This document shows positions 1 through 64,000 of a DNA stretch of 64,000 nt, piece by piece (position 1 is the first letter of the stretch; each line of letters starts with the position of its first letter). Source of the DNA: Gammaproteobacteria bacterium (GTDB lineage: Bacteria; Pseudomonadota; Gammaproteobacteria; Pseudomonadales; Pseudohongiellaceae); NCBI GenBank assembly GCA_029246545.1, contig JAQWMX010000018.1, positions 1 to 64,000 on the forward strand, given 5' to 3'. The position numbers and the translations under genes are program-made. The notes below the pieces were generated by a model. The model was given only the letters and a program-made list of their open reading frames with translations. It was not told the origin of the DNA and did no database searches.

Positions 1-103
1 AAGTATTAAAGTTTGCTGCAGCAATACTCTGATTGGACAAATTTATAAATCCACTGGCAAAACCAACAGCACCAAGTTTGAGAACTTTTCTTCGATTTAC
101 CAT
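1..103 (-). CDS. Exported protein, N-terminus only (Tat-like leader)
   Basis: Only the first 34 codons are in the window; the gene runs off at base 1. The ATG at 101-103 has AAAGAG six bases upstream and GGAG further up. The N-terminus reads NRRKVLKLGAVGFASG, a twin-arginine-style motif followed by a hydrophobic core and an alanine-rich stretch, so the product is probably exported by the Tat route and may carry a cofactor. Nothing of the mature protein can be seen, so no function is offered. Confidence 0.6.
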   Translation of the reverse strand, partial: MVNRRKVLKLGAVGFASGFINLSNQSIAAANFNT

Positions 104-205
104 AGATTTCTCTTTATTATCTTCTCCGGTTTTGAAAAGTAACATGCCCCCCCTTCATCTACAAACTTCACTGCTGATTTAAACTTACATAAAGGGAAAT
201 GTTTT

Positions 206-235
206 AATGTCCGCTTTGGGTCGAAAGCAGACATT
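206..235. repeat. Interspersed inverted-repeat element, copy 1
   Basis: A 12-base arm AATGTCCGCTTT, a six-base loop and the arm AAAGCAGACATT form a hairpin with 11 of 12 pairs. A near-identical copy is at 1709-1738. Translated on the plus strand the core gives VRFGSKADI-type peptides, which I recall as a recurrent short motif in spurious small proteins predicted from proteobacterial intergenic DNA. It probably belongs to a dispersed repetitive family; the two copies bracket the acetamidase gene. Confidence 0.75.
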
Positions 236-290
236 TCAATTTAGTAATATTGTCACTGAACTCTCTATATTATGATTCTTTTTAAAGACT

Positions 291-1559
291 CTATTTATCT
301 TCAAAAATATCCAATGGCAAAATAGCTGTAACCCCTAGATTGGGTACGTCCACCAATTGTCCGATTCGAACATCAACCGCTACACTGGCGATTGCATAGG
401 CCTGTTGGCGATCGTAGCCGTATGTCTCGACGATATAGTCGACCATACCAGCGATGGCATTGCGAGTCGCGAGATTAATATCGTTGGAGAGGTTTTCTAA
501 TCCGGCGATTACGGGTGATCTCAGGTACATCATGTCCGGTGGTACAGAGCCAGCTTGTTTTAGTGGGAATCCGGTAACTGCATAGAAGCGCCGGGAGGGA
601 ATTTCCAACAAATCAGCGGAACCTTCATAGTGGGGACCGTGGGTTAGGTTTGGGCCGTCCTTCAGTACAGCTGTTGTAACCCAGACGTCGGCTGACATTT
701 CTATAGCCGTCCCAGAGACTTCCCCATCACCCTGAGCATAATGCAGATCGCCGATGGCCAGGCCGCAGCCATCGATATAGCAAGGTAGATAGATTGTAAC
801 GCCTGCTTGCATGTAACGAATGTCCATATTGCCGCCGTGCTCTCTGGGCGGAATAGTACGTAGGCATTCATTTATTGCACTGCCGTTGGTGCCGCAAAGC
901 TCAGCAGGATCGGCACTTTCCGCCAAGGGTAGAAATACCCTGCCACCAGCCTCAGACAGAGCTTGTTCACGGGCCAATATGTTTTGTAATTCTTCTGGTC
1001 CTGGAAGTGTGGTGACCACGCCGGGGAAACTGCCGTTAGGAATCTTTACACCTGGAAGGCCATCGGATACTGCATAGTTACGATTTAATCGCCAGATGAA
1101 TTGGCGTTGTCCATCCATCAGATCGCTAATAAAGCCGCCAATACCACTGTTGGTCCAGGCGTAACGGCCGGGGTCGATATTAGTTAGAGTCACAGCCAGT
1201 ACATCGCCGGCTTCGGCACCTTCAATATAGACTGGACCTGTCATAGGATGCACGCGACCAAAATCGGTAACAAAATTCTCAGGTTGCTGATCAGTTTGGG
1301 ACGCGATTGTACCAAGTACGTCAGCAGCGTCCCGCGTATGAAACAGAATGGTCTGGCCGGGTTCTGCTCGGGCTGTCATTGGAATGTCTGGATGCAGGCG
1401 ATTGATGCAACCGGGATCTTCGATGCAGTTAGCTCCCTCCCCACCAACAATTACAATGCTGCCCTCCGCAGCAAAAACAGCAGACGCTAAAAATTGCGTG
1501 GTAATAGCTGCAGAAATTAGAAGGAGCAATGCTCTCAATAATTTAGTGTTTAATGTCAA
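291..1559 (-). CDS. Exported acetamidase/formamidase family protein
   Basis: This belongs to the FmdA/AmdA amidohydrolase family, which hydrolyses formamide or short aliphatic amides to ammonia and the acid. Supporting stretches are GPVYIEGAEAGDVLAV, REHGGNMDI and GDLHYAQGDGEVSGTA, in family order. The frame opens further upstream at 1607, but a strong GGAGG (1566-1570) sits six bases before a TTG at 1557-1559, so I use that start (422 residues). It yields a clean signal peptide (LLRALLLLISAAITT ... SAVFAAEG), so the enzyme is periplasmic or secreted, unlike the usual cytoplasmic members. It stands alone between two copies of an inverted repeat. The substrate is not evident from sequence. Confidence 0.85.
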   Translation of the reverse strand: MTLNTKLLRALLLLISAAITTQFLASAVFAAEGSIVIVGGEGANCIEDPGCINRLHPDIPMTARAEPGQTILFHTRDAADVLGTIASQTDQQPENFVTDFGRVHPMTGPVYIEGAEAGDVLAVTLTNIDPGRYAWTNSGIGGFISDLMDGQRQFIWRLNRNYAVSDGLPGVKIPNGSFPGVVTTLPGPEELQNILAREQALSEAGGRVFLPLAESADPAELCGTNGSAINECLRTIPPREHGGNMDIRYMQAGVTIYLPCYIDGCGLAIGDLHYAQGDGEVSGTAIEMSADVWVTTAVLKDGPNLTHGPHYEGSADLLEIPSRRFYAVTGFPLKQAGSVPPDMMYLRSPVIAGLENLSNDINLATRNAIAGMVDYIVETYGYDRQQAYAIASVAVDVRIGQLVDVPNLGVTAILPLDIFEDK

Positions 1560-1708
1560 AATACACCTCCTGAATTGTTGTTCAATACAACTTACATGAA
1601 AAAACAAGAATGCTCTCTAAATGGATAATTTTTGCATCATATTCTGACATCATTGAAATTAAAATACGCAAATCTACAAGTCCGCCTTGGATAATAACCG
1701 GACATTCT

Positions 1709-1738
1709 AAGGTCCGCTTTGGGTCGAAAGCAGACATT
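1709..1738. repeat. Interspersed inverted-repeat element, copy 2
   Basis: This copy shares GTCCGCTTTGGGTCGAAAGC and the following AGACATT with the copy at 206-235, with one extra mismatch in the left arm (AAGG for AATG). Just upstream, 1677-1706 carries a decayed version (TCCGCC ... CGGACATT), suggesting nested or rearranged copies. No gene is associated with it. Confidence 0.7.
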
Positions 1739-1740
1739 AG

Positions 1741-1920
1741 CATTTTAATATTTCACTCAGTCGGCACCAATCTTTTAAGTTCTTCAATCCAGTTCGTGAT
1801 AGGCACTTGGCAGACTTTGCACGTTCTATCCGGGTCATGCTGATTCCTCCCGATGTTGAAGAGGGGATCAGTGTGATCAATCATGGCGGCAAGGTGTTGG
1901 TGCTTATTTATTGGCGCTAA
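1741..1920 (+). pseudogene. Possible gene remnant (C-terminal fragment)
   Basis: The 529 bases between the acetamidase gene and the next gene hold no convincing intact gene. One open stretch starts directly after the repeat at 1709-1738 and ends at TAA 1918-1920. It reads like a real protein end: LADFARSIRVMLIPPDVEEG and then a hydrophobic VLVLIYWR terminus, with no plausible start codon or ribosome binding site. It may be the tail of a gene cut by the repeat or by a deletion. I do not recognise the family. An overlapping minus-strand frame (1753-1944) is less protein-like. Confidence 0.3.
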
Positions 1921-2088
1921 CCTGCGGCTTGGCAAAATAGACACTGCCTCAGTAACGTCCTAACCAGCTACGAACCCGGAGGGTCCGCGCGTTATGCTAT
2001 TCACCTTTTCACTGCGCAAGATTTTACTAGCGGTGCATCAATGGTTTAGCTCGAAGCTCGAAGTCCCAGTGTCCTGTGATGATAATCC

Positions 2089-3222
2089 TTACTCATCGGG
2101 GTGCACGATGTAGACCTGAGTGAGAGTCATCTCCACGGCCCCGGATATGGCTGTGTTGGCACCGGTCTCGGGATCTGGATAGGCATCCGCCAACCGTTTC
2201 AGCGCAGTGTACTCCGATCCAGAGGAGCTCTGACCGTAGTTCTGATGATGCGAAGACCAACTGGTTCTGAACCGGTGATTGTACTGCTCTATATCGACAT
2301 ATCCCCCCATCAGCCCTTGCGCCACCTGCGACGTTAGCTTGAACTGAAACTGGAGATCCTTAAAAATGTGGTAGCCATCACTCACTCCGGGCTGTGACCA
2401 TGGGATTTTTGCTTGAGCAATCGGCTCAGTGGTCAGCACACCATCAACGATCTTACCTTTAACCTCCTCAACGAAGCTTTGGCCCCAACGGGCATCGACT
2501 CGTTGCGTGCCACCAGCACTAAAACCCACGCCAGTGGCGTCAGTGAGGAGGTTATCGAGGCCTCGGTAAGTAGTGACGGTTACGTCGTCGTCATTGACGA
2601 GATCATCCACACCCGACAGCTCGATCATCCAGCGGTTAGAACCATTGTTAATCATGAAAGCGTTTTCGAAAAACCAATACTGGCCGTCTTTGCGGTAGCC
2701 CGCAATACAACCGAGTGCACGGTATAGCTGGTTATCTATTCCCTCTTCACCGGCCGAGTTCATGAAATCATCAGCGTTAACTTCACCATCGAGATTCAGG
2801 CCGTAGGATACATTCCCCTGTGCCTCGTAATAAGGTAAGGAATCATATATGTCTGTCGTCGCTGTATTAGTATGATACTGATAGGCCTCAATCATGAGTC
2901 GAGTATCAACTACTGTCCGCTCTACATCGCTATCCTCGGGGAACTGTTGTGCGAACAGGTCGCGCGAGCCTCGGGTGTTCATACCTTGAGGACATTCTGT
3001 GCTCGCTTCAGTTTCATGGATTGCCCAATGCCTTTCTGTCAGCACGTAGCCGATTCGGCCATCTTTTTGATGTGGTTCGGGAAGCTGGGCTGTCGCCGCA
3101 CCTGCAAACGCCAACATGGTGCTAAAAAATGCGAAAGAAAGCACTTGAGGTGTTTTGGTAGCATTCCAAACTTGTGGCATTGATAATCTCTCCTTCGTAG
3201 ATAATGGTTTCATCACACTCAT
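2089..3222 (-). CDS. Secreted protein of unknown function, last gene of the redox cassette
   Basis: I do not recognise this 377-residue protein. It has an N-terminal hydrophobic stretch (VLSFAFFSTMLAFAG) ending in ATAQ, a typical signal peptidase site, so it is exported. The mature part is acidic, rich in Asp, Asn, Tyr and Trp, and has few cysteines (two are visible, at ECPQG and GCIAG). The first ATG (3220-3222) overlaps the upstream stop as ATGA, implying translational coupling. An internal ATG at 3178-3180 has a better spaced AAGGAG and would give a shorter, more normal signal peptide (363 residues), so the start is uncertain. It is co-directional with the Lipoprotein_15 and DUF1552/DUF1592 genes and probably belongs to the same system. 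Confidence 0.75.
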   Translation of the reverse strand: MSVMKPLSTKERLSMPQVWNATKTPQVLSFAFFSTMLAFAGAATAQLPEPHQKDGRIGYVLTERHWAIHETEASTECPQGMNTRGSRDLFAQQFPEDSDVERTVVDTRLMIEAYQYHTNTATTDIYDSLPYYEAQGNVSYGLNLDGEVNADDFMNSAGEEGIDNQLYRALGCIAGYRKDGQYWFFENAFMINNGSNRWMIELSGVDDLVNDDDVTVTTYRGLDNLLTDATGVGFSAGGTQRVDARWGQSFVEEVKGKIVDGVLTTEPIAQAKIPWSQPGVSDGYHIFKDLQFQFKLTSQVAQGLMGGYVDIEQYNHRFRTSWSSHHQNYGQSSSGSEYTALKRLADAYPDPETGANTAISGAVEMTLTQVYIVHPDE

Positions 3223-4622
3223 CTCCTAAAATGATTATTTTGAAAAACGTCTCGCAATACGAACGCTTTGTAGCCGTTGCGTGAACCAGTGAACTCTCCG
3301 AACCCATCGCCATAGGTAGCGCCGGGTTCTTGGTCACCGCTGTAAGTGTATACCGGCCTGCTGCGGTAAGCCCAAACATGCAGCGTGCCTTCTTCGTCTT
3401 CGGCGGAGTGGCGTCCTGTGTTTGGATCAATTGCCATCACGCTCCAAAGACTACTCTCACTCTTGGCACCGGCGTCCGCGACAACATAGGGAAAGGTCTC
3501 ACGACACACCTCGGGTTCACCACCACCGCAAATAGCCATACGATATTCCTGTGCCGAATCGGGATGATCGCAAGCGAGTTGCGCAACGGAATCGTCCCTG
3601 CAGTTATAAAGGTATATCGTTCTGCCCCGGGCATCGGCCAGAACCTGCCCCCCAAAGGCCCCATCTTGTATGGTGAACTCATCGGGCGGAGTCACTGCTC
3701 GTTGCGTGTAAACATTATGCCACTCTGGCACATCGCTACCGGCAAAGCTGCGACTTCGAGTATCTTTGTTATGGGTGTACAGCGGCTTAGCTCTGAAGAC
3801 CCATTGATTAATTCCAGAGGAATGTTCAATGATTGTCCAGTCACCGCTGTCTACTGTAACCTGAGGTGCACGGACGGGGGACCAATTGTTCAAACACTCT
3901 CCATGACAATTCGAGATATTGGCTTCGTCACCGTCCCATGTGTATACCGAGTATTCATCGCCAGTTACGAGTAATCGGCCGGTGGTGCTGGAAAGCACTT
4001 GAAACCCTGGTGGAATATTGGCTGGCGGCCCCACCGGCACACGAACGACTCCGCCATCACCGCCGGATCTTATCTTTGTGCCACCTAGCACGTCCCCTGG
4101 CTTCTCATCCAGGTTGGAGGTATACAAAGGGAAACCATCATAGGCCCATTGGTTTGAGTCATCCTCTCGCTTGACAAGAGTCCACTTACCCACCTGCTCC
4201 GCATCTTCAGGTGCGAGCACGGGCGGCCAAATTTGAGTACAGCTCACGCCCTGGTCGGAATACGGCAGGACCAAGCCGGCCGGGTATGGACTCATGAAGC
4301 CAACCTCAGTCCGAAGGACCTCGTCCGTACAATTGGAGGCCCCGTCCTTCCTGTCACCAGTTGAACCGTTTCGCAGCGCTCTCAGTGGCCATGTATACAA
4401 TGTGCGCCCCTGAGTATCGGTGTACACAGGACCATCCAAGGCAGTCGCCACCACCTGAATACCTAGCGGCAATTCCTCTTCAAAGTAGGCTTCATGTGCG
4501 TCACTGGCCACTGATTGCCAATACATCGTATCGCTTGGCGTTTCAGCGGCAGCACTAGCAGTGATCACCATGGGCGCACTGGCGACAACGAAAACAACAG
4601 TCAGAAAATTATTTAGGTGCAT
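3219..4622 (-). CDS. Secreted Lipoprotein_15 (COG4315-type) repeat protein
   Basis: A signal peptide (MHLNNFLTVVFVVASAPM ... SAAAE) is followed by three diverged copies of the secreted repeat known as Lipoprotein_15. Each copy has the pattern GRTLYTW / cysteine / W-P / GxWT-xx-(D/S)-xxxQWAYxGxPLYT. The clearest pieces are WTLVKREDDSNQWAYDGFPL, YTWDGDEANISNCHGECLNN and QWVFRAKPLYTH; the third copy ends in HVWAYRSRPVYTYSGD. The family has no established biochemical role; its members are exported and often sit beside cytochromes or other redox proteins. There is no lipobox cysteine at the signal cleavage site here. The stop overlaps the start of the next gene as ATGA. AAGGA lies 11 bases before the start. 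Confidence 0.8.
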   Translation of the reverse strand: MHLNNFLTVVFVVASAPMVITASAAAETPSDTMYWQSVASDAHEAYFEEELPLGIQVVATALDGPVYTDTQGRTLYTWPLRALRNGSTGDRKDGASNCTDEVLRTEVGFMSPYPAGLVLPYSDQGVSCTQIWPPVLAPEDAEQVGKWTLVKREDDSNQWAYDGFPLYTSNLDEKPGDVLGGTKIRSGGDGGVVRVPVGPPANIPPGFQVLSSTTGRLLVTGDEYSVYTWDGDEANISNCHGECLNNWSPVRAPQVTVDSGDWTIIEHSSGINQWVFRAKPLYTHNKDTRSRSFAGSDVPEWHNVYTQRAVTPPDEFTIQDGAFGGQVLADARGRTIYLYNCRDDSVAQLACDHPDSAQEYRMAICGGGEPEVCRETFPYVVADAGAKSESSLWSVMAIDPNTGRHSAEDEEGTLHVWAYRSRPVYTYSGDQEPGATYGDGFGEFTGSRNGYKAFVLRDVFQNNHFRR

Positions 4623-4658
4623 ACTAATGAGTTTCCTTAATTACTCGGACAGGCCTGC

Positions 4659-5993
4659 TTAGACCAGCACATCGCTAATCACTTCAGAACACTCGTTGCT
4701 CAACGTGCCCCACGATGGCGTGTCCACCCCCATGAGTCTTAGGGCTGTATAGCCCACCTGAGCAACCGAACCGCCATTCAAATCGATGTGGTTACCGCTC
4801 TTAACCTTGCCACCCGCGCGACCGGCCAGGAATACCGACATGCCATCGATCGAATGCGTCCGAGCGTTACCCACGTCCGTCGTACCGAGGATCAGGACAT
4901 TATCAAGCAGCGTGCCATCTCCTTCCGGAATTTTTTTAAACACCTCCACGAAATCCACCCAAGACTCCATGGCACGCCGGGTGAAATAGGAAGCGTTCAG
5001 CTGGTAGCCAAGCGCCTCGTCGACGGGTTCTTCATGTGTGCACGTATGGTGAGGCTTCTCATAACCCGGTTTAATAGTGGAAGAAAACGCCGCCGAATAC
5101 GTCATGTTGAAAACGCGGGTTTGATCGCAGGCAACGGCCATAGCCATCAGTTCGGCCATCATTTGATGGCGAAGCTTAATCGAGTCTGTTGACTGGTCCA
5201 TGGCCACATCAACCGGTGCCTCCCCGGGGGGCATGCAACTCGCAATCGGTTCGGGCTTGGTGAGACGTTGCTCAAACTGCCGCTCCAACTGACGCAAACC
5301 AGTAAAATACTGATCGAGCCGCTCCCGGTCCGCTACGCCGACCGTCTCCATCAGTGAGCGCTCTTGGTCCATGATGCCGGACAGAACGCTTCGGCGAGCG
5401 ATTACTCGTGGGTCCTGCTGAAATTCGTCTGCATTCGGATTCTGAAAGTCGAGCCCAAACAAACGTTGGTAAAATGCCAAGGGCGACCACTCTGGGGCAT
5501 TGGGCGTAGAGGCGTTGTAGTAACTATATGTGTCGCGCGCATCGGCAGTCGCCGTCGCGGTAAGGTTAGTAAAGCGCGTGGCGCCGCCAATCTGCTTGGC
5601 TACCGTTAGATCGATGGTCTCTGACGGTCCAGAACCGGACTCCGGTGCAATACCTGTTCTCGAAACCACCCAGCCAGTGAAATGGTTTCCGTTCGGGGAA
5701 GCGTCCCGAATGGCGTGCCCGTTCGTGAAGAGATTGACGTCATCGCGTATTGGTGCCCAAGAGGCGAGCTCTTCAGGCAAATCGTAATTGGGGCCTGTCT
5801 GTTGAGGCACAAACAGCTTCCTAGTGCCGCCAAGACCGTAGCCCCAGGTTCCGAAACGCTCTGGCATCGGCGCCCCCGAAGCCAGTGCAGTACCATTGCC
5901 GTTCAGGAAATAGTCAAGAAAGGGCAAAGCTACCGTCACTCCCACGCCTTTCACCATACCCTTCATTACACGTCTTCTATCCCATTTACTCAT
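4659..5993 (-). CDS. DUF1552 family protein with Tat leader
   Basis: The 444-residue protein starts MSKWDRRRVMKGMVKGVG, a twin-arginine leader, then follows the DUF1552 layout. That layout comprises PMPERFGTWGYGLGG near the start, NHFTGWV, a central Asp/Gln-rich helical region and VLILGTTDVGNARTHS plus LAGRAGGKVKSGNHI in the C-terminal half, which resembles the sulfatase/phosphatase-like fold of these proteins. The Pfam entry for this family is named after an HXXSHH motif; here the corresponding place reads HHTCTHEEP, so serine is replaced by threonine and the last histidine by glutamate. AGGAG lies seven bases before the ATG. DUF1552 genes are typically paired with DUF1592 genes, as here. 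The enzymatic activity is not established for the family. Confidence 0.88.
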   Translation of the reverse strand: MSKWDRRRVMKGMVKGVGVTVALPFLDYFLNGNGTALASGAPMPERFGTWGYGLGGTRKLFVPQQTGPNYDLPEELASWAPIRDDVNLFTNGHAIRDASPNGNHFTGWVVSRTGIAPESGSGPSETIDLTVAKQIGGATRFTNLTATATADARDTYSYYNASTPNAPEWSPLAFYQRLFGLDFQNPNADEFQQDPRVIARRSVLSGIMDQERSLMETVGVADRERLDQYFTGLRQLERQFEQRLTKPEPIASCMPPGEAPVDVAMDQSTDSIKLRHQMMAELMAMAVACDQTRVFNMTYSAAFSSTIKPGYEKPHHTCTHEEPVDEALGYQLNASYFTRRAMESWVDFVEVFKKIPEGDGTLLDNVLILGTTDVGNARTHSIDGMSVFLAGRAGGKVKSGNHIDLNGGSVAQVGYTALRLMGVDTPSWGTLSNECSEVISDVLV

Positions 5994-6061
5994 GTTGATT
6001 CTCCTGCCTTAAAAATTTCATTGGTTCTTGAAGTACACCAGCTCTCTAGTTAACGATTGCA

Positions 6062-7780
6062 CTAGTCTGAGCTGGCCGCCGCTAGCAGTCTCTCTTCGCT
6101 CGGGCTATTTTGGATCAGCGAGAAGGCCTTGCTGAGAACGATCGTCCGCAATAGGTTTCGCAACTGGTAGCCTTGAGCGGCAAACTCCTCATTGAAGTAG
6201 TTCAGTGTGGGGCGCGCCTCGATTTCCGGTGGCCCGCCAGTGGCGTAACTGTAAACACGCTGCACGAGACATCGTGGCAACTCCGGGTTCTGACGAAGTG
6301 CTTCACCCAAACCAATAGCTCCATCGAATTCAAAGCCATCCAGAGCGCCGGTCGCGTCTATTGTCGCCTCATTTTCGGTCAGCCGGTAACCACCCGCACC
6401 GTCAAATTGCTCCAGCGACAAACCAATTGGGTCTGTAATCCTATGGCAGCCGGCGCACGAGGGGGTCTCGAGATGCGCTGCTACACGTTGGCGTTGCGTA
6501 GGGTAGTTCGCATCAGGGTTCGTCAAAACAGAGAAATCGATTCCCGGAGGCGGCTGGGGAACCGTCTGGCACAAAAACTGCTCCCGTAGCGCCATACCCC
6601 GAAGCGTTACAGAACTGCGCCCGGGATGCGAAGTCAACGCTAGAAAGCTCACTTGTGTAAGGAGACCCGCGCGCGGACTGTCTTCTGCAAATGTGTAAGA
6701 GGCCCAACCAGGTTGTGCGGGCACACCGTATACAATTGCCAAGGCCGGAGACATAAAGGTCGACCGCGATGTAAACAGATCACGATAATCTTTGTCTTTG
6801 TTGAGCGTGTGATCGATGATCGTGCGCAGGGTTTGCTCCTGCGCATCCAGCGCCGTCACAGTTGTGAAACCCGGGTAGATGGTGGCGTCCTTCACGAGCG
6901 TCTTGATCTCGTTGAAAACGAACATGTCATCGAAGAAGGCCCTCATCCCATCGACCAAACGCGGGCTCTCCAACATCCTGTCAACGGCCCGCTCAATACC
7001 ATCACGTGTCAGCAGTTCACCGCTTTCGGCTGCTGCCAGTAATTCATCATCCGGACTTGCATTCCACAGGAAAAAGCTTAGCCGTGACGCGAGCGAATAA
7101 CCGTCAAGGCGCAGTTGCTCCGGATTGCTGGGGTCAGGCTCGGCGCTTTCTATGATGAAAAGCACTTCGGGATGGATCAACAGCCCTTCGAGCACAACCT
7201 CGAGGCCAGCATAAAAGCCATCCAACTCCTCACCATTCAACTCCTCGCCCGCCAATTCCTCGGCAGCGGCACTCGCCTGCTCAACGAATACCGCAATTTC
7301 GTCATCAATCAACGCGCGCCTGAACAAAAGGCGGCCTACCTTCGACACAAACTGGGTCGCGCAAGCCTCATCCGGCCCATCAATCGACTCAGGTCGGCAC
7401 GCAACAAGGTATTGACGTTGCTCGATATCCATGACCTGACTGGCCACGGTGGCGGCTATGCCCTGGATAGTCTGAACTTGCCCGACACTTACACCTGCAG
7501 TAGCCAAACTGTTGGCGAGCAGCCCCTCATTCCGCACGATGGGCGTAAATTGTACTTGCGTGTCAATGCTTGGACCGAAAATGTAGGCCAACGAATTGCT
7601 ATACTGCTCAGCCGTAATGAGCTTGGTTAGCAGCTGCGTTCCTGAGCTTGTGGGTTCAGGGTCGGATGGAGAGCAGCCAGTAAGAGCGCACAAGGCCAAC
7701 AAACCCATCACGGCCCTGTGAAACGCGCTGGTAAAACACTGCTTAAACCTCGGTGTAGAACGTCCCATATCCAAACTCAT
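6062..7780 (-). CDS. DUF1592/DUF1588 haem-binding lipoprotein (Planctomycete-cytochrome type)
   Basis: The modules appear in the order DUF1587 (LITAEQYSNSLAYIFG), DUF1595 (FVSKVGRLLFRRALIDDEIA), DUF1592 (SLASRLSFFLWNASPDDELL), DUF1588 and DUF1585 (GLSLEQFDGAGGYR). A single c-type haem motif, CAGCH, sits in the DUF1588 part about residue 445. The N-terminus has a lipobox LTGC at residues 33-36, so the protein is probably an outer- or inner-membrane-anchored periplasmic lipoprotein. GAGGG lies nine bases before the ATG. The family was first seen expanded in Planctomycetes; its substrate is unknown. The DUF1552 gene follows directly, and the cytochrome c and HiPIP genes precede it, which suggests electrons leave through those carriers. 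Confidence 0.88.
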   Translation of the reverse strand: MSLDMGRSTPRFKQCFTSAFHRAVMGLLALCALTGCSPSDPEPTSSGTQLLTKLITAEQYSNSLAYIFGPSIDTQVQFTPIVRNEGLLANSLATAGVSVGQVQTIQGIAATVASQVMDIEQRQYLVACRPESIDGPDEACATQFVSKVGRLLFRRALIDDEIAVFVEQASAAAEELAGEELNGEELDGFYAGLEVVLEGLLIHPEVLFIIESAEPDPSNPEQLRLDGYSLASRLSFFLWNASPDDELLAAAESGELLTRDGIERAVDRMLESPRLVDGMRAFFDDMFVFNEIKTLVKDATIYPGFTTVTALDAQEQTLRTIIDHTLNKDKDYRDLFTSRSTFMSPALAIVYGVPAQPGWASYTFAEDSPRAGLLTQVSFLALTSHPGRSSVTLRGMALREQFLCQTVPQPPPGIDFSVLTNPDANYPTQRQRVAAHLETPSCAGCHRITDPIGLSLEQFDGAGGYRLTENEATIDATGALDGFEFDGAIGLGEALRQNPELPRCLVQRVYSYATGGPPEIEARPTLNYFNEEFAAQGYQLRNLLRTIVLSKAFSLIQNSPSEERLLAAASSD

Positions 7781-7842
7781 CGTTCTAAACCCTCATCAAC
7801 AATCTAAATTTACCAGAAAGAGTAATTATCCACTGAGCCTTC

Positions 7843-7992
7843 TCAGACTGTCAACTCTATGTATGAGTCAATCACATATTGCACTTTGGTTGATGCTTGA
7901 TAAGCATTTATAACTTTTTGCTCACCAGACGCCTCGGACTTGGAATTGTGGGTAGCGCACCCAACCGTTAGAATCGCCAAGCTGAATAACAA
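7843..7992 (-). CDS. Possible small lipoprotein (about 49 residues)
   Basis: The 300-base gap between the tri-haem cytochrome gene and the DUF1592 gene contains one open frame from TTG (7990-7992) to TGA (7843-7845). It reads LLFSLAILTVGCATHNSKSE and then a short polar, lysine/glutamine-rich tail. The hydrophobic run followed by VGC resembles a lipoprotein leader, although Thr-Val-Gly-Cys is a poor lipobox because the -3 residue is threonine. AAGGA is only two bases from the TTG, so initiation is doubtful. It is either a genuine small gene of the cassette or a decayed one; I see nothing else in the gap. Confidence 0.35.
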   Translation of the reverse strand: MLFSLAILTVGCATHNSKSEASGEQKVINAYQASTKVQYVIDSYIELTV

Positions 7993-8081
7993 GATCCTTG
8001 GGCTTATTTGATCACTCTTGATTCCTGTTGAACGAAGCCACTATGCAGCAAATAGGTAACACGTTCCCGGGTGGGTATTAG

Positions 8082-9383
8082 TTAGCGCTGCTCCGCGACC
8101 TGTTCCGAGGTGACTGCTCCGGCCTCATGTCCCCACGACGCGCGAATGAAACTTAGTAAAGCCGCCACCTGTTCATCGTCCAATTTATTTTCGAAAGGCT
8201 CCATACGTATCCATGCCCTCGACGCCCATTCGTCCGATGGAGAAGTATGTGGAGTTTGAGCTCCGTATAAGGTGATATTAATTAGCGATGTCGGATCCAC
8301 GTCTAGAACCACAGGACTGCCAATCAACGGAGGGCCTTGCTCTGGTGCTCCTTCTCCCGTCGGTAAATGGCAGCTGCCACAATGGATGTCGTACTGTATT
8401 GAGCCAGCGCGCAAGACATCGGCTGATGCTGGCTCTCCGCTGTCTAGAGAATTAGCCGGCAAGCTTTTCAGGTACACGGCCATCGCACGCACATCTTCTC
8501 TAGACAGATGTCGGGTGCTATTCACTACCACTTCGTTCATTGGTCCGAATACGCCGGCACGATGGCTAACGCCGAGTTTCAGATAATCCGCAATATCGTC
8601 GACAGACCACATCGCCAGACCACTATCCGCTGAGGTGAGGTTAGGCGCCGACCAAGCCGACAGCTTCCCCTCGATGCGGGCCATGTATGTTCCACCAGTC
8701 ATTGCAAGATCATTGTCATTTGCGCCCAGGAAATTCCGCGGTGTGTGGCACATGCTGCAGTGACCCAAGCCTTCAACCAAATAGGCGCCGCGATTCCACT
8801 CTGCCGATTGCTCCGGCTGCGGTTCAAAGGGATTATCGTCGTGGTACATCCATTTCCAAAGACCCAAGGCCCAACGTTGGCTATACGGAAAGCCAAGATC
8901 ATTCTCAGGCGGCGTGTACGATACGGGTGCGATGGTCTTGAGGTAGGCGTAAATTGCCGCAATATCCTCGTCACTGACTTTCGCAAACGCGGTATAGGGG
9001 AAAACAGGATATAGGTTCGTACCATCAGGTGCTTCGCCGTGCCTCATCGCGTTGGTAAAATCTTCAAGGCTCCACTGGCCAATGCCGGTCTCTGGATCGG
9101 AAGTAATATTTGTCGAATACACCGTTCCAAAAGGCGTTTCAAACTCAAGCCCACCTGCAAAAGGGCTATCGTCGCCATTCGTATGGCAGCTCATACAGTT
9201 GCCCGCCGCAACCAGATACTCACCTTTTTCTTCCACCTCAGACAGGTTAGCCGCATCGGCGGGGCTCGATAAGCTCACCATGACGGCAGCAATACCCGCT
9301 GTCACCACCATGCTATAGAATTTACTAAATCTGTATGCCTTAGGGAGCCGGCTCGGCCCGCCGGGTCTGAGTTGAAACGTCAT
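8082..9383 (-). CDS. Tri-haem membrane-associated cytochrome c
   Basis: The mature protein has three c-type haem motifs: CMSCH (about residues 63-67), CSMCH (209-213) and CGSCH (335-339). This is the architecture of the cytochrome subunit of membrane gluconate, sorbosone or alcohol dehydrogenases of the AdhB type. Typical family stretches include TPFGTVYSTNITSDPETGIG, GAYLVEGLGHCSMCHTPRN and LTSADSGLAMWSVDDIADYL. The frame opens upstream at a GTG (9449), but the ATG at 9381-9383 gives the sensible leader, with a hydrophobic stretch (YSMVVTAGIAAVMVSL) before PADAAN. No dehydrogenase flavin or quinoprotein subunit is adjacent; instead a HiPIP gene precedes it and DUF1592/DUF1552 genes follow, so it may accept electrons from these. 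Confidence 0.88.
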   Translation of the reverse strand: MTFQLRPGGPSRLPKAYRFSKFYSMVVTAGIAAVMVSLSSPADAANLSEVEEKGEYLVAAGNCMSCHTNGDDSPFAGGLEFETPFGTVYSTNITSDPETGIGQWSLEDFTNAMRHGEAPDGTNLYPVFPYTAFAKVSDEDIAAIYAYLKTIAPVSYTPPENDLGFPYSQRWALGLWKWMYHDDNPFEPQPEQSAEWNRGAYLVEGLGHCSMCHTPRNFLGANDNDLAMTGGTYMARIEGKLSAWSAPNLTSADSGLAMWSVDDIADYLKLGVSHRAGVFGPMNEVVVNSTRHLSREDVRAMAVYLKSLPANSLDSGEPASADVLRAGSIQYDIHCGSCHLPTGEGAPEQGPPLIGSPVVLDVDPTSLINITLYGAQTPHTSPSDEWASRAWIRMEPFENKLDDEQVAALLSFIRASWGHEAGAVTSEQVAEQR

Positions 9384-9495
9384 TATTTCACTTCGATTTT
9401 CTTGACAGGTTGTTATCCACAATAAATTACGTTCTCGGAGCCAAAGCACCGAAATCTATATTCCCGGGTGATACTAGGACAGGCTGATGTAGACC

Positions 9496-9831
9496 TTAAG
9501 CATCAACACTCCACGAGTCGCAATAGCCGCCCGGATTTACCGGCTTTCTGGCGAATATTTCGCACGATCCGCATCCACCGTCTTGCGCTGGAGCATTGAA
9601 GAAAGCGCAGCTAGCGCACACTTTGGAAGAGCCATGCGGCGAAATTTCCGTATACTTTAATGTACGGCGAACACTTTCTTCCGCTGAAGTCATCATATTC
9701 AGGTCGGCACAGACCATTGCGCTGCTGCTCCCGTCGTTGCCACATGCGGCCAGCCCGAAAAAAACACTCCCTCCAAACGGTATCTGGAGGCCGCGCTTGA
9801 GAATGGTGCGGCGAGAAATTCTCTTATCCAT
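9496..9831 (-). CDS. High-potential iron-sulfur protein, Tat-exported
   Basis: This small 111-residue protein has the HiPIP cysteine spacing at C72-x2-C75, C90 and C104 in KVCASCAFFNAPAQDGGC followed by GSCEIFARKPVNPGGYCDSW. It would bind one 4Fe-4S cluster working between +2 and +3 and shuttle electrons in the periplasm. The leader contains SRRTILKRG, a Tat motif, as expected for a protein folded around its cluster in the cytoplasm. The leader ends LAAC (residues 27-30), which looks like a lipobox, so it may be a Tat lipoprotein tethered to the membrane. AGGAG lies five bases before the ATG. It is the first gene of the co-directional redox cassette. Confidence 0.92.
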   Translation of the reverse strand: MDKRISRRTILKRGLQIPFGGSVFFGLAACGNDGSSSAMVCADLNMMTSAEESVRRTLKYTEISPHGSSKVCASCAFFNAPAQDGGCGSCEIFARKPVNPGGYCDSWSVDA

Positions 9832-9841
9832 ATTGACTCCT

Positions 9842-9903
9842 AAGTATAAAGTATAGCGAAGTATAAAAGGTACAAAAGGTATAAAGTATGGGAAGTATAA
9901 AAG
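9842..9903. repeat. Short direct repeats (GTATAAA) upstream of the HiPIP gene
   Basis: Within about 60 bases the word GTATAAA occurs four times (roughly 9844, 9861, 9880 and 9895), mostly as AAGTATAAA, with related GTATAG and GTACAAAA between. The block lies immediately upstream of the HiPIP ribosome binding site. It may be slippage-derived sequence or a multi-site regulatory region. The remaining stretch to 10182 is AT-rich and shows no gene; a weak CCTGCAA/TTGCAGG hairpin lies near 10060-10082. Confidence 0.55.
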
Positions 9904-10182
9904 CCCTCTCCAAATAAGTCAGCAAAAATTCTGTATGTGAATCTTGCCTTTAATTTGCAAGAGATTGATTGCCTACCCTAACATTTCTCTAAACCTTTGC
10001 TTTTCCCCCTTCTACCTTCTTCTTTTTTAACCACTAGCTTTCACTGAACCAGCGCTCACCCTGCAAGCCATGATTTGCAGGTGAAGCAAGTCTTTAGTGG
10101 ATGTTAATAGGCTTTAAATATAGGGGTTTTATAGAGTTCATGCGGGCTAAAAGACTGTTGTGGACTTTGTAGTTTCTTAGAA

Positions 10183-10267
<85 letters not shown>

Positions 10268-10280
10268 ACACAGGCGGCGT

Positions 10281-10286
10281 AGTATA
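10281..10286 (-). promoter_or_regulatory. Probable -10 element of the tRNA-Leu promoter
   Basis: On the minus strand TATACT lies about 14 bases upstream of the mature tRNA 5' end and is followed by a GC-rich discriminator (ACGCCGCC), as expected for a stringently controlled stable-RNA promoter. The -35 is weak. Confidence 0.5.
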
Positions 10287-10374
10287 CCCGAACTTATTTC
10301 AGAATGCCTCACAAAAAATGTTAGTTATTTCATTTTTTTGACGGAGAAGTGTGGTGAGATTTTGCAGCTAAGTT

Positions 10375-12921
10375 TTACTCAGCTCTGAGTAATTGTAAGG
10401 GTTTTAGTTTTAGTACAGACATGGTTGCTACTAATGCAGTGACCACACTTAAAGCTGAAATAGCAAAAATACTAAAAAACGTAATGCCCCAGGACAAGTT
10501 CCAGATGCTATCGAAAATGAACCAGGAAATAGCATAGGAAATTAGTAAACTCATACTAACGCCAACCAAGGCTGCAAAAAAACCCAGAATGCCGAATTCA
10601 ATTTGAACCATAGTTCTCACATCCTTAAAGTTGGCGCCGAGTATTTTTAATAGATTGATTTCCCAGAAGCGAGTCTTTACCTCATAACGGGCAATAGAAA
10701 ATAGAACGACCAAGCCAGCAAAAATCGCCAAATATGCCATCACTTTAATGCCCCAACTTATTTGATTGGTGATATCAAGAATGCTGGCAACCAGTTGGCC
10801 AACATTGATTATCGAAATGTTAGGCAGGGTTTCGACTATTTCATTCTGTATGCTCAAATGCTGTTCTTCAGGTACATTACTGACTGCAGCAATAAATGTT
10901 TTCGGTGCAGGGTCGAGTACTCCGGGTTGAAAAGAAATAAAGAAATTAGGTTGAAATGAATTCCAGTCTACCGTGCGCAAATTCATTACTCTTCCGCTTA
11001 TCGGTACGCTTTGAACATCGAAACTAATAATGTCACCGACCTCTGCATTAATTCGTTCAGCAAAGTCTAGCTCCAAGGAAATTCCAGGCAGTTCATCTGA
11101 GCCAAAGACCCACGGGCCTTCCCAAACTTCGCCTGCCACAAGTTCTTCGGAAGTTTTCAGCGTATCTTGATAAGTCAGATTGACTGAGCGACGGCGTTGT
11201 CTTTGTTCATCAGGAGTTTCTTCAAAATCATCTATTTCACCAGCATTAATACTTTCCATCCGAGCCCGTACCTGTGGTGATACAAAGGCCAGTTCATGGC
11301 CATAGCTGTCTAGAATAGTCTCTAGGGGTTCCAGTTGATCAGGTTGTATATCAAACATAAAGAAATCTGGTACTGAAAAATCATCGGGTTGAGAAATTTC
11401 CTCTTGTAAGCCTTTTTCTATTTGTGGGATTAGATTAATTAGTAAGGAACCAAGTCCGATAGCCAGAAAACAGGAAATCGCGCCTAAACGATTGCGGCTT
11501 AAATTACGTAGCGCAAGTTTTTGGGTAACTGAAGAATGATTAGAAAATGAACCGCAAAATTTGAGTATATACCAGGCGACAATGCCGAGAGTAAAAATTG
11601 CCACAAGAAATGAGGTAATAAAAAGACTGCCTATTAGCATGGAACTGGATTGCCAGATGGCCAATAACCAGAACACAATTAGTATAGGTGCATAACTTGC
11701 TGCATGTCGTTGCCAATGTGGTAATGACTTGCTGGGTTGAATTTTTTCATGGAAAAGAGCGATTGGGTGCAGATCGTAAATTTTCGACAAGATAGGCAAG
11801 CAACAAATTACGCTACCAATAGTGCCCAGAAATAAAGCTAATATAAAAGAGCTCAGCTCCATCTGGTTTTCAAAACCCCGCGGTAAAAAATTTTCGAACA
11901 AACTAGGTAATACCGGCATAGTTAAATAACTAATGGCACTGGCAATACCTGCACTAATAGCACCAAGTAGCACAATTTGTATCAAGGTCATCAAATAGGC
12001 TTGTTTCGGAGTGCCCCCAAGACACATCAATATTGCCATATCCTTAAAGCGGCTGGTAAAGAATGAACGAAATAGATAAGCAGCTCCAACACCAGCCAGA
12101 AATAAAGCAATTAGAGCAATTAGTCCTAGATAGTCATTCATGTAGGCCAGAATGCGCCCTAGATCTTCACTGCGTTCTTGATGAGTTGTCATGCTGATGC
12201 GCCGGGTATCACCGAGAATATCTAATTCGGCCTGGCGAAATTCGTCTTCCCAGCTATCCATATTTACATCTTCAGTAAATTTGTAAAAGCGAGAATAATT
12301 GATGCGACTACCTAACTGGATTAGCCCAGTTGCTGCTACCTGATCTAGTCCCATATATATTGCCGGGAAATTAGACATCACAGAAATCGTACTGCTGGGG
12401 TCAATGTCGATAATGTCGCTAATGATGTATTCCTCAGCACCTATAGTGATAGCGTCACCTAGGTTTAAGCCCAGTGTTAGCATTAGGCTTTCTGCTACCC
12501 AGATAGAATTACTACTAAACAGTTGTTGGCGTAACTCATCAGTCAGAATGCCGCCTTCTCGCAGCACAAATTCACCGTATTGGGGGTAATTTCCATCAAT
12601 ACCAATGAGCTGACTCATGCGTGAGGCTTGATTGCCTGCCACCATGGAAAGAAAAGAAATCTGATCAGAAAACTCATAGTCGGCATTAAAAATATTATCA
12701 GCCAAATCAAACTCAAGGTCAGTTAGTGGGGCATTACCTGAAATTTGAGCATCAGCCGTAAGAATGGCTCTGGAATTATTATTCAAATGCGCATCAATTG
12801 AATTCTTAAAGGAATCCAGAGCAATAAACCCTATCAAGCCAATCGATAAGTTGATTATAAAGAAGAGACTAAAGCGGAAATTATTAGTAATTTCCTTGAG
12901 GGCGAGTTTTAACCAAAGCAT
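10375..12921 (-). CDS. ABC transporter permease, YbbP/FtsX family
   Basis: This 848-residue permease has the MacB/FtsX-type layout of the YbbP group. An N-terminal membrane helix (SLFFIINLSIGLIGFIAL) is followed by a periplasmic domain, a block of helices in the middle (GLIALIALFLAGVGAAYLF, ILIVFWLLAIWQSSS), a second periplasmic domain and C-terminal helices (MAYLAIFAGLVVLFSIARYE). Such proteins move lipids or lipid-like molecules out of the inner membrane rather than importing solutes. Its start overlaps the stop of the ATPase gene as TAATG. The TesA gene lies upstream on the same strand, the tesA-ybbA-ybbP association known from enterobacteria. Confidence 0.88.
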   Translation of the reverse strand: MLWLKLALKEITNNFRFSLFFIINLSIGLIGFIALDSFKNSIDAHLNNNSRAILTADAQISGNAPLTDLEFDLADNIFNADYEFSDQISFLSMVAGNQASRMSQLIGIDGNYPQYGEFVLREGGILTDELRQQLFSSNSIWVAESLMLTLGLNLGDAITIGAEEYIISDIIDIDPSSTISVMSNFPAIYMGLDQVAATGLIQLGSRINYSRFYKFTEDVNMDSWEDEFRQAELDILGDTRRISMTTHQERSEDLGRILAYMNDYLGLIALIALFLAGVGAAYLFRSFFTSRFKDMAILMCLGGTPKQAYLMTLIQIVLLGAISAGIASAISYLTMPVLPSLFENFLPRGFENQMELSSFILALFLGTIGSVICCLPILSKIYDLHPIALFHEKIQPSKSLPHWQRHAASYAPILIVFWLLAIWQSSSMLIGSLFITSFLVAIFTLGIVAWYILKFCGSFSNHSSVTQKLALRNLSRNRLGAISCFLAIGLGSLLINLIPQIEKGLQEEISQPDDFSVPDFFMFDIQPDQLEPLETILDSYGHELAFVSPQVRARMESINAGEIDDFEETPDEQRQRRRSVNLTYQDTLKTSEELVAGEVWEGPWVFGSDELPGISLELDFAERINAEVGDIISFDVQSVPISGRVMNLRTVDWNSFQPNFFISFQPGVLDPAPKTFIAAVSNVPEEQHLSIQNEIVETLPNISIINVGQLVASILDITNQISWGIKVMAYLAIFAGLVVLFSIARYEVKTRFWEINLLKILGANFKDVRTMVQIEFGILGFFAALVGVSMSLLISYAISWFIFDSIWNLSWGITFFSIFAISALSVVTALVATMSVLKLKPLQLLRAE

Positions 12922-13586
12922 TAGATAAATTTACCGTCTTGTAAACGAAGCTGGCGGCTGCAACGTAAAGCAAGTTGTTCATTATGGGTTACAAATAATA
13001 AGGTCATTTTTTGCTGATCCACTAACTCAAAAATCATGTCAGTAATATATTCACCCGTAGCATTATCTAGATTTCCAGTTGGTTCATCGGCCAATAAAAT
13101 ACTCGGTCTGACAACCATGGCACGAGCAATAGCGACGCGTTGGCATTCTCCTCCGCTTAATTGATAAGGAAAGTGATGGACACGATGACCTAAGCCTACC
13201 TGCTCTAAAGTCTCTTGAGCCTTAGCTATGGAGTCCTTGTCTTTGAATAGGTCTAATGGCAAAGATACATTTTCTAAAGCAGTAAGGTGAGACATCAAAT
13301 GGAACTGCTGAAAAATTATGCCAATGTTTTGAGCCCGAAAAGTTGAGAGTTCTTCTTCACTCAAGCTATGCATGTTTTGTTCATTTAATGAGATTTCACC
13401 AGAGCTAGGACTATCCAAACCGGCTAATAAAGTGAGCAGTGTTGATTTACCACTGCCAGATTGGCCTAAAATGGCCACTGTTTCAGCTGCTTCCATCTGT
13501 ATATTTAAGTCTTTGAGAACTTGAATGGATTCGTTTCCAGTCGCGTTTTCAAAGTTTTTATTTAGATTACTTACTTCGAGAATCAT
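12921..13586 (-). CDS. ABC transporter ATP-binding protein, YbbA-like
   Basis: All nucleotide-binding motifs are present: Walker A GQSGSGKST near residue 42, Q-loop FQQFHLMSH, signature LSGGECQ, Walker B ILLADEPTG and the switch histidine in FVTHNEQ. The 221-residue length and the LolD/MacB-type EPTGNLD stretch fit the YbbA subgroup. It is translationally coupled to the permease gene (TAATG overlap) and starts eight bases after the tesA stop, so tesA-ybbA-ybbP form one operon here, whereas in E. coli tesA is divergent. Confidence 0.9.
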   Translation of the reverse strand: MILEVSNLNKNFENATGNESIQVLKDLNIQMEAAETVAILGQSGSGKSTLLTLLAGLDSPSSGEISLNEQNMHSLSEEELSTFRAQNIGIIFQQFHLMSHLTALENVSLPLDLFKDKDSIAKAQETLEQVGLGHRVHHFPYQLSGGECQRVAIARAMVVRPSILLADEPTGNLDNATGEYITDMIFELVDQQKMTLLFVTHNEQLALRCSRQLRLQDGKFI

Positions 13587-13594
13587 GAACTTCC

Positions 13595-14206
13595 TTAAGG
13601 AATGAGAGGTAATAAAAATTGATAAACATGTTCGGCAACTATACGGCTGCCTTCAATATTCGGGTGTATGCCATCTGCCTGGTTCAGCTCAGCGATACCA
13701 GCTACATCCTGTAATAGAAAAGGCATGAAGTCTAGTTCAAATTCTTCAGCTAAGTCTGGGAAAACCTGAGCAAATGAAGAGCTGTATTCTTGTCCCATAT
13801 TTGGCGGGGTAAGCATACCTGTCAGAGCCACTTTAACACCATTAGATTGCGCAAATTCTATGGTCGCTGATAAATTGGCTTTCATATTTTCGACGTTTAG
13901 ACCGCGTAACCCGTCGTTTGCGCCCATTGACAGTATTACTAGATCTGGCTGAGAACGGATGTACCATTGCATGCGTTCTAAAGCGCTAGCTGAGGTGGAA
14001 CCGCTAATGCCAGCATTTATAATTGAGATGTTGTTGTGGCCCTCAGATTTTAAACGCTGATTAATTAGATTAGGGTATGCCTGTTCGGCTTCCAGGCCAA
14101 GACCTTCGGTCAGTGAATCCCCCAAAAAGAGCACGGTGAAATTTTCCTGAGCCTGAACTACGGGGGCAGCTAATAAGAGTAGGTATATGATTACTTTTTT
14201 AAACAT
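13595..14206 (-). CDS. tesA: Periplasmic SGNH esterase/thioesterase, TesA-like
   Basis: After a signal peptide (MFKKVIIYLLLLAAPVVQAQ) the SGNH blocks follow in order: GDSLTEG with the nucleophile serine, the glycine of INAGISGST, GANDGLRG with the oxyanion asparagine, and DGIHPN with the catalytic Asp and His. The 203-residue length is that of E. coli TesA, a periplasmic lysophospholipase, arylesterase and acyl-CoA thioesterase. The natural substrate is probably a lysophospholipid or ester; its operon with a lipid-type ABC exporter supports a role in envelope lipid turnover. Confidence 0.9.
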   Translation of the reverse strand: MFKKVIIYLLLLAAPVVQAQENFTVLFLGDSLTEGLGLEAEQAYPNLINQRLKSEGHNNISIINAGISGSTSASALERMQWYIRSQPDLVILSMGANDGLRGLNVENMKANLSATIEFAQSNGVKVALTGMLTPPNMGQEYSSSFAQVFPDLAEEFELDFMPFLLQDVAGIAELNQADGIHPNIEGSRIVAEHVYQFLLPLIP

Positions 14207-14410
14207 CGGTGCATCTTATATTAATCGGTTCGATTTTATAGCTTTTAATCGTGCAAAAAATGTCGAAGGGTTAGCTGTAAGTTTTGAATCTTAATTTTAA
14301 ATTAACCTTCTGGTTTTATAATTCTTAATAATCAAAGCTTTTGCTTAATTGTGACCTAGATTGTTCATCTTCTTTTTTCTTACACAGTTCTAATTTAGAA
14401 TATGATTATA

Positions 14411-14439
14411 TTGACTATTATAAAATATACTAGTATAAA
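14411..14439 (+). promoter_or_regulatory. Sigma-70 promoter of the padR-RND operon
   Basis: TTGACT (14411-14416), a 17-base spacer and TATAAA (14434-14439) match the consensus closely, with the start codon of the PadR gene about 40 bases downstream. The -10 is overlapped by a palindrome, see the next entry. Two direct copies of AATTAATCC follow. Confidence 0.65.
14426..14437. promoter_or_regulatory. Candidate PadR operator over the -10 box
   Basis: TATACTAGTATA is a perfect 12-base palindrome covering the end of the spacer and the first bases of the -10 hexamer. PadR-family regulators bind short palindromes in their own promoters, so this is the natural candidate for autorepression. This is inferred from position and symmetry only. 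Confidence 0.4.
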
Positions 14440-14477
14440 TTAATCCAATTAATCCAATTGTATTGAATTTACGTAAA

Positions 14478-15035
14478 ATGAATATTAAAACTCTTTGTCT
14501 AGCAGTTCTGAGCCTTGGTAAGGCCTCTGGTTATGATATTGGCAAAAGGCTAGAAGAGCCTTTCGGTCATTTCGTAGATGTGGCTCGTAGTGGTGTTTAT
14601 CCAGTACTTAAAATTTTGGAAGAAGAAGGGTTGGTTCAATTTGAGAATATAGAGCAAACGGCACTTCCTAATAAGAAAATTTATGAATTAACATGTAAAG
14701 GAAGAGGCTTTTTGAAAGCAGAGCTGGAGGTACTTCCACCAACTCATAAGATTCGTTCGCAGTTTATGTTGCTGGTATTTTTCGCCGAAATGCTTTCTCA
14801 AAAACGACTAGAAACAATTTTTAAAGAAAGAATTGAAGAAATGGAATGCTTTTTGCAAGAAGAGCCTTATTGGCAAAAAATGGTTGAAGGTAATAAAGGT
14901 CAGGAGTTCTTACTTGAGTATGTGCAAGCCAAAGCAATATTTGAAAAAGAATTCCTAGAGAAAAACTCAGGAAAATTAATGGATAGTTTAAGTACAGAAG
15001 TAATGGAGCAGGAATTTGAGAATAGTTATGAATAA
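14478..15035 (+). CDS. PadR family transcriptional regulator
   Basis: The N-terminal winged helix is recognisable: CLAVLSLGKASGYDIGKRLE, then SGVYPVLKILEEEGLVQF, the typical PadR sequence around the recognition helix and wing, and a C-terminal Vir-type helical region used for dimerisation (about residues 85-185). The frame is open from a TTG five codons earlier, but the ATG at 14478 gives the usual MNIKTLCLAVL start. Its stop overlaps the start of the membrane-fusion gene by eight bases. It most likely represses the efflux operon it heads and is released by a toxic ligand. Confidence 0.88.
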   Translation: MNIKTLCLAVLSLGKASGYDIGKRLEEPFGHFVDVARSGVYPVLKILEEEGLVQFENIEQTALPNKKIYELTCKGRGFLKAELEVLPPTHKIRSQFMLLVFFAEMLSQKRLETIFKERIEEMECFLQEEPYWQKMVEGNKGQEFLLEYVQAKAIFEKEFLEKNSGKLMDSLSTEVMEQEFENSYE

Positions 15036-16155
15036 GTCAGTTGGAATAGCAGTCACAACTTGTGTTGCACTAGTGCTGTGGATGGCATCAGGCCTGGTTT
15101 TGCGAAATGATGCAGAGGGGCTTGAAGGCTCTGATGAAGCGCTCGACAGTTCTCAAATCCTTGATAACCGTGTGCTTGTTGAAGTTACTGACATGCAAGC
15201 TCAAGAAGTAACCAGCTATATCATCACTAATGGCAGTGCGATTCCTGATCGTGAAGTTTTGTTAAGAGCAGAAACAACTGGTCAAATTGACCAGATTTTG
15301 GTTGAAGAAGGCGCGTTTGTGGATGAAGGCAGCGTCATTATGCAAATCAAAATGGATGATCGTGCGATTCGTCAAGAACAAGCAAATATTAATTTACAGG
15401 AAAAGCAGCGCTTGTATGAAGCGCAAGCTAATCTTCATGAGCGTGGGTTCGTATCGAGTACTGAGCTAGACAATGCACTTACGCAATTTAAATTAACAGA
15501 GGTTGATCTTGAGCGTATCAAACTTGAAATTGAAAAGACTTTTATAAGGGCTCCTTTTAGCGGCTATATCGAAGAAAACATTGTGGATTTAGGTGAGTAT
15601 GTTGGCATAGGCAATGAATTAACTCGCATTGTTGATAATGATCCTTTAGTAGTAAATGCTTACGTATCACAAAACGATGTTGAGTTTCTGGGTTTGGGTA
15701 TTGAAGCCAAGGTTGAGATGGTTAATGGGCGTCAAACTACAGGACAGGTTCGCTTTATCTCACCACGCGCAGATGAGAATACTCGCACATTTCGAGTTGA
15801 GATTGCTGTGCCAAATACTGAAGGCTTAAGAGCAGGCAGTAGTGTAGTTGCTAGAATCCCTCGCCAACAAGTAAAAGCTCACTACTTATCTGCTGGTTTG
15901 TTAACGCTTAATGAAGATGGCGAGATAGGTGTTAAAACCGTCAGCCTTGAAGGCTTAGTTGAATTTTATCCAGCAACTATTGAGATGTCTGATGCTAATG
16001 GTATGTGGATTAGTGGTTTACCAGAATTTGCTAGCATCATAACCGTCGGGCAGGGTTTCGCCGCCATTGGTGAAGCTGTCAGAATTACAGTGGCAGATAG
16101 TGTCACAGAATGGGATGCAGATGTACCTAAGCCTTTATATTCTGAACTTAAGTAG
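15028..16155 (+). CDS. RND efflux periplasmic adaptor (membrane fusion protein)
   Basis: An N-terminal signal/anchor (VGIAVTTCVALVLWMASGLV) is followed by a biotinyl-lipoyl hybrid (VLLRAETTGQIDQILVEEGA, split around an alpha-hairpin of about 50 residues), the second lipoyl half ending TFIRAPFSGYIEENIVDLGE, a beta-barrel domain and a membrane-proximal domain. This is the HlyD/AcrA family adaptor that links the inner-membrane pump to an outer-membrane channel. The ATG at 15028 lies inside the padR 3' end. No outer-membrane channel gene follows the pump gene, so a TolC-like protein encoded elsewhere must be shared. Confidence 0.9.
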   Translation: MNKSVGIAVTTCVALVLWMASGLVLRNDAEGLEGSDEALDSSQILDNRVLVEVTDMQAQEVTSYIITNGSAIPDREVLLRAETTGQIDQILVEEGAFVDEGSVIMQIKMDDRAIRQEQANINLQEKQRLYEAQANLHERGFVSSTELDNALTQFKLTEVDLERIKLEIEKTFIRAPFSGYIEENIVDLGEYVGIGNELTRIVDNDPLVVNAYVSQNDVEFLGLGIEAKVEMVNGRQTTGQVRFISPRADENTRTFRVEIAVPNTEGLRAGSSVVARIPRQQVKAHYLSAGLLTLNEDGEIGVKTVSLEGLVEFYPATIEMSDANGMWISGLPEFASIITVGQGFAAIGEAVRITVADSVTEWDADVPKPLYSELK

Positions 16156-16193
16156 GTTTGAAGCCTAAAGGTTTGTTGAGGAAATAATCTGAT

Positions 16194-19100
16194 ATGAATA
16201 CTTTAATCGACGCCGCGTTTGCAAGACCAAAAGTTGTTATTTTGATGTTGCTGGCCATTCTAGTTGCGGGTCTATCTGCCTACCCCGCTATACCCAAAGA
16301 GTCTACCCCGGATGTCGCGATTCCTATTGTTTATGTGTCTATGGTGCATGAAGGGATTTCACCTGAAGATGCTGAACGGTTGTTGGTTTTACCGATGGAA
16401 AGGGAATTGCAATCAATAGAAGGCCTTAAAGAAATGTCTGCTATCGCTTCTGAAGGGCATGCTTCGGTCACGCTAGAATTTGATGCGGGCTTCGATATTG
16501 ACCAGGCTATTGATGATGTTAGGGAGCAAGTTGATAGGGCGCGTGTAGAACTGCCACCAGATACGCTGGAACCAACCGTAAATGAGGTGAATCTATCTGA
16601 ATTCCCAGTGCTTTCAGTGTCGTTGTCAGGGCGAGTTTCTGAAAGGACCTTAATCACTATTGCCCGGGATTTACAAGATCGTATTGAAGGTCAGCCTAAC
16701 GTACTCGAGGTCACTATAGGTGGCGATCGTGAAGAAATGCTTGAGGTGATAATAGACCCTTCGGTATTAGATGCTTACCAGCTGTCCTTTCAGGATATAT
16801 CTAATCTTGTCAGCTCTAATAATCAATTAATTGCAGCAGGTGTTTTAGATACTGGTGCCGGCAGAATGATCTTGAAAGTTCCTGGTGTTGTTTCAGAATT
16901 AGAAGACATCATGACCATGCCGGTTAAAGTTTTAGATGATCGTGTAGTGACTTTTCAAGACTTGGCTAGCGTTCGGCGCACCTACAAAGACCCAGAAAGC
17001 TTTGCCAGAATTGACGGTGAAAATGCCGTTGTTTTAGAAGTGTCCAAACGTACGGGCGCAAACATAATTGAAACCATCGAAAGTGTTCGAATCCTTGTGA
17101 CTCAAGCTCAAGCTAGCTGGCCTTCATCTATTAATGTGACTTATTTGTTAGATGAATCTGATCAAATTGAAACCATGCTGGGAGATCTAGAAAATAATGT
17201 CATCACAGCCATCATATTGGTCATGGTTGTTGTTGTTGCAGCTTTAGGCGTGGGGCCGGCACTGCTGGTTGGTTTGGCTATTCCAGGTTCTTTTCTTGCC
17301 GGAATTTTGATCCTGTATATGATGGGTCTCACCATGAATATGATTGTATTGTTTGCCTTGATACTGGTTGTAGGCATGCTGGTGGATGGAGCAATTATTA
17401 CCATAGAGCTGGCAGAACGGCTTAAGTCAGAAGGGTTAACCAGTAAAGCGGCTTTTTCGCAGGCAGCGAAACGCATGTCATGGCCCATTATCGCGTCAAC
17501 GGCTACCACCCTATCAGTTTTTATGCCGCTACTATTCTGGCCTGGTATGGTAGGCGAATTCATGAAATATATGCCTATAACAGTTTCAATCACACTGGTT
17601 GCATCACTGTTTATGGCGCTTTGTTTTATCCCTGTGGTTGGTGGTATTTTTGGTCGGAATGTCAGTACAGCGACAATTGCCAATTCTAAAAATCGTCAGG
17701 CCCAGCATCAAAGTGCCAAAGCCGCAAAGGGTTTAAACCTGAAGTTTTTGCGAGTGCTTTGGACCTTGCTGAAACACCCAGGGAAAGTTTTTACAGTCAG
17801 TATTTTATTGCTTGTCGGCTCTTTTGTTGCTTTTGGCAAGTATGGTAGTGGTGTTGAATTTTTCCCTTCTACGGAGCCTGAATTTATCCAAGTTCAGGTG
17901 CATGCTAGAGGTGACTTATCGATATTCGAAAAAGACCAAATCATGAGTAATGTTGAAGATCTTTTACTAAATATGGATTATTTGGATGCAGTATATACAC
18001 GAACAACCAATGGCGGTGGACAGGGTGCGAATGCTGGCACTGAAGACACTATTGGTGTTGTGCAGCTAGATTTTGTAGATTGGGACTTAAGACCTCCAGC
18101 CGTGGAATTAGAGAAAGTAGTGCGAAGTTTGCTGGCTACTGTGCCGGGTATTCAAATCGATATTAATTCTCAAGAAAAGGGACCACCCACAGGAAAGCCA
18201 CTTCAGCTTGAAGTGAGTTCAATAGATTACCCAAAGCTTAACACTACAGTAGCCCTAATTCTTGATGCTATGAATGAAGTAGGTGGTTTTACCAATATCG
18301 AAGATACCCGTGCATTGCCGGGAATCGAATGGGAATTATTGGTTAATCGTGAAGAGGCCGCCAGATATGGCGCAGATATTTCCAGCCTTGGTAGTGTTGT
18401 TCAATTATTAACAACAGGTCTTAAACTCTCTGAATACCAGCCTGATGATGCAGATGAAGAACTCGATATTCGTCTGCGTTTTAATGATGAAAATCGTAAT
18501 ATGGAGCAGTTGAACCAATTAAATATTCCAACACCAAATGGTTTGATTCCGATAGGCAATTTTCTGCAATTTGAAACTTCACAAAAAACCGGCACAATTA
18601 ATCGTCTTGATGGAGCACGCACTTTAACCATTCAAGCTGATGTGGAAGATGGTTTGTTAGCCGCTACTCAAAGCAGTTTGCTGAGAGACTTGCTTTTAGA
18701 GTCCTCTATTGATCCTGCAGTCAATATTGCCTTTGCTGGCCAGGATGAAAATCAATCTGAGGCTAGTAGTTTTCTGGGCAAGGCCTTTGCTGTTGCCCTA
18801 GTTATCATGATGGGTATTTTGCTGATTCAGTTTAATAGCTTTTACCAGTCTTTCTTGGTTATTTCTGCTGTGATTTTTTCTACGGCAGGTGTGCTGATTT
18901 TCCTTACCTTAACTGGTCAACCTTTTGGTATTGTGATGTGTGGTGTTGGTATAATCGCCTTGGCAGGTATAGTGGTGAATAATAATATTGTATTAATTGA
19001 CACCTTTAATGAGATTAGAAGAGATACTGATTATTCGGTTAAACGTGCCGTTATAGAAACTGTTGCTCAGCGTATTCGTCCAGTACTGCTGACATCATCA

Positions 19101-19367
19101 ACCACGATTTTAGGATTGTTGCCAATGGTGTTTGCTATAACTATCAATCTTATTGAGCGAGACGTTTTGATCGGTGCGCCTTCTTCTCAAATGTGGGTGC
19201 AGTTGTCTAGTTCTATTGCAGGAGGTCTTTTGTTTGCAACTTTACTTACTTTGGTATTTACCCCTTGTATGTTGGTTTTAGGGGGAAGGTTTTCTAAAAC
19301 AAAGCGTATAGTACCGCCTGAGACTAACAGACAGGCATCGAATTTAAAGCCAATTCCGCAAAACTAA
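16194..19367 (+). CDS. RND efflux pump permease (AcrB/MexF superfamily)
   Basis: The 1057-residue length and two-fold repeat fit a heavy-metal/hydrophobe RND pump of the HAE family. The first helix region is ARPKVVILMLLAILVAGLSA, then the porter start PDVAIPIVYVSMVHEGISPE. Proton-relay helix 4 reads MNMIVLFALILVVGMLVDGA with its aspartate, and the second-half equivalent is GVGIIALAGIVVNNNIVLID. The sequence PAIPKESTPDVAIP is characteristic of the less studied AcrB-like subgroup paired with short adaptors. It exports toxic compounds from the periplasm using the proton gradient. AGGAAA lies about 10 bases before the ATG, and a terminator follows the gene. Confidence 0.92.
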   Translation: MNTLIDAAFARPKVVILMLLAILVAGLSAYPAIPKESTPDVAIPIVYVSMVHEGISPEDAERLLVLPMERELQSIEGLKEMSAIASEGHASVTLEFDAGFDIDQAIDDVREQVDRARVELPPDTLEPTVNEVNLSEFPVLSVSLSGRVSERTLITIARDLQDRIEGQPNVLEVTIGGDREEMLEVIIDPSVLDAYQLSFQDISNLVSSNNQLIAAGVLDTGAGRMILKVPGVVSELEDIMTMPVKVLDDRVVTFQDLASVRRTYKDPESFARIDGENAVVLEVSKRTGANIIETIESVRILVTQAQASWPSSINVTYLLDESDQIETMLGDLENNVITAIILVMVVVVAALGVGPALLVGLAIPGSFLAGILILYMMGLTMNMIVLFALILVVGMLVDGAIITIELAERLKSEGLTSKAAFSQAAKRMSWPIIASTATTLSVFMPLLFWPGMVGEFMKYMPITVSITLVASLFMALCFIPVVGGIFGRNVSTATIANSKNRQAQHQSAKAAKGLNLKFLRVLWTLLKHPGKVFTVSILLLVGSFVAFGKYGSGVEFFPSTEPEFIQVQVHARGDLSIFEKDQIMSNVEDLLLNMDYLDAVYTRTTNGGGQGANAGTEDTIGVVQLDFVDWDLRPPAVELEKVVRSLLATVPGIQIDINSQEKGPPTGKPLQLEVSSIDYPKLNTTVALILDAMNEVGGFTNIEDTRALPGIEWELLVNREEAARYGADISSLGSVVQLLTTGLKLSEYQPDDADEELDIRLRFNDENRNMEQLNQLNIPTPNGLIPIGNFLQFETSQKTGTINRLDGARTLTIQADVEDGLLAATQSSLLRDLLLESSIDPAVNIAFAGQDENQSEASSFLGKAFAVALVIMMGILLIQFNSFYQSFLVISAVIFSTAGVLIFLTLTGQPFGIVMCGVGIIALAGIVVNNNIVLIDTFNEIRRDTDYSVKRAVIETVAQRIRPVLLTSSTTILGLLPMVFAITINLIERDVLIGAPSSQMWVQLSSSIAGGLLFATLLTLVFTPCMLVLGGRFSKTKRIVPPETNRQASNLKPIPQN

Positions 19368-19388
19368 AGTAACGAACCTTGCCTAAAA

Positions 19389-19425
19389 TAAGGATCTTGA
19401 ATCTCAGGATCCTTAATTCTTTTTA
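19389..19425 (+). terminator. Rho-independent terminator after the RND operon
   Basis: TAAGGATC (19389-19396) pairs with GATCCTTA (19408-19415) across an 11-base loop, followed by a T-rich tract (ATTCTTTTTATT). It closes the padR-adaptor-pump operon. Confidence 0.75.
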
Positions 19426-19580
19426 TTATTAAAGTCATTTCAGAACCATATCTACAGAGCTCCAGCACATCTAAGTCATGATAGAATATTGTTATTAAGC
19501 AACTGGGGTAGCGGCAAGTTACTCAATAAAAATAACGATAGAATCTTAGAGCAAAGCTAGAGAGTAAGGAGTAGTTCACC

Positions 19581-21107
19581 ATGACACTGATTCGCCAGCA
19601 AGATGTCATACAGAGTGTCGCTGACGCGCTGCAATACATTTCTTATTACCACCCCCTTGATTATATTCAAGCAGTACATCGAGCTTATGAGCGCGAAGAG
19701 TCGCCAGCGGCAAAAGATGCAATGGCTCAAATTCTAACTAACTCACGCATGTGCGCAGAAGGCAAAAGACCCATTTGTCAGGATACTGGTGTGGTGGCAA
19801 TTTTTGTTTATGTCGGCATGAATGTGCAATGGGATGCAGACATGGGGCTGGATGAGATGATAAACGAAGGCGTGCGTCAGGCTTACACGCACCCTGATAA
19901 TATCTTGCGTGCATCAATTGTGAGTGATCCAGCCGGCGCGAGAAAAAACACTAAAGACAATACGCCTGCAAATATCCATTACAAAATTGTTCCGGGTGAC
20001 AAAGTTGAATTTAAATTAGCCGCTAAGGGTGGTGGTTCAGAGAATAAATCTAAATTGGTCATGTTGAACCCAAGTGACAGTATTGTGGATTGGGTTTTGA
20101 AAACTGTTCCGACTATGGGTGGAGGTTGGTGTCCTCCTGGCATGTTAGGCATAGGTATTGGTGGAACTGCTGAGACAGCTGTGGTGATGGCGAAAGAAGT
20201 ATTGATGGATCATATTGATATTGATGAGCTGCGTGAACGTGGCCCGCAAAACACGGTTGAAGAGTTACGTTTGGAATTGATGGAGAAGGTTAACCAACTA
20301 GGTATTGGTGCTCAAGGCATTGGTGGTTTAACAACGGTAGTAGACGTCAAGATTAAGGAATTCCCAACCCATGCCGCGTCTAAACCAGTTGCAATGATTC
20401 CTAATTGTGCAGCAACTAGACATATTCACTTCACCTTAGATGGCTCAGGTCCGGCAGAACTGGTTCCCCCTAAATTGGAAGAATGGCCTCAAGTAACTTG
20501 GGAAGCAGCACCAAATGCTAAGCGGGTTAATTTACAAACAGTTACTCGAAAAGATATAGCAGATTGGAAACCTGGAGATACCTTGCTCTTGTCAGGAAAA
20601 ATGCTGACAGGCCGTGATGCGGCACATAAACGCCTGATCGACATGTATAAAAAAGGCGAGCCCTTACCTGAAGGTGTGGACCTGAAAGATAAATTTATTT
20701 ATTACGTCGGCCCGGTTGCCCCTGTGAGGGAAGAAGTTGTCGGGCCAGCAGGGCCAACAACTGCAACACGGATGGATAAGTTTACTGATGATTTGTTAGA
20801 ACAATCAGGCTTGATGGGTATGATTGGTAAAGCTGAGCGTGGTCCAGCTGGGATAGAAGCTATTAAAAAACATAAATCAGTTTATTTGATGGCTGTAGGT
20901 GGTGCTGCTTATTTGGTTTCGAAAGCGATTCGAAAATCTAAAATAGTGGCCTTTGAAGATTTAGGTATGGAAGCGATTCATGAATTTGAAGTTGAAGATA
21001 TGCCGGTTACTGTAGCGGTAGATATGAATGGAACATCAGTTCACCAAACAGGTCCAGCCGAATGGTATGCAAAAATTAATAAGGCTGAACCGATAGAAGT
21101 GAAATAG
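19581..21107 (+). CDS. fumA: Class I fumarate hydratase (4Fe-4S)
   Basis: Single-chain class I fumarase: the N-terminal alpha part contains the cluster cysteines (RMCAEGKRPICQDTG, then GGGWCPPGMLGIG) and the C-terminal beta part has SGKMLTGRDAAHKRL, FIYYVGPVAP and GRTD-like downstream loops. It interconverts fumarate and malate in the citric acid cycle. The 508-residue length is right for the FumA/FumB type, and the iron-sulfur cluster makes it oxygen-sensitive. AAGGAG lies 10 bases before the ATG. It is a monocistronic gene flanked by terminator sequence upstream and a convergent nitroreductase gene. Confidence 0.95.
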   Translation: MTLIRQQDVIQSVADALQYISYYHPLDYIQAVHRAYEREESPAAKDAMAQILTNSRMCAEGKRPICQDTGVVAIFVYVGMNVQWDADMGLDEMINEGVRQAYTHPDNILRASIVSDPAGARKNTKDNTPANIHYKIVPGDKVEFKLAAKGGGSENKSKLVMLNPSDSIVDWVLKTVPTMGGGWCPPGMLGIGIGGTAETAVVMAKEVLMDHIDIDELRERGPQNTVEELRLELMEKVNQLGIGAQGIGGLTTVVDVKIKEFPTHAASKPVAMIPNCAATRHIHFTLDGSGPAELVPPKLEEWPQVTWEAAPNAKRVNLQTVTRKDIADWKPGDTLLLSGKMLTGRDAAHKRLIDMYKKGEPLPEGVDLKDKFIYYVGPVAPVREEVVGPAGPTTATRMDKFTDDLLEQSGLMGMIGKAERGPAGIEAIKKHKSVYLMAVGGAAYLVSKAIRKSKIVAFEDLGMEAIHEFEVEDMPVTVAVDMNGTSVHQTGPAEWYAKINKAEPIEVK

Positions 21108-21211
21108 GGAACAGTATTAGTAAGGTTAATATTTTATAACCAGCAATGTTTAGTTAGGATCAAAGCAAAACTTGGATGTCTTAGGCTATGGCATAGTTAG
21201 CGTTGAGGAAA

Positions 21212-21802
21212 CTACCCCCACTTTCCCATAAAAAAGTTTTCACCTAGTGGGTTTCTTTTTCTTGGTGCCAGCTCTCTTTCGTTGAAGGCATCAGGAATAT
21301 TCTCTTCAGAATCTTGATAACCAATAGTCATTACTGCAATGGGCAGATAGCGCTCTGGAACGCTAAATTTTTCTTGAATTAAATCGGCAGAAAAGCCTGC
21401 CATTTGGTGAGTCATTAAACCTAGATCAGTTGCCTGTAAACACATAGAAACTGAGGCTGCACCTGTATCGTATGCACCCCAGGGATTAGGTTTATCGTTT
21501 AATGAAAATTGCGTGTCATGACAAGCGGCTATTAAAACAGGAGCATTAGCACACCAAGGTTGATTACCTTCAGCCAAGCAGTCGTATAGATTCTGCCAGG
21601 CTTCAGTGTTTTCTGATTTATTACAAACGATAAAACGCCAAGGTTGATCACCGAAACAAGATGGTGCCCAACGACCTGCTTCCATAATGGACAGAAGTTG
21701 CTCTTGGCTAACTGTCTTTTCTGAGTCATAAGCGACACCACTCCAGCGCGAAGCAATAATGTCGTTTATGGGTGCTTTAGTGTCGATGCTTTTCTTAATC
21801 AT
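21212..21802 (-). CDS. Nitroreductase family protein (FMN-dependent)
   Basis: The 196-residue protein has the family N-terminus SRWSGVAYDSEKTVSQEQL, the FMN-binding APSCFGDQPWRFIV and the central YDTGAASVSMCLQATDLGL, ending in a short Pro-rich tail with RKRNPLGE. Enzymes of this type reduce nitro compounds, quinones or flavins with NAD(P)H as cytoplasmic homodimers. The substrate cannot be told. It lies between fumarase (convergent) and fabY (same strand, 40 bases upstream), so it may be cotranscribed with fabY. Confidence 0.88.
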   Translation of the reverse strand: MIKKSIDTKAPINDIIASRWSGVAYDSEKTVSQEQLLSIMEAGRWAPSCFGDQPWRFIVCNKSENTEAWQNLYDCLAEGNQPWCANAPVLIAACHDTQFSLNDKPNPWGAYDTGAASVSMCLQATDLGLMTHQMAGFSADLIQEKFSVPERYLPIAVMTIGYQDSEENIPDAFNERELAPRKRNPLGENFFMGKWG

Positions 21803-21842
21803 TTTTTAAACCTATTTAGTTTATCGCTATCCAATTGAGGTA

Positions 21843-23753
21843 TTACTTGTCACACATGTCTGAGTATGGATTTGAAAGTTGAAGGTTAATATTTTGGCTT
21901 TCACCATTAATTTTTATACTATTTTCTTCAAACTTTAAATCTTTGCCTGTTCGAACATCGTGATTGAATTTATAAATCGGACTTATTGCATGGCTATTGC
22001 TCTGTTCTTCATAGGCTGCACTCGCTTCAGCCACTTTTTCATTGTTTGTTTGGTAAGCAGATAAAGCTTTTTCACCATGTTTATGTGTCAGCATTTGATG
22101 TGTAACCTTTGGTGATAAAACAGAAGCTGTGGCATTATTTCCACCAAAACCTTTGGCATTTAAAATGACTGCGTCTATGGATTCTGGGTCTATTTCTCGA
22201 TGCTGCAGTAAAATATCCAGCTGCTTATTGTGCACATCTTCAGCTATAGCCTCACTACTAAGAATTCCAGGAATTATGCCGTACTTCCATACCCCTAGGC
22301 TGCTGTTAAGTTGATCCGCACCCGAACTGGCAATAGAGTGCCCTATATAAGATTTTACAGCAGTGATAGGCCAGTCTTCGATACCAAAATGAGTGGCAAC
22401 ATCATTTAAAATTGCAGATTCAGTGACTCTGTTTTGAGGTGTCCCGGTGCCATGGGCTTGCACAAATGTTTTGTGACGTAGGCCTTCTTCGCCAATAACA
22501 GTTTTAGTTGCTGCTGCAGCTTTAGCGACTGTCAGGTAATTACCAATTCCAGGACTCGCAATTGATTTTTTATGTCCATCAGCATTAACAAAAACATCAT
22601 TAACAGAGCCGTGTATGTTGGCGCCTAATTCGAGAGCCAAAGTATCATCGAATAGAATTATAAATTGAGCTGATTCAGCTAAAGTAAAACCAACATTTTC
22701 AGCAAAGGGGCGACAGGCCCGGCGATGGTTTGGTTCCGCCAATTTATCTAAAGCTTTTAATTTAGCATCATCTGCCAGAGCGCCCATGGCACTATAGCCT
22801 TCGAAAATTTCTGGAACTAAAGGTGCCTCACTATTGCCTACAACCGCAACTCTATGAGTGCCGTTTTGTATATCACGGATGGCTTGGTTGAGGTTGTAAT
22901 GAAATGTTGCACAAGCACCAAGATTGCATGCTGTTTTTCCTATATTGCCCAGCATATAAGCATTTATAAAGTCAGCTGGCATTTCAGCAAAGCCAAGCGG
23001 TAATTGTTTAGATGTCACTCTCTTACCAAGTAAACGTGCCTGTAACATGCCTGCGTTGCCGTTGTAATCAAGTTGACTCATACCAGATCCGGCATAAACT
23101 GCAATTTGATCGGGGTTTACATGAGCTCTGACAGTTTCCCAATCAATGCCCATTGATAACAGTGCATCTGATGCACCATAAACAGTCATTTGTAAACTAC
23201 GAGGATGATTACGTGAGGGGTAAAGTTCAGCAGGATTAAAACCCGTGGGTAACTGACCAGCACAATTCACGGAGCCACTATACGAATCCGAGATCAAGGC
23301 TTCTAAATTGCCATTTACTTCAATCGTACTTACTTTGTCATTTAATGCAGATACCTGCCAGTTTGCGGGAATTTGTTTTGGTAATTTACGTGTTGGAATT
23401 GTGAAACTTAAGCTCTCACCTTCAGTTGGCGCTAAAACAACATTACTGTGCTGTAGGAGATTAGAGCTATCAAAAAGATTATTTTCTAGTTTGCGAATCA
23501 GAGTGCTATTAAGAATAAGTTCACGATTGAAAGTTAGAAACTCATCTAAAGAAATTACTTTACCTTGAGCATCGAGCCATTTACTGCCTTCAATTTTTAC
23601 AAGCCCCATTAGGACCGCAAGGTTAACTAGAGTTTGATCCGCTACAGTCTGCTCAAGTTTATCAATCACCATACGTCGGTAAGCGTAGTGGTTAGAAGCT
23701 CTGCCAGCGGAATTTATACCGCCAAACCCAACAATTACGGGTAAATTCGACAT
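21843..23753 (-). CDS. fabY: Beta-ketoacyl-ACP synthase FabY
   Basis: The N-terminus MSNLPVIVGFGGINSAGRAS, the unusual 636-residue length and the internal stretch LYPSRNHPRSLQMTVYGASD match the FabY group, which starts fatty-acid synthesis from acetyl-CoA in Pseudomonas instead of FabH. Thiolase-fold catalytic residues are visible: the cysteine in GACATFHYN, the first histidine in HGTGTPQNRVTES and the second in IGHSIASSG. The final 130 residues are family-specific and of unknown role. An AT-rich stretch precedes it. Cytoplasmic; condenses acetyl-CoA with malonyl-ACP. Confidence 0.9.
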   Translation of the reverse strand: MSNLPVIVGFGGINSAGRASNHYAYRRMVIDKLEQTVADQTLVNLAVLMGLVKIEGSKWLDAQGKVISLDEFLTFNRELILNSTLIRKLENNLFDSSNLLQHSNVVLAPTEGESLSFTIPTRKLPKQIPANWQVSALNDKVSTIEVNGNLEALISDSYSGSVNCAGQLPTGFNPAELYPSRNHPRSLQMTVYGASDALLSMGIDWETVRAHVNPDQIAVYAGSGMSQLDYNGNAGMLQARLLGKRVTSKQLPLGFAEMPADFINAYMLGNIGKTACNLGACATFHYNLNQAIRDIQNGTHRVAVVGNSEAPLVPEIFEGYSAMGALADDAKLKALDKLAEPNHRRACRPFAENVGFTLAESAQFIILFDDTLALELGANIHGSVNDVFVNADGHKKSIASPGIGNYLTVAKAAAATKTVIGEEGLRHKTFVQAHGTGTPQNRVTESAILNDVATHFGIEDWPITAVKSYIGHSIASSGADQLNSSLGVWKYGIIPGILSSEAIAEDVHNKQLDILLQHREIDPESIDAVILNAKGFGGNNATASVLSPKVTHQMLTHKHGEKALSAYQTNNEKVAEASAAYEEQSNSHAISPIYKFNHDVRTGKDLKFEENSIKINGESQNINLQLSNPYSDMCDK

Positions 23754-24074
23754 TTTTTTCCTATTTATTCTTTTAAACTAAGATGTTTTAAAATCAATGA
23801 CTAGAATGAATATTAAGGGTTTTGAAATTTATTACTTTAACATTATAGACATTAAATATTGTATTATGGACATAAATTATTTTATTTTGTATGAAGATGT
23901 ATTTGCATTCACACTTTCTAAGAATGAAAGGAAGTATTAAATTTCAAATTATGTGTATCTATTATGTTCTGAGCGCTCATATCCATTAAATCAGTCTGGG
24001 AACGTTTTGAATGAGCCCAATTATTTCCGTGGTAAGCTCATCTAAAAGTATTGGGTTTTCTAAAAGGAAAAGAA
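23754..24074. other. AT-rich divergent intergenic region
   Basis: Between the divergent fabY and M15 peptidase genes there are about 320 very AT-rich bases. I see no gene, RNA or strong terminator; the stretch presumably carries the two promoters. TATTGTATTATGGACATAAATTATT-like sequence near 23855-23880 is a plausible but unproven promoter area. Confidence 0.4.
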
Positions 24075-24602
24075 GTGTCAACAGCATTTAAAAAATTGAT
24101 AGAAGAGATTCATAAGGAATTAGGAATTCCATCTACTTATGGTGAAAAACGCAAATTAAAAATTCAAAATGAGTGCCTGAATCTTAGGTCTGCTGGAGTT
24201 GATATTTTTGATAGGGAAATATCAATGGAAGAGACGACTCTTTCATCCTGGACGAAAATGCAATCAGCAGCTTCAAAGGATGGCATTGAGCTGAAACTAG
24301 TTTCTGCTTATAGAAGTGTCGAATATCAAAAAAACTTACTACTTAACAAGTTGAATAAAGGCTTAAAGATTAATGATATTCTCAAGGTTAATGCTGCTCC
24401 AGGTTACAGTGAGCATCATAGTGGTAAGGCTTTAGATTTGACATGTCCTGAGTCAGAATGCCTAGAAGAAAGCTTTGAGCTTACACTTGCGTTTGCTTGG
24501 TTGGAGCGGTATGCAGAGGACTATGCATTTAAGATGTCATTTCCTAGAAGCAATGATTATGGCTTGCTCTATGAACCATGGCATTGGTGCCACCAAGAAT
24601 AA
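24075..24602 (+). CDS. M15B family D-Ala-D-Ala/L,D-carboxypeptidase-like protein
   Basis: The zinc-peptidase signature of the VanY/LdcB family is complete: SAYRS, PGYSEHHSGKALDL with ligands His and Asp, and EPWHW with the catalytic Glu and third ligand His. Substrate would be the peptide stem of peptidoglycan. The frame is open from a TTG at 24051, but the GTG at 24075 has AGGA six bases upstream and gives 175 residues, so I prefer it. No signal peptide or membrane helix is visible, which is unusual for a wall hydrolase and points to cytoplasmic action on recycled muropeptides. Confidence 0.85.
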   Translation: MSTAFKKLIEEIHKELGIPSTYGEKRKLKIQNECLNLRSAGVDIFDREISMEETTLSSWTKMQSAASKDGIELKLVSAYRSVEYQKNLLLNKLNKGLKINDILKVNAAPGYSEHHSGKALDLTCPESECLEESFELTLAFAWLERYAEDYAFKMSFPRSNDYGLLYEPWHWCHQE

Positions 24603-24794
24603 ATATTCTTTTAAATCAACAGCTTGAATTGCTAATTTAATTTTAATCAAAAAATAAGCAAATATCTTTGACAGGATTATTTAGAAGAGTAGTATATTTA
24701 TTAGCCCTTTCACTTTTATAGAGGAGTTAATTCTGAAGCAAAAACCTTCCCGCTAAAATTCAAACCCTTAGAGTAACAAAGGAGTCTTATAATT

Positions 24795-25202
24795 ATGGTA
24801 AGTGATACTAAAGTAGTTTTTCGAGGTATAGATCATTCCGACGCTGTTGCTGAAGCAGTTCAAAAAAGACTAGATAAATTAGAACGTTATACAGATGAAA
24901 TACATAGTTTACGAGTCACTCTGGAATCTCCGCACAATCATCATCATAAAGGAAAAGTTTTTCATGTAGGTGTAGAAGCTGTCATTCCCAATCACGATAT
25001 TCTGGTCAATCATGACCAACACGACAAACATGAACATGAAGATATTTATATCGCAATCCGCGATGCTTTTAATGCCTTAGAACGTCAAATAAAAAGTGTG
25101 TATGAAAAGAAAAGGCATCAAGATAGGGCTTTACAAAAGCCTCTAGAAACACTTGAGATTCTTGAAGTTCAAGAAGAACTTCAAACTATAAATCAACTTT
25201 AA
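24795..25202 (+). CDS. Ribosome hibernation promoting factor (HPF/RaiA family)
   Basis: The 135-residue protein has the S30AE fold: VVFRGIDHSDAVAEAVQKRL, a beta strand with SLRVTLESP, a His-rich loop (HNHHHKGK, HDQHDKHEHE) and the second helix DIYIAIRDAFNALERQIKSV. It would bind the 30S subunit in stationary phase. AAAGGAG lies ten bases before the ATG. The histidine content is higher than in typical family members. Its 3' end overlaps the convergent GlxA-type regulator gene by 17 bases. Confidence 0.85.
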   Translation: MVSDTKVVFRGIDHSDAVAEAVQKRLDKLERYTDEIHSLRVTLESPHNHHHKGKVFHVGVEAVIPNHDILVNHDQHDKHEHEDIYIAIRDAFNALERQIKSVYEKKRHQDRALQKPLETLEILEVQEELQTINQL

Positions 25203-26208
25203 ATATTTTCTTTCTCACTAGGCGACGATATTCGCCTGGTGAGAGCGTGACTACACGTCTAAACAATGAGGAAAAATAAGCACTATCTGGGTAGCCTACA
25301 TTGTAAGCAACCTCAGCGATCGCCAAGTTACTGGTTTTCAATAACTCTTTGGCCTTCTCGAGACGGATTTCTTGTAAATATTGAATGGGTGATAAGCCGG
25401 TTGCTTTTTTAAAGCGCCGATTTAAGGAGCGTTGGCTTAATTCAAATTTTTTACTTACCTGGCTCATATTGATTTCGATATTAAAATGTTGGTGCATCCA
25501 TTCCTGAATATCAATTATGGCTTCATCATCGTGGAAGTTTTGTCCTGGACTATTTAAAAAGCTAGATGGATATGACAATTTCAGTTCATGAGTGAAATGG
25601 CTAGAAACTTGATTAGCTACTTGTTCACCATAATGTTGCTCAATAATATGTAACAAGACATCACGTACTGAATTCACGCTACCAGTACAATAAATATTGC
25701 CGGATTTAGTGATAAAACGCTCACGTTTAAGCTGCACATTTGGATAATGTTTTTCAAACTGATCAAAATAATACCAATGAGTAGTCGCAACTTTATGATC
25801 TAACAAGCCTGCTTCTGCAAGGAAATAAGAGCCCGTACCAACGGCACAGATCAAGGGTTTATCCTGTGACTTTAAACGCAGCCATTGCAGAAACTCTGGA
25901 TATTTTTTTGACACCCCCAGCGGGTTTCCCCACATTGCTGGCAGTATAATAATGTCCGATTTAACAATATCGCTTAGCTTATTCTTACAGAGAATCTCAA
26001 GCCCTGCATTAAGCTTAATATTAGCCTCATCCAGGCTGACAATTTGAAGTTTCAGTTTGCTGGATTTCGGGTGGTGAATTCGGGCTATTAAATCAGCAGC
26101 ATTAAGCATTTCCATCGGAATAGTAATGCTAGTTCCAAGGACTTTTTTATAGCCAATTAGAGTTACATAGATTGCTTCATCTTTACTGTCAGGGGCTACG
26201 GTATTCAA
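25186..26208 (-). CDS. GlxA family AraC-type transcriptional regulator
   Basis: The N-terminal DJ-1/PfpI-like domain (about residues 12-195) includes SDIIILPAMWGNP and PLICAVGTGSYFLAEAGLLD with the nucleophile-elbow cysteine. The C-terminal AraC domain has two helix-turn-helices, ending AIAEVAYNVGYPDSAYFSSL, FRRVVTLSPGEYRR. Regulators of this type sense small ligands through the class I amidotransferase-like domain. The start is a TTG (26206-26208) without a clear ribosome binding site, but the first beta strand (YVTLIGYK) requires a start near here. It overlaps greB by 20 bases and is probably read from the dinB-greB transcript. Confidence 0.85.
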   Translation of the reverse strand: MNTVAPDSKDEAIYVTLIGYKKVLGTSITIPMEMLNAADLIARIHHPKSSKLKLQIVSLDEANIKLNAGLEILCKNKLSDIVKSDIIILPAMWGNPLGVSKKYPEFLQWLRLKSQDKPLICAVGTGSYFLAEAGLLDHKVATTHWYYFDQFEKHYPNVQLKRERFITKSGNIYCTGSVNSVRDVLLHIIEQHYGEQVANQVSSHFTHELKLSYPSSFLNSPGQNFHDDEAIIDIQEWMHQHFNIEINMSQVSKKFELSQRSLNRRFKKATGLSPIQYLQEIRLEKAKELLKTSNLAIAEVAYNVGYPDSAYFSSLFRRVVTLSPGEYRRLVRKKIFKVDL

Positions 26209-26692
26209 TTTTTTCTATACAAAAGTGCTTAATCCCAGAAGGGCTCTGGAATTTTATTTCATCATCAAGCTGTTTTCCCATTATGGCTTTACCAAGCGGG
26301 GAATCGATACTAATGTAGTTTCTGCTAGGATCGATTTCATCTGGTCCTACCAAACGGATATTCAAACTTTGTTCTTGCTCATCCATCAACACGACCCATG
26401 CACCGAAATACACTTTTGCTTGATTTGTGGGCAGTTGTTCAACAATTGTTAGATATTCTAAACGCTTTCGTAAAAATCTTACTCTGCGGTCAATTTCGCG
26501 TAAACGTTTTTTCCCATAAATATATTCTGCATTTTCTGAACGGTCACCGAGTGCGGCAGCATCAGAAACTTGTTGAGTAACCAAGGGCCGTTCTTTGCGC
26601 CATAAGTATTCAAGTTCTTCACTTAATGCGCGTTCACCCTCAGGGGTAATATAATTGGATACTGGCGCTGATGGTGGTCGATATCGTGACAT
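26189..26692 (-). CDS. greB: Transcription elongation factor GreB
   Basis: The N-terminal coiled coil starts ITPEGERALSEELEYLWRKE, with ERPLVTQQVSDAAALGDRSE NAEYIYGKKRLREIDRR forming the hairpin whose acidic tip (Asp, Glu in GDRSENAE) enters the RNA polymerase secondary channel. The C-terminal FKBP-like domain ends with SPLGKAIMGKQLDDEI. The YxYGKKRLREID form identifies GreB rather than GreA. It stimulates cleavage of backtracked RNA. Its ATG is 12 bases after the dinB stop and its end overlaps the GlxA-type regulator gene. Confidence 0.93.
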   Translation of the reverse strand: MSRYRPPSAPVSNYITPEGERALSEELEYLWRKERPLVTQQVSDAAALGDRSENAEYIYGKKRLREIDRRVRFLRKRLEYLTIVEQLPTNQAKVYFGAWVVLMDEQEQSLNIRLVGPDEIDPSRNYISIDSPLGKAIMGKQLDDEIKFQSPSGIKHFCIEKIEYRSP

Positions 26693-26703
26693 TTCAGGTT
26701 TAT

Positions 26704-27783
26704 TTATCTGTTTTGGTTAATAACGCGTTCTTCAAAATCTAAGGGTAGTTGGTAAAAATTTAAGGCTTCTCTGAGTCGAATACCTAAGCCTAACAAACGC
26801 ACCGGTTTGTTGCCTCTTTCGAAGCCGGTTTGGCATAGTTGCTCAAATTGCTGTAATTCAATTTCCTGGCCGACTTGTTCAACCGTGGTTGCAATAAAGT
26901 CGTTAAATTTGAGTTTAACAAATAATTTCCTAATGCTGACTTGACGATTTGAACGGTGAATTCTTTGTTCTAATTTATCTAATAGGTCAGGTAATTCGGC
27001 AATACAATGTTTTAGACTAGGTAGGTCGTTATCATAAGTGAGTTCTACACTTATCGATTTTCTGGGATGTTCGTTGACTACAGGTCGTTCATCGATACCT
27101 CTACTTAAACTGTACAGACGTTCACCAAAACTACCAAAGTGCTCAAGCAAGTCAGTTTTTGAATTAGCTTGTAAATCTTTGCAGGTTTCAATGCCAAGAT
27201 TATGCATTTTTGCAGCAGTTACTTTTCCTACCCCATATATCTTCCTGACAGGTAGTTTAACAACGAAACTGTCTATTGCATCTGGTGTGATTACATATTG
27301 GCCGTCAGGTTTATTCCAGTCACTAGCTACTTTGGCTAGGAATTTATTAGGTGCGATACCAGCTGATAAGGTGATCTGCATTTTTTCTCTGACTCTTTGT
27401 CTAATCTCAGCAGCTATAAGAGTTGCGCTGCCTTTACATTTTTCACTTTCACTTACATCCAGGAATGCTTCATCAAGGGATAAGGGCTCAATTAAAGAGG
27501 TATAGTCCTTAAAAATATTATGCATTTGCTTAGAGGCTTCACTATATTTGTTCTTGCTGGGAGGAATAATAATTAAGTCTGGGCACTGGCGCCGTGCTGT
27601 AGCAGAAGCCATGGCCGAATGTACCCCATATTTTCGTGCCTCATAATTGCAAGTTGCAATAACACCACGTTTACCTGGGTCGCCACCAACAGCAACAGGT
27701 AAACCTTGTAAAGCTGGATCATCACGTATTTCAATGGCCGCATAAAAACAGTCACAATCGCAATGGATTATTTTTCTATTCAT
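26704..27783 (-). CDS. dinB: DNA polymerase IV (Y family)
   Basis: All Y-family catalytic motifs are present: IHCDCDCFYAAIEIRDDPAL with the first Asp, YEARKYGVHSAM with the finger residues, and LSLDEAFLDVS with the paired Asp-Glu. The helix-hairpin-helix region IYGVGKVTAAKMHNLGI and the little-finger domain follow, 359 residues in all. It performs translesion and error-prone synthesis. I see no CTGT-N8-ACAG LexA box in the 130 bases upstream, so SOS control is not supported by sequence. The C-terminus ends without a strong beta-clamp QxxLxLF motif; LPLDF is the nearest. Confidence 0.93.
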   Translation of the reverse strand: MNRKIIHCDCDCFYAAIEIRDDPALQGLPVAVGGDPGKRGVIATCNYEARKYGVHSAMASATARRQCPDLIIIPPSKNKYSEASKQMHNIFKDYTSLIEPLSLDEAFLDVSESEKCKGSATLIAAEIRQRVREKMQITLSAGIAPNKFLAKVASDWNKPDGQYVITPDAIDSFVVKLPVRKIYGVGKVTAAKMHNLGIETCKDLQANSKTDLLEHFGSFGERLYSLSRGIDERPVVNEHPRKSISVELTYDNDLPSLKHCIAELPDLLDKLEQRIHRSNRQVSIRKLFVKLKFNDFIATTVEQVGQEIELQQFEQLCQTGFERGNKPVRLLGLGIRLREALNFYQLPLDFEERVINQNR

Positions 27784-27912
27784 AAATCGTATCTTGGGTA
27801 TCAGACTCTTGCTTGTTGTAAGTAAGAGCTTGAGGCATTATGGCTTTCTGAGGAAGCTAATGACAAGCTTGCTAGCTAAAGTAATCTGACTCTGAATTTT
27901 CATAGAGTAATT

Positions 27913-28602
27913 ATGGACGAAACCACCAGGCAGGAATATCTAAACAGTATGGGAATACAATCGTATTTCCCTCGTTATGTATTGCCAGCGGCTAAAGAGT
28001 CGGATCAATGTGTATGGCCTGAGAGCTTTAAAAAAGAGCAGGATTTAAAAGTAGAGTTTAAAAATACATCAATAAACAAACCTTTACCAGTCTCTATTAA
28101 ACCTCAGAAAACTTCAGAAGCTACTCAACCAACAGTTACAGAAACTAGTGATAAAAAAGAAGGCGAAAGTGAGGAAGTAAGATTTAAGCTAGCTATGATT
28201 CATGTTAATGATGATGTATTGGTGCTGATTTTGTTACCTTATATACATACAAGCAGCTCTTTGAGCGCGATTCAGAAACAATTATTCATTAATATTTTCA
28301 ACTCCTTATATAGTGAAGGCGTTAATTTGAACTTGGAAATTCAGCCTTTTAGTTGGCCTTTCAGTGAAGCAATGCATATAGAAAAAGATGGCAATGCAGC
28401 TAAAGCTTCATTAGCTGCTTATTTAGAGCAACTAAAAGGAAAGTTTCTCTTTAAACGGTTTATATTGATGGGAGAAAAAATTGCGCCATTTGTTGATGCT
28501 GGCAATAACTATGAACTCACCGTATGCAGAAGCCTTGACGAGATGTTGAAAATGCCCCAATTAAAACGTGAAGTCTGGCATCAATTAAAAAAGAGCATCT
28601 AG
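27913..28602 (+). CDS. HolD-like protein (DNA polymerase III psi subunit), upstream of rimI
   Basis: This 229-residue protein starts with TRQEYLNSMGIQSYFPRYVL, resembling the short N-terminal motif of HolD (QLQQLGITQW-type) that contacts chi and SSB-bound DNA. It ends with a helix SLDEMLKMPQLKREVWHQLK resembling the C-terminal LxxLLxxPxxKxxxWxxL of HolD. A Lys/Thr/Glu-rich linker (about residues 50-100) separates the two ends, making the protein longer than E. coli HolD (about 137 residues). As in E. coli, the gene lies directly before rimI. No enzymatic motif is visible. The assignment rests on context and short motifs. Confidence 0.55.
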   Translation: MDETTRQEYLNSMGIQSYFPRYVLPAAKESDQCVWPESFKKEQDLKVEFKNTSINKPLPVSIKPQKTSEATQPTVTETSDKKEGESEEVRFKLAMIHVNDDVLVLILLPYIHTSSSLSAIQKQLFINIFNSLYSEGVNLNLEIQPFSWPFSEAMHIEKDGNAAKASLAAYLEQLKGKFLFKRFILMGEKIAPFVDAGNNYELTVCRSLDEMLKMPQLKREVWHQLKKSI

Positions 28603-28625
28603 GCTCTGAGACATAGAGTTTAGTT

Positions 28626-29099
28626 ATGTCAGATTATATTTGTCGTTTGATGCAGCAATCCGAACTTGATGAAGTAGCACAACTTGTGAAAAAAGCAGGA
28701 GATTTTGCATGGAGTCCCTTAATTATTCAGCAATCATTCTTTTCTCCTAACGATAATTCTTTTGTACTTAGTACTATGAATGTTGGTGCCATAAATGAAA
28801 GTGCAGTTCTTGGTTATGCAGTAATTCATACTGTGCTTGATGAAAGCCATCTTCTAAACATTGTTATTAAGAAGCAAAATCAGAGTAAGGGATTAGGCAC
28901 TAATTTCTTAAAGCAACTTATTAATGTTGTTAAACAGAAAAATCAAAAATCACTTTTATTGGAAGTCCGTTCCTCCAACGCTAAAGCAATTAAACTCTAT
29001 GAAAAATTTGGATTCAAACGAAGCGGTATTAGAAAAGCATACTACCCAATTGAAAAGGGTAGGGAAGATGCTTGGCTTTACTCTTTGTCTTTAGATTGA
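28626..29099 (+). CDS. rimI: Ribosomal protein S18 N-alanine acetyltransferase RimI
   Basis: A GNAT-fold protein of 157 residues with the acetyl-CoA pyrophosphate loop QNQSKGLGTNFLKQLI (RxxGxG/A type), LLEVRSSNAKAIKLYEKFGF and the C-terminal RKAYYPIEKGREDAWLYSL, where the Tyr-Tyr-Pro motif is diagnostic of RimI. It acetylates the N-terminal alanine of ribosomal protein S18. It begins 24 bases after the HolD-like gene, its usual partner, and its last 22 bases overlap the converging small membrane-protein gene. Confidence 0.93.
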   Translation: MSDYICRLMQQSELDEVAQLVKKAGDFAWSPLIIQQSFFSPNDNSFVLSTMNVGAINESAVLGYAVIHTVLDESHLLNIVIKKQNQSKGLGTNFLKQLINVVKQKNQKSLLLEVRSSNAKAIKLYEKFGFKRSGIRKAYYPIEKGREDAWLYSLSLD

Positions 29100-29347
29100 T
29101 TTTTTTCTTCTATTTTAGAACTAACTTTTTTATTTAATTTAATGAGGCCCTTAATGGCAGTAATGCATAAAATAGCTAGTACTAGAATCACGCCAAAGAA
29201 TAGTAAAGTCGATATTAAAAAGCTGCGCAGTTCTTGCCGAGAAATGTCCATATAGATACTGATGGCGTAAAGTGAGGCAAAGCCGACCATCACGCCAGAG
29301 ATAGTATTGCGGTTTTTTTTACTAAGTTTTAATTTTCGTTTAGCCAA
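29078..29347 (-). CDS. Small two-helix membrane protein of unknown function
   Basis: The 89-residue product has a Lys/Arg-rich N-terminus (MAKRKLKLSKKNR), two predicted transmembrane helices (ISGVMVGFASLYAISIYM and FLISTLLFFGVILVLAILCI) joined by a short loop, and a Lys/Glu-rich cytoplasmic C-terminus. I do not recognise the family. It starts 19 bases after the hisC stop on the same strand, so it is probably the last gene of that operon. Its 3' end overlaps rimI in antisense orientation by 22 bases. Confidence 0.65.
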   Translation of the reverse strand: MAKRKLKLSKKNRNTISGVMVGFASLYAISIYMDISRQELRSFLISTLLFFGVILVLAILCITAIKGLIKLNKKVSSKIEEKNQSKDKE

Positions 29348-29366
29348 TTGAGATGCGATCTATTTA

Positions 29367-30443
29367 TTATTCTGCTAGCAATTGTTTTAGGGTTGATAGC
29401 AAAAGTTGGTTTTCATTAGTATTGCCTACAGTCATTCTTAAATAATTTTCTTGTCCTGCATGATTAAAATGTCTTACTAATATGCCATGCTGTTTTAGAC
29501 TTTTATAAAGTTCTTCGGCTTTTATTGGTTCGGGAACACTTACCAGTAAAAAGTTACTTTGACTTTCAACACTAGTCAGCCCTAACTCAGCTAAAGCATC
29601 TTTAAGCATGGCCCTTTGGGCTCTCACAAAGTCCCAAGCCTTTTTCGCATAGGCTTGGTCTTCCAAGGCAGCTTGAGCAAGTTTTTGCGCTATAAAGTCA
29701 GTATTGTAGCTATCTTTGGTTTTTGATTGCATAGGATAAATTAAGGAAGAGGGCCCTATACCGTAAGCAATACGCAAGCCTGCTAGAGAGTAACCTTTGC
29801 TGAAAGTTCTTAACAGCAAGACATTATCGAAATCATTGATGAGCTTAATGCAATCATGATTCAGGCTTGGATCAACGAAATCTATATAAGCTTCATCAAT
29901 TAACAAAATCCCTATAAATTCATTGGCTAGAGCCGCTAATTCCTCAACGGGTAATAAAGTACCTGAAGGAGCATGTGGATTCGGCAGTAGGCACATCTTT
30001 GCATTAGCATTATTTAAAGTTTGAGCAAAATTTTCTGGTAATGACCAATCATCATTTAATTTGAATCTTAAATAATTACACCCGTGAGCCTGAGCAAGAA
30101 CCTCATATAAAGTATAAGTCGGCTCAGCAACTGCTATTGCTTCATCAGTTTCAACAAAAGTACTGATTGCAAGACGTAAAAGTTCATCACCACCATTAGT
30201 GACAATGATGGATTCTGTTTCAATATCGTGATGCGCTGAGATAGCTTTGCGTAATTCAAGAGCAGTGGGCTGCGGATAACACCTTAAGTCATCTGTTTTG
30301 ATTTCAGAAAGTGCTTTTTGCACCGCAGGACCTGGTGCAAATGGGTTTTCGTTAGTATTTAACTTAACAATATCAGTAGATTTTGGTTGCTCACCAGGGG
30401 TATACCCTTCCATGTCACGAATATTTTTTCTTTCAAAAGTCAT
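29367..30443 (-). CDS. hisC: Histidinol-phosphate aminotransferase
   Basis: The PLP enzyme family motifs are in place: LNTNENPFAPGPAV at the N-terminus, NGGDELLRLAI, LPNPHAPSGT, LLIDEAYIDF, the PLP lysine in RTFSKGYSLAGLRIAYG, and FLLVSVPEP. It transfers the amino group from glutamate to imidazole-acetol phosphate in histidine synthesis, and HisC-like enzymes may also act in aromatic amino-acid synthesis. At 358 residues it has the usual length. It begins seven bases after the stop of an exported lysozyme-like gene, so it is away from other his genes. Confidence 0.9.
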   Translation of the reverse strand: MTFERKNIRDMEGYTPGEQPKSTDIVKLNTNENPFAPGPAVQKALSEIKTDDLRCYPQPTALELRKAISAHHDIETESIIVTNGGDELLRLAISTFVETDEAIAVAEPTYTLYEVLAQAHGCNYLRFKLNDDWSLPENFAQTLNNANAKMCLLPNPHAPSGTLLPVEELAALANEFIGILLIDEAYIDFVDPSLNHDCIKLINDFDNVLLLRTFSKGYSLAGLRIAYGIGPSSLIYPMQSKTKDSYNTDFIAQKLAQAALEDQAYAKKAWDFVRAQRAMLKDALAELGLTSVESQSNFLLVSVPEPIKAEELYKSLKQHGILVRHFNHAGQENYLRMTVGNTNENQLLLSTLKQLLAE

Positions 30444-30450
30444 ATTTTCC

Positions 30451-31302
30451 CTACAAATTTAATGCTGTTGGATCCGGTAAGTAAGTTTCAATCCGTTTAT
30501 GCCAACCTTGTAACCACTGTTGTTCATTTCTTAGTGGTGGTGCGTTCGACACCCTGTCTTGGAGAACAGTTTTAGCAGATATTATAAAGTCTTCTAAGAT
30601 GTTTTCACTGTTATCAGGCAATTTCTCCAAGACCTGTAATAAGCCCCAACCCTGTTCTGCATATCGTTCATTAAGGGAAATGCCTTCGCCTTTAAAATTC
30701 ACATAGTCGATCAAGGCATACATTCCATAGGGAAGGTTACTATTAGCTATCTTGTAAAATTTGTCTTCAATATTGCTAACTTCATTTTCTGGCAATATTG
30801 CTATCATTCTATTTAAAGCCGCTCCAAAACGCTGAATGATAAAGGCAGTTTGTTGAGGGAAAGTATCGGCCAGTAGACCTCTTAATTTTGATAATTCTGA
30901 GCCTGAAAATTTTTCATTAAATTCATCTCTATTTTGCCAAGGAGATTCATGATTTGAATTTTCTATCCAGGTAGGAATGCTGATATTTTGGCTTTCAAAA
31001 TACGCTAACAATTCAGGAAAACTTTCTTCGAAAATCTCACGTTGATTTTCTTTATACCAAATAAAATGTCCTATACCTAAAGACGGAAAATCTTCACCAA
31101 GATTCCAAGCAGTTAGACAAGAAATTTGCATGGCGCATTCATTATTAAATATTTGTTGGCCAATCCAATTCTCTTGTTCAAGGCTTAATTCTGGGTAAGT
31201 TTCAGCTAAAGCAGTATGATTCAACAAAGTACCTAATATGAAAGCCATGGAGATTAATGGTGTAGTTAATTGCAATGACTTTGTTGTTTTTCTTAAAGGC
31301 AT
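30451..31302 (-). CDS. Exported protein of unknown function, possibly lysozyme-like
   Basis: A signal peptide ends in HTALAE, then the mature part starts YPELSLEQENWIGQQIFNNE. The segment DFPSLGIGHFIWYKENQREI, with the glutamate at NNEC upstream, resembles a group of uncharacterised secreted proteins whose GIGH-W motif recalls lysozyme-like active sites; I offer this as a hint, not an assignment. The rest is Asn/Glu-rich and helical with a QRFGAALNRM stretch. It heads the operon with hisC and a small membrane protein and is divergent from a broken ATPase gene. Confidence 0.6.
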   Translation of the reverse strand: MPLRKTTKSLQLTTPLISMAFILGTLLNHTALAETYPELSLEQENWIGQQIFNNECAMQISCLTAWNLGEDFPSLGIGHFIWYKENQREIFEESFPELLAYFESQNISIPTWIENSNHESPWQNRDEFNEKFSGSELSKLRGLLADTFPQQTAFIIQRFGAALNRMIAILPENEVSNIEDKFYKIANSNLPYGMYALIDYVNFKGEGISLNERYAEQGWGLLQVLEKLPDNSENILEDFIISAKTVLQDRVSNAPPLRNEQQWLQGWHKRIETYLPDPTALNL

Positions 31303-31405
31303 GGCGTAGCGAGATACTTATGCTTACAATAGAGGTTAAATACTACCATAAAGCTTATGCATACGGTTTTATGCAGTAGTCTAGATAATCAAAAAGTTAA
31401 ACCTT

Positions 31406-32240
31406 ATGGATACTGATGTAGCTGACAAGAAGACTGAAGAAAACTCTGCTAAAGAGCCTGATTCCGTAATGGAAGATGGTTTCGTGCGTAGTCTTGCTGT
31501 TATTCATAAAAGTCTTAAAAAATCTAAAAATCTAAAAATCTAAAAAAATCTATGAAGCAAATTGAGGGGACTATCCTTGATTTGTTTAACGCTAAATTGT
31601 TTACAATATTTCAAAGTGTTGATAATGGAAAAGAAATAGCTGCTAGTTTTATGGGTGGCATTGGTTCTGAGAAGGGTCAAGATATTGAAATCAAAGTACC
31701 ATTTACTGCAACGTCACTTGCGGGCTATGTCGCCTTAAGTCAGCGTCCGATATTGGTAACAGATGTTTATGACAGTGCCTCTCTAGAAGATATTCATCCT
31801 AGACTTCAATGGGACAAGAGTTTTAGTGAATCTCAGGGACTGTTCTTCAAGTCAATGCTGGTTGTTCCCATTAAAGACGATATTTTATTAGGTGTGATAC
31901 AGCTAATAAATTTAAAAGAAGATGAGCCCTTTACTAAAACTATCTCTTAAGCAATCAGGCTAATTGGTCCAACTAGTGCTGACGGGATACAGTTGAGCTT
32001 ATGTGGGTGGTGGGTTGTGATAAATGTGGGGATACCGGCTATCGTGGTCGAACCGGCGTGCATGAATTATTACTCGGAACTCACGAATTACAAAATATGA
32101 TTTATCAAAGAGCCAGCCTGGAAGATATGAAAGAGCAATGTATTCTTGATGGTATGAGAACCCTGAAACAAGATGGTATTGAGAAAATATTTAATGGTCT
32201 GACCGATTATGAACAATTATTGAGAATTATCGCAGAATAG
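31406..32240 (+). pseudogene. Broken GAF-GspE/PilB-type ATPase gene
   Basis: Three open pieces in three frames belong to one ancestral gene. Piece 1 (31406-31543) starts MDTDVADKKTEENSAKEPDS and ends early at a TAA inside an 8-base tandem repeat. Piece 2 (31552-31950) is a GAF domain (SLAGYVALSQRPILVTDVYD, MLVVPIKDDILLGVIQLINL). Piece 3 (32001-32240) is the C-terminus of a type II secretion/type IV pilus assembly ATPase: CDKCGDTGYRGRTGVHELLL with the zinc-binding cysteines and GMRTLKQDGIEKIF. The Walker A, Walker B and His-box core, roughly 400 residues, is missing between pieces 2 and 3. GAF domains are known fused to GspE-type ATPases. Non-functional as an ATPase. Confidence 0.85.
31523..31548. 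repeat. 8-bp tandem repeat causing a frameshift
   Basis: TCTAAAAA occurs at 31523-31530 and 31531-31538, and again extended to seven A residues at 31539-31548, followed by TCT. Removing exactly one 8-base unit joins the reading frame that starts at 31406 to the GAF frame without a stop (giving SKNLKKSMKQIEG). Replication slippage in this repeat is therefore the likely cause of the first disruption. Confidence 0.8.
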
Positions 32241-32494
32241 GCTCTTCTAAGAGCGAGAAAAACCCCTTTATTTCTAGCATAAAAAACTTTCAAAAATTTT
32301 TATTTGGTTTAAGTACGTTTTTTTATGCACATATCTCACCGAGCGTTTAAAAACCCTATAAAATTAGGGGTAAAACTAGGAATTTCTTTTATTAGTTGTA
32401 AGCTATTGAAATATATACCTATTTAATTGATCAATATTTAACCAATTTGTATTTAGTTTAGGTATTTACTTAAACCATAGCGTTTCAGCTAATG

Positions 32495-32588
32495 TTATTC
32501 ACAAAGTTATCCACAAAAGCTGTGGAGAAAAAGATTTGGTAAATCTTAGCTAAAGATTAGGTAAAAGATTCATTAATCTTGTGGATTA
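32495..32588. promoter_or_regulatory. Cluster of DnaA-box-like sites in a 478-base intergenic region
   Basis: Four 9-mers resemble the DnaA consensus TTATCCACA: TTATTCACA (32495-32503, plus), TTATCCACA (32507-32515, plus), TTCTCCACA (32521-32529, minus) and TAATCCACA (32580-32588, minus). Around them the DNA is very AT-rich, with three AAGATT-type words at 32530-32575 and a poly-T-rich tract at 32280-32330. No gene is visible in 32241-32718. It may regulate the downstream unknown gene and prfC, titrate DnaA, or resemble a replication origin. Confidence 0.45.
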
Positions 32589-32718
32589 TAAATTTTGAGT
32601 ATCAACGGCAATATCTCTCAGAAATCGTAGGGCTTGCTAATTTTCCAATGCTATACTTGCAAGCTAATTAAGTTGATTTAAATCCTTTGCCCTAGTGGCT
32701 AATTATTCAAGTAGATAA

Positions 32719-33354
32719 ATGATAGATATTGATCAAAACATTCCTTTCTTATGGCGCCTGAGCTCAGATAACGGTGATGGGTTTTGTATGGTCACTATGG
32801 TTGTTCCCTTTAACCAAGGAGAAGAGCGCCTTGAGCATGTCATTGAAACTGATATTTTCAGTTTTGCTAGTGATTTGGAGAGTGCTCAAAGTGAAGAAGT
32901 GCTTGAATGGAATGAAGAAGATATTAATCTCTTCTTAAAATTGATTAGCAAGCAACAAAGTGAAGGTCAGTTGCCACCTGGAGAAACTGTCAGAGTTGAT
33001 TTAAATGATCCTGAAACTATAGAAATTGTGCAGATTGTTGCTGCTGCTGGATTTGGCGTGGTGCAATCTTGTGAAGAAATTCTGGCTCAAGCAAGCGGTA
33101 CTGAACAAGTCTTTCCTAATCTCGAACTAGGCACAGAAGTAAGTCTGAATACTTTGGAAGGTTACAAACGTGGAATTATTGTTGATGCTGAAGATGATGA
33201 TGTGGTCTGCGTTATGCTAGATGAAGTGGCTATTCGAGTTAATGGTGAGTTTATAGAAATCTGTCAACATGACCTCATCATGGTTAAGCGCTATCAGATA
33301 TTAGACCCAATGTATTCAAGTGAGGCACCCAAGGGGAAAGATGTGTTGCATTAG
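32719..33354 (+). CDS. Conserved-looking protein of unknown function upstream of prfC
   Basis: I do not recognise this 211-residue, very acidic protein. It has no signal peptide or membrane helix. It opens MIDIDQNIPFLWRLSSDNGD, contains a predicted alpha/beta part (EIVQIVAAAGFGVVQSCEEI) and ends with a beta-rich segment (RGIIVDAEDDDVVCVMLDEV). It precedes prfC by 68 bases on the same strand, downstream of the DnaA-box-like cluster. No motif suggests a reaction. Confidence 0.7.
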   Translation: MIDIDQNIPFLWRLSSDNGDGFCMVTMVVPFNQGEERLEHVIETDIFSFASDLESAQSEEVLEWNEEDINLFLKLISKQQSEGQLPPGETVRVDLNDPETIEIVQIVAAAGFGVVQSCEEILAQASGTEQVFPNLELGTEVSLNTLEGYKRGIIVDAEDDDVVCVMLDEVAIRVNGEFIEICQHDLIMVKRYQILDPMYSSEAPKGKDVLH

Positions 33355-33421
33355 CTTAAAGCTAAAGTCTTTTATGTTCCTATTTTATTAACTACCCTTT
33401 AATTATTGTCAGGACCCCTTT

Positions 33422-35002
33422 ATGGCCGATATCACAGCTGCAGTAGGCAAGCGGCGTACTTTTGCAATTATTTCTCACCCTGATGCTGGTAAAACCACTA
33501 TTACTGAGAAATTGCTGTTATATGGCAGAATTATCCAAAAAGCTGGCACGGTTAAAAGTAGAAAATCAGATCGACATGCTACTTCTGACTGGATGGGCAT
33601 GGAAAAAGAAAGGGGCATTTCTGTTACCTCTTCGGTAATGCAATTCCCTTACAGGGATAGAATTGTCAATTTACTAGATACCCCGGGCCATGAAGATTTC
33701 TCTGAAGATACCTATAGAACATTAACAGCTGTGGATTCAGTGTTGATGGTTATAGATGGAGCGAAGGGAGTAGAAACGAGAACGATAAAATTAATGGAAG
33801 TATGTCGTTTAAGAGATACGCCGATTTTTACTTTTATCAATAAGCTAGACCGAGACACCAGAGATCCAATAGAGCTGTTGGATGAAGTAGAAGATGTACT
33901 CAAAATTGAATGCGCGCCAATTTATTGGCCTCTAGGTATGGGTAAGGAATTGAAAGGTATCTATAACCTTTATACCGACACTATCCATGTTTATGAGCAC
34001 GGACAGGATAGTGAAATTAGAAATGTTAAAGTTATTGATGGGTTAGAAAGCGCAGAAGCTACAGATTATCTAGGTGTTTATGCCGAAGACTTTAAGGAAG
34101 AAATTGAACTGGTTCGAGGAGCGAGCCATAAGTTTGATATTGATGCTTATTTATCTGGTAAACAATGCCCAGTGTTTTTTGGTTCTGCACTGGCGAATTT
34201 TGGTGTTGAAGAAATGTTGAATGACTTTGTTGAATGGGCGCCAGTCCCACAAGACCGAGACACGCAATCACGTACGGTAAAAGCACTAGAACCTGGTTTT
34301 AGTGCTTTCGTGTTTAAAATTCAGGCCAATATGGACCCTAAACACCGTGATCGTATTGCCTTCTTACGAGTATGCTCAGGTGAATACACCAAGGGTATGA
34401 AGATGAAACACGTGAGGATAGGTAAAGAGATTAAAGTAAGTGACGCTGTGACATTTTTAGCAGGTGATCGTGAGCAAGCTGAATATGCAGTATCCGGTGA
34501 TATTTTGGGATTACATAATCATGGCACTATTCAGATTGGTGATACATTTACGACTGGAGAAGACCTGCAATTTACGGGCATTCCACATTTTGCACCAGAG
34601 CTCTATAAGCGTATTCGCCTGAAGGACCCACTCAAGCTTAAGCAATTAAAAAAAGGTCTTACACAGCTCTCAGAAGAAGGTTCTACCCAAGTTTTTATGC
34701 CCTCGAGGAATAATGACCTAATCGTAGGGGCAGTGGGCGTTCTGCAATTTGATGTGGTGGCCTATCGCCTGCAGGATGAATATAAGGTTGATTGCATCTA
34801 TGAGCCGATTAGTATTTATACAGCGCGGTGGGTAAGCTCTGATGACAACGCAAAACTAGATGAATTTAAGCGTAAGGCTGCAGAAAATATTGCTGTTGAT
34901 GGAGGCGGCCACTTAACTTACCTTGCTCCATCGAGAGTCAATTTGAGCTTAACTGAAGAGCGCTGGCCTGAACTGGAATTCCATGCCACCCGAGAACATT
35001 AA
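33422..35002 (+). CDS. prfC: Peptide chain release factor 3
   Basis: A translational GTPase with G1 SHPDAGKTT (about residues 18-26), switch I with [16 protein letters not shown]3 [15 protein letters not shown]4 NKLDRD and the RF3-specific ERGISVTSS and [20 protein letters not shown] stretches, 526 residues, no EF-G domain IV. RF3 recycles RF1 and RF2 from the ribosome after peptide release. Only CAGGA-type sequence is found upstream of the ATG, a weak ribosome binding site. The downstream pilU gene converges with it. Confidence 0.96.
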
Positions 35003-35057
35003 ATTATCGACTGCGCTCAAAACGTTATTGTATTTATAATTATTAAAGATTAACTGC

Positions 35058-36164
35058 TTAATCTTCCTCCAGTTTGGGCGATAGCGACAGTCCTCCAGTC
35101 GCTTCTTCATCACTTACACCTTCGCCTCGTTCACTTTCAGAAAGAGAAATTTTCAGGCGCAGATTGTTTTCTGAATCAGCGTTTTTCAGGGCTTCTTCCA
35201 TTGATATTTTTCCATCACAGTATAATTGGAACAAGGCATTGTCGAATGTTTTCATTCCGACACCTTCTGATTTCTCCATGACATCTTTGATTTCTTCTAC
35301 TTTGCCATTTTTGATCAAATCAGCAACACGTGGTGTTCCCAGTAAAATTTCTATTGCAGCGGCGCGTTTGCCATCTGGGGTTTTCACCAGACGTTGAGAT
35401 ATAAAACCACGAAGATTTATTGCCAGATCAAGATAAAGTTGTTTATGCCGCTCCTCTGGAAAGAAGTTAATAATTCTATCTAATGCCTGATTGGCATTGT
35501 TAGCGTGAAGAGTGGATATACACAAGTGGCCGGTTTCAGCAAAAGCCAAGGCATGCTCCATCGTTTCTTGGGTACGTATCTCTCCGATGAGAATAACGTC
35601 AGGAGCTTGACGTAAAGTGTTCTCTAAAGCTTCTTCATAAGATAAAGTATCTACGCCTACTTCGCGTTGGTTCACAAGAGATTTTTTATGAGGATGGACA
35701 AATTCAACTGGGTCTTCGATGGTAATGATGTGCCCGTCTGAATTCTGATTTCGGTAATCAATCAAGGAAGCCAGAGACGTCGATTTGCCTGAACCGGCTC
35801 CCCCAACAAATAAAATGAGTCCATTTTTTTGCATCATCAGTTCTGGCAAAATATCGGGCAGCCCTAACTTTTTGTAATCTGGAATATCAGACACGATGCG
35901 TCTACAGACCAAGCCGACTTCATTACGTTGTACAAATATATTGACACGAAAACGTCCTATTCCTTCTTCCATTAAAGCCAGATTCATTTCCAGTTTTTCT
36001 TCAAACTCTTTACGCTGATCTTCACTCATAATCTGATTGGCGATTTTTCTGGTATAACCTTCAGGCAATGATTTTTCTGTCATTGGCGATAGCTTGCCAT
36101 GAGCTTTCATACTTGGTGGCGCACCAGTGGTTAAGAATAGGTCAGAACCTTCTTTGTCGATCAT
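35058..36164 (-). CDS. pilU: Type IV pilus retraction ATPase PilU, with an early stop codon
   Basis: PilU-type ATPase: GSDLFLTTGAPPSMKAHGKL, Walker A VGGAGSGKST, DPVEFVHPHKKSLVNQREVG, the Asp box LRQAPDVILIGEIRT and the His box AETGHLCISTLHANNANQAL; the HPHKxxxxQREVGVDT form separates PilU from PilT. It powers pilus retraction with PilT. The expected start is the ATG at 36189-36191, which has AGGAG six bases upstream. Its frame, M-E-I-stop-D-L-L-K-I-M, contains TAA at codon 4 (36180-36182). The open frame therefore begins at the ATG 36162-36164, ten codons in. Unless re-initiation occurs, expression should be low, so the gene may be decaying. Confidence 0.9.
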   Translation of the reverse strand: MIDKEGSDLFLTTGAPPSMKAHGKLSPMTEKSLPEGYTRKIANQIMSEDQRKEFEEKLEMNLALMEEGIGRFRVNIFVQRNEVGLVCRRIVSDIPDYKKLGLPDILPELMMQKNGLILFVGGAGSGKSTSLASLIDYRNQNSDGHIITIEDPVEFVHPHKKSLVNQREVGVDTLSYEEALENTLRQAPDVILIGEIRTQETMEHALAFAETGHLCISTLHANNANQALDRIINFFPEERHKQLYLDLAINLRGFISQRLVKTPDGKRAAAIEILLGTPRVADLIKNGKVEEIKDVMEKSEGVGMKTFDNALFQLYCDGKISMEEALKNADSENNLRLKISLSESERGEGVSDEEATGGLSLSPKLEED

Positions 36165-36204
36165 GATTTTGAGTAAATCTTATATTTCCATGAGGAGCTC
36201 CTGT

Positions 36205-37215
36205 TTAAAATCTTCTATCGGTATACCAGTTAACTTTATTGCTGGTAAGGTGAATATCTTTTTCTATACCTAATGTAAGTGCAAATAAAGCCATACGAAT
36301 AAGCACACCGTTATCGGCTTGCCGAAATATTGCCAGACTTGGGTGCTGATTTAAATCGTTATCTAATTCATTTGCCTCAGCTCTGGAGTCTCTAGGTAAA
36401 GGGTGCATGATGACAGTATCAGGTTCGCAATGGGCTGTATAAATAGATTGATTAAGTCTAAATCTACCACGATAAGTATTAGCTTCTTCTTGGTTGTTAA
36501 AACGCTCTTCTTGAATACGAGTTAGATAAACCAAATGTTTATCCCCCAGACCAGTTTCCATGTTTTCTGTCTCATTTACTTCATGGCCTGATTTTAGTAA
36601 ATCGTCCACAATGTCTTTTGGCATTTTAAGTTCACTAGGCGATATAAGAGTAAAAGAAATATTTTTATAGAGTTTTAACAATTTACATAATGAGTGAACA
36701 GTACGGCCATATTTAAGGTCACCAACTAAGGCAATATTCAGTCCATTAATTTCACCTTCAATGTTTAATTCTTTTTTTATTGTATAGAGGTCTAGCAAAG
36801 CTTGAGAAGGGTGTTCTGCCGATCCATCACCGGCATTTATAACAGGGACCCTGCTAGCTTTTGAGAATTCTTCTACCGAACCATCCATAGTGTGCCGCAT
36901 CACGATAATATCGCTGTAGCCGCTTATTACTCGCGCAGTATCATACAGCGATTCACCTTTAGCTAAGGCTGAGGACTTAATTTCAGTGGTTTCCCTAACT
37001 TGGCCGCCAAGTAAATTGAATGCGCAGCCAAAACTGATTCGAGTTCGAGTGCTAGGTTCAAAAAACAAAGATCCAAGAATTGCACCCTCAAGCACTCGAG
37101 TTTTCAATTCGCGGTGAGCATAGGGCTGCATTTGATCGGCTATAGAGAACAGTCTCTCCACATCTTGAGTGTCGAATTGATTTATTGAAAGAATATGGGC
37201 GCCAAGAAAATTCAT
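36205..37215 (-). CDS. pyrB: Aspartate carbamoyltransferase, catalytic chain
   Basis: The carbamoyl-phosphate site FFEPSTRTRISF, the second phosphate loop SSALAKGESLYDTARVIS, the HPSQALLDLYTI motif, GDLKYGRTVHSLCKLL and HPLPRDSR are characteristic of PyrB. It joins carbamoyl phosphate and aspartate in pyrimidine synthesis. Length 336 residues. No pyrI or pyrC follows; pilU lies 14 bases downstream on the same strand. The residues that set aspartate use are intact, so it is not an ornithine transcarbamylase (that gene is at 52 kb). Confidence 0.93.
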   Translation of the reverse strand: MNFLGAHILSINQFDTQDVERLFSIADQMQPYAHRELKTRVLEGAILGSLFFEPSTRTRISFGCAFNLLGGQVRETTEIKSSALAKGESLYDTARVISGYSDIIVMRHTMDGSVEEFSKASRVPVINAGDGSAEHPSQALLDLYTIKKELNIEGEINGLNIALVGDLKYGRTVHSLCKLLKLYKNISFTLISPSELKMPKDIVDDLLKSGHEVNETENMETGLGDKHLVYLTRIQEERFNNQEEANTYRGRFRLNQSIYTAHCEPDTVIMHPLPRDSRAEANELDNDLNQHPSLAIFRQADNGVLIRMALFALTLGIEKDIHLTSNKVNWYTDRRF

Positions 37216-37375
37216 GCGGTCAGATTAATGCTGGTCTCAACAGTCGATGACATATTGAAAGCAGATGTTACTACTGTTGGAGGGTAAAAGAAATTAAGGA
37301 TCTAAAATTTAGCTATTCTAAAATTTTAGTAAAGATTCGATAAAGCATTATAGATTTTAAAAGTATCGGTCAGTT

Positions 37376-37963
37376 CTAACTATTATTTAAGCCATATAGG
37401 TAGGTAGTGATCATATGCTTCGCCATTGCCTCAAGATTGAATTCCCCATCCCTTACGCGGTTTCCTCTAATTGAAAGGATACACATGCCATGAATACTAG
37501 TCAGAATTGTCTGAGCGGCCTTTGGAGCTTTTCTTTTCTGTTTGATATGAGGAAGAAGAGCTTCAACGATCATGCAGAAAAATCTATGAATTTTATCTAA
37601 GTACCAGTCAGGAATATCATTCTGGGTCATGTCATCTAGACCATACAAGAACAACCATAGATTTTGATAATCCTGAGAGAATTGTACATATTTTTTAATA
37701 TGGTAATTTAATTTATTTCTCTTATTGCTAATACCTTTTGCTATCTCTTCATGAAAAAGGTCAAGAATTGCCCCATAAACATGGAATCTTAGATTTTCCA
37801 TATTTCCAAAAATATAGTAAATGGTCCCTACGGTGTAGCCCATTCGCTTGGCAATATCGCGTGCTTTAAAGCCAGCTTCTCCTTTTTCTTCAACTAATTC
37901 ATAGGCATGTAAGATGGATAATTCTTTTAATTCTTCCTTGCTGTGGTCTGATCTGCGCGCCAT
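37376..37963 (-). CDS. TetR family transcriptional regulator
   Basis: The N-terminal helix-turn-helix is plain: ELKELSILHAYELVEEKGEAGFKARDIAKRMGYTVGTIYYIFGNMENL, with the second helix KRMGYTVGTIYYIF reading DNA. The C-terminal ligand/dimer domain contains YQNLWLFLYGLDDMTQN and resembles the WHG-type TetR C-terminal group. The gene stands alone, with about 160 bases to pyrB and 180 bases to the divergent sbcB, so its target is unknown; sbcB-Nramp is the only divergent operon. Confidence 0.85.
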   Translation of the reverse strand: MARRSDHSKEELKELSILHAYELVEEKGEAGFKARDIAKRMGYTVGTIYYIFGNMENLRFHVYGAILDLFHEEIAKGISNKRNKLNYHIKKYVQFSQDYQNLWLFLYGLDDMTQNDIPDWYLDKIHRFFCMIVEALLPHIKQKRKAPKAAQTILTSIHGMCILSIRGNRVRDGEFNLEAMAKHMITTYLYGLNNS

Positions 37964-38146
37964 ATTTAACCTTTTCTTTTCGAATATTTTAAAAGTACTT
38001 CTTGTGTTTTTTTAATTTAAATTCACGTTTCAATGTAAGTCTACTTTATTGCTATATGCTAAGACTACATACCCGGAAGGTCTGGATAGGGTAAAATGTT
38101 AACTGGGTCACATGCCTGATATCTGGATAATCGAAGGTGAAATAGT

Positions 38147-39598
38147 TTGGCAAATAGTAATTCAATTTATTGGCATGATTATGAAACTTTCGGTAGTGAT
38201 CCCCGCAAGGATCGTGCCTGCCAGTTTGCAGGTATACGTACAGATGAAGACTTAACTATTATTGGTGACCCACTAGTAATCTATTGCCGTCCCGCTTTAG
38301 ACGTATTACCAGACCCTGAGGCATGTTTGGTTACCGGCATTACCCCCCAAACTGCTCTTGAAAAAGGCCTTTCTGAAGTTGAGTTTTCTGCACAAATATT
38401 AGCTGAATTTTCTGAACCGCAAACATGTGTAGCTGGATTTAATAGTGTGCGCTTTGATGATGAAGTTACTCGTCATCTTCTGTATCGCTGTTTCTATGAC
38501 CCCTATGAAAGAGAATGGAAGAATGACAATTCTCGCTGGGACATTATTGATTTGCTTAGAATGTGCTATGCCTTAAGGCCAGAGGGGTTTAACTGGCCAA
38601 CAAAACCTGAAGGTACACCCAGTTTTAGATTAGAAGAATTTACTAGCGCAAATAATATCGCTCATGAAGGCGCGCATGATGCTTTGGCTGACGTTTACGC
38701 AACTATTGCTGTTGCGAAACTAATTAAGACTAAACAACCTAAGCTTTACGACTTTTATTATAGTAAACGCAAAAAAAATAGCGTTCTGCCAATGTTCAAC
38801 TTGGCTGAACCACAGCCACTAATACATATATCTTCGATGTATCCTGCTAGTAAAGGCTGTATGGCAATTGTTATCCCAATAATGCTCGATCCAAGCAATT
38901 CAAATGGCATCATTGTCTATGATTTAAGTAGTGACCCTAGTAGTTGGCTTGGAGATAGTATTGAAAGTATTAAGGAGCGGATTTTTACGTCAAATACCGA
39001 TTTACCAAAGGGTGTTGAAAGAATCGCTTTAAAAACAGTGCATGTGAATAAATGCCCGGCATTGGCTCCTTTAAGCGTACTTACTGATGAAATAAACGCC
39101 AAGTTTCAGATTGACCTCAAGCAGTGTGAATTGCATCAACAGCAAATACTTGAACAAGAAGATTTACAAGAAAAGTTAAATGGTGTTTTTAAACCAGATT
39201 TTAAAACAGAGCAAGACCCAGATTTAATGCTCTATAGTGGTGGGTTTTTTGATGGTCACGATAAATCACTATTTTCACAAATCCGTCTGGAAAAATCTGA
39301 GAGTTTAGGAGAGCAAGATTTTGACTTTCATGATAAACGTTTGTCTGAGATGTTGTTTCGTTATCGATGTCGAAATTATTTAGACTGTTTGACTATTGAA
39401 GAGTTTGAAATTTGGCGAGATTATTGTCGGAAGAAATTCTTAACTGAAGATTCCGAAGGTCTCTCTCAAGTATCTTATGTTAAACAGACTATTAGCACTA
39501 AATTGAAAGATGCAAATCCACAGCAAAAACTGTTGTTGGAACAGCTTAGCCAGTATATTGGCTCCCTTTGTGAAAAACTGGAAATTGAAGCTGAATGA
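38147..39598 (+). CDS. sbcB: Exodeoxyribonuclease I
   Basis: The DEDDh exonuclease starts IYWHDYETFGSDPRKDRACQ with the first Asp and Glu, FNSVRFDDEV with the second Asp, and EGAHDALADVYATIAVAKL with the catalytic His and last Asp, followed by the SH3-like and helical extension found only in ExoI. It degrades single-stranded DNA from 3' ends. Start is a TTG (38147) seven bases after AAGGTG, giving MANSNSIYW. Its stop overlaps the transporter start as ATGA, so the two are coupled. Confidence 0.93.
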   Translation: MANSNSIYWHDYETFGSDPRKDRACQFAGIRTDEDLTIIGDPLVIYCRPALDVLPDPEACLVTGITPQTALEKGLSEVEFSAQILAEFSEPQTCVAGFNSVRFDDEVTRHLLYRCFYDPYEREWKNDNSRWDIIDLLRMCYALRPEGFNWPTKPEGTPSFRLEEFTSANNIAHEGAHDALADVYATIAVAKLIKTKQPKLYDFYYSKRKKNSVLPMFNLAEPQPLIHISSMYPASKGCMAIVIPIMLDPSNSNGIIVYDLSSDPSSWLGDSIESIKERIFTSNTDLPKGVERIALKTVHVNKCPALAPLSVLTDEINAKFQIDLKQCELHQQQILEQEDLQEKLNGVFKPDFKTEQDPDLMLYSGGFFDGHDKSLFSQIRLEKSESLGEQDFDFHDKRLSEMLFRYRCRNYLDCLTIEEFEIWRDYCRKKFLTEDSEGLSQVSYVKQTISTKLKDANPQQKLLLEQLSQYIGSLCEKLEIEAE

Positions 39599-40827
39599 AG
39601 ATCAAGGAAATCTATCAGAAGACTGGTCCCGGCTTAATCGTAGCTGCAACTGGTTTGGGTGGAGGAGATATTGTTGCAGCTTCAGCAGCAGGAGCTAATT
39701 ATGGGACCACTCTACTGTGGGCAGTTGTTATTGGCAGCTTGTTAAAATTCTGTCTGAATGAAGGCATTGGCCGTTGGCAGTTGGTCACAGGCAGGACCTT
39801 GTTAGAAGGTTGGTTAGATGATTTACCCAAAATGCTGACCTGGTATTTTACTGCTTACTTGTTGTTTTGGACTGTCATGGTAGGAGCCGCTTTGATGTCA
39901 GCGGCTGGTATCGTTGCCAATACTATTTTCCCCGTGTTTTCTGTTGAAGTTTGGAGCATGATCCATGGTGTGTTGGCACTAATTCTGGTTTGGAATGGTG
40001 GTTATTTCTTTCTGGAACATGTGATGAAAATATTCATCGGCTTGATGTTCGTTTGCATATTATTTTGTGCGGTGATGGTGATGCCGCCTTTATCGGAAAT
40101 ACTTGCGGGCATTTTTATACCAAAGTTACCAAGTGGAAGTTTGGTTTTTGTCTTCGGAGTCATTGGTGGAGTAGGTGGTAGTGTTACCGTTATGAGTTAC
40201 TCTTATTGGATGCAGGAGGCGGGCTGGAAGGGCAAAGAAAAAATGGGCACGATGCGGGTTGATTTGGCAATTGCTTATGGCCTAACCGGGCTTTTTGGCT
40301 TCGCTATTATTTTGGTTGCTTCCGGCGCTAACGCCGAGGCGACAACTGGAACTAGCATAGCCCTCACTATAGCCGAGCAATTAATACCTGTATTAGGTGA
40401 GCCAGGTAAATGGATTTTTCTAGTCGGATTCTGGGGTGCAGCTTTTAGCTCCATAATTGGGGTCTGGCATGGTGTTCCTTATCTCTTTGCTAACTTTTTC
40501 TATCATGTGAAGGACAAGAAAAACCTACTGGAATCCCCTGAAAGTATTAGTAAAACTAAAGCTTATCGAGGCTATCTGCTATATCTGTGTTTTTTCCCAA
40601 TGCTGGTACTCTTAATAGGAAGACCGTTCTGGGTCATCATTATGTATTCAGTAACAGGCGCTTTCTTTATGCCATTATTAGCTGCACTCTTGCTTTATAT
40701 GAATAGTGCAAGGCGCTGGTTAGGTGAATATGTCAATAGTTGGTATACCAAGGCTTTGTTGATTATTTGTTTGTTACTTTTTAGTTTTCTTTTGGTCGTA
40801 GAAATAAAGCAGCAATTTTTCTCTTGA
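39595..40827 (+). CDS. Atypical Nramp family transporter
   Basis: The 410-residue protein has about eleven transmembrane helices and Nramp topology. Helix 1, which in metal-transporting Nramps holds the DPGN unwound motif, instead reads TGPGLIVAATGLGGGDIVAA. Helix 6, where MPH is usual, reads GGSVTVMSYSYWMQEAGWKG. Both canonical metal-binding motifs are therefore absent, so it is unlikely to be a standard manganese or iron importer; the substrate is open. The start overlaps the sbcB stop as ATGA, although no functional link between them is apparent. Annotated from fold-level resemblance. Confidence 0.75.
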   Translation: MKIKEIYQKTGPGLIVAATGLGGGDIVAASAAGANYGTTLLWAVVIGSLLKFCLNEGIGRWQLVTGRTLLEGWLDDLPKMLTWYFTAYLLFWTVMVGAALMSAAGIVANTIFPVFSVEVWSMIHGVLALILVWNGGYFFLEHVMKIFIGLMFVCILFCAVMVMPPLSEILAGIFIPKLPSGSLVFVFGVIGGVGGSVTVMSYSYWMQEAGWKGKEKMGTMRVDLAIAYGLTGLFGFAIILVASGANAEATTGTSIALTIAEQLIPVLGEPGKWIFLVGFWGAAFSSIIGVWHGVPYLFANFFYHVKDKKNLLESPESISKTKAYRGYLLYLCFFPMLVLLIGRPFWVIIMYSVTGAFFMPLLAALLLYMNSARRWLGEYVNSWYTKALLIICLLLFSFLLVVEIKQQFFS

Positions 40828-40927
40828 TAATTGATTAGATTATGGATGATGCTTAGGCTTTTCAGACGGCTCTGGTTTAAAATAAGTCTGAAGCTAAATA
40901 ATATAACTCAAAGGCTCTTCCTTACAT

Positions 40928-42079
40928 ATGCAAGATTTTGAAGATATCAGACCCTATCTTGACCACGAAGTAAGGCCGGTTGTTGACTCCTTAATTTCTG
41001 ATCCGGAATTTAGCACAGCGATAGCTGGATACCGCTATCCTCGATGGCATGCCTGGTTTCCTGGAGTTGTCAGAAAGATAGTACAAAAGCATTTAGCCAA
41101 AGAAACAGCTGATATCGAAACTATCAATGATGTGCAAATTATTATCGAAAAATATCTGGATAATTTAATTGAAAAAACTACAACTAGTTTAAGCCATGAT
41201 GGGCTACAACATTTAGATTCCTCTAGGCCTTATTTGTTCATCAGTAATCATCGGGATATTACTATGGATCCGGCCCTGGTGAATTACATGTTATATCATC
41301 AAGGCTTTAAAACATTACAGATCGCGATCGGTGATAATTTATTAAAACGGCCTTTTTTATCCGATTTAATGCGTCTTAATAAGAGTTTTTTGGTTAAGCG
41401 TGGCGTGCAAGGAAGAGAAAAGTTAAAAGAAAGTAAGCGTTTATCTGCATACATCCATTATTCTATCGAGCAGGGTGAAAATGTCTGGTTAGCACAGCGT
41501 GAAGGGCGAGCTAAAAATGGCCTGGATCAAACAGAGTCGGCTATCATAAAAATGCTGCATCTGGCGAAACGTGATAAAAGTGAGAAAATGCCCTTAGCAG
41601 AAGCCATCAATGCTTTACATATAGTGCCAGTAGCAATTTCTTATGGTTTGGATCCTTGTGATGAATATAAGGCAGAAGAATTATTCGCGATAGATGCAGT
41701 CGGTAAATTCGAAAAAAATGAAAACTCAGATGTACAAAGTATTTTGGCAGGGATGATCGGGGATAAAGGAGGTATTCATGTCGCTTTTGGTGAGCCATTA
41801 ATATTAGAGAATGAAGTTACGGCTGAAGAAGTTGCTGGAATTATCGAAACTCAAATAATTAAAAATTATAACCTGCACCCGAGTAATTATTTTGCATATT
41901 TTGAGCTTAAACCTGATCAAGAAAATACTGTCGACTTGGTGAATATATTTAATATGAGTGAAACCGACATCGAACAGTTAAAGCTTAATTTTCATGCTCG
42001 ATTAGCAAAAATGCCAATCAAACTGAGACCTTACTTGTTAGCAATGTATGCAAATCCAGTTATTGCAAAATCTGTTTAA
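40928..42079 (+). CDS. PlsC-type acyltransferase family protein
   Basis: The acyltransferase core is the HxxxxxD motif SNHRDITMDPALV (about residues 102-114), then RLNKSFLVKRGVQGREKLKE, WLAQREGRAKNGLDQTESAI with the Glu-Gly acceptor-binding motif and ALHIVPVAISYGLDPCDEYK, the usual order of blocks I to IV. N- and C-terminal extensions make it longer (383 residues) than PlsC. I see no membrane helix or signal peptide. It probably acylates a glycerophosphate or lysophospholipid, but the substrate is not shown. Confidence 0.78.
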   Translation: MQDFEDIRPYLDHEVRPVVDSLISDPEFSTAIAGYRYPRWHAWFPGVVRKIVQKHLAKETADIETINDVQIIIEKYLDNLIEKTTTSLSHDGLQHLDSSRPYLFISNHRDITMDPALVNYMLYHQGFKTLQIAIGDNLLKRPFLSDLMRLNKSFLVKRGVQGREKLKESKRLSAYIHYSIEQGENVWLAQREGRAKNGLDQTESAIIKMLHLAKRDKSEKMPLAEAINALHIVPVAISYGLDPCDEYKAEELFAIDAVGKFEKNENSDVQSILAGMIGDKGGIHVAFGEPLILENEVTAEEVAGIIETQIIKNYNLHPSNYFAYFELKPDQENTVDLVNIFNMSETDIEQLKLNFHARLAKMPIKLRPYLLAMYANPVIAKSV

Positions 42080-42122
42080 TAGCTTCTTGTCTGAATGAGC
42101 CTACTTTCTGCATGAGCCCACT

Positions 42123-44252
42123 ATGATTTCAGATCAGGTCAAACAGGATATTCAGTCCTACTACTCTCAATTTCTTCAAAACCGAAATTTAAAACCTCGC
42201 TACGGGCAAAAACTGATGATTGCCGAGATAGCTAAAACTATATCAACTATTGAATTGGATGAAGAGGGCAAGCGCTTTTCAACTTCATCACCATTATGCG
42301 TAGTAGAGGCGGGCACTGGTACGGGTAAAACCATTGCCTATTTAATTGCAGTATTGCCTTTGGCAAAAGCTCTGGGTAAGCAAGTGGTGATTGCCACGGC
42401 AACTGTAGCCTTGCAAGAACAATTAATGTTTAAAGATATTCCCGAGTTGAAAGCTAATACTGATATGGAATTTTCGTGTTTATTGGCAAAGGGTAGAGGG
42501 CGGTATTTATGCCTGTCCAAATTGGAAAACCTGTTAAAAATGAACAGCAGCCAGGAAGCTATTCAAGACTTATATGGATTGGAGCTCGATGACCCCTCAC
42601 AATTGGACAAGGAAGTTTACCAGGAAATGATGGGTGCGCTAGGTGAAAAGCGTTGGCAGGGAGATCGAGATGATTGGAAAGAAACCTTAGATAATCAAGA
42701 ATGGCGAGCAGTTTCAGTTGAGCATGGACAATGCTCGGGCAGTCGTTGTTCCAACTTTGGATCTTGCTACTTTTTTAAAAGCCGCGAACTACTTCAACAA
42801 AGTGATTGTATTATCGCTAATCAAGACTTAGTGCTGGCTGACCTAAGTCTTGGTGGTGGTGCTATATTGCCGCATCCAGCGGATACTATTTATATCTTCG
42901 ATGAAGCTCATCACTTATCGGCAAAAGGCTTGTCACATTTTTCCCACTACGTGCAACTAAGATCTTCACTCAGTTGGTTAGACCAATCTAAACGTTTGTT
43001 TAATCGTTTGCTGCAACAAGCGGGCTCAGAATTAAAAGCATTATTTGAAAAAGCAGATGCAGAAAGCCTAGAGGCAAGGCTTAAATTAAACGACGCTTAT
43101 TTATTGTTTGAACAATTTCATACCGAACAAATGCAATCGGAATTGAATCAAAGCTTACATACTTTTGAAAGGGGAGTAGTGGACTCTGAATTACGTGAAA
43201 TTTGCGGCATTCTATATTTATGTTTTTCACAATTAGGCCAAACTTTAGATAAAATTTTGAATAAAGTTCGTCAGTGCATGGAAAACAAAGGCGGAGAGAT
43301 TGATTCAACAATGGCAGAGGCTTGGTACCCCGGATTAGGTAGCATTCAGGCTCGATGTGAGGCTAGCCTTATGCTTTTGTTTCATTATGCAAATCAGGAT
43401 GAAAGTGCAGACATGCCGCAAGCTCGCTGGCTGACTTTTATTAAAACTCAGGATGAATTAGAAATCAGTCTCTCATGTAGTCCAATATTAGCGGCAGATG
43501 CATTGAGTGAAAAACTTTGGGATGAATGTTTCGCTGCAGTTCTAACCTCTGCAACATTGAGTGCGCTTAATAGTTTTGATTTTTTGAGTATGCGGGTAGG
43601 TCTACCAGAAGGAAGTAATTTTAGTCGCATCGGAAGCCCATTTAATTTTGCCGAAGCGGGAGTGCTACGTATTCCGCAAAAAGGTTTTGATGCTGGTGAT
43701 AGTTCAGCACACACTCAAGCCATAATCTCTTGTTTACCAGAAATGTTAGATGAAGATAGGGGTGCGTTGGTTTTATTTAGCTCTAGGCGGCAGATGTTAG
43801 AAGTTTTAGAGGGCCTGGAAACTGATTTTAGAGAAGAAATTTTGTCGCAAGATGACTACCCTAAACAACAATTAATCTCTTTACATAAATCATCTATAGA
43901 TAAAGGCGAAAAGAGCATTATTTTTGGTCTAGCCAGCATGAGTGAGGGCATAGATTTACCGGATGCTTATTGTACACATGTAGTAATTGCTAAATTACCT
44001 TTCTCAGTACCTGATGATCCTATTGATGTGACTTTAGGACAATGGATGAAGGATCAAGGCAAAAATCCTTTTGCGGAAATCTCAATACCCGAAACGGCAA
44101 TGAAGCTTGTTCAAGCCAGTGGTCGCTTATTAAGAAGTGAAAGTGATAGCGGGAAAATTTCCATATTGGATGAACGCTTATTAAATCGGCGTTACGGCAC
44201 ATCAATTCTTGATTCGTTGCCGCCATATCGGCGCGAAATTTTTAGCGCTTAA
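42123..44252 (+). CDS. dinG: ATP-dependent DNA helicase DinG
   Basis: An XPD-like superfamily 2 helicase: Walker A VVEAGTGTGKT (residues 63-70), four cysteines that can hold a 4Fe-4S cluster (GRYLC, GQCSGSRCSNFGSC), the DEAH box FDEAHHLSAKG and C-terminal motifs IIFGLASMSEGIDLP and MKLVQASGRLLRSE. It unwinds DNA 5' to 3', R-loops and replication-blocking structures. Length 709 residues. cysC converges with it, leaving only four bases between the stops. Confidence 0.92.
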   Translation: MISDQVKQDIQSYYSQFLQNRNLKPRYGQKLMIAEIAKTISTIELDEEGKRFSTSSPLCVVEAGTGTGKTIAYLIAVLPLAKALGKQVVIATATVALQEQLMFKDIPELKANTDMEFSCLLAKGRGRYLCLSKLENLLKMNSSQEAIQDLYGLELDDPSQLDKEVYQEMMGALGEKRWQGDRDDWKETLDNQEWRAVSVEHGQCSGSRCSNFGSCYFFKSRELLQQSDCIIANQDLVLADLSLGGGAILPHPADTIYIFDEAHHLSAKGLSHFSHYVQLRSSLSWLDQSKRLFNRLLQQAGSELKALFEKADAESLEARLKLNDAYLLFEQFHTEQMQSELNQSLHTFERGVVDSELREICGILYLCFSQLGQTLDKILNKVRQCMENKGGEIDSTMAEAWYPGLGSIQARCEASLMLLFHYANQDESADMPQARWLTFIKTQDELEISLSCSPILAADALSEKLWDECFAAVLTSATLSALNSFDFLSMRVGLPEGSNFSRIGSPFNFAEAGVLRIPQKGFDAGDSSAHTQAIISCLPEMLDEDRGALVLFSSRRQMLEVLEGLETDFREEILSQDDYPKQQLISLHKSSIDKGEKSIIFGLASMSEGIDLPDAYCTHVVIAKLPFSVPDDPIDVTLGQWMKDQGKNPFAEISIPETAMKLVQASGRLLRSESDSGKISILDERLLNRRYGTSILDSLPPYRREIFSA

Positions 44253-44256
44253 TTGT

Positions 44257-44892
44257 TTACGATTTAATTATTTTGTGCTGTTTTAGGTATTCTAAAACTT
44301 GCTGAGAACTTTTTTCTGGTGAATTAGAAACAGGAATAATAATCTCAGCATCATCAGGCTCTTCATAAGGTGAACTGATGCCAGTGAAGTGTGGAATTTC
44401 ACCACGCCTGGCTTTGGCATATAACTGTTTAGGGTCGCGTTCTTCACAAACCGCTAATGGTGTATCTATAAAGATTTCTAGAAAGTTTAAACCTGCATCT
44501 TCATGAATTTTCCTGACCAGTTGTCGGCCCTTTTTGAAAGGGGAAATAAAACTGGAGAGTACTATTAATCCAGCATCTGCAAAAAGTTTTGAGACTTCAC
44601 CGACGCGCCGAATGTTTTCTTCTCTATCTGCATCACTAAAACCCAAATTATTATTTAAGCCATGACGTATATTGTCGCCGTCTAAGACATAGCTTTTAAA
44701 TTTTTCCTGAACCAGCATATGTTCCAGGGTGAATGCTAAGGTGCTTTTACCTGAACCACTTAGGCCAGTAAACCAAAGTGTCGAACCTTGTTGTCCAAAG
44801 ACTTCCTGACGAAACTCCGGGCTGACTCTGCTTTCGTGCCAAACAATGTTGTTACTGTGATTAGTACTGGAATTTTCAGAATTATTATCCAA
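44257..44892 (-). CDS. cysC: Adenylylsulfate kinase
   Basis: Walker A LSGSGKST, LDGDNIRHGLNNNLGFSDAD with the APS-binding Asp, REENIRRVGEVSKLFADAG, and SFISPFKKGRQLVRKI are all typical of CysC. It phosphorylates APS to PAPS for sulfate assimilation or sulfation. At 211 residues it is a stand-alone kinase; no cysN or cysD gene is nearby. It begins 28 bases downstream of the cyclophilin gene on the same strand. Confidence 0.94.
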   Translation of the reverse strand: MDNNSENSSTNHSNNIVWHESRVSPEFRQEVFGQQGSTLWFTGLSGSGKSTLAFTLEHMLVQEKFKSYVLDGDNIRHGLNNNLGFSDADREENIRRVGEVSKLFADAGLIVLSSFISPFKKGRQLVRKIHEDAGLNFLEIFIDTPLAVCEERDPKQLYAKARRGEIPHFTGISSPYEEPDDAEIIIPVSNSPEKSSQQVLEYLKQHKIIKS

Positions 44893-44920
44893 ATTATTGT
44901 TCCCGTTTCGAGACTGCTAG

Positions 44921-45799
44921 TTATTCCAGAATTGTTACCTGAATTAGCTGAACTTCTTCTATAGGCTGATCTTGTTCATCAACTGGTGTGGCGCCGATGG
45001 CATCAAGTACATCCATACCCTGTCGAACTCTACCAAAAACAGTATGTTTACCCGCCAGCCACTCAGTATCAATTAAATTGATAAAAAATTGTGATCCGTT
45101 GGTATTAGGCCCAGAATTTGCCATAGCAATAACACCTCTAACCGGCATTCTAGAGGTAAGGGTTTGTGTATATTCATAGCCTTGGTTTTCATAAACATCT
45201 AAGACCGTTAAACTATTGATTCTGTCTTCAATAACCTCGTAATTATTTTCTATATCTTCCTGAGAGTTGATATTCATTTCGTCAAAGAGGGGTTCAAGAA
45301 TGACAGATTGAAATTGCGATTGTGAAGCTATCCTAAGAAAAGGATGAGGAGTACCTTCTTCATCTATTGCCACCATTCTATCCAGACCTAAACTACGAGC
45401 ATTGATTTCATCTTGAAACGAAAACCCCGGAGTTCCATTACCAATACCTGTTGGACTACCACCTTGAATCATGAAACCGTCGATGACACGATGAAAAATT
45501 AAGCCATCATAAAAAGGGCGTGTAACCATCGTTCCTGACTCTGGATCAAGAAAGGGTTTTTGACCTTGCGCTAATTCAATAAAATTTGCGACAGTTGCTG
45601 GTGCCTCTTTGGGAAATAATTCCAAAATCATAGTGCCCATAGAGGTTTGAATTTGAACTAGTAGGTTATCAGGATCTTCGCGTAAAGAAGCAATGTCTTG
45701 ATTATCTAGTTGATTAACTTGAGAAAAGGCTATTTGACCAATAAAAAGTTGGGCGGTAAATAGAAAGGCGAATAGGGTCTTATAGAGCGTGTGTTTCAT
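44921..45799 (-). CDS. Periplasmic cyclophilin-type peptidyl-prolyl isomerase
   Basis: The frame opens at 45856, but the ATG at 45797-45799 has AGGA seven bases upstream and leads into a signal peptide ([20 protein letters not shown], then AFSQ), so that start is used (292 residues). The cyclophilin fold is clear: [37 protein letters not shown] and [20 protein letters not shown], with the catalytic Arg in FHRV and Phe in SQFFI. A Gln/Asn-rich insert of about 60 residues ([20 protein letters not shown]) separates the two halves of the fold; it is unusual. Assists folding of envelope proteins. Confidence 0.9.
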
Positions 45800-45895
45800 A
45801 AATCGGTCCTGCGTCGAAGATTCAAAATCAGTAACATACGACAGACACAGGGCCATTTACAAGGCTTGAAAGGCAAGCATTTACTATTATCTAGC

Positions 45896-46183
45896 TTAGT
45901 GAACAGTTTTTTTGTCAGAACCTTCTTCGAGCTCTTGTTGTGTGATTTCAACTACAAAGCTTTTTTCTTGTAGTTTCTTACTGGCCTCAACGCGTTCTTC
46001 AGCCTCAGCCTTTTTCAGATTTTCTTCGTCTTGAAATAATTCTGCATTGAGTGAAAGCTGTCTGCTGAGGTGTTGTTTCAGCCTGTCGACTACATGAGAC
46101 ATAACTTCCAAAGTCTGGCTCAGCTGATCCAATGTTATCAGGGTTTGTTCAGCGTTTTGTTCTACTTCTTTTTTGTCAGTCAT
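45896..46183 (-). CDS. Small coiled-coil protein of unknown function
   Basis: This 95-residue, strongly helical protein has heptad-like Leu spacing (LDQLSQTLEVMSHVVDRLKQ) and a Glu/Lys-rich C-terminal half. It has no cysteine, signal peptide or membrane helix. I do not recognise the family. It starts 50 bases downstream of the nrdB stop on the same strand, which suggests it is in the nrd operon and might be a small partner of the reductase, but that is only position. Confidence 0.6.
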   Translation of the reverse strand: MTDKKEVEQNAEQTLITLDQLSQTLEVMSHVVDRLKQHLSRQLSLNAELFQDEENLKKAEAEERVEASKKLQEKSFVVEITQQELEEGSDKKTVH

Positions 46184-46233
46184 CGCCTTCTCCTGAGTAT
46201 TAAAAAATGCTGCTTTATTCGTTAGCTCTAACC

Positions 46234-47550
46234 CTAATCCCAGTTAAGAGCTCCGCCGGTTTGATACTCGATAACTCTCGTCTCAAAAAAGTTCTTTTCT
46301 TTACGCAAATCCATAATTTCAGACATCCAAGGGAATGGGTTTTGCGCACCAGTAAACTGCTCGTTCAAGCCCAACTGATTAAGACGTCGGTTGGCGATGA
46401 ATTGCAGGTAATCTTCCATCATCGCTGCATTCATCCCGAGAACGCCACGTGGCATAGTGTCGCGGGCATATTCTATTTCCAGTTGAGTAGCTTCCAGAAT
46501 CATCTGGGTAGCCTGCTCTTTCATGTCTTCATCCCAAAGGTGAGGATTTTCAAGTTTGATTTGGTTAATCATGTCGATACCAAAATTCAGATGCATGGAC
46601 TCATCACGCAGAATGTACTGGAACTGCTCTGAAGTTCCGGTCATTTTATTGCGGCGCCCCATGGATAAAATTTGAGTGAAGCCGCAGTAGAAAAAGATCC
46701 CTTCTAAACAGCAATAAAAGGCGATCAAGTTCTTTAACAACATTTTGTCAGTCTCCGGCGTACCTGTGTTAAAAGTTGGGTCAGTAATTTCTTTCGTGTA
46801 CTTCAGTCCCCAAGATGCTTTTTTCGCAACCGAAGGCACTTCGTGGTACATATTAAAAATCTCACCCTCATCCATTGCCAGTGATTCTATGCAGTACTGA
46901 TAGGCATGAGTATGAATGGCTTCTTCGAAGGCTTGACGTAAAATATATTGACGACACTCAGGATTGGTTATCAAACGATAAATAGCTAATACTAGATTGT
47001 TGGCAACCAAGGAATCTGCCGTAGCAAAAAAGCCCAAATTTCGCTGAACAATTAGGCGTTCATCATCTGTTAAGCCATCTTCTGTTTTCCAGAGAGCGAC
47101 ATCAGCATTCATGTTAATTTCTTGTGGCATCCAATGATTTGCGCAGCCATCAAGGTATTTTTGCCAAGCCCAGTCATATTTAAAAGGGACCAATTGGTTT
47201 AAGTCAGCGCGACAGTTGATCATGCGTTTATCATCAACGGCTACACGTCCCGCTGAGACGGCTAATTCTTCATTGCCGGCATTAGGGTCCAGCTTCTCTA
47301 CAGCGGCTTTGGCTTGCTCAATAGCATTAAGTTGATCAGATGATAATCGAGTTTCTTGACTCGTATCGTCTGTATTTTCAATGATAACTTCAACTTCTGG
47401 AGCGCTAAGCTCTTCTGTTTCAGCTATTTCTGCTATTTCAGTAATAGGTGCTGGAGCCGATTCGGCAAAGTGCTCTGCAGCAGTATTGTTGGCAGCACCA
47501 GTAGAAGGTGCTGCATTTTCTTCGGCATTAAACTCATCCCAGTTCAACAT
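46234..47550 (-). CDS. nrdB: Class Ia ribonucleotide reductase, beta subunit
   Basis: R2-type diiron protein: ligands Glu210 and His213 with the radical tyrosine Tyr217 in [11 protein letters not shown], and further ligands in [10 protein letters not shown] and [10 protein letters not shown]. It supplies the tyrosyl radical to NrdA for deoxynucleotide synthesis. Unlike E. coli NrdB it has a roughly 95-residue acidic, low-complexity N-terminal extension (Glu, Ala, Thr-rich) before the body starts near [10 protein letters not shown]. The chain begins MLNWDEF and ends GGALNWD, so the same LNWD sequence occurs at both ends. The C-terminal copy should be the NrdA-binding tail. nrdA lies 94 bases upstream. 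Confidence 0.95.
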
Positions 47551-47644
47551 TGTTTAGACCTCTTTGATAATCTTTTTTATTCTTTATTTTTCTTATCGCT
47601 TCACAAAAATAGTTAAGCTTTTTATTTTTACTTCGATTGTGTAT

Positions 47645-50527
47645 TTACTGACAAGCTTCACAATCCGGATCATCAATTGAGCAGGCTTGGGGTACTTCGG
47701 CAGCAGCGCTGGCTGCAGATTCAGAACCCGAACCTAATCCCGACGAGACAGCATTTAATGTGCCACTGTTTACTGTTGATTTTTCAGTTGTGGTGGCTGA
47801 CATTGCGCGCAGGTAATAGGTGGTTTTTAAACCGCGATACCAAGCCATTCTGTAGGTAACATCAAGTTTCTTGCCGTTAGCTTCAGCAATGTAAAGATTG
47901 AGCGATTGCGCTTGGTCAATCCATTTCTGACGACGACTGGCAGCATCAACTAACCAACGTGGGTTGATTTCAAATGCAGTGGAGTAAAGTGTTTTCAAAT
48001 CTGCCGGTATGCGGTCGATTTTTTGCACACTACCTTCGTAATATTTCAGATCATTAATCATGACACTATCCCAAAGACCGGCTTTTTTGAGGTCATTTAT
48101 CAGAAATGGGTTTACCACAGTAAACTCGCCTGAAAGGTTCGATTTCACATATAAATTTTGATAAGTCGGTTCAATCGATTGCGATACACCTGTGATATTA
48201 GCGATGGTTGCAGTTGGTGCTATAGCCATAACATTAGAATTACGCATGCCTTTCGCTAACACTTGTTGGCGCAGGCCGTCCCAATTCAAAGTGCTGCTCA
48301 TATCGACTTCCATATACTGCTCGCCGCGCTCTTCTTGCAGCTTCTTGAGTGAGTCGATAGGTAAAACACCTTGGCTCCATAAAGAGCCCTCATAAGTTTC
48401 GTAGGTGCCACGCTCTTCAGCTAGTAGGGTGGATGCTTCAATAGCATGATAGCTAATGACTTCCATTGCACTGTCAGCAAAGCTCACTGCATTTTCTGAG
48501 CTGTAAGGAATTTTTTGGATATACAGAGAGTCCTGGAACCCCATAATGCCCATACCAACAGGTCGATGCCTTAAGTTTGATTTTTTCGCCTGCGGCACTG
48601 AGTAATAATTGATATCAATAACGTTATCGAGCATGCGAATAGCGGTATGGATGGTTTCTTTCAATTTGGTACGATCCAGGCCACGTTCAGTGACATGATT
48701 GACCAAATTAATTGAGCCTAAGTTACAGACAGCTATTTCGTCTTCGCTGGTATTCAAGGTGATTTCGGTACACAGATTAGAAGAATGAACTGTTCCAACA
48801 TGTTGTTGTGGAGAGCGAATATTGCAAGGATCTTTGAAAGTGACCCAAGGATGTCCAGTTTCAAATAGCATGGATAACATTTTGCGCCATAAATCTTTGG
48901 CCTTAAGTGTTTTATGCACGTAAATTTTTCCGTCACGAGCCAATTGTTCGTAATGCTCATAACGTTCTTCGAAGGCTTTGCCATAAAGATCATGTAGATC
49001 TGGAACTTCATTCGGTGAAAACAGAGTCCAATCGCCATCATCAAAAACTCGTTTCATGAATAGATCTGGAATCCAGTTGGCGCTATTCATGTCGTGGGCG
49101 CGACGACGGTCATCACCAGTATTTTTACGTAGTTCTAGAAATTCTTCGATATCTAAATGCCAAGTTTCGAGGTAAGAACAAACTGCTCCTTTACGTTTGC
49201 CACCTTGGTTAACGGCAACAGCTGTATCATTTACAACTTTCAAGAATGGCACAACGCCCTGTGATTTACCGTTAGTGCCTTTAATATAGGCACCTAAAGC
49301 TCGCACAGGCGTCCAGTCATTACCTAGTCCACCTGCCCATTTGGACAGCATGGCATTGTCATGAATAGCGCCATAAATACCACTTAAGTCATCTGGTACT
49401 GTAGTTAAGAAGCAAGAAGAAAGCTGAGGACGTAAAGTGCCCGCATTAAATAATTGTGGTGTTGAAGTCATGTAATCAAAGCTGGAAATCAGATTGTAAA
49501 ACTCAATGGCTTTACCTTCCCGATCTTCTTCATTGATTGCTAAGCCCATTGCTACTCTCATAAAGAATATTTGGGGTAATTCAAAGCGAGTTCCTTCACT
49601 TTGGATAAAGTAGCGGTCATAGAGAGTTTGTAATCCAAGATAAGTAAACTGCTCGTCACGCTCAGCAAGCAAGGCTTCACCTAAACGACTCAGGTCGAAC
49701 TCTAATAATTCAGGAGACAACAGCTCTAGCTCTGCTCCTTTTTCTAGATAAGGTTTTAGTACTGCAGCATAGCGATTATGCATTTCAGACTGGGTAGCGT
49801 TTTCGGCAATATCTAAAAAAGTTAGGGCTTCACTGCGCAAACTGTCTAATAGAAGACGAGCAGCAACATAAGAATAATTAGGTTCTTCTTCAACTAAGGT
49901 GCGAGCAGTCATCACCAACGATACACGCACATCATTGATATTAACGCCGGAATATAGGTTCTTCAGCGTTTCGTTATAGATAGCGTCGCCTGTTACATCT
50001 TCCAGACCCTCACAGGCTTCACTGATAACAGTTTGCAGGCGAGCAGTATCGAGTGACTGGCTGGAACCATCATCCATAGTGACCATGATATTGGAAGCAG
50101 TAGATGCACTTTCTGGTTCTTGTTGAGCTCGTTGTTTCGCATGTTCAGCACGATAAATAACATAACTTCTTGCTACTTTATGCTCACCGGAGCGCATCAG
50201 CATTAATTCTACTTGGTCTTGAATCTCTTCAATATGAATGCTGCCGCCTGAAGGCATGCGGCGCTGAAAAGTTACGGAAATTTCTTTGGACAATTTCAAA
50301 ACTGTTTCATGAACGCGTGATGATGCTGCTGCATTGCCTCCTTCTACGGCTAGATATGCTTTGGTAATAGCTATTGCAATTTTGCTTTCATCATAACTAA
50401 CAATTGAACCGTTGCGTTTAATTACTCGAAGTTGACCAGGTGCTGTTGCTTCTATACTGGGATCCTGGTTGTTGCTAACAGGAACTGATGTGGATGCTGA
50501 AGAGTCTGTTGATGTCTCAGTTTGCAT
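47645..50527 (-). CDS. nrdA: Class Ia ribonucleotide reductase, alpha subunit
   Basis: The 960-residue protein has two N-terminal ATP-cones: the first from about residue 33 (LRVIKRNGSIVSYDESKIAI), the second from about residue 145 (VTMDDGSSQSLDTARLQTVI). The barrel includes GGLGNDWTPVR, the active-site SNLCTEI, NLGSINLVNH and RHRPVGMGIMGFQD, and the chain ends with a redox pair CEAC. Two cones occur in Pseudomonas-type NrdA; E. coli has one. It reduces ribonucleoside diphosphates. nrdB follows. The upstream region holds an NrdR-like palindrome and DnaA boxes. Confidence 0.95.
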   Translation of the reverse strand: MQTETSTDSSASTSVPVSNNQDPSIEATAPGQLRVIKRNGSIVSYDESKIAIAITKAYLAVEGGNAAASSRVHETVLKLSKEISVTFQRRMPSGGSIHIEEIQDQVELMLMRSGEHKVARSYVIYRAEHAKQRAQQEPESASTASNIMVTMDDGSSQSLDTARLQTVISEACEGLEDVTGDAIYNETLKNLYSGVNINDVRVSLVMTARTLVEEEPNYSYVAARLLLDSLRSEALTFLDIAENATQSEMHNRYAAVLKPYLEKGAELELLSPELLEFDLSRLGEALLAERDEQFTYLGLQTLYDRYFIQSEGTRFELPQIFFMRVAMGLAINEEDREGKAIEFYNLISSFDYMTSTPQLFNAGTLRPQLSSCFLTTVPDDLSGIYGAIHDNAMLSKWAGGLGNDWTPVRALGAYIKGTNGKSQGVVPFLKVVNDTAVAVNQGGKRKGAVCSYLETWHLDIEEFLELRKNTGDDRRRAHDMNSANWIPDLFMKRVFDDGDWTLFSPNEVPDLHDLYGKAFEERYEHYEQLARDGKIYVHKTLKAKDLWRKMLSMLFETGHPWVTFKDPCNIRSPQQHVGTVHSSNLCTEITLNTSEDEIAVCNLGSINLVNHVTERGLDRTKLKETIHTAIRMLDNVIDINYYSVPQAKKSNLRHRPVGMGIMGFQDSLYIQKIPYSSENAVSFADSAMEVISYHAIEASTLLAEERGTYETYEGSLWSQGVLPIDSLKKLQEERGEQYMEVDMSSTLNWDGLRQQVLAKGMRNSNVMAIAPTATIANITGVSQSIEPTYQNLYVKSNLSGEFTVVNPFLINDLKKAGLWDSVMINDLKYYEGSVQKIDRIPADLKTLYSTAFEINPRWLVDAASRRQKWIDQAQSLNLYIAEANGKKLDVTYRMAWYRGLKTTYYLRAMSATTTEKSTVNSGTLNAVSSGLGSGSESAASAAAEVPQACSIDDPDCEACQ

Positions 50528-50659
50528 TGATGTAAAACTCCATAATTTGAGGTTGACTATTATTATTATTTAAATTCTTGCTAGGCATTAGAACGCCTGG
50601 CTGGCCTTGCGATACTTTTGTTCATGTTGCTTCAAATACTATATTTAGAAATATTACTT

Positions 50660-50679
50660 AAACACTATATATAGTGTTT
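50660..50679. promoter_or_regulatory. NrdR-box-like palindrome
   Basis: Half-site AAACACTATA is repeated as a perfect 20-base inverted repeat, matching the NrdR-box core ACACTATATATAGTGT. NrdR, an ATP-cone repressor, binds such boxes in front of ribonucleotide reductase operons. It is about 135 bases upstream of the nrdA start, where a repressor site is expected. Confidence 0.75.
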
Positions 50680-51007
50680 CCACCAAACCAGAGAATTCAC
50701 ATCTAGGTTTGGATCTTAACTTCAATGTTGACTATGTTTGATTCACTACGAGTTTAATGTGGGTAAATGATTATTAGCCATTAAGAATCATTAAAATCAC
50801 AAGATATAGTGCACTTACACAGACTGCGCCTACTATATCAGGGATTTTTTCTACTTGGCAAGTAAAAATGCTGTGTATTTTTTGTGGATATCTTGTGGGT
50901 AGTTATTTATAGCTTTGATATAGCGTATTGGGTTGGAAATATGAATTTATTGATAAAAACCCTTTTACTACATCTTGTGTTTAGGGTATTAGGGAAAACA
51001 AGGGCTT

Positions 51008-51016
51008 TGTGGATAA
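51008..51016 (-). promoter_or_regulatory. Consensus DnaA box upstream of nrdA
   Basis: The minus strand reads TTATCCACA, the exact consensus. A one-mismatch relative, ATATCCACA, is at 50883-50891. In E. coli the nrd operon is regulated by DnaA through such boxes, and the same arrangement is plausible here. Confidence 0.5.
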
Positions 51017-51239
51017 CTTTCAAGGAGTATATTGACATATTTTTATAAAAATCAGGCGAAATTACCCCTATTTGAAGCAAAATAAGCACGTAGTTTTACC
51101 CTGATTAATTTCAATTTATTACCTTTTCAATTTACGGCCTATAGGCGCAATAGAAATGTTCAGAATAAGAATCAACTTATTTAAAGAGGTGGGGATAGAA
51201 GATTTACCGTCGCGGCATCTCCAACAGCAGCAACAACAA

Positions 51240-51980
51240 TTATTTAGTAGAGGCGCCTATAAAGTTTGCTACAAAATCATTCGTAGGTTGTTGGCGTAGA
51301 GTTTGAGGTTCTCCCCATTGTTGTAATTCGCCACCATTCAAGACACCAATTTCATCGGCTACGGTGAATGCTTCAGTTTGGTCATGGGTAACCAAAATTG
51401 CGGTGATGTTGTTTTGTTTAAGAATATCTCTGACTTCTAGACTCAAAGAGCGTCGCAATTCTGTATCTAAATTTGAGAAAGGTTCATCCAGTAATAAAAT
51501 TAGAGGACTAGGCGCTAAAGCTCGAGCTAGAGCGACACGTTGTTGTTGCCCCCCGGATAACTGATGTGGATAGTAATTCGCATAATCTTGCAGTTTAATC
51601 ATCTGCAACAACTCGGCAATTTTGTTTGCTCGTTCAGCTTTATCTTTGTCCTGAATGCCAAAAGCGATATTGTCATTAACATTGAGATGTGGAAATAAAG
51701 CATAGTCTTGAAAGACCATGCCTACTTTTCTTTTTTCTGGGACAAGTGTATTAGTTGGTGTGCTAAGAACGTTTCCTGCAAGTTCAATTTCACCACCGTA
51801 AATAGGTTCAAAACCAGCAATTGCACGTAAAGCAGTAGTTTTCCCGCAACCGCTAGGGCCCAATAAACTGGCGATTTGCCCTGGTTTAACACTAAAGCTC
51901 AGGTCAGGAACGATGACTTTGTCATCATAGCGACAAGAGATTTGTTTTACGTTTAGTAGATTATTCACAGGGGCATTCAC
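51240..51980 (-). CDS. ABC transporter ATPase, FbpC/PotA-like, orphan
   Basis: Walker A LLGPSGCGKTT, Q-loop MVFQDYALFPHLNVNDNIAF, signature LSGGQQQRVALARALA, Walker B LLLDEPFSNLD and the H-loop VTHDQTEAFTVADEIGVLNG place it in the Fe3+/spermidine/sulfate family. The 246 residues lack the C-terminal regulatory OB domain seen in longer relatives. No permease or binding-protein gene is nearby; it sits between nrdA and argF, so it must work with a permease encoded elsewhere. FbpC-like Fe(III) uptake is the leading possibility, not proven. Confidence 0.85.
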   Translation of the reverse strand: MNAPVNNLLNVKQISCRYDDKVIVPDLSFSVKPGQIASLLGPSGCGKTTALRAIAGFEPIYGGEIELAGNVLSTPTNTLVPEKRKVGMVFQDYALFPHLNVNDNIAFGIQDKDKAERANKIAELLQMIKLQDYANYYPHQLSGGQQQRVALARALAPSPLILLLDEPFSNLDTELRRSLSLEVRDILKQNNITAILVTHDQTEAFTVADEIGVLNGGELQQWGEPQTLRQQPTNDFVANFIGASTK

Positions 51981-52019
51981 AAGAGGCTCACAAGGTTTCC
52001 ATAGGGCTTTTGTGACAGG

Positions 52020-52925
52020 CTATGAGCATAGCAGAAATTCTAATAAAGCTTTTTGTGCATGTAAGCGATTTTCAGCTTCTTCCCAGACCAATGATTCAGG
52101 CGCATCGATAACTTCAGCGCTGACTTCTTCACCACGATGTGCAGGTAGGCAATGAAGGAAGATAGCATCATCATTGGCGTGACTCATTAGTTCAGTCGTG
52201 ACTTCATAATCAGCAAAATCCACAAGACGCCTTTTCTGCTCTTCTTCTTGTCCCATTGAGGCCCAAACGTCTGTAGCTACTAGAGAAGATCCGCTCACTG
52301 CTTGTCGAGGATCTTTAATCAGTTGCACCCGATCTTTATTAGCATCGACTAAACTTTGCATGGGTTCATAACCTGGTGGGCAAGCAATAATTAATTCAAA
52401 GTCTAAAAGCTTGGCAGCATTGATATAAGAATTGCACATGTTATTGCCATCACCTATCCAACTGACTGTTTTACCTTGAATATCACCACGATTTTCAAAG
52501 TAGGTTTGCAAGTCGGCCAATAATTGGCAAGGGTGGAAAGTGTCGGTGAGACCATTGATGACTGGCACTGAAGAGTGTTCTGCCAAGGTTTCCACAGTGT
52601 CATGAGAAAATGTTCTGACCATGATGGCATCAACCATGCGTGACAATACTCGTGCTGTATCAGGAATAGGCTCGCCTCTACCGAGTTGAGAGTCAGCGGG
52701 TGAAAGAAATATAGATGAACCGCCAAACTGTGTCATGCCGGCTTCAAAAGACACGCGAGTTCTGGTAGAAGATTTCTCAAAGATCATCGCTAAGGATTTG
52801 TTCTTTAAAAACTCATGCTCAACACCTTCAGTCAGCATAAGTTTAAGCTCACTAGCACGAGAAATAATTTGTCTTAGTTCCTTGGTATTTAAATCCAACA
52901 GGCTTCTGAAATGTCTAATGCTCAT
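52020..52925 (-). CDS. argF: Ornithine carbamoyltransferase
   Basis: Motifs in order: carbamoyl-phosphate binding [52 protein letters not shown] and the ornithine loop [20 protein letters not shown]. This is the anabolic OTCase form (no PALO-insensitive insertion seen). Makes citrulline in arginine synthesis. It overlaps the end of argD by 11 bases, so argD-argF form an operon, a pairing also found in Pseudomonas. Confidence 0.95.
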
Positions 52926-54099
52926 TACAAAACTCCTTAATTAGCAGAGTAAGGGTGTCGATGATTATCTGAGACTCAGCGTCGCTAATTATCAATGGCG
53001 GAAGTAACCGAATTACTTTATCCATTTGCACTGTGATTAATAAACCTTTTTCTCGCGCCAGATTAACGAGCTCTCCACAAGGAATTGAAAGCTCAATTCC
53101 TAGCATAAGGCCTAAGCCCCTAACTTCTTTGAATCCCGACATGTCAGCTAAGTTGTCTTGTAAGGCGGTACGTATTTTGTTGCCTTGTTGTTGAGCATTC
53201 TGCATTAGGTTTTCATCATGAATAGCTTGATTAACAGCTAGACCTGCAGCGCTGGCTAATGGGCTGCCACCAAAGGTGCTGCCATGATGACCGGGTTGCA
53301 TGACATCAATGGCCCTACCTCCAATTAAACAAGCGCCCACTGGGAAGCCATTGCCTAAGCCTTTGGCCGTTGTCAAAACATCAGGCTGTATTGAACTGTG
53401 TTGGAAGCTGAAATATAAGCCAGTTCTGCCATTACCAGTTTGAACTTCATCTAGTATATAGAGAAGATCATGCTCGTCGCATAATGCTTGTACAGCTTCA
53501 AGGTAGCTTGCAGTGCAAGGGTTGATACCGCTCTCGCCTTGGATAGGTTCTAGCATAATTGCAACGACACCTGAATTTTCAGACAGACACTTATCTATGG
53601 CTTCAACATCATTTAAAGGAACTCTAAGAAAGCCTTCAAGCAAGGGGGCAAAGCCTTCTTGATGTTTAGTGTTATAAGTAGCACTTAAAGAACCCATGCT
53701 CCTGCCATGAAAGGCGCCTTCCATAACAATAATTTGTGGTAGGGCTATGCCTTTATTGTGGCCATACATTCGGGCTACTTTTATAGCAGCTTCATTGGCC
53801 TCAGTACCTGAATTTCCAAAGAAAACTTGTTGCATGCCTGAATCCTGGCAAAGCTTAGCAGCAAACTTTTCTTGCAAAGGAATGCTATAGAGATTCGTAG
53901 TGTGAATGAGTTTTTGACTTTGCTCTATTAGAGCCTTAGTAAAAGCAGGGTGTTTATGGCCGAGCGGGCACACAGCAATGCCGCTAATGGCATCAAGGTA
54001 TTTGTTCCCGGCAGTGTCGTACAGCCAAACTCCTTCGCCATGATCGAAAGCGATGGGGTATCTATTATAGGTCGGCATTAAGTGCTTGCTCTGTTCCAT
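52915..54099 (-). CDS. argD: Acetylornithine aminotransferase
   Basis: Class III aminotransferase with PLP-binding [20 protein letters not shown], Asp in [16 protein letters not shown] and the Schiff-base lysine in [19 protein letters not shown]. It makes N-acetylornithine from the semialdehyde and, in many bacteria, also works as succinyldiaminopimelate aminotransferase. Start is ATG with the usual [19 protein letters not shown] leader. Its stop overlaps argF. Length 394 residues. Confidence 0.93.
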
Positions 54100-54294
54100 T
54101 GAAATATCTTTAATCTGTTAAACGCAAAAGGGCAGCGCGAGCTACCCTAATTAAAGAGCGATTTTAGCAGAAAATAGCCTAGGTGCCACTAATTATCATT
54201 TATTTGATCTGTGTCGGAACTGATAATTATTAGTCTTGTATCTTTATACAGCAGCCCAAGAAACACTGGGGCATTTTTGATAGGAGAGATAAAG

Positions 54295-54498
54295 ATGATT
54301 CATAATGTAGGCATGCAAGACAAGTTGATACGAGTGACTATCGGTTTATTTTTTCTGATTATTGGTTTGAATACCGGTATTACTACCTTTTGGGGTTTAA
54401 TTGTAGCCATTATAGGTTTTATAGCAGTAGTAACAGCTGCCGTAAGTTTTTGTCCAGCTTATAAAATTATAGGTTTCAATAGCAAAAAGTCAGAATAG
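54295..54498 (+). CDS. Small DUF2892-type membrane protein
   Basis: The 67-residue protein begins MIHNVGMQDKLIRVTIGLFF and has two transmembrane helices (LIRVTIGLFFLIIGLNTGIT, WGLIVAIIGFIAVVTAAVSF), then a conserved-looking CPAYKIIGF end, as in YgaP-type DUF2892 proteins. The open frame extends upstream to 54211, but GGAG eight bases before the ATG at 54295 and the family start decide it. A Fur-like sequence (TGATAATTATTAGTC at 54221-54235) lies upstream. Confidence 0.75.
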   Translation: MIHNVGMQDKLIRVTIGLFFLIIGLNTGITTFWGLIVAIIGFIAVVTAAVSFCPAYKIIGFNSKKSE

Positions 54499-54554
54499 TT
54501 TTTCAAAGCAAAGAATAGTGACTACTTAGACTGGTGAATAGTAGCTGTTGTGTT

Positions 54555-55184
54555 TTATTCTTCCTCGGCGCTGGGCATAAGTGCATTATCAATGTCATTT
54601 GCGCGTTGATAAGCATCACGATCGTTTAGCTTGGCGAGATACTTTTCAAATTCAGGCAGCTTCGGTAGTGTGTTAAATTGCATACCCCACCCAATATGCG
54701 AGCCTAGATAAACATCTGCTGCGCTAAATTTTTCTCCTGCAATATAATTAACGCCAGTAAGACTTTGCGCCAGAACTTTAACCAATAGGTCGTAATTTCC
54801 ATAACCTGCCATACCTTGTGTCTTGGGATCATCAGGTACTTCAAAACCTAGGCTTTTATTCATTAATGCGGATTCCAACGGGCCTGCGGCAAAAAATAAC
54901 CATCGGTAATATGCATCCCTTTCGTTCAAGGCAGGAGCTAGTCCGGCTTCAGGGAAAGCGTCTGCAAGATAGGCCAGAATTGCCGGCGTTTCAGTAATGT
55001 TTTTCCCTAGGTGAGAAATGGTAGGTACCTTACCCATTGGGTTGATTGAAATAAAAGGTTCAGTTTTCATGGCTGTGCCATATTCAATGACTTCAGTCCG
55101 GTATTTACATCCTAGCTCTTCAAGCATCCACCGCACGATGCGTCCACGGGACATTGGATTGGTATAGAATATTAGATCACTCAT
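54555..55184 (-). CDS. Glutathione S-transferase family protein
   Basis: The thioredoxin-fold N-terminal domain begins LIFYTNPMSRGRIVRWMLEE and contains INPMGKVPTISHLGKNITET, the cis-proline glutathione-binding site and Glu-Thr/Ser specificity pair. The all-helical C-terminal domain (about residues 90-205) has EKFSAADVYLGSHIGW. Catalytic serine or cysteine near Ser12/Arg13 is likely (NPMSRGR), typical of bacterial beta-like GSTs. Substrate is unknown. It is divergent from hyuB. Confidence 0.87.
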   Translation of the reverse strand: MSDLIFYTNPMSRGRIVRWMLEELGCKYRTEVIEYGTAMKTEPFISINPMGKVPTISHLGKNITETPAILAYLADAFPEAGLAPALNERDAYYRWLFFAAGPLESALMNKSLGFEVPDDPKTQGMAGYGNYDLLVKVLAQSLTGVNYIAGEKFSAADVYLGSHIGWGMQFNTLPKLPEFEKYLAKLNDRDAYQRANDIDNALMPSAEEE

Positions 55185-55288
55185 GGTTAACTCTCATTGG
55201 TGAATTATTATTTTATAGAATACATATTTAATGAATAAAATACCGTATGTTTAGAGAAAATTTAACTGTCACAAGATGGTAAGAAAGT

Positions 55289-56887
55289 ATGAACGCTATA
55301 GAACTTAGTCTTTTTGTTAGCCGTATGGAAGCAGTATGCGATGAGATGGGCGCTGTACTCAGGCGCACCGCTTTTTCCCCCAATATTAAAGACCGATTAG
55401 ATTATTCTTGTGCCTTGTTTGACGCGAAAGGAGAGCTTTGTGCTCAAGCAGCACATATTCCTGTGCATCTTGGCAGTATGGCTTTTGCACTGGCGGGGAT
55501 TGTAAATCTCTTTGACTGGCAGGAAGGGGATATCGTAATACTCAATGATCCCTTTCTTGGCGGTACCCACTTGCCCGATGTTACGGTTCTTGCGCCGGTT
55601 TTTTTAGAGAATAGTGCGGAGAATAACTTAGCTGGTTTTGTGGTAAATCGCGCCCATCACGCTAATATTGGATCAGATTCGCCAGGGTCTATGCCTAACT
55701 CTAGTACCTTAGAAGAAGAAGGGTTAGTGATCTCACCACAATACCTTTACCAACAAGGGAAACTGAATCAAGAGCTGGCTGATTTGTTACGCAGCTTAAT
55801 TAAAAATCCTGATGATAATAGTGAAGAGCTTGGTGCAGAAGGATATGAAAAAATCGGCGGCGATTTCTCCGCGCAACTTAGTGCTTTATATACAGGGCAG
55901 CAACGCTTACTCGATTTAATAAATAACTTGGGTTTCAGCGGATTTCAAAATGCTTTAGAAGAGCTTAATAATTATGGTGAAAGTTTAGCTGAAGACGCGT
56001 TGAAAAAAATCCCTTCAGGAAACTATAGCTTTGAAGATGTGATGGATGATGATGGATTAGGCAATAATAAATTGACTATAAAGTTAAAAATTACCGTAAA
56101 TTCTGAAAATATTGTTGCTGATTTCCAGGGCACTGTGGCACAGACTAGTGGCAATATAAATTGTCCATTATCAGTAACGGCTGCAGCTGTGTGTTACGTT
56201 TTTCGTTGTTTGATGCCCGAATATACACCTGCTTGCGCTGGGATATTTCGACACATAAAAATCAAAGCGCCTGAATCTAGTTTGGTAAATGCGGGCTATC
56301 CAGCGGCTGTTGTTGCGGGAAATGTTGAAACCTCCAGTCGCATTGTGGATGTGGTACTCGGTGCTTTATTTCAGGCTTTACCAGATCAGATTCCTGCAGC
56401 CAGTCAAGGCAGTATGAATAATATTGCTATGGGCAATTATTCGGCGAATGAAAGCTGGGATTATTATGAAACTCTAGCAGGAGGAATGGGTGCCGGACCG
56501 CAATTCGATGGCTTGAGTGCTGTACACACTCATATGACTAACACCCTAAATACTCCGGTTGAAAGCTTAGAAATGCATTACCCGATCAGAATTGCTGCTT
56601 ATGCCATAAGAAAAAACAGTGGAGGAAAGGGCTTGCATCAAGGCGGTGATGGACTAAGTAGGGTGTATGAATTTTTACAAAACACTCAAGTAAGTATATT
56701 GAGTGAACGCAGGACAAGCGAACCCTGGGGGCTTGCTGGTGGAGCTAGTGCAAAGTCAGGAGAAAATTATCTTGATGATAAAATGCTACCTGCTAAATGC
56801 TCATTTGAAGCCAAGGCAGGTCAGCGTTTAACGATTAACACACCCGGAGGTGGGGCTTGGGGTAAAGCTAATATCTTCGGTAGTTAA
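55289..56887 (+). CDS. HyuB-type N-methylhydantoinase/5-oxoprolinase subunit, without HyuA
   Basis: The 532-residue protein is the B subunit of the hydantoinase/oxoprolinase family. MEAVCDEMGAVLRRTAFSPN, NDPFLGGTHLPDVTVLAPVF, NRAHHANIGSDSPGSMP and SLEMHYPIRIAAYAIRKNSG GKGLHQGGDG are family sequences. These enzymes hydrolyse or ring-open lactams with ATP and normally need HyuA, but no hyuA gene is next to it, only a GST gene and grxD. It could be an orphan partner of a distant HyuA or have a separate role. Confidence 0.88.
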   Translation: MNAIELSLFVSRMEAVCDEMGAVLRRTAFSPNIKDRLDYSCALFDAKGELCAQAAHIPVHLGSMAFALAGIVNLFDWQEGDIVILNDPFLGGTHLPDVTVLAPVFLENSAENNLAGFVVNRAHHANIGSDSPGSMPNSSTLEEEGLVISPQYLYQQGKLNQELADLLRSLIKNPDDNSEELGAEGYEKIGGDFSAQLSALYTGQQRLLDLINNLGFSGFQNALEELNNYGESLAEDALKKIPSGNYSFEDVMDDDGLGNNKLTIKLKITVNSENIVADFQGTVAQTSGNINCPLSVTAAAVCYVFRCLMPEYTPACAGIFRHIKIKAPESSLVNAGYPAAVVAGNVETSSRIVDVVLGALFQALPDQIPAASQGSMNNIAMGNYSANESWDYYETLAGGMGAGPQFDGLSAVHTHMTNTLNTPVESLEMHYPIRIAAYAIRKNSGGKGLHQGGDGLSRVYEFLQNTQVSILSERRTSEPWGLAGGASAKSGENYLDDKMLPAKCSFEAKAGQRLTINTPGGGAWGKANIFGS

Positions 56888-56943
56888 AATCGGTTAAAAT
56901 AGCCGCATTAATCATTTAGAAACAGAATTGAACACTAACAAAC

Positions 56944-57003
56944 AGTGAAGGTATAAGTGAAGGTATGAGTGAAAGTACAAATGAAAGTACAAATGAAAGT
57001 ATA
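56944..57003. repeat. Five 12-bp tandem repeats over the grxD start
   Basis: Five consecutive 12-base units, AGTGAAGGTATA, AGTGAAGGTATG, AGTGAAAGTACA, AATGAAAGTACA and AATGAAAGTATA, cover 56944-57003. The ATG of grxD is in the second unit, so units 1-2 lie in the leader and units 3-5 encode repeated S-T-N-E residues of the N-terminus. Because the unit is 12 bases, copy-number change keeps the reading frame but alters leader spacing. Confidence 0.85.
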
Positions 57004-57357
57004 AACATTGAAGAAACTATCAAAGGTCAAATCAATGATAATCCGATCATTCTTTATATGAAAGGTGACCCTAATCAACCCCAGTGTGGATTTTCATCTC
57101 AGGTAACACAAATTTTAATGGCATGTGGTGAACGTTTTGCTTATGTGGATATATTGTCTAATCCAGAAATCAGAGCTAATTTACCAAAAGTTTCAGATTG
57201 GCCAACTTTCCCACAACTTTTCGTAAAGGGCGAATTGGTCGGAGGCTGTGATATCGTTACTGAAATGCATGAAAGTGGTGAACTCAAAACCCTGCTTACT
57301 GGTGCTGGTGCTGGTGCTTCTGATTCTGAAGCTGAGGCCGAAACTCCAGCAGAGTAA
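56965..57357 (+). CDS. grxD: Monothiol glutaredoxin Grx4/GrxD
   Basis: The iron-sulfur glutaredoxin signature is CGFSSQ with Cys41, preceded by ILYMKGDPNQPQ and followed by DWPTFPQLFVKGELVGGCDIV, the GSH-binding elements. It helps carry 2Fe-2S clusters and senses iron state. The first 13 residues come from the tandem repeat (STNESTNE), and the C-terminal tail (TGAGAGASDSEAEAETPAE) is low-complexity; neither belongs to the core fold. In Pseudomonas grxD is near bfr, and bfr and bfd lie 3 kb downstream here. Confidence 0.93.
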   Translation: MSESTNESTNESINIEETIKGQINDNPIILYMKGDPNQPQCGFSSQVTQILMACGERFAYVDILSNPEIRANLPKVSDWPTFPQLFVKGELVGGCDIVTEMHESGELKTLLTGAGAGASDSEAEAETPAE

Positions 57358-57419
57358 TCAACTGGCAAAGTCAGTATTCTCCTGAGCGTTAAAACTCATA
57401 CTTTTTAATTAAGTGACAT

Positions 57420-58292
57420 ATGTCTGATTCATTGCGTGGCGCACTTTTCATGCTATTGGCGACTTTTGTGTTTGCCTTGATGACGGTTTTTGTCAAACTT
57501 GTGCCTACTATCCCTGTGCTCGAAATAATATTTTTTCGAGCTATTTTCTCTATCGTGGTCTGTTTGTATAGCTTACTTAAAGCTCGAATACCGGTTTTTG
57601 GCAATAATAAAAAAGTATTAATAATTCGTGGTATAGCGGGTGTAACCGCACTCTCCATGAATTATTATTTGATTCAAGTTGTCCCACTTGCTGCTGCTTC
57701 TACCTTGACTTATTTGTCACCAATTTTCACAACAATTCTGGGCATCTTCTTTGTAAAAGAAAAAGTGAGTCCCATGCAGTTTGTATTTTTTGCCTTGAGT
57801 TTTAGCGGTATCCTAGTGATTCAGGGCTTCGACAGTCGTATTTCACTTTTTCATTTATTAGTTGGTCTTACTACTTCGATGGTTATGGCTATGGCATATA
57901 CCTGTGTAAGAAAGTTAAGCTCAACAGAACATCCCTTAGTCATCATGTTTTACTTCCCTTTATTGTGTTTACCCGTGACTGGTTTATGGGTCATTTTTAA
58001 GTGGGTGATGCCACAGGGTATTGAGTGGTTCTATTTGGCAATGGTTGGTCTTACCAGTCAGGTTGCACAATATTATTTAACTCGGGCTTATCAAATTGCT
58101 GAAATAGCAACGGTTTCGATCGTCAATTACACCAGTATTATTTATACAATTGCGCTTGGATTTATAATTTTTGGTGAGAGTTTTAATAGCATGACTTATC
58201 TAGGAATGGCGCTGGTATGTGCGGGTGTTATTATCAATGTGCTTTATAAAACTAAAGAAAAAAGATTAGAAAAATTGGAGGCAGTCTTATGA
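57420..58292 (+). CDS. EamA-type drug/metabolite transporter
   Basis: The protein has about ten transmembrane helices with two EamA repeats, first MLLATFVFALMTVFVKLVPT and second GLTTSMVMAMAYTCVRKLSS. It would transport a small metabolite, but the sequence does not give the substrate. It is followed by a YkoF-like gene whose start overlaps its stop (ATGA) and by a PnuC-type gene, so the three are probably one operon for vitamin or precursor uptake or export. Confidence 0.85.
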   Translation: MSDSLRGALFMLLATFVFALMTVFVKLVPTIPVLEIIFFRAIFSIVVCLYSLLKARIPVFGNNKKVLIIRGIAGVTALSMNYYLIQVVPLAAASTLTYLSPIFTTILGIFFVKEKVSPMQFVFFALSFSGILVIQGFDSRISLFHLLVGLTTSMVMAMAYTCVRKLSSTEHPLVIMFYFPLLCLPVTGLWVIFKWVMPQGIEWFYLAMVGLTSQVAQYYLTRAYQIAEIATVSIVNYTSIIYTIALGFIIFGESFNSMTYLGMALVCAGVIINVLYKTKEKRLEKLEAVL

Positions 58293-58537
58293 ATTTGGCA
58301 ATTGAATTATCGATGTATCCGTTCAATAAAGATTTCAGACCATTAATTAAAAATTTTATTGATAAACTAAACTCTTATGCTGACCTCGAGGTTAGAACAA
58401 GTGCTACTTCTACCATTGTTATCGGTGAATTCCAGTATGTTATGCAGGTATTAACTGAAATATTGGCCTGGAGCCATCATGAGCATGGACAATCAGTGTT
58501 TGTCAGTAAATTTATTCCTGATTATGAAGCCGAATGA
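58289..58537 (+). CDS. YkoF/MTH1187-like thiamine-binding protein
   Basis: The 82-residue protein matches the YkoF-type pattern: IELSMYPFNKDFRPLIKNFI, then alternating helix and strand ending HEHGQSVFVSKF. Members bind thiamine or its hydroxymethylpyrimidine part, in the cytoplasm. It overlaps the EamA transporter gene by four bases. The pnuC-like gene follows. These neighbours strengthen a thiamine-related reading, but a TPP riboswitch was not seen upstream. Confidence 0.65.
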   Translation: MNLAIELSMYPFNKDFRPLIKNFIDKLNSYADLEVRTSATSTIVIGEFQYVMQVLTEILAWSHHEHGQSVFVSKFIPDYEAE

Positions 58538-58557
58538 TGAATAAGATGAATAGCTGA

Positions 58558-59133
58558 ATGATATTTCAAACTCTTGAAATTCTTGGAGTAATTTTAGCTC
58601 TTGCCTACCTTGTGCTCGCCACCAAAGAAATCATTTGGTGTTGGCTCTGTGCATTTGGCAGTTCATTTATTTATGTTTTTTTATTCTGGCAAGTCGGCTT
58701 GGTGATGGAATCAATGCTTAATGTTTTTTATGTCACGATGGCAATAGCAGGCTGGCTGCAATGGACATATGGTGGCGACAATCAGCAAGGCTTAAGTATT
58801 AGAAAATTAAAAACATGGCAGCATGGTGTAATAATTTTATTGATTTTATCCCTGGCCTGGTTGAATGGTTGGTTTATACAAAATTATTCAGCAGCGGCAT
58901 GGCCCTATATCGATTCTTTTACTACTTGGGCTAGTGTGCTGACGACCTTTATGGTCATTTATAAAATTTTGGAGAACTGGATCTATTGGTTTGTCATCGA
59001 TAGTATTTCAATTTATTTATATATAGATAGAGGGTTGTATCTAACCGCTTTATTATTTGTAGCTTATGTTGTCATAGTGGTTTTTGGTTACATCTCTTGG
59101 CGAAAAGCATTAATCGCGAATGAAAATCGATAA
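58558..59133 (+). CDS. PnuC family vitamin transporter
   Basis: The 191-residue membrane protein has seven helices in the PnuC layout: WCWLCAFGSSFIYVFLFWQV, then MLNVFYVTMAIAGWLQWTYG with the conserved W-x-x-W-x-Y/W region, and NWIYWFVIDSISIYLYIDRG. PnuC proteins take up nicotinamide riboside (PnuC) or thiamine (PnuT). Adjacency to a YkoF-like binding protein favours thiamine. The start ATG is 21 bases after the YkoF-like stop with no clear Shine-Dalgarno. Confidence 0.88.
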   Translation: MIFQTLEILGVILALAYLVLATKEIIWCWLCAFGSSFIYVFLFWQVGLVMESMLNVFYVTMAIAGWLQWTYGGDNQQGLSIRKLKTWQHGVIILLILSLAWLNGWFIQNYSAAAWPYIDSFTTWASVLTTFMVIYKILENWIYWFVIDSISIYLYIDRGLYLTALLFVAYVVIVVFGYISWRKALIANENR

Positions 59134-59286
59134 ACTCTTTTATTCTTTTAATAAGCTGATCTCTCTTCAGTTTTGCCTTGATCACTCTTTAAAAATTTCC
59201 TTTAAATATCCATAGTTAAATCATAGACTCTAAACGTTTTAGACGTTATTCTGCGCGCTCTTTATTTAAAAGGTTCGGAGCTTAAC

Positions 59287-60351
59287 ATGGTATTTACAAA
59301 AAATAAGAACAGCCTGCTATTGACTGTAATTGGTCTATTTACGGCTGTTTTCGGCAGTGTAGCAGCCTTTGCCGAAGGCGAAGCCGGAATTATTTCATTA
59401 CGAGGTCAAGGCCATTTCTTTGTCGGCGGTGAGACCTATGAAGTCGCAGGCAATCCTAATGCCGGCCCATTTGGTGCGCCGGGCTTAGCAATGCAGAATC
59501 AAATGTTTGTTGGTTATCAATTGCCTGCTGAGAAAGAGCATCCTTATCCACTTGTTCTAGTTCATGGTGGTGGCGGTCAAGCGACTGACTGGTTTAGTAC
59601 GCCAGATGGCCGTGATGGTTGGAGAGATTATTTTTTAGCTGCAGGCTTCGACGTTTATTGGATTGATCGTCCAGGCTACGGTCGTTCACCGACACACGCA
59701 AGTTATGGCGAGCTAGGCGGAAGCGCTTCTTCTGGTCTTATTAGTTTTCTCGCAACAGCCGATCATTGGCCTGGTGATTTAAGTGATACTGACCAAAATC
59801 TTTTGAATTGGCTGGCAAGCTCTCCTCCTGGACCTGCTGCTAGTAATGATATTGCTGGTACAGACTTGTCACTATTATTAGAACGTATCGGACCTTCTAT
59901 CGTAATAACTCATTCCGCTGGTGGACCAACAGGTTGGTTGGCAAATGAAGCTAATTCCGAAAATGTAGCCGGCATCATTGCGATAGAAGCTGCAGGTAGC
60001 AACATGTTGGATGAGGGAACGCGAGAAAGCATGTCTTTCAGTCCTGCATTATCAGCAAATTTTGCCAGTGTTTCAGATGCAGACGGATGTGCAATGCAGT
60101 CTCAAGGTTCAGTTAGCCAATTAACTAACTTAGCAGGTAAGGCTGTGGCCATGGTAGGGTCTGAACGTGGTTTAACTCAGGTATTAAATATGGAATGTGG
60201 GACTAAAGTTTTAAGGCAGGCTGGAGTTGATGCAAGTTTCATTTATCTTCCTGATTTAGGCCTTAATGGCAACGGTCACTTTATGATGGCCGAAACCAAT
60301 AGTCATGAAGTAGTAGAAGTGATTATAGAATTAGCTGAAGAAATGGAATAA
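59287..60351 (+). CDS. Secreted alpha/beta hydrolase
   Basis: An N-terminal signal peptide (LLLTVIGLFTAVFGSVAAFAEG) precedes an alpha/beta hydrolase fold: LVLVHGGGGQATDWFSTPDG (oxyanion region), YWIDRPGYGRS, VITHSAGGPTGWLANEANSE with the nucleophile serine, and LNGNGHFMMAETNSHEVVEV with the catalytic His. An esterase or lipase is likely; the substrate cannot be told. A cysteine pair (GCAMQ, ECGTK) might form a disulphide. A terminator follows. Confidence 0.82.
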   Translation: MVFTKNKNSLLLTVIGLFTAVFGSVAAFAEGEAGIISLRGQGHFFVGGETYEVAGNPNAGPFGAPGLAMQNQMFVGYQLPAEKEHPYPLVLVHGGGGQATDWFSTPDGRDGWRDYFLAAGFDVYWIDRPGYGRSPTHASYGELGGSASSGLISFLATADHWPGDLSDTDQNLLNWLASSPPGPAASNDIAGTDLSLLLERIGPSIVITHSAGGPTGWLANEANSENVAGIIAIEAAGSNMLDEGTRESMSFSPALSANFASVSDADGCAMQSQGSVSQLTNLAGKAVAMVGSERGLTQVLNMECGTKVLRQAGVDASFIYLPDLGLNGNGHFMMAETNSHEVVEVIIELAEEME

Positions 60352-60371
60352 TAAGTTAAGCGAGATTTAAA

Positions 60372-60416
60372 AATCCTTGCGGGTTAATTTTAAAATGGCA
60401 CGCAGGGATTTTTTTT
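60372..60416 (+). terminator. Rho-independent terminator after the hydrolase gene
   Basis: AATCCTTGCG pairs with CGCAGGGATT (one G-T pair) across a 19-base loop and is followed by eight T residues. It ends the hydrolase transcript and precedes the convergent bfr gene. Confidence 0.8.
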
Positions 60417-60475
60417 GATATTTGATAAGGTAAATAGATAAAGTGGCAAGAAAATCTGAAGAGATAATTTTAGAT

Positions 60476-60946
60476 TTATGTGCCCATTTTTTCTGAAAGG
60501 TAGTTTTGAATACCCATCTTTTCAATCAGAGTAAGTTGAGTTTCAAGCCAGTCGACATGTTCTTCCTCAGCATCCAATATTTCCTGAAATAAATCTCGAG
60601 ACACAAAATCTTTAACACTTTCACAGTAGACAATCGCGTCGCGTAGATCAGGAATTGCTCGTAATTCTAACGCGAGATCAGAGTTCAACATTTCTTCAGT
60701 ATCTTCTCCAATATTAAGCTTCCCAAGATCTTGTAAGTTTGGCAGGCCCTCTAAGAAAAGAATACGTTCAATTAATTGATCGGCATGCTTCATTTCATCA
60801 ATTGATTCATGGTGAGTATAGTCAGCAAGCTCTTTTAAGCCCCAATCCTTAAGCATTTTGGCGTGTAAAAAATACTGATTAATTGCAACCAGTTCATTGC
60901 CAAGAACTTTATTGAGATGAGTGATTACTTTTGTGTCGCCTTTCAT
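60476..60946 (-). CDS. bfr: Bacterioferritin
   Basis: A 24-mer iron store with haem between subunits. All six ferroxidase ligands are present: Glu18, Glu51, His54, Glu94, Glu127 and His130, and the haem-binding Met52 ([10 protein letters not shown]) is conserved. The 156-residue length is standard. A palindrome AATAAG-CTTATT at 61053-61068 and the linked bfd gene suggest iron control. It converges with the terminated hydrolase gene. Confidence 0.96.
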
Positions 60947-61242
60947 TTAAAAATCTCCATTACTGCATTAATACTAAAATCTAAGCGCCATTTTGGCGAA
61001 GTCCAGATCAAAAGTCTATAGCTAAGTCTTTAATATATAAGGGAAAAGTATGAATAAGAATGCTTATTGTTACGTTTCGCAATAAACAAATAGAAATTGG
61101 AGAAATGTAAATAGACACAAAGCGTTACGAGCAAAGTTCAGTCAAGGCAAAAATTCATGAAATAGCGGAATTTACTTGATCAGTAAATGAGTATATTGAG
61201 AGAATTTTTAACGACGCCTGAACAAGCGCAGTAGCTTTAGTA

Positions 61243-61428
61243 TTAAGCAGGGTGGAAGGGGGCTTTTTTTACAGTTGTTTCTACAATCGATTTAGCTTGT
61301 TGCATGCATTTTCCACATCCAGTTGAAACACCAAGTGTCTTTTGCACTTCCGCAAAAGAGTGCGCTCCATCAATGATGGATTCTTTGATTTGGCTATCAG
61401 TAACAGCTTTGCAAAGACAAACGTACAT
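61243..61428 (-). CDS. bfd: Bacterioferritin-associated ferredoxin
   Basis: The 61-residue protein has the four Bfd cysteines at 4, 6, 38 and 41 (MYVCLCKAVT, STGCGKCMQ) that bind a 2Fe-2S cluster used to reduce and mobilise iron from bacterioferritin. The downstream bfr gene is on the same strand. A Fur-like box lies 40-60 bases upstream of its start, consistent with expression in iron starvation. Confidence 0.95.
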   Translation of the reverse strand: MYVCLCKAVTDSQIKESIIDGAHSFAEVQKTLGVSTGCGKCMQQAKSIVETTVKKAPFHPA

Positions 61429-61469
61429 AATAATAATCAGCTAAAGTTTAACTTAATGAGAATGTTAAG

Positions 61470-61488
61470 CTAAATGAGAATCATTGTC
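61470..61488. promoter_or_regulatory. Fur-like box upstream of bfd
   Basis: CTAAATGAGAATCATTGTC matches the 19-base Fur consensus at about 14 positions. It lies in the bfd promoter position, within 13 bases of the 3' end of the acyl-CoA synthetase gene. In iron-rich cells Fur would repress bfd. Confidence 0.6.
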
Positions 61489-61500
61489 AAATAAGATCGT

Positions 61501-63144
61501 TTACTTTTTACTGTATTTACTGCCTATCTCGCTTACACGTTGAGCAAGTTTTTTTGCAGTGCCAAAATCTGTTTTACCGGAGCCTAATTTTGGTATTTCA
61601 TCGACAAGGAAATAGGCGCTAGGCAGGGCCAGAGTTGTCAAGCCATTGTTTAATAAATTGTCTTTCAGTTCATGCTTATCAAGACTCCGATTGGTTAAAA
61701 CAATGATGGTTTCACCTTTTTTAGGATCTGGTATGTTCATGGCAACTATTTCTAGCTCAATATCCTCGGCCACTTTACGAATAGCAGCTTCTACCTGACC
61801 AAGAGCAACCATTTCTCCGCCTATTTTGGCAAAACGTGAATAGCGATCCTGTATGAATAAAAAACCATCTTTATCCAAATAACCTTTATCGCCACTGACA
61901 TACCAAGTCTTACCATCAATTTCTGGTAGGGCTAGTTTGGATTTTTCTGGATTGTTCAAGTAGCCCTGCATAACTTGTCTACCATGGATTAAAATCATGC
62001 CCGACTCGCCAATTGAGAGCGGTTGCATCGTATCAGGATCTACTATTCGAATTTCTGTTCGTGGAATCGGCAAACCAACTGAACCAGGTTTATAATTGAT
62101 AATGATATTGCCATCATTATCGGTTTCATCTGGTACATTGACGCAAGCAACGGGGGCCGTTTCTGTTGCGCCATAACCTTCATATATAACTTTATCGAAT
62201 TTATTAAAAAATTCTTCCCTTACTTCTGTTTGAAGTTTTTCAGCACCGGCTACGACAAGACGTAAAGACTCAAGTAAATCACTGGTAATTTTTTGGTTAC
62301 GAATATAGAGACGATAAAAGGTGGATGTACCAAACATGATGCTGACATTGTATTTCTTAATGGCATTAGCTGTTGCAACTGCATCAGTTGGATCGGCATG
62401 ACAGACAACAGGTATTCCTTCCAGTAAAGGCATAAATTCTGTAACGGTCAAACCAAGGGAATGAAATAGAGGCAAATTAGCCAACAAAACATCTTCATCA
62501 GTGGCTTTTAAAAGCACAATGAACTGGCTGATATTTGTTAAAAGGTTTCGGTGACTGAGGATAATTCCTTTCGGTTCAGCCTCACTTCCGCTGGAAAATA
62601 AGATGACAGCTGGCGTTTCTGCATCTACCCTTGTAAGAAAGCGTTTCTTAAGACTTTTTGCAGAAAATAATTTGCACTGTAATAAGGTAGAAACCCGTCG
62701 AATAAAAGAAGTTTTTTCACGAATTTTTTCTAGAATAACAATATTGGCTGATTGTTCTAACCAACTGGTATCAATGCCCCTAGCTTCGAGTCTTTGTAAG
62801 AAGCGAGAAGAGGTGTAGATAGTTTTTATATCAGCTTGCGTGATAGAGGACTGAATTGATTCGGCACTAGCCGTGTAATTCAGATTAACCAATGTTTTTC
62901 CCAGTAAGAGAATAGCCATATTGCAAAGCATGGCCCCGGCACTAGTTGGTAATAGTGTCGCAACATTCTGCTCCGGGCTGATTTTTCTGATATGCCGAGA
63001 CAGCACAAGACTGCCAGTTAACGCACGAGCAGGGCTTAACTTTGCCCCTAAGGTATCGATAATTAAATAATCTTTTGTGAAAGAAGGGTTCTTGGTGCTA
63101 TCTATCCAGCATTCACCAATTGTGTCTGACAATATTTTACTCAA
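61501..63144 (-). CDS. Acyl-CoA/acyl-ACP synthetase (AMP-forming, Aas-like)
   Basis: Adenylate-forming enzyme: AVILFSSGSEAEPKGIILSH (P-loop-like), YEGYGATETAPV, WYVSGDKGYLDKDGFLFIQD and the lysine GSGKTDFGTAK at the C-terminus. The central region resembles the acyl-ACP synthetase half of Aas (2-acylglycerophosphoethanolamine pathway), without the acyltransferase half. The open frame reaches 63168, but a TTG at 63142-63144 overlaps the rnt stop as TTGA, has AGGGGG six bases upstream, and gives a normal start (547 residues). Activates a fatty acid; the partner substrate is not certain. Confidence 0.85.
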   Translation of the reverse strand: MSKILSDTIGECWIDSTKNPSFTKDYLIIDTLGAKLSPARALTGSLVLSRHIRKISPEQNVATLLPTSAGAMLCNMAILLLGKTLVNLNYTASAESIQSSITQADIKTIYTSSRFLQRLEARGIDTSWLEQSANIVILEKIREKTSFIRRVSTLLQCKLFSAKSLKKRFLTRVDAETPAVILFSSGSEAEPKGIILSHRNLLTNISQFIVLLKATDEDVLLANLPLFHSLGLTVTEFMPLLEGIPVVCHADPTDAVATANAIKKYNVSIMFGTSTFYRLYIRNQKITSDLLESLRLVVAGAEKLQTEVREEFFNKFDKVIYEGYGATETAPVACVNVPDETDNDGNIIINYKPGSVGLPIPRTEIRIVDPDTMQPLSIGESGMILIHGRQVMQGYLNNPEKSKLALPEIDGKTWYVSGDKGYLDKDGFLFIQDRYSRFAKIGGEMVALGQVEAAIRKVAEDIELEIVAMNIPDPKKGETIIVLTNRSLDKHELKDNLLNNGLTTLALPSAYFLVDEIPKLGSGKTDFGTAKKLAQRVSEIGSKYSKK

Positions 63145-63776
63145 GGCCAGCCCCCTAAATTCTTCCAATGGTTAACAATATGACAAAATAAATCTGCTGT
63201 TTTTTCAGCATCATATTTAGCAGAATGTGCCTGCTCATTGTCAAATTCCAAACCGGCTGCTTCACAAGCTCTAGCAAGTACAGTCTGACCTAAACTTAAG
63301 GCCGATAAAGATACTGTGTCTAAACTTGAAAAAGGGTGAAAAGGGTTACGCTTTAGTTTATGGCGTTCGGTAGCAGCACGAATAAAGCCATGATCAAAAT
63401 GTGCATTATGGGCAACTAAAATTGCTCGATTACAGCCTTCAGCTTTCATCTTCTTTCGAATATGTTTAAACATATCGCTGAAAACATCTTTCTCAGGATG
63501 AGCAATTCGTAAGGGGTGGTGTGGATTGATACCAGTAAATTTTAGCGATGCTTCATTCAGGTTTGCACCTTCAAATGGCTGCACATGATAAGTGTGTGTT
63601 TCTTCAGGAATAAGATGCTCTCTGTCATCCATTCCAAGCATCACCGCAGATATTTCAAGAATGGCATCAGTCTCTGAATTAAAACCAGCAGTTTCAATAT
63701 CGAGTACTACAGGAAGGTAGCCGCGGAAACGGGTAGATAGCGGCGTGACAATTTTAGCTTTCTGCTTTTCAGTCAC
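63141..63776 (-). CDS. rnt: Ribonuclease T
   Basis: DEDDh 3'-5' exonuclease: PVVLDIETAGFNSETDAILE with the first Asp and Glu, LVAHNAHFDHGFI with the third Asp, and HSAKYDAEKTADLF with the catalytic His and last Asp; RNase T-specific basic patches (RHKLKRNPFHPFSSLD) are visible. It trims the 3' ends of tRNA and other stable RNAs. It follows pyrC directly (four bases), as in Pseudomonas, and its stop overlaps the synthetase start. Confidence 0.95.
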   Translation of the reverse strand: MTEKQKAKIVTPLSTRFRGYLPVVLDIETAGFNSETDAILEISAVMLGMDDREHLIPEETHTYHVQPFEGANLNEASLKFTGINPHHPLRIAHPEKDVFSDMFKHIRKKMKAEGCNRAILVAHNAHFDHGFIRAATERHKLKRNPFHPFSSLDTVSLSALSLGQTVLARACEAAGLEFDNEQAHSAKYDAEKTADLFCHIVNHWKNLGGWP

Positions 63777-63779
63777 TCG

Positions 63780-64000
63780 TTACAGTCCATTTGTTACAGA
63801 CCATTGTATGAGTTCATTAGCACGTAGCGGTGTAACCTGTTGATCAGAAAATTCATAATAAGCCGGAGCATCCCAACTGGTTTTAGCCAAGGTAATCTTG
63901 TCGTCGTTACGAGACAGCCCATAAAAATCCGGCCCATTAAATGAAGCAAAAGCTTCCAACTTATCCAAGGCGTTCAACGCATCAAATACTTCGGCATAAA
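63780..64000 (-). CDS. pyrC: Dihydroorotase, C-terminal part only
   Basis: The window ends inside this gene. The last 73 residues read [20 protein letters not shown] and [11 protein letters not shown], the typical end of PyrC, with the C-terminus at [10 protein letters not shown]. It hydrolyses N-carbamoyl-aspartate to dihydroorotate in pyrimidine synthesis. The catalytic site lies outside the window. pyrB is at 36 kb, not adjacent. Confidence 0.9.

Follow-up and report, generated by a model that had tools for sequence, protein, structure and literature searches.

What do six co-directional genes for exported proteins, lying near the end of a contig in a gammaproteobacterial genome, do together? 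The initial annotation of this stretch of DNA (hereafter the window, 64,000 nucleotides in full) put them forward as the strongest candidate for an undescribed system, their order suggesting a periplasmic oxidase. We read the cassette as one exported, membrane-associated oxidation module that was acquired horizontally as a unit, a reading to which we give a probability of about 0.4; it looks like a pared-down version of a redox machine found in cellulose eaters.

Read on the minus strand from 9831 to 2089, the cassette comprises six intact ORFs with the boundaries first proposed for them: HiPIP, a tri-haem cytochrome (CYT), a DUF1592/1588 haem lipoprotein (D1592), a DUF1552 protein (D1552), a Lipoprotein_15 repeat protein (LP15) and a protein without assigned family (UNK), in this order from 5' to 3' (Table 1). 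Export signals, read by eye from the sequence, were present in all six products: twin-arginine motifs in HiPIP (RRTILKRG, followed by the lipobox-like LAAC) and D1552 (RRRVMKG), a lipobox (LTGC) in D1592 and ordinary hydrophobic signals in CYT, LP15 and UNK. The cofactor signatures also proved to be as proposed, with a HIPIP domain and its cysteines, three CxxCH motifs in CYT and one in D1592.

Table 1 Features of the cassette and its flank in the window
Feature	Position	Strand	Evidence and remarks
HiPIP	9496..9831	(-)	First cassette gene; PF01355 8.8e-9; Tat signal and lipobox-like LAAC
CYT, AdhB / GDH-beta / fructose-dehydrogenase type	8082..9449	(-)	Three CxxCH; PDB matches; probable start 9383
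SBP56-like gene relic, 5' end	7912..8007	(-)	tblastn 59% over 32 residues, E 2.9e-7
Promoter-like TTGACA-18-GATAAT, upstream of D1592	7825..7854	(-)	11/12 positions
D1592, lipobox haem protein, PSD5-PSD4-PSCyt3-PSD2, one CxxCH	6062..7780	(-)	Pfam
D1552, Tat-exported DUF1552/HXXSHH protein	4659..5993	(-)	Pfam HXXSHH/DUF1552 4e-42; motif HTCTHEE
LP15, secreted Lipoprotein_15 repeats, conserved cysteines	3219..4622	(-)	Pfam Lipoprotein_15 1.9e-31, 3 stretches
UNK, secreted, no Pfam/NCBIfam family	2089..3222	(-)	Conserved motifs; predicted beta-barrel with helical insertions
tRNA-Leu, edge of acquired DNA	10183..10267	(-)	Same-genus similarity ends between 10183 and 10073

Small gaps or ATGA overlaps had been described throughout. 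LP15 and UNK do overlap by four bases (ATGA) and three intergenic gaps measure 36-112 bases, but the 301 bases between CYT and D1592 contain a relic of an SBP56-like gene, which makes the cassette looser than first described. The whole SBP56-like gene stands directly downstream of CYT in G024 (L030), where its product matches Pfam SBP56 at 2.2e-5, below the cut-off. Both candidates for a possible seventh gene were rejected: the one inside this gap is the relic, and the exported amidase FmdA (291-1607) was not found in the other loci searched (L024-L121). Sequences similar to TTGACA-18-GATAAT precede D1592 in several relatives (compared by eye), so that the cassette may be split into two transcription units; taken alone the match is weak, as the promoter scan gave 5 sites where shuffled sequences gave 7.2 on average. 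The terminator scan, too, yielded sites no commoner than in shuffles. The starts of relatives suggest that CYT more probably begins with the ATG at 9383 than at 9449.

The locus set used for co-inheritance was chosen by UNK and consists of 80 sequences (the window, L024 and L044-L121), 77 of which carry UNK above the score floor; L119 and L121 have no core gene and were taken as spurious. At least 6 kb on either side of UNK were available in 41 loci (L024 and 40 of L044-L121; the window, at a contig end, falls outside). Among these, D1592 and D1552 are present in 37 and LP15 in 38, while CYT occurs in 23 and is absent from 18. The exact order CYT-D1592-D1552-LP15-UNK is kept in 24 of the 77 UNK-positive loci, and distant loci retain D1592-D1552-UNK alone or UNK-D1592-D1552-LP15. 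As some loci overlap or share a genome (e.g., L074/L091), these are counts of loci and not of independent events. In 24 loci each of the five genes is single-copy; across them pairwise gene distances correlate at 0.82-0.93, values that the common descent of the hosts and the distinct window/L047 pair push upwards. Judged from these loci, the conserved core is D1592, D1552, UNK and LP15, and the cassette genes behave as one system, co-inherited in many marine bacteria; a single system had been claimed from the start, with scattering of its genes named as the refutation, and co-inheritance is what was found.

D1592 combines four Pfam domains (PSD5 7.7e-9, PSD4/DUF1592 5.1e-32, PSCyt3/DUF1588 1.3e-26 and PSD2 1.3e-13) in the order typical of PSCyt3/PSD haem proteins, with one CxxCH motif of which C442, C445 and H446 are invariant in 37 sequences. 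The same block (944-1350) follows DUF1587 (864-927) and a match to the Cbp2D X183 domain (PDB 7b21, 768-833, E 1.3e-4) in the protein of L129. Through this domain order D1592 can be matched to the X132 part, with its one C-terminal CxxCH, of Cbp2D, TERTU_2913 and TERTU_3803, and it is probably a free-standing X132-type domain. It differs from the Cbp2D-type proteins in being a lipoprotein in its own right, which lacks CBM, X183 and DUF1587 (Pfam) and is accompanied by D1552, LP15, UNK and an AdhB-type cytochrome. Cbp2D of Cellvibrio is a cellulose-growth protein, and what X132 proteins like it do is a standing question in the study of bacterial polysaccharide oxidation (PMC8981238, PMC10916295). 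In Verrucomicrobia and Planctomycetes, PSCyt3 genes with PSD domains usually lie beside an unknown gene family, and the section that reports this does not name LP15, UNK or an AdhB-type cytochrome as their partners (PMC5615132, section 13). To call the system undescribed was thus to overlook the CAZy X132/Cbp2D literature and the verrucomicrobial PSCyt genes beside unknown families. The predicted D1592 model (mean pLDDT 88.8) gave no Foldseek match below E 0.001 and a best VIA Z of 5.3, in a comparison that single domains of a long model can escape; its profile had no match among PDB sequences.

CYT carries the haem motifs CMSCH, CSMCH and CGSCH (Pfam Cytochrom_C 9.2e-23, 2 stretches), and residues 48-449 of 455, near the full length, align with PDB entries 8gy2_B (3.7e-88), 8hdd_B (2.9e-87), 7w2j_C (1e-73) and 8gy3_A (2.9e-58), which belong, as cytochrome subunits, to membrane dehydrogenases for alcohol, glucose, fructose and aldehyde. 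By this homology and the three shared haem motifs, CYT is a cytochrome of the AdhB/GDH-beta/FDH type. Cytochromes of this type reduce quinone, so their electron direction is known; the initial annotation had let electrons run either way along the chain, and the PDB matches now supply a cytochrome type with a known direction. AdhB-type systems possess a large PQQ, FAD or molybdenum subunit, whereas CYT has no such neighbour in the window: no PQQ, GMC or molybdenum dehydrogenase was detected by Pfam among the eight gene products between 291 and 12921. CYT may therefore serve another enzyme.

The HIPIP domain of the first gene product scores above the Pfam cut-off, and CASC and the later cysteines are present. 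Compared with known HiPIP (PF01355) it adds an apparent lipobox after the Tat signal, making it a probable lipoprotein. It was rightly listed as the first gene and occupies the same position in G024 (L030/L048) and G032 (L031), but across the relatives compared it is an optional member.

LP15 shows a weak NCBIfam match below cut-off (NF040526 SCO0930_lipo) and a single PDB sequence match at E 0.19, taken as chance. UNK, as first noted, matches no family in Pfam or NCBIfam and no PDB sequence (phmmer). It has conserved CPxGxN, LDG, GIDN and GC motifs and is predicted to form a beta-barrel with helical insertions (mean pLDDT 84.4). The model had no Foldseek match below E 0.001, and in the comparison with avidin/lipocalin-like barrels VIA Z reached at most 7.1 (3ew2_B, 110 residues, 4.5 A); a resemblance to a quinohaemoprotein amine dehydrogenase domain (1jju_A, VIA Z 5.9) was too weak to use. 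UNK stands for an unnamed protein family tied to the D1592/D1552 pair in gamma- and apparently alphaproteobacteria.

In the oxidation module that we favour, D1552, UNK and LP15 would act on a soluble organic substrate, binding or processing it either in the periplasm or at the outer membrane, electrons from this substrate would enter the D1592 haem, and the AdhB-like CYT would hand them to ubiquinone, with HiPIP, where present, as an extra or alternative acceptor. The genes, their families, the export signals, co-inheritance and the type of the cytochrome are established, whereas complex formation, metal content, the identity of the catalytic protein, electron direction and substrate are points that we infer. 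A guide to the substrate offered itself in G024, whose cassettes sit among homogentisate/phenylacetate breakdown genes. In a neighbour search of 99 sequences (the window and L024-L121, which cover several places twice), HgmA occurred in two, both from G024, while HPPD and the DAHP synthase were confined to G024 and G032; homogentisate/phenylacetate breakdown was therefore set aside and not used to name the substrate.

Outside the UNK-selected set, nine of ten D1552 genes directly adjoin a haem D1592, which suggests a nearly obligatory haem partner. The initial annotation had asked whether the two families keep other partners: they are co-inherited with the cassette here, but in other lineages the wider pair has other company. 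Its surroundings there are of a redox kind, which speaks for an oxidation module: D1592 is fused to cytochromes and CBM2 in L129, the fusions in L196 and L198 join it to CBM26 and a sugar-dehydrogenase domain (GSDH), and in L146 the pair lies beside a PQQ dehydrogenase. That neither DUF1552 nor DUF1592 has an established reaction still holds in the literature searched. A bolder and rather unlikely proposal is that D1592 and D1552 together constitute an unrecognised exported dehydrogenase, with UNK among its regular subunits. This enzyme would take the place of the PQQ, flavin or molybdenum subunits known so far and deliver electrons directly to a quinone-reducing cytochrome of the AdhB type; on that view, the big X132 proteins that cellulose degraders possess would be the same enzyme in tethered form.

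D1552 matches Pfam DUF1552/HXXSHH with 145.3 bits (gathering cut-off 30), and H104, D128, H316, H320, H380 and H402 are invariant in 26 cassette-type sequences. The H-x-x-[ST]-H core reads HTCTH in the window, with Glu in place of the final His of the literal HXXSHH; among nine other members this position is H in two and E, G, Q, R, N and Y once each, and L170 had no motif match. With the Tat region removed, hhalign aligned D1552 to DUF1501 (77.9%) and sulfatases (67.6%), of the alkaline-phosphatase superfamily, over the same C-terminal region (LLDN..TTD...H), and none of nine controls, made with unrelated or reversed profiles, exceeded 1.0%. Retaining the Tat region changed the values to 98.1% and 38.3%, and in an earlier, narrower profile of fewer sequences the Tat region alone matched (4%). 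Against PDB sequences the profile found a single match, E 0.77, taken as chance. D1552, first presented as part of a redox cassette, is thus probably an alkaline-phosphatase/sulfatase-like metal hydrolase-type protein and perhaps no redox carrier.

Such a fold would favour hydrolysis over oxidation, against our own reading. D1552 could attack an exported substrate as an esterase, phosphatase or sulfatase-like enzyme that depends on metal, while the haem proteins sense or protect it or take part in a subsequent step. Exported hydrolases are frequent neighbours, a creatininase-family protein turning up in 26 of 99 sequences (some places duplicated), and an HpcH/HpaI-like protein adjoins the cassette in five close relatives. 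The near-constant haem partner of D1552 argues against this view, as does the fact that a sulfatase nucleophile was not identified in D1552, and we regard a hydrolase-led system as doubtful.

Less probable still is the opposite flow, in which electrons of quinol or HiPIP would travel by way of CYT and D1592 to an acceptor outside the cell, for example a copper oxygenase, on the pattern proposed for Cbp2D. The probable kinship of D1592 with the X132 part of Cbp2D-like proteins speaks for it, as does the ability of the Cbp2D X183 domain to reduce LPMOs, reported in a passage of PMC8981238; the Teredinibacter authors, in a passage of PMC10916295, found their own results inconsistent with LPMO donation. 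Moreover, D1592 of the window has no CBM, and AA10-type LPMOs (LPMO_10, PF03067), the only type searched, were found in 0 of 15 genomes, that of the window included (14 of the 17 UNK-bearing genomes, G015, G044 and G052 being left out, and G167, which carries the D1592-D1552 pair only) and in 1 of 14 control genomes. The cassette thus presents the X132 part in small form, without CBMs or a detected LPMO. It points to DUF1552 as the usual neighbour of X132 and to a route by which electrons might reach the quinone pool, and it takes the domain from large, hard-to-express proteins to a set of five or six genes open to expression and deletion, with gamma proteobacterium NOR5-3 and Pseudohaliea rubra (loci L080 and L083) as cultured carriers.

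Horizontal acquisition of the cassette is strongly indicated by its higher G+C, the tRNA-Leu at its edge, its absence from this site in four same-genus genomes and the SBP56-like relic. These features, with gene relics in both the window and G004, would also suit a decaying island whose genes moved together without acting together; this is very unlikely, as all six ORFs are intact, loci titled NOR5-3, Pseudohaliea, Woeseiaceae and OM182 show the same gene order, Rhodospirillaceae-titled ones show orders related to it, and the genome itself has another, divergent copy of the cassette on C15, beside a molybdenum hydroxylase.

The cassette that the initial annotation had proposed is real, co-inherited and apparently mobile. 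All six of its open reading frames are intact on the minus strand, and the families then named for them were confirmed by Pfam search. The order is HiPIP (PF01355), the tri-haem cytochrome CYT, the DUF1592/1588 haem lipoprotein D1592, the DUF1552 protein D1552, the secreted Lipoprotein_15-repeat protein LP15, and UNK, a secreted protein outside Pfam and NCBIfam families. Read from the sequence, HiPIP and D1552 carry twin-arginine signals, and D1592, apparently also HiPIP, a lipobox. Judged from relatives, CYT probably starts at 9383.

UNK relatives occur in 17 of 95 related genomes, the window's own included, and at 78 loci in named genome contigs, two of which (L119 and L121) yielded no core genes. 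A profile search with five proteins over 80 sequences (these loci, the window and L024, a second cassette of the same genome) matched UNK in 77 and LP15 in 71; D1592 and D1552 each turned up in 61 and CYT in 31, although many contigs are short. Among the 41 loci with at least 6 kb on each side of UNK (the window, with UNK 2 kb from the contig end, falls outside this set), D1592 and D1552 are both present in 37, LP15 in 38 and CYT in 23. Six of these have an incomplete four-gene core: L044 and L048 are half-cassettes, L101 retains UNK only, L117 and L120 lack LP15, and L099 is the sixth. The commonest order, CYT-D1592-D1552-LP15-UNK, was found at 24 loci, counting the window and L024. Gene distance matrices correlate at 0.82-0.93 across 24 loci in which all five genes are single-copy; when labels were shuffled 1000 times, the UNK-D1592 correlation never exceeded 0.54. 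Shared host ancestry contributes to these correlations. The co-occurrence of UNK, LP15, D1592 and D1552 in most full-flank loci, together with the correlated distances, supports the single system first suggested. HiPIP is optional: it lies upstream of CYT in the window and in genomes G024 and G032, while in L108 it precedes UNK and in L035/L103, L084 and L085 it is encoded on the opposite strand. L105 carries a fragmented cassette, with D1592 and D1552 in two frames each and UNK in three, reflecting either a decaying copy or sequencing errors.

DUF1552 was detected in 3 of 114 genomes sampled class-wide and 8 of 398 sampled phylum-wide, and DUF1592 in 4 of the 114, the window's genome included each time. 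Ten convincing D1552 genes were retrieved from outside the UNK-selected set (L127, L129, L130, L146, found by chance in a flank search, and L194-L199); a weaker match in G589, scoring 22 bits within a frame of 940 residues, was left out. D1592 directly adjoins nine of the ten, the exception being a gene on contig C10 of the window's own genome, where a D1592 on C12 likewise stands alone within the 20 kb fetched. In G103, a weak D1592-like gene (25.7 bits) adjoins a protein read by eye as DUF1501. D1592 is fused to CBM2 and cytochrome domains in L129, to a starch-binding CBM26 and a GSDH sugar-dehydrogenase domain in L196 and L198, and to Ig- and PKD-type domains in L197 and L199; a PQQ dehydrogenase adjoins it in L146, and in L195 the series UNK-D1592-D1552 is followed by a cytochrome c'. 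The L129 flavoprotein gene resembles, by eye, the matching flavin subunit, and this locus is possibly a cellulose-bound flavocytochrome.

According to excerpts of Branch et al. (PMC8981238), Cellvibrio Cbp2D carries FN3, DUF1587, X183 and X132, with a single CxxCH in both X183 and X132. Given this make-up and the L129 domain order, D1592 is most probably a free-standing X132. The parts of the Teredinibacter paper that concern X132 (PMC10916295) describe it as lacking a structurally or functionally characterised homologue, and those of a 2025 Cellvibrio paper (PMC12542752) count it among domains without known role; a further excerpt (PMC5615132) already reports PSCyt3 genes adjoining an unknown family in freshwater Verrucomicrobia. 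Our literature search retrieved no paper naming DUF1552 and DUF1592 together, and single DUF and domain names gave sparse literature in which no reaction came to light. The cassette belongs to a known, functionally unexplained X132/PSCyt3-with-DUF1552 type, of which this variant is new; within reach of our searches, UNK and LP15 are newly recognised regular partners.

We favour, at a probability of roughly 40%, a substrate oxidation module. A substrate would be oxidised and its electrons would enter via D1592, pass to CYT and from there to quinone, with HiPIP as an additional acceptor. CYT is a near-full-length relative of the cytochrome subunits of quinone-dependent alcohol, glucose, fructose and aldehyde dehydrogenases, which pass dehydrogenase electrons to ubiquinone; Pfam search of the eight gene products at 291-12921 found no dehydrogenase of these types in or beside the cassette. 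D1592 is confidently predicted to be mainly helical, its model giving no significant match to PDB folds; H436 and the haem-motif H446 are invariant in 37 sequences, and H385 is present in 92%. The frequent exported hydrolase neighbours and the likely superfamily of D1552 make a system led by a hydrolase a serious competing reading. The putative C-terminal metal-site region of D1552, with the Tat signal removed, scored 77.9% against DUF1501 and 67.6% against sulfatases in profile comparison (DUF1501 against sulfatases, 44.3%; nine unrelated or reversed controls, at most 1.0%); its motif is HTCTHEE, with HxxSHH in some relatives. None of the 15 genomes searched yielded LPMO_10, which weakens the reading of electrons running the other way, to an LPMO, and the Teredinibacter results, as excerpted (PMC10916295), appear inconsistent with LPMO donation. 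The UNK model suggests a barrel with helical insertions, its structural matches being below what names a fold, and two cysteines are invariant across 54 sequences; LP15 has several repeats with conserved cysteines, and its NCBIfam match stays below threshold.

At third codon positions the six cassette genes have a G+C of 0.53-0.61, and the four genes measured to their right in the window 0.33-0.37. A tRNA-Leu and adjoining FtsX gene are syntenic in G001-G004, where similarity stops between 10183 and 10073; the stretches covered beyond that point hold no cassette (that of G002 reaching only 1.6 kb to the contig end), and the tRNA was not found in the stretch fetched from G005. In G004, UNK and a partial LP15 are retained on a different contig (L025). 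Between-genus transfer is indicated for one genus, not all, because UNK identity exceeds that of release factor 3 in G053, G037 and G049 of another genus (85, 86 and 80% against 76, 77 and 74%) and not in G032 (68% against 76%); G024 (UNK 77%) gave no full-length match for release factor 3. In five near relatives the cassette has upstream of it an HpcH/HpaI-like gene, absent in the window, whose product bears an apparent signal or anchor; this aldolase family is usually cytoplasmic. G024 has an SBP56-like gene between CYT and LP15, of which the window holds a 32-residue relic.

Coordinates of features in the window and in related loci
Sequence	Position	Feature	Evidence
Window	202-242, 1705-1745	Similar 41-base repeats flanking the gene at 291-1607	88%
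Window	1673-1713	Third, weaker repeat copy	
Window	291-1607	Exported acetamidase/formamidase-family protein, signal-like N-terminus	PF03069, 7.8e-78
L024 (contig C15)	364-12587	Another, divergent cassette of the window's genome	
L129	7958-14616	CBM2 protein with flavocytochrome c haem-subunit-like region, D1552, then flavoprotein gene	3vrd_A
L129	residues 768-833	Cbp2D X183 domain, weak match	7b21, whole-sequence E 1.3e-4
L129	residues 864-927	DUF1587	
L129	residues 944-1350	PSD5-to-PSD2 block	
L026	14665-15522	HpcH/HpaI-aldolase-like, apparent signal or anchor	Pfam
L027	3561-4418	Same	
L030	8884-9792	Same	Pfam
L031	3710-4573	Same	

Several neighbours deserve mention. The formamidase-like gene, with G+C of 0.49, likewise higher than in the genes to the right, is possibly, with its flanking repeats, a separate mobile gene cassette. 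Ahead of the L024 cassette lie three genes for a molybdenum hydroxylase, including a 2Fe-2S subunit of Tat type; the third gene was read by eye. Of 99 sequences, some places being represented twice, 26 (various loci within L051-L110) encode an exported creatininase-family protein next to the cassette, mostly divergent and upstream of CYT. The G024 cassettes (L029/L030) sit among homogentisate and phenylacetate genes, and HPPD, DAHP synthase and an Lrp-type regulator lie near the cassette in both G024 and G032 (L031), several of these names being assigned by eye.
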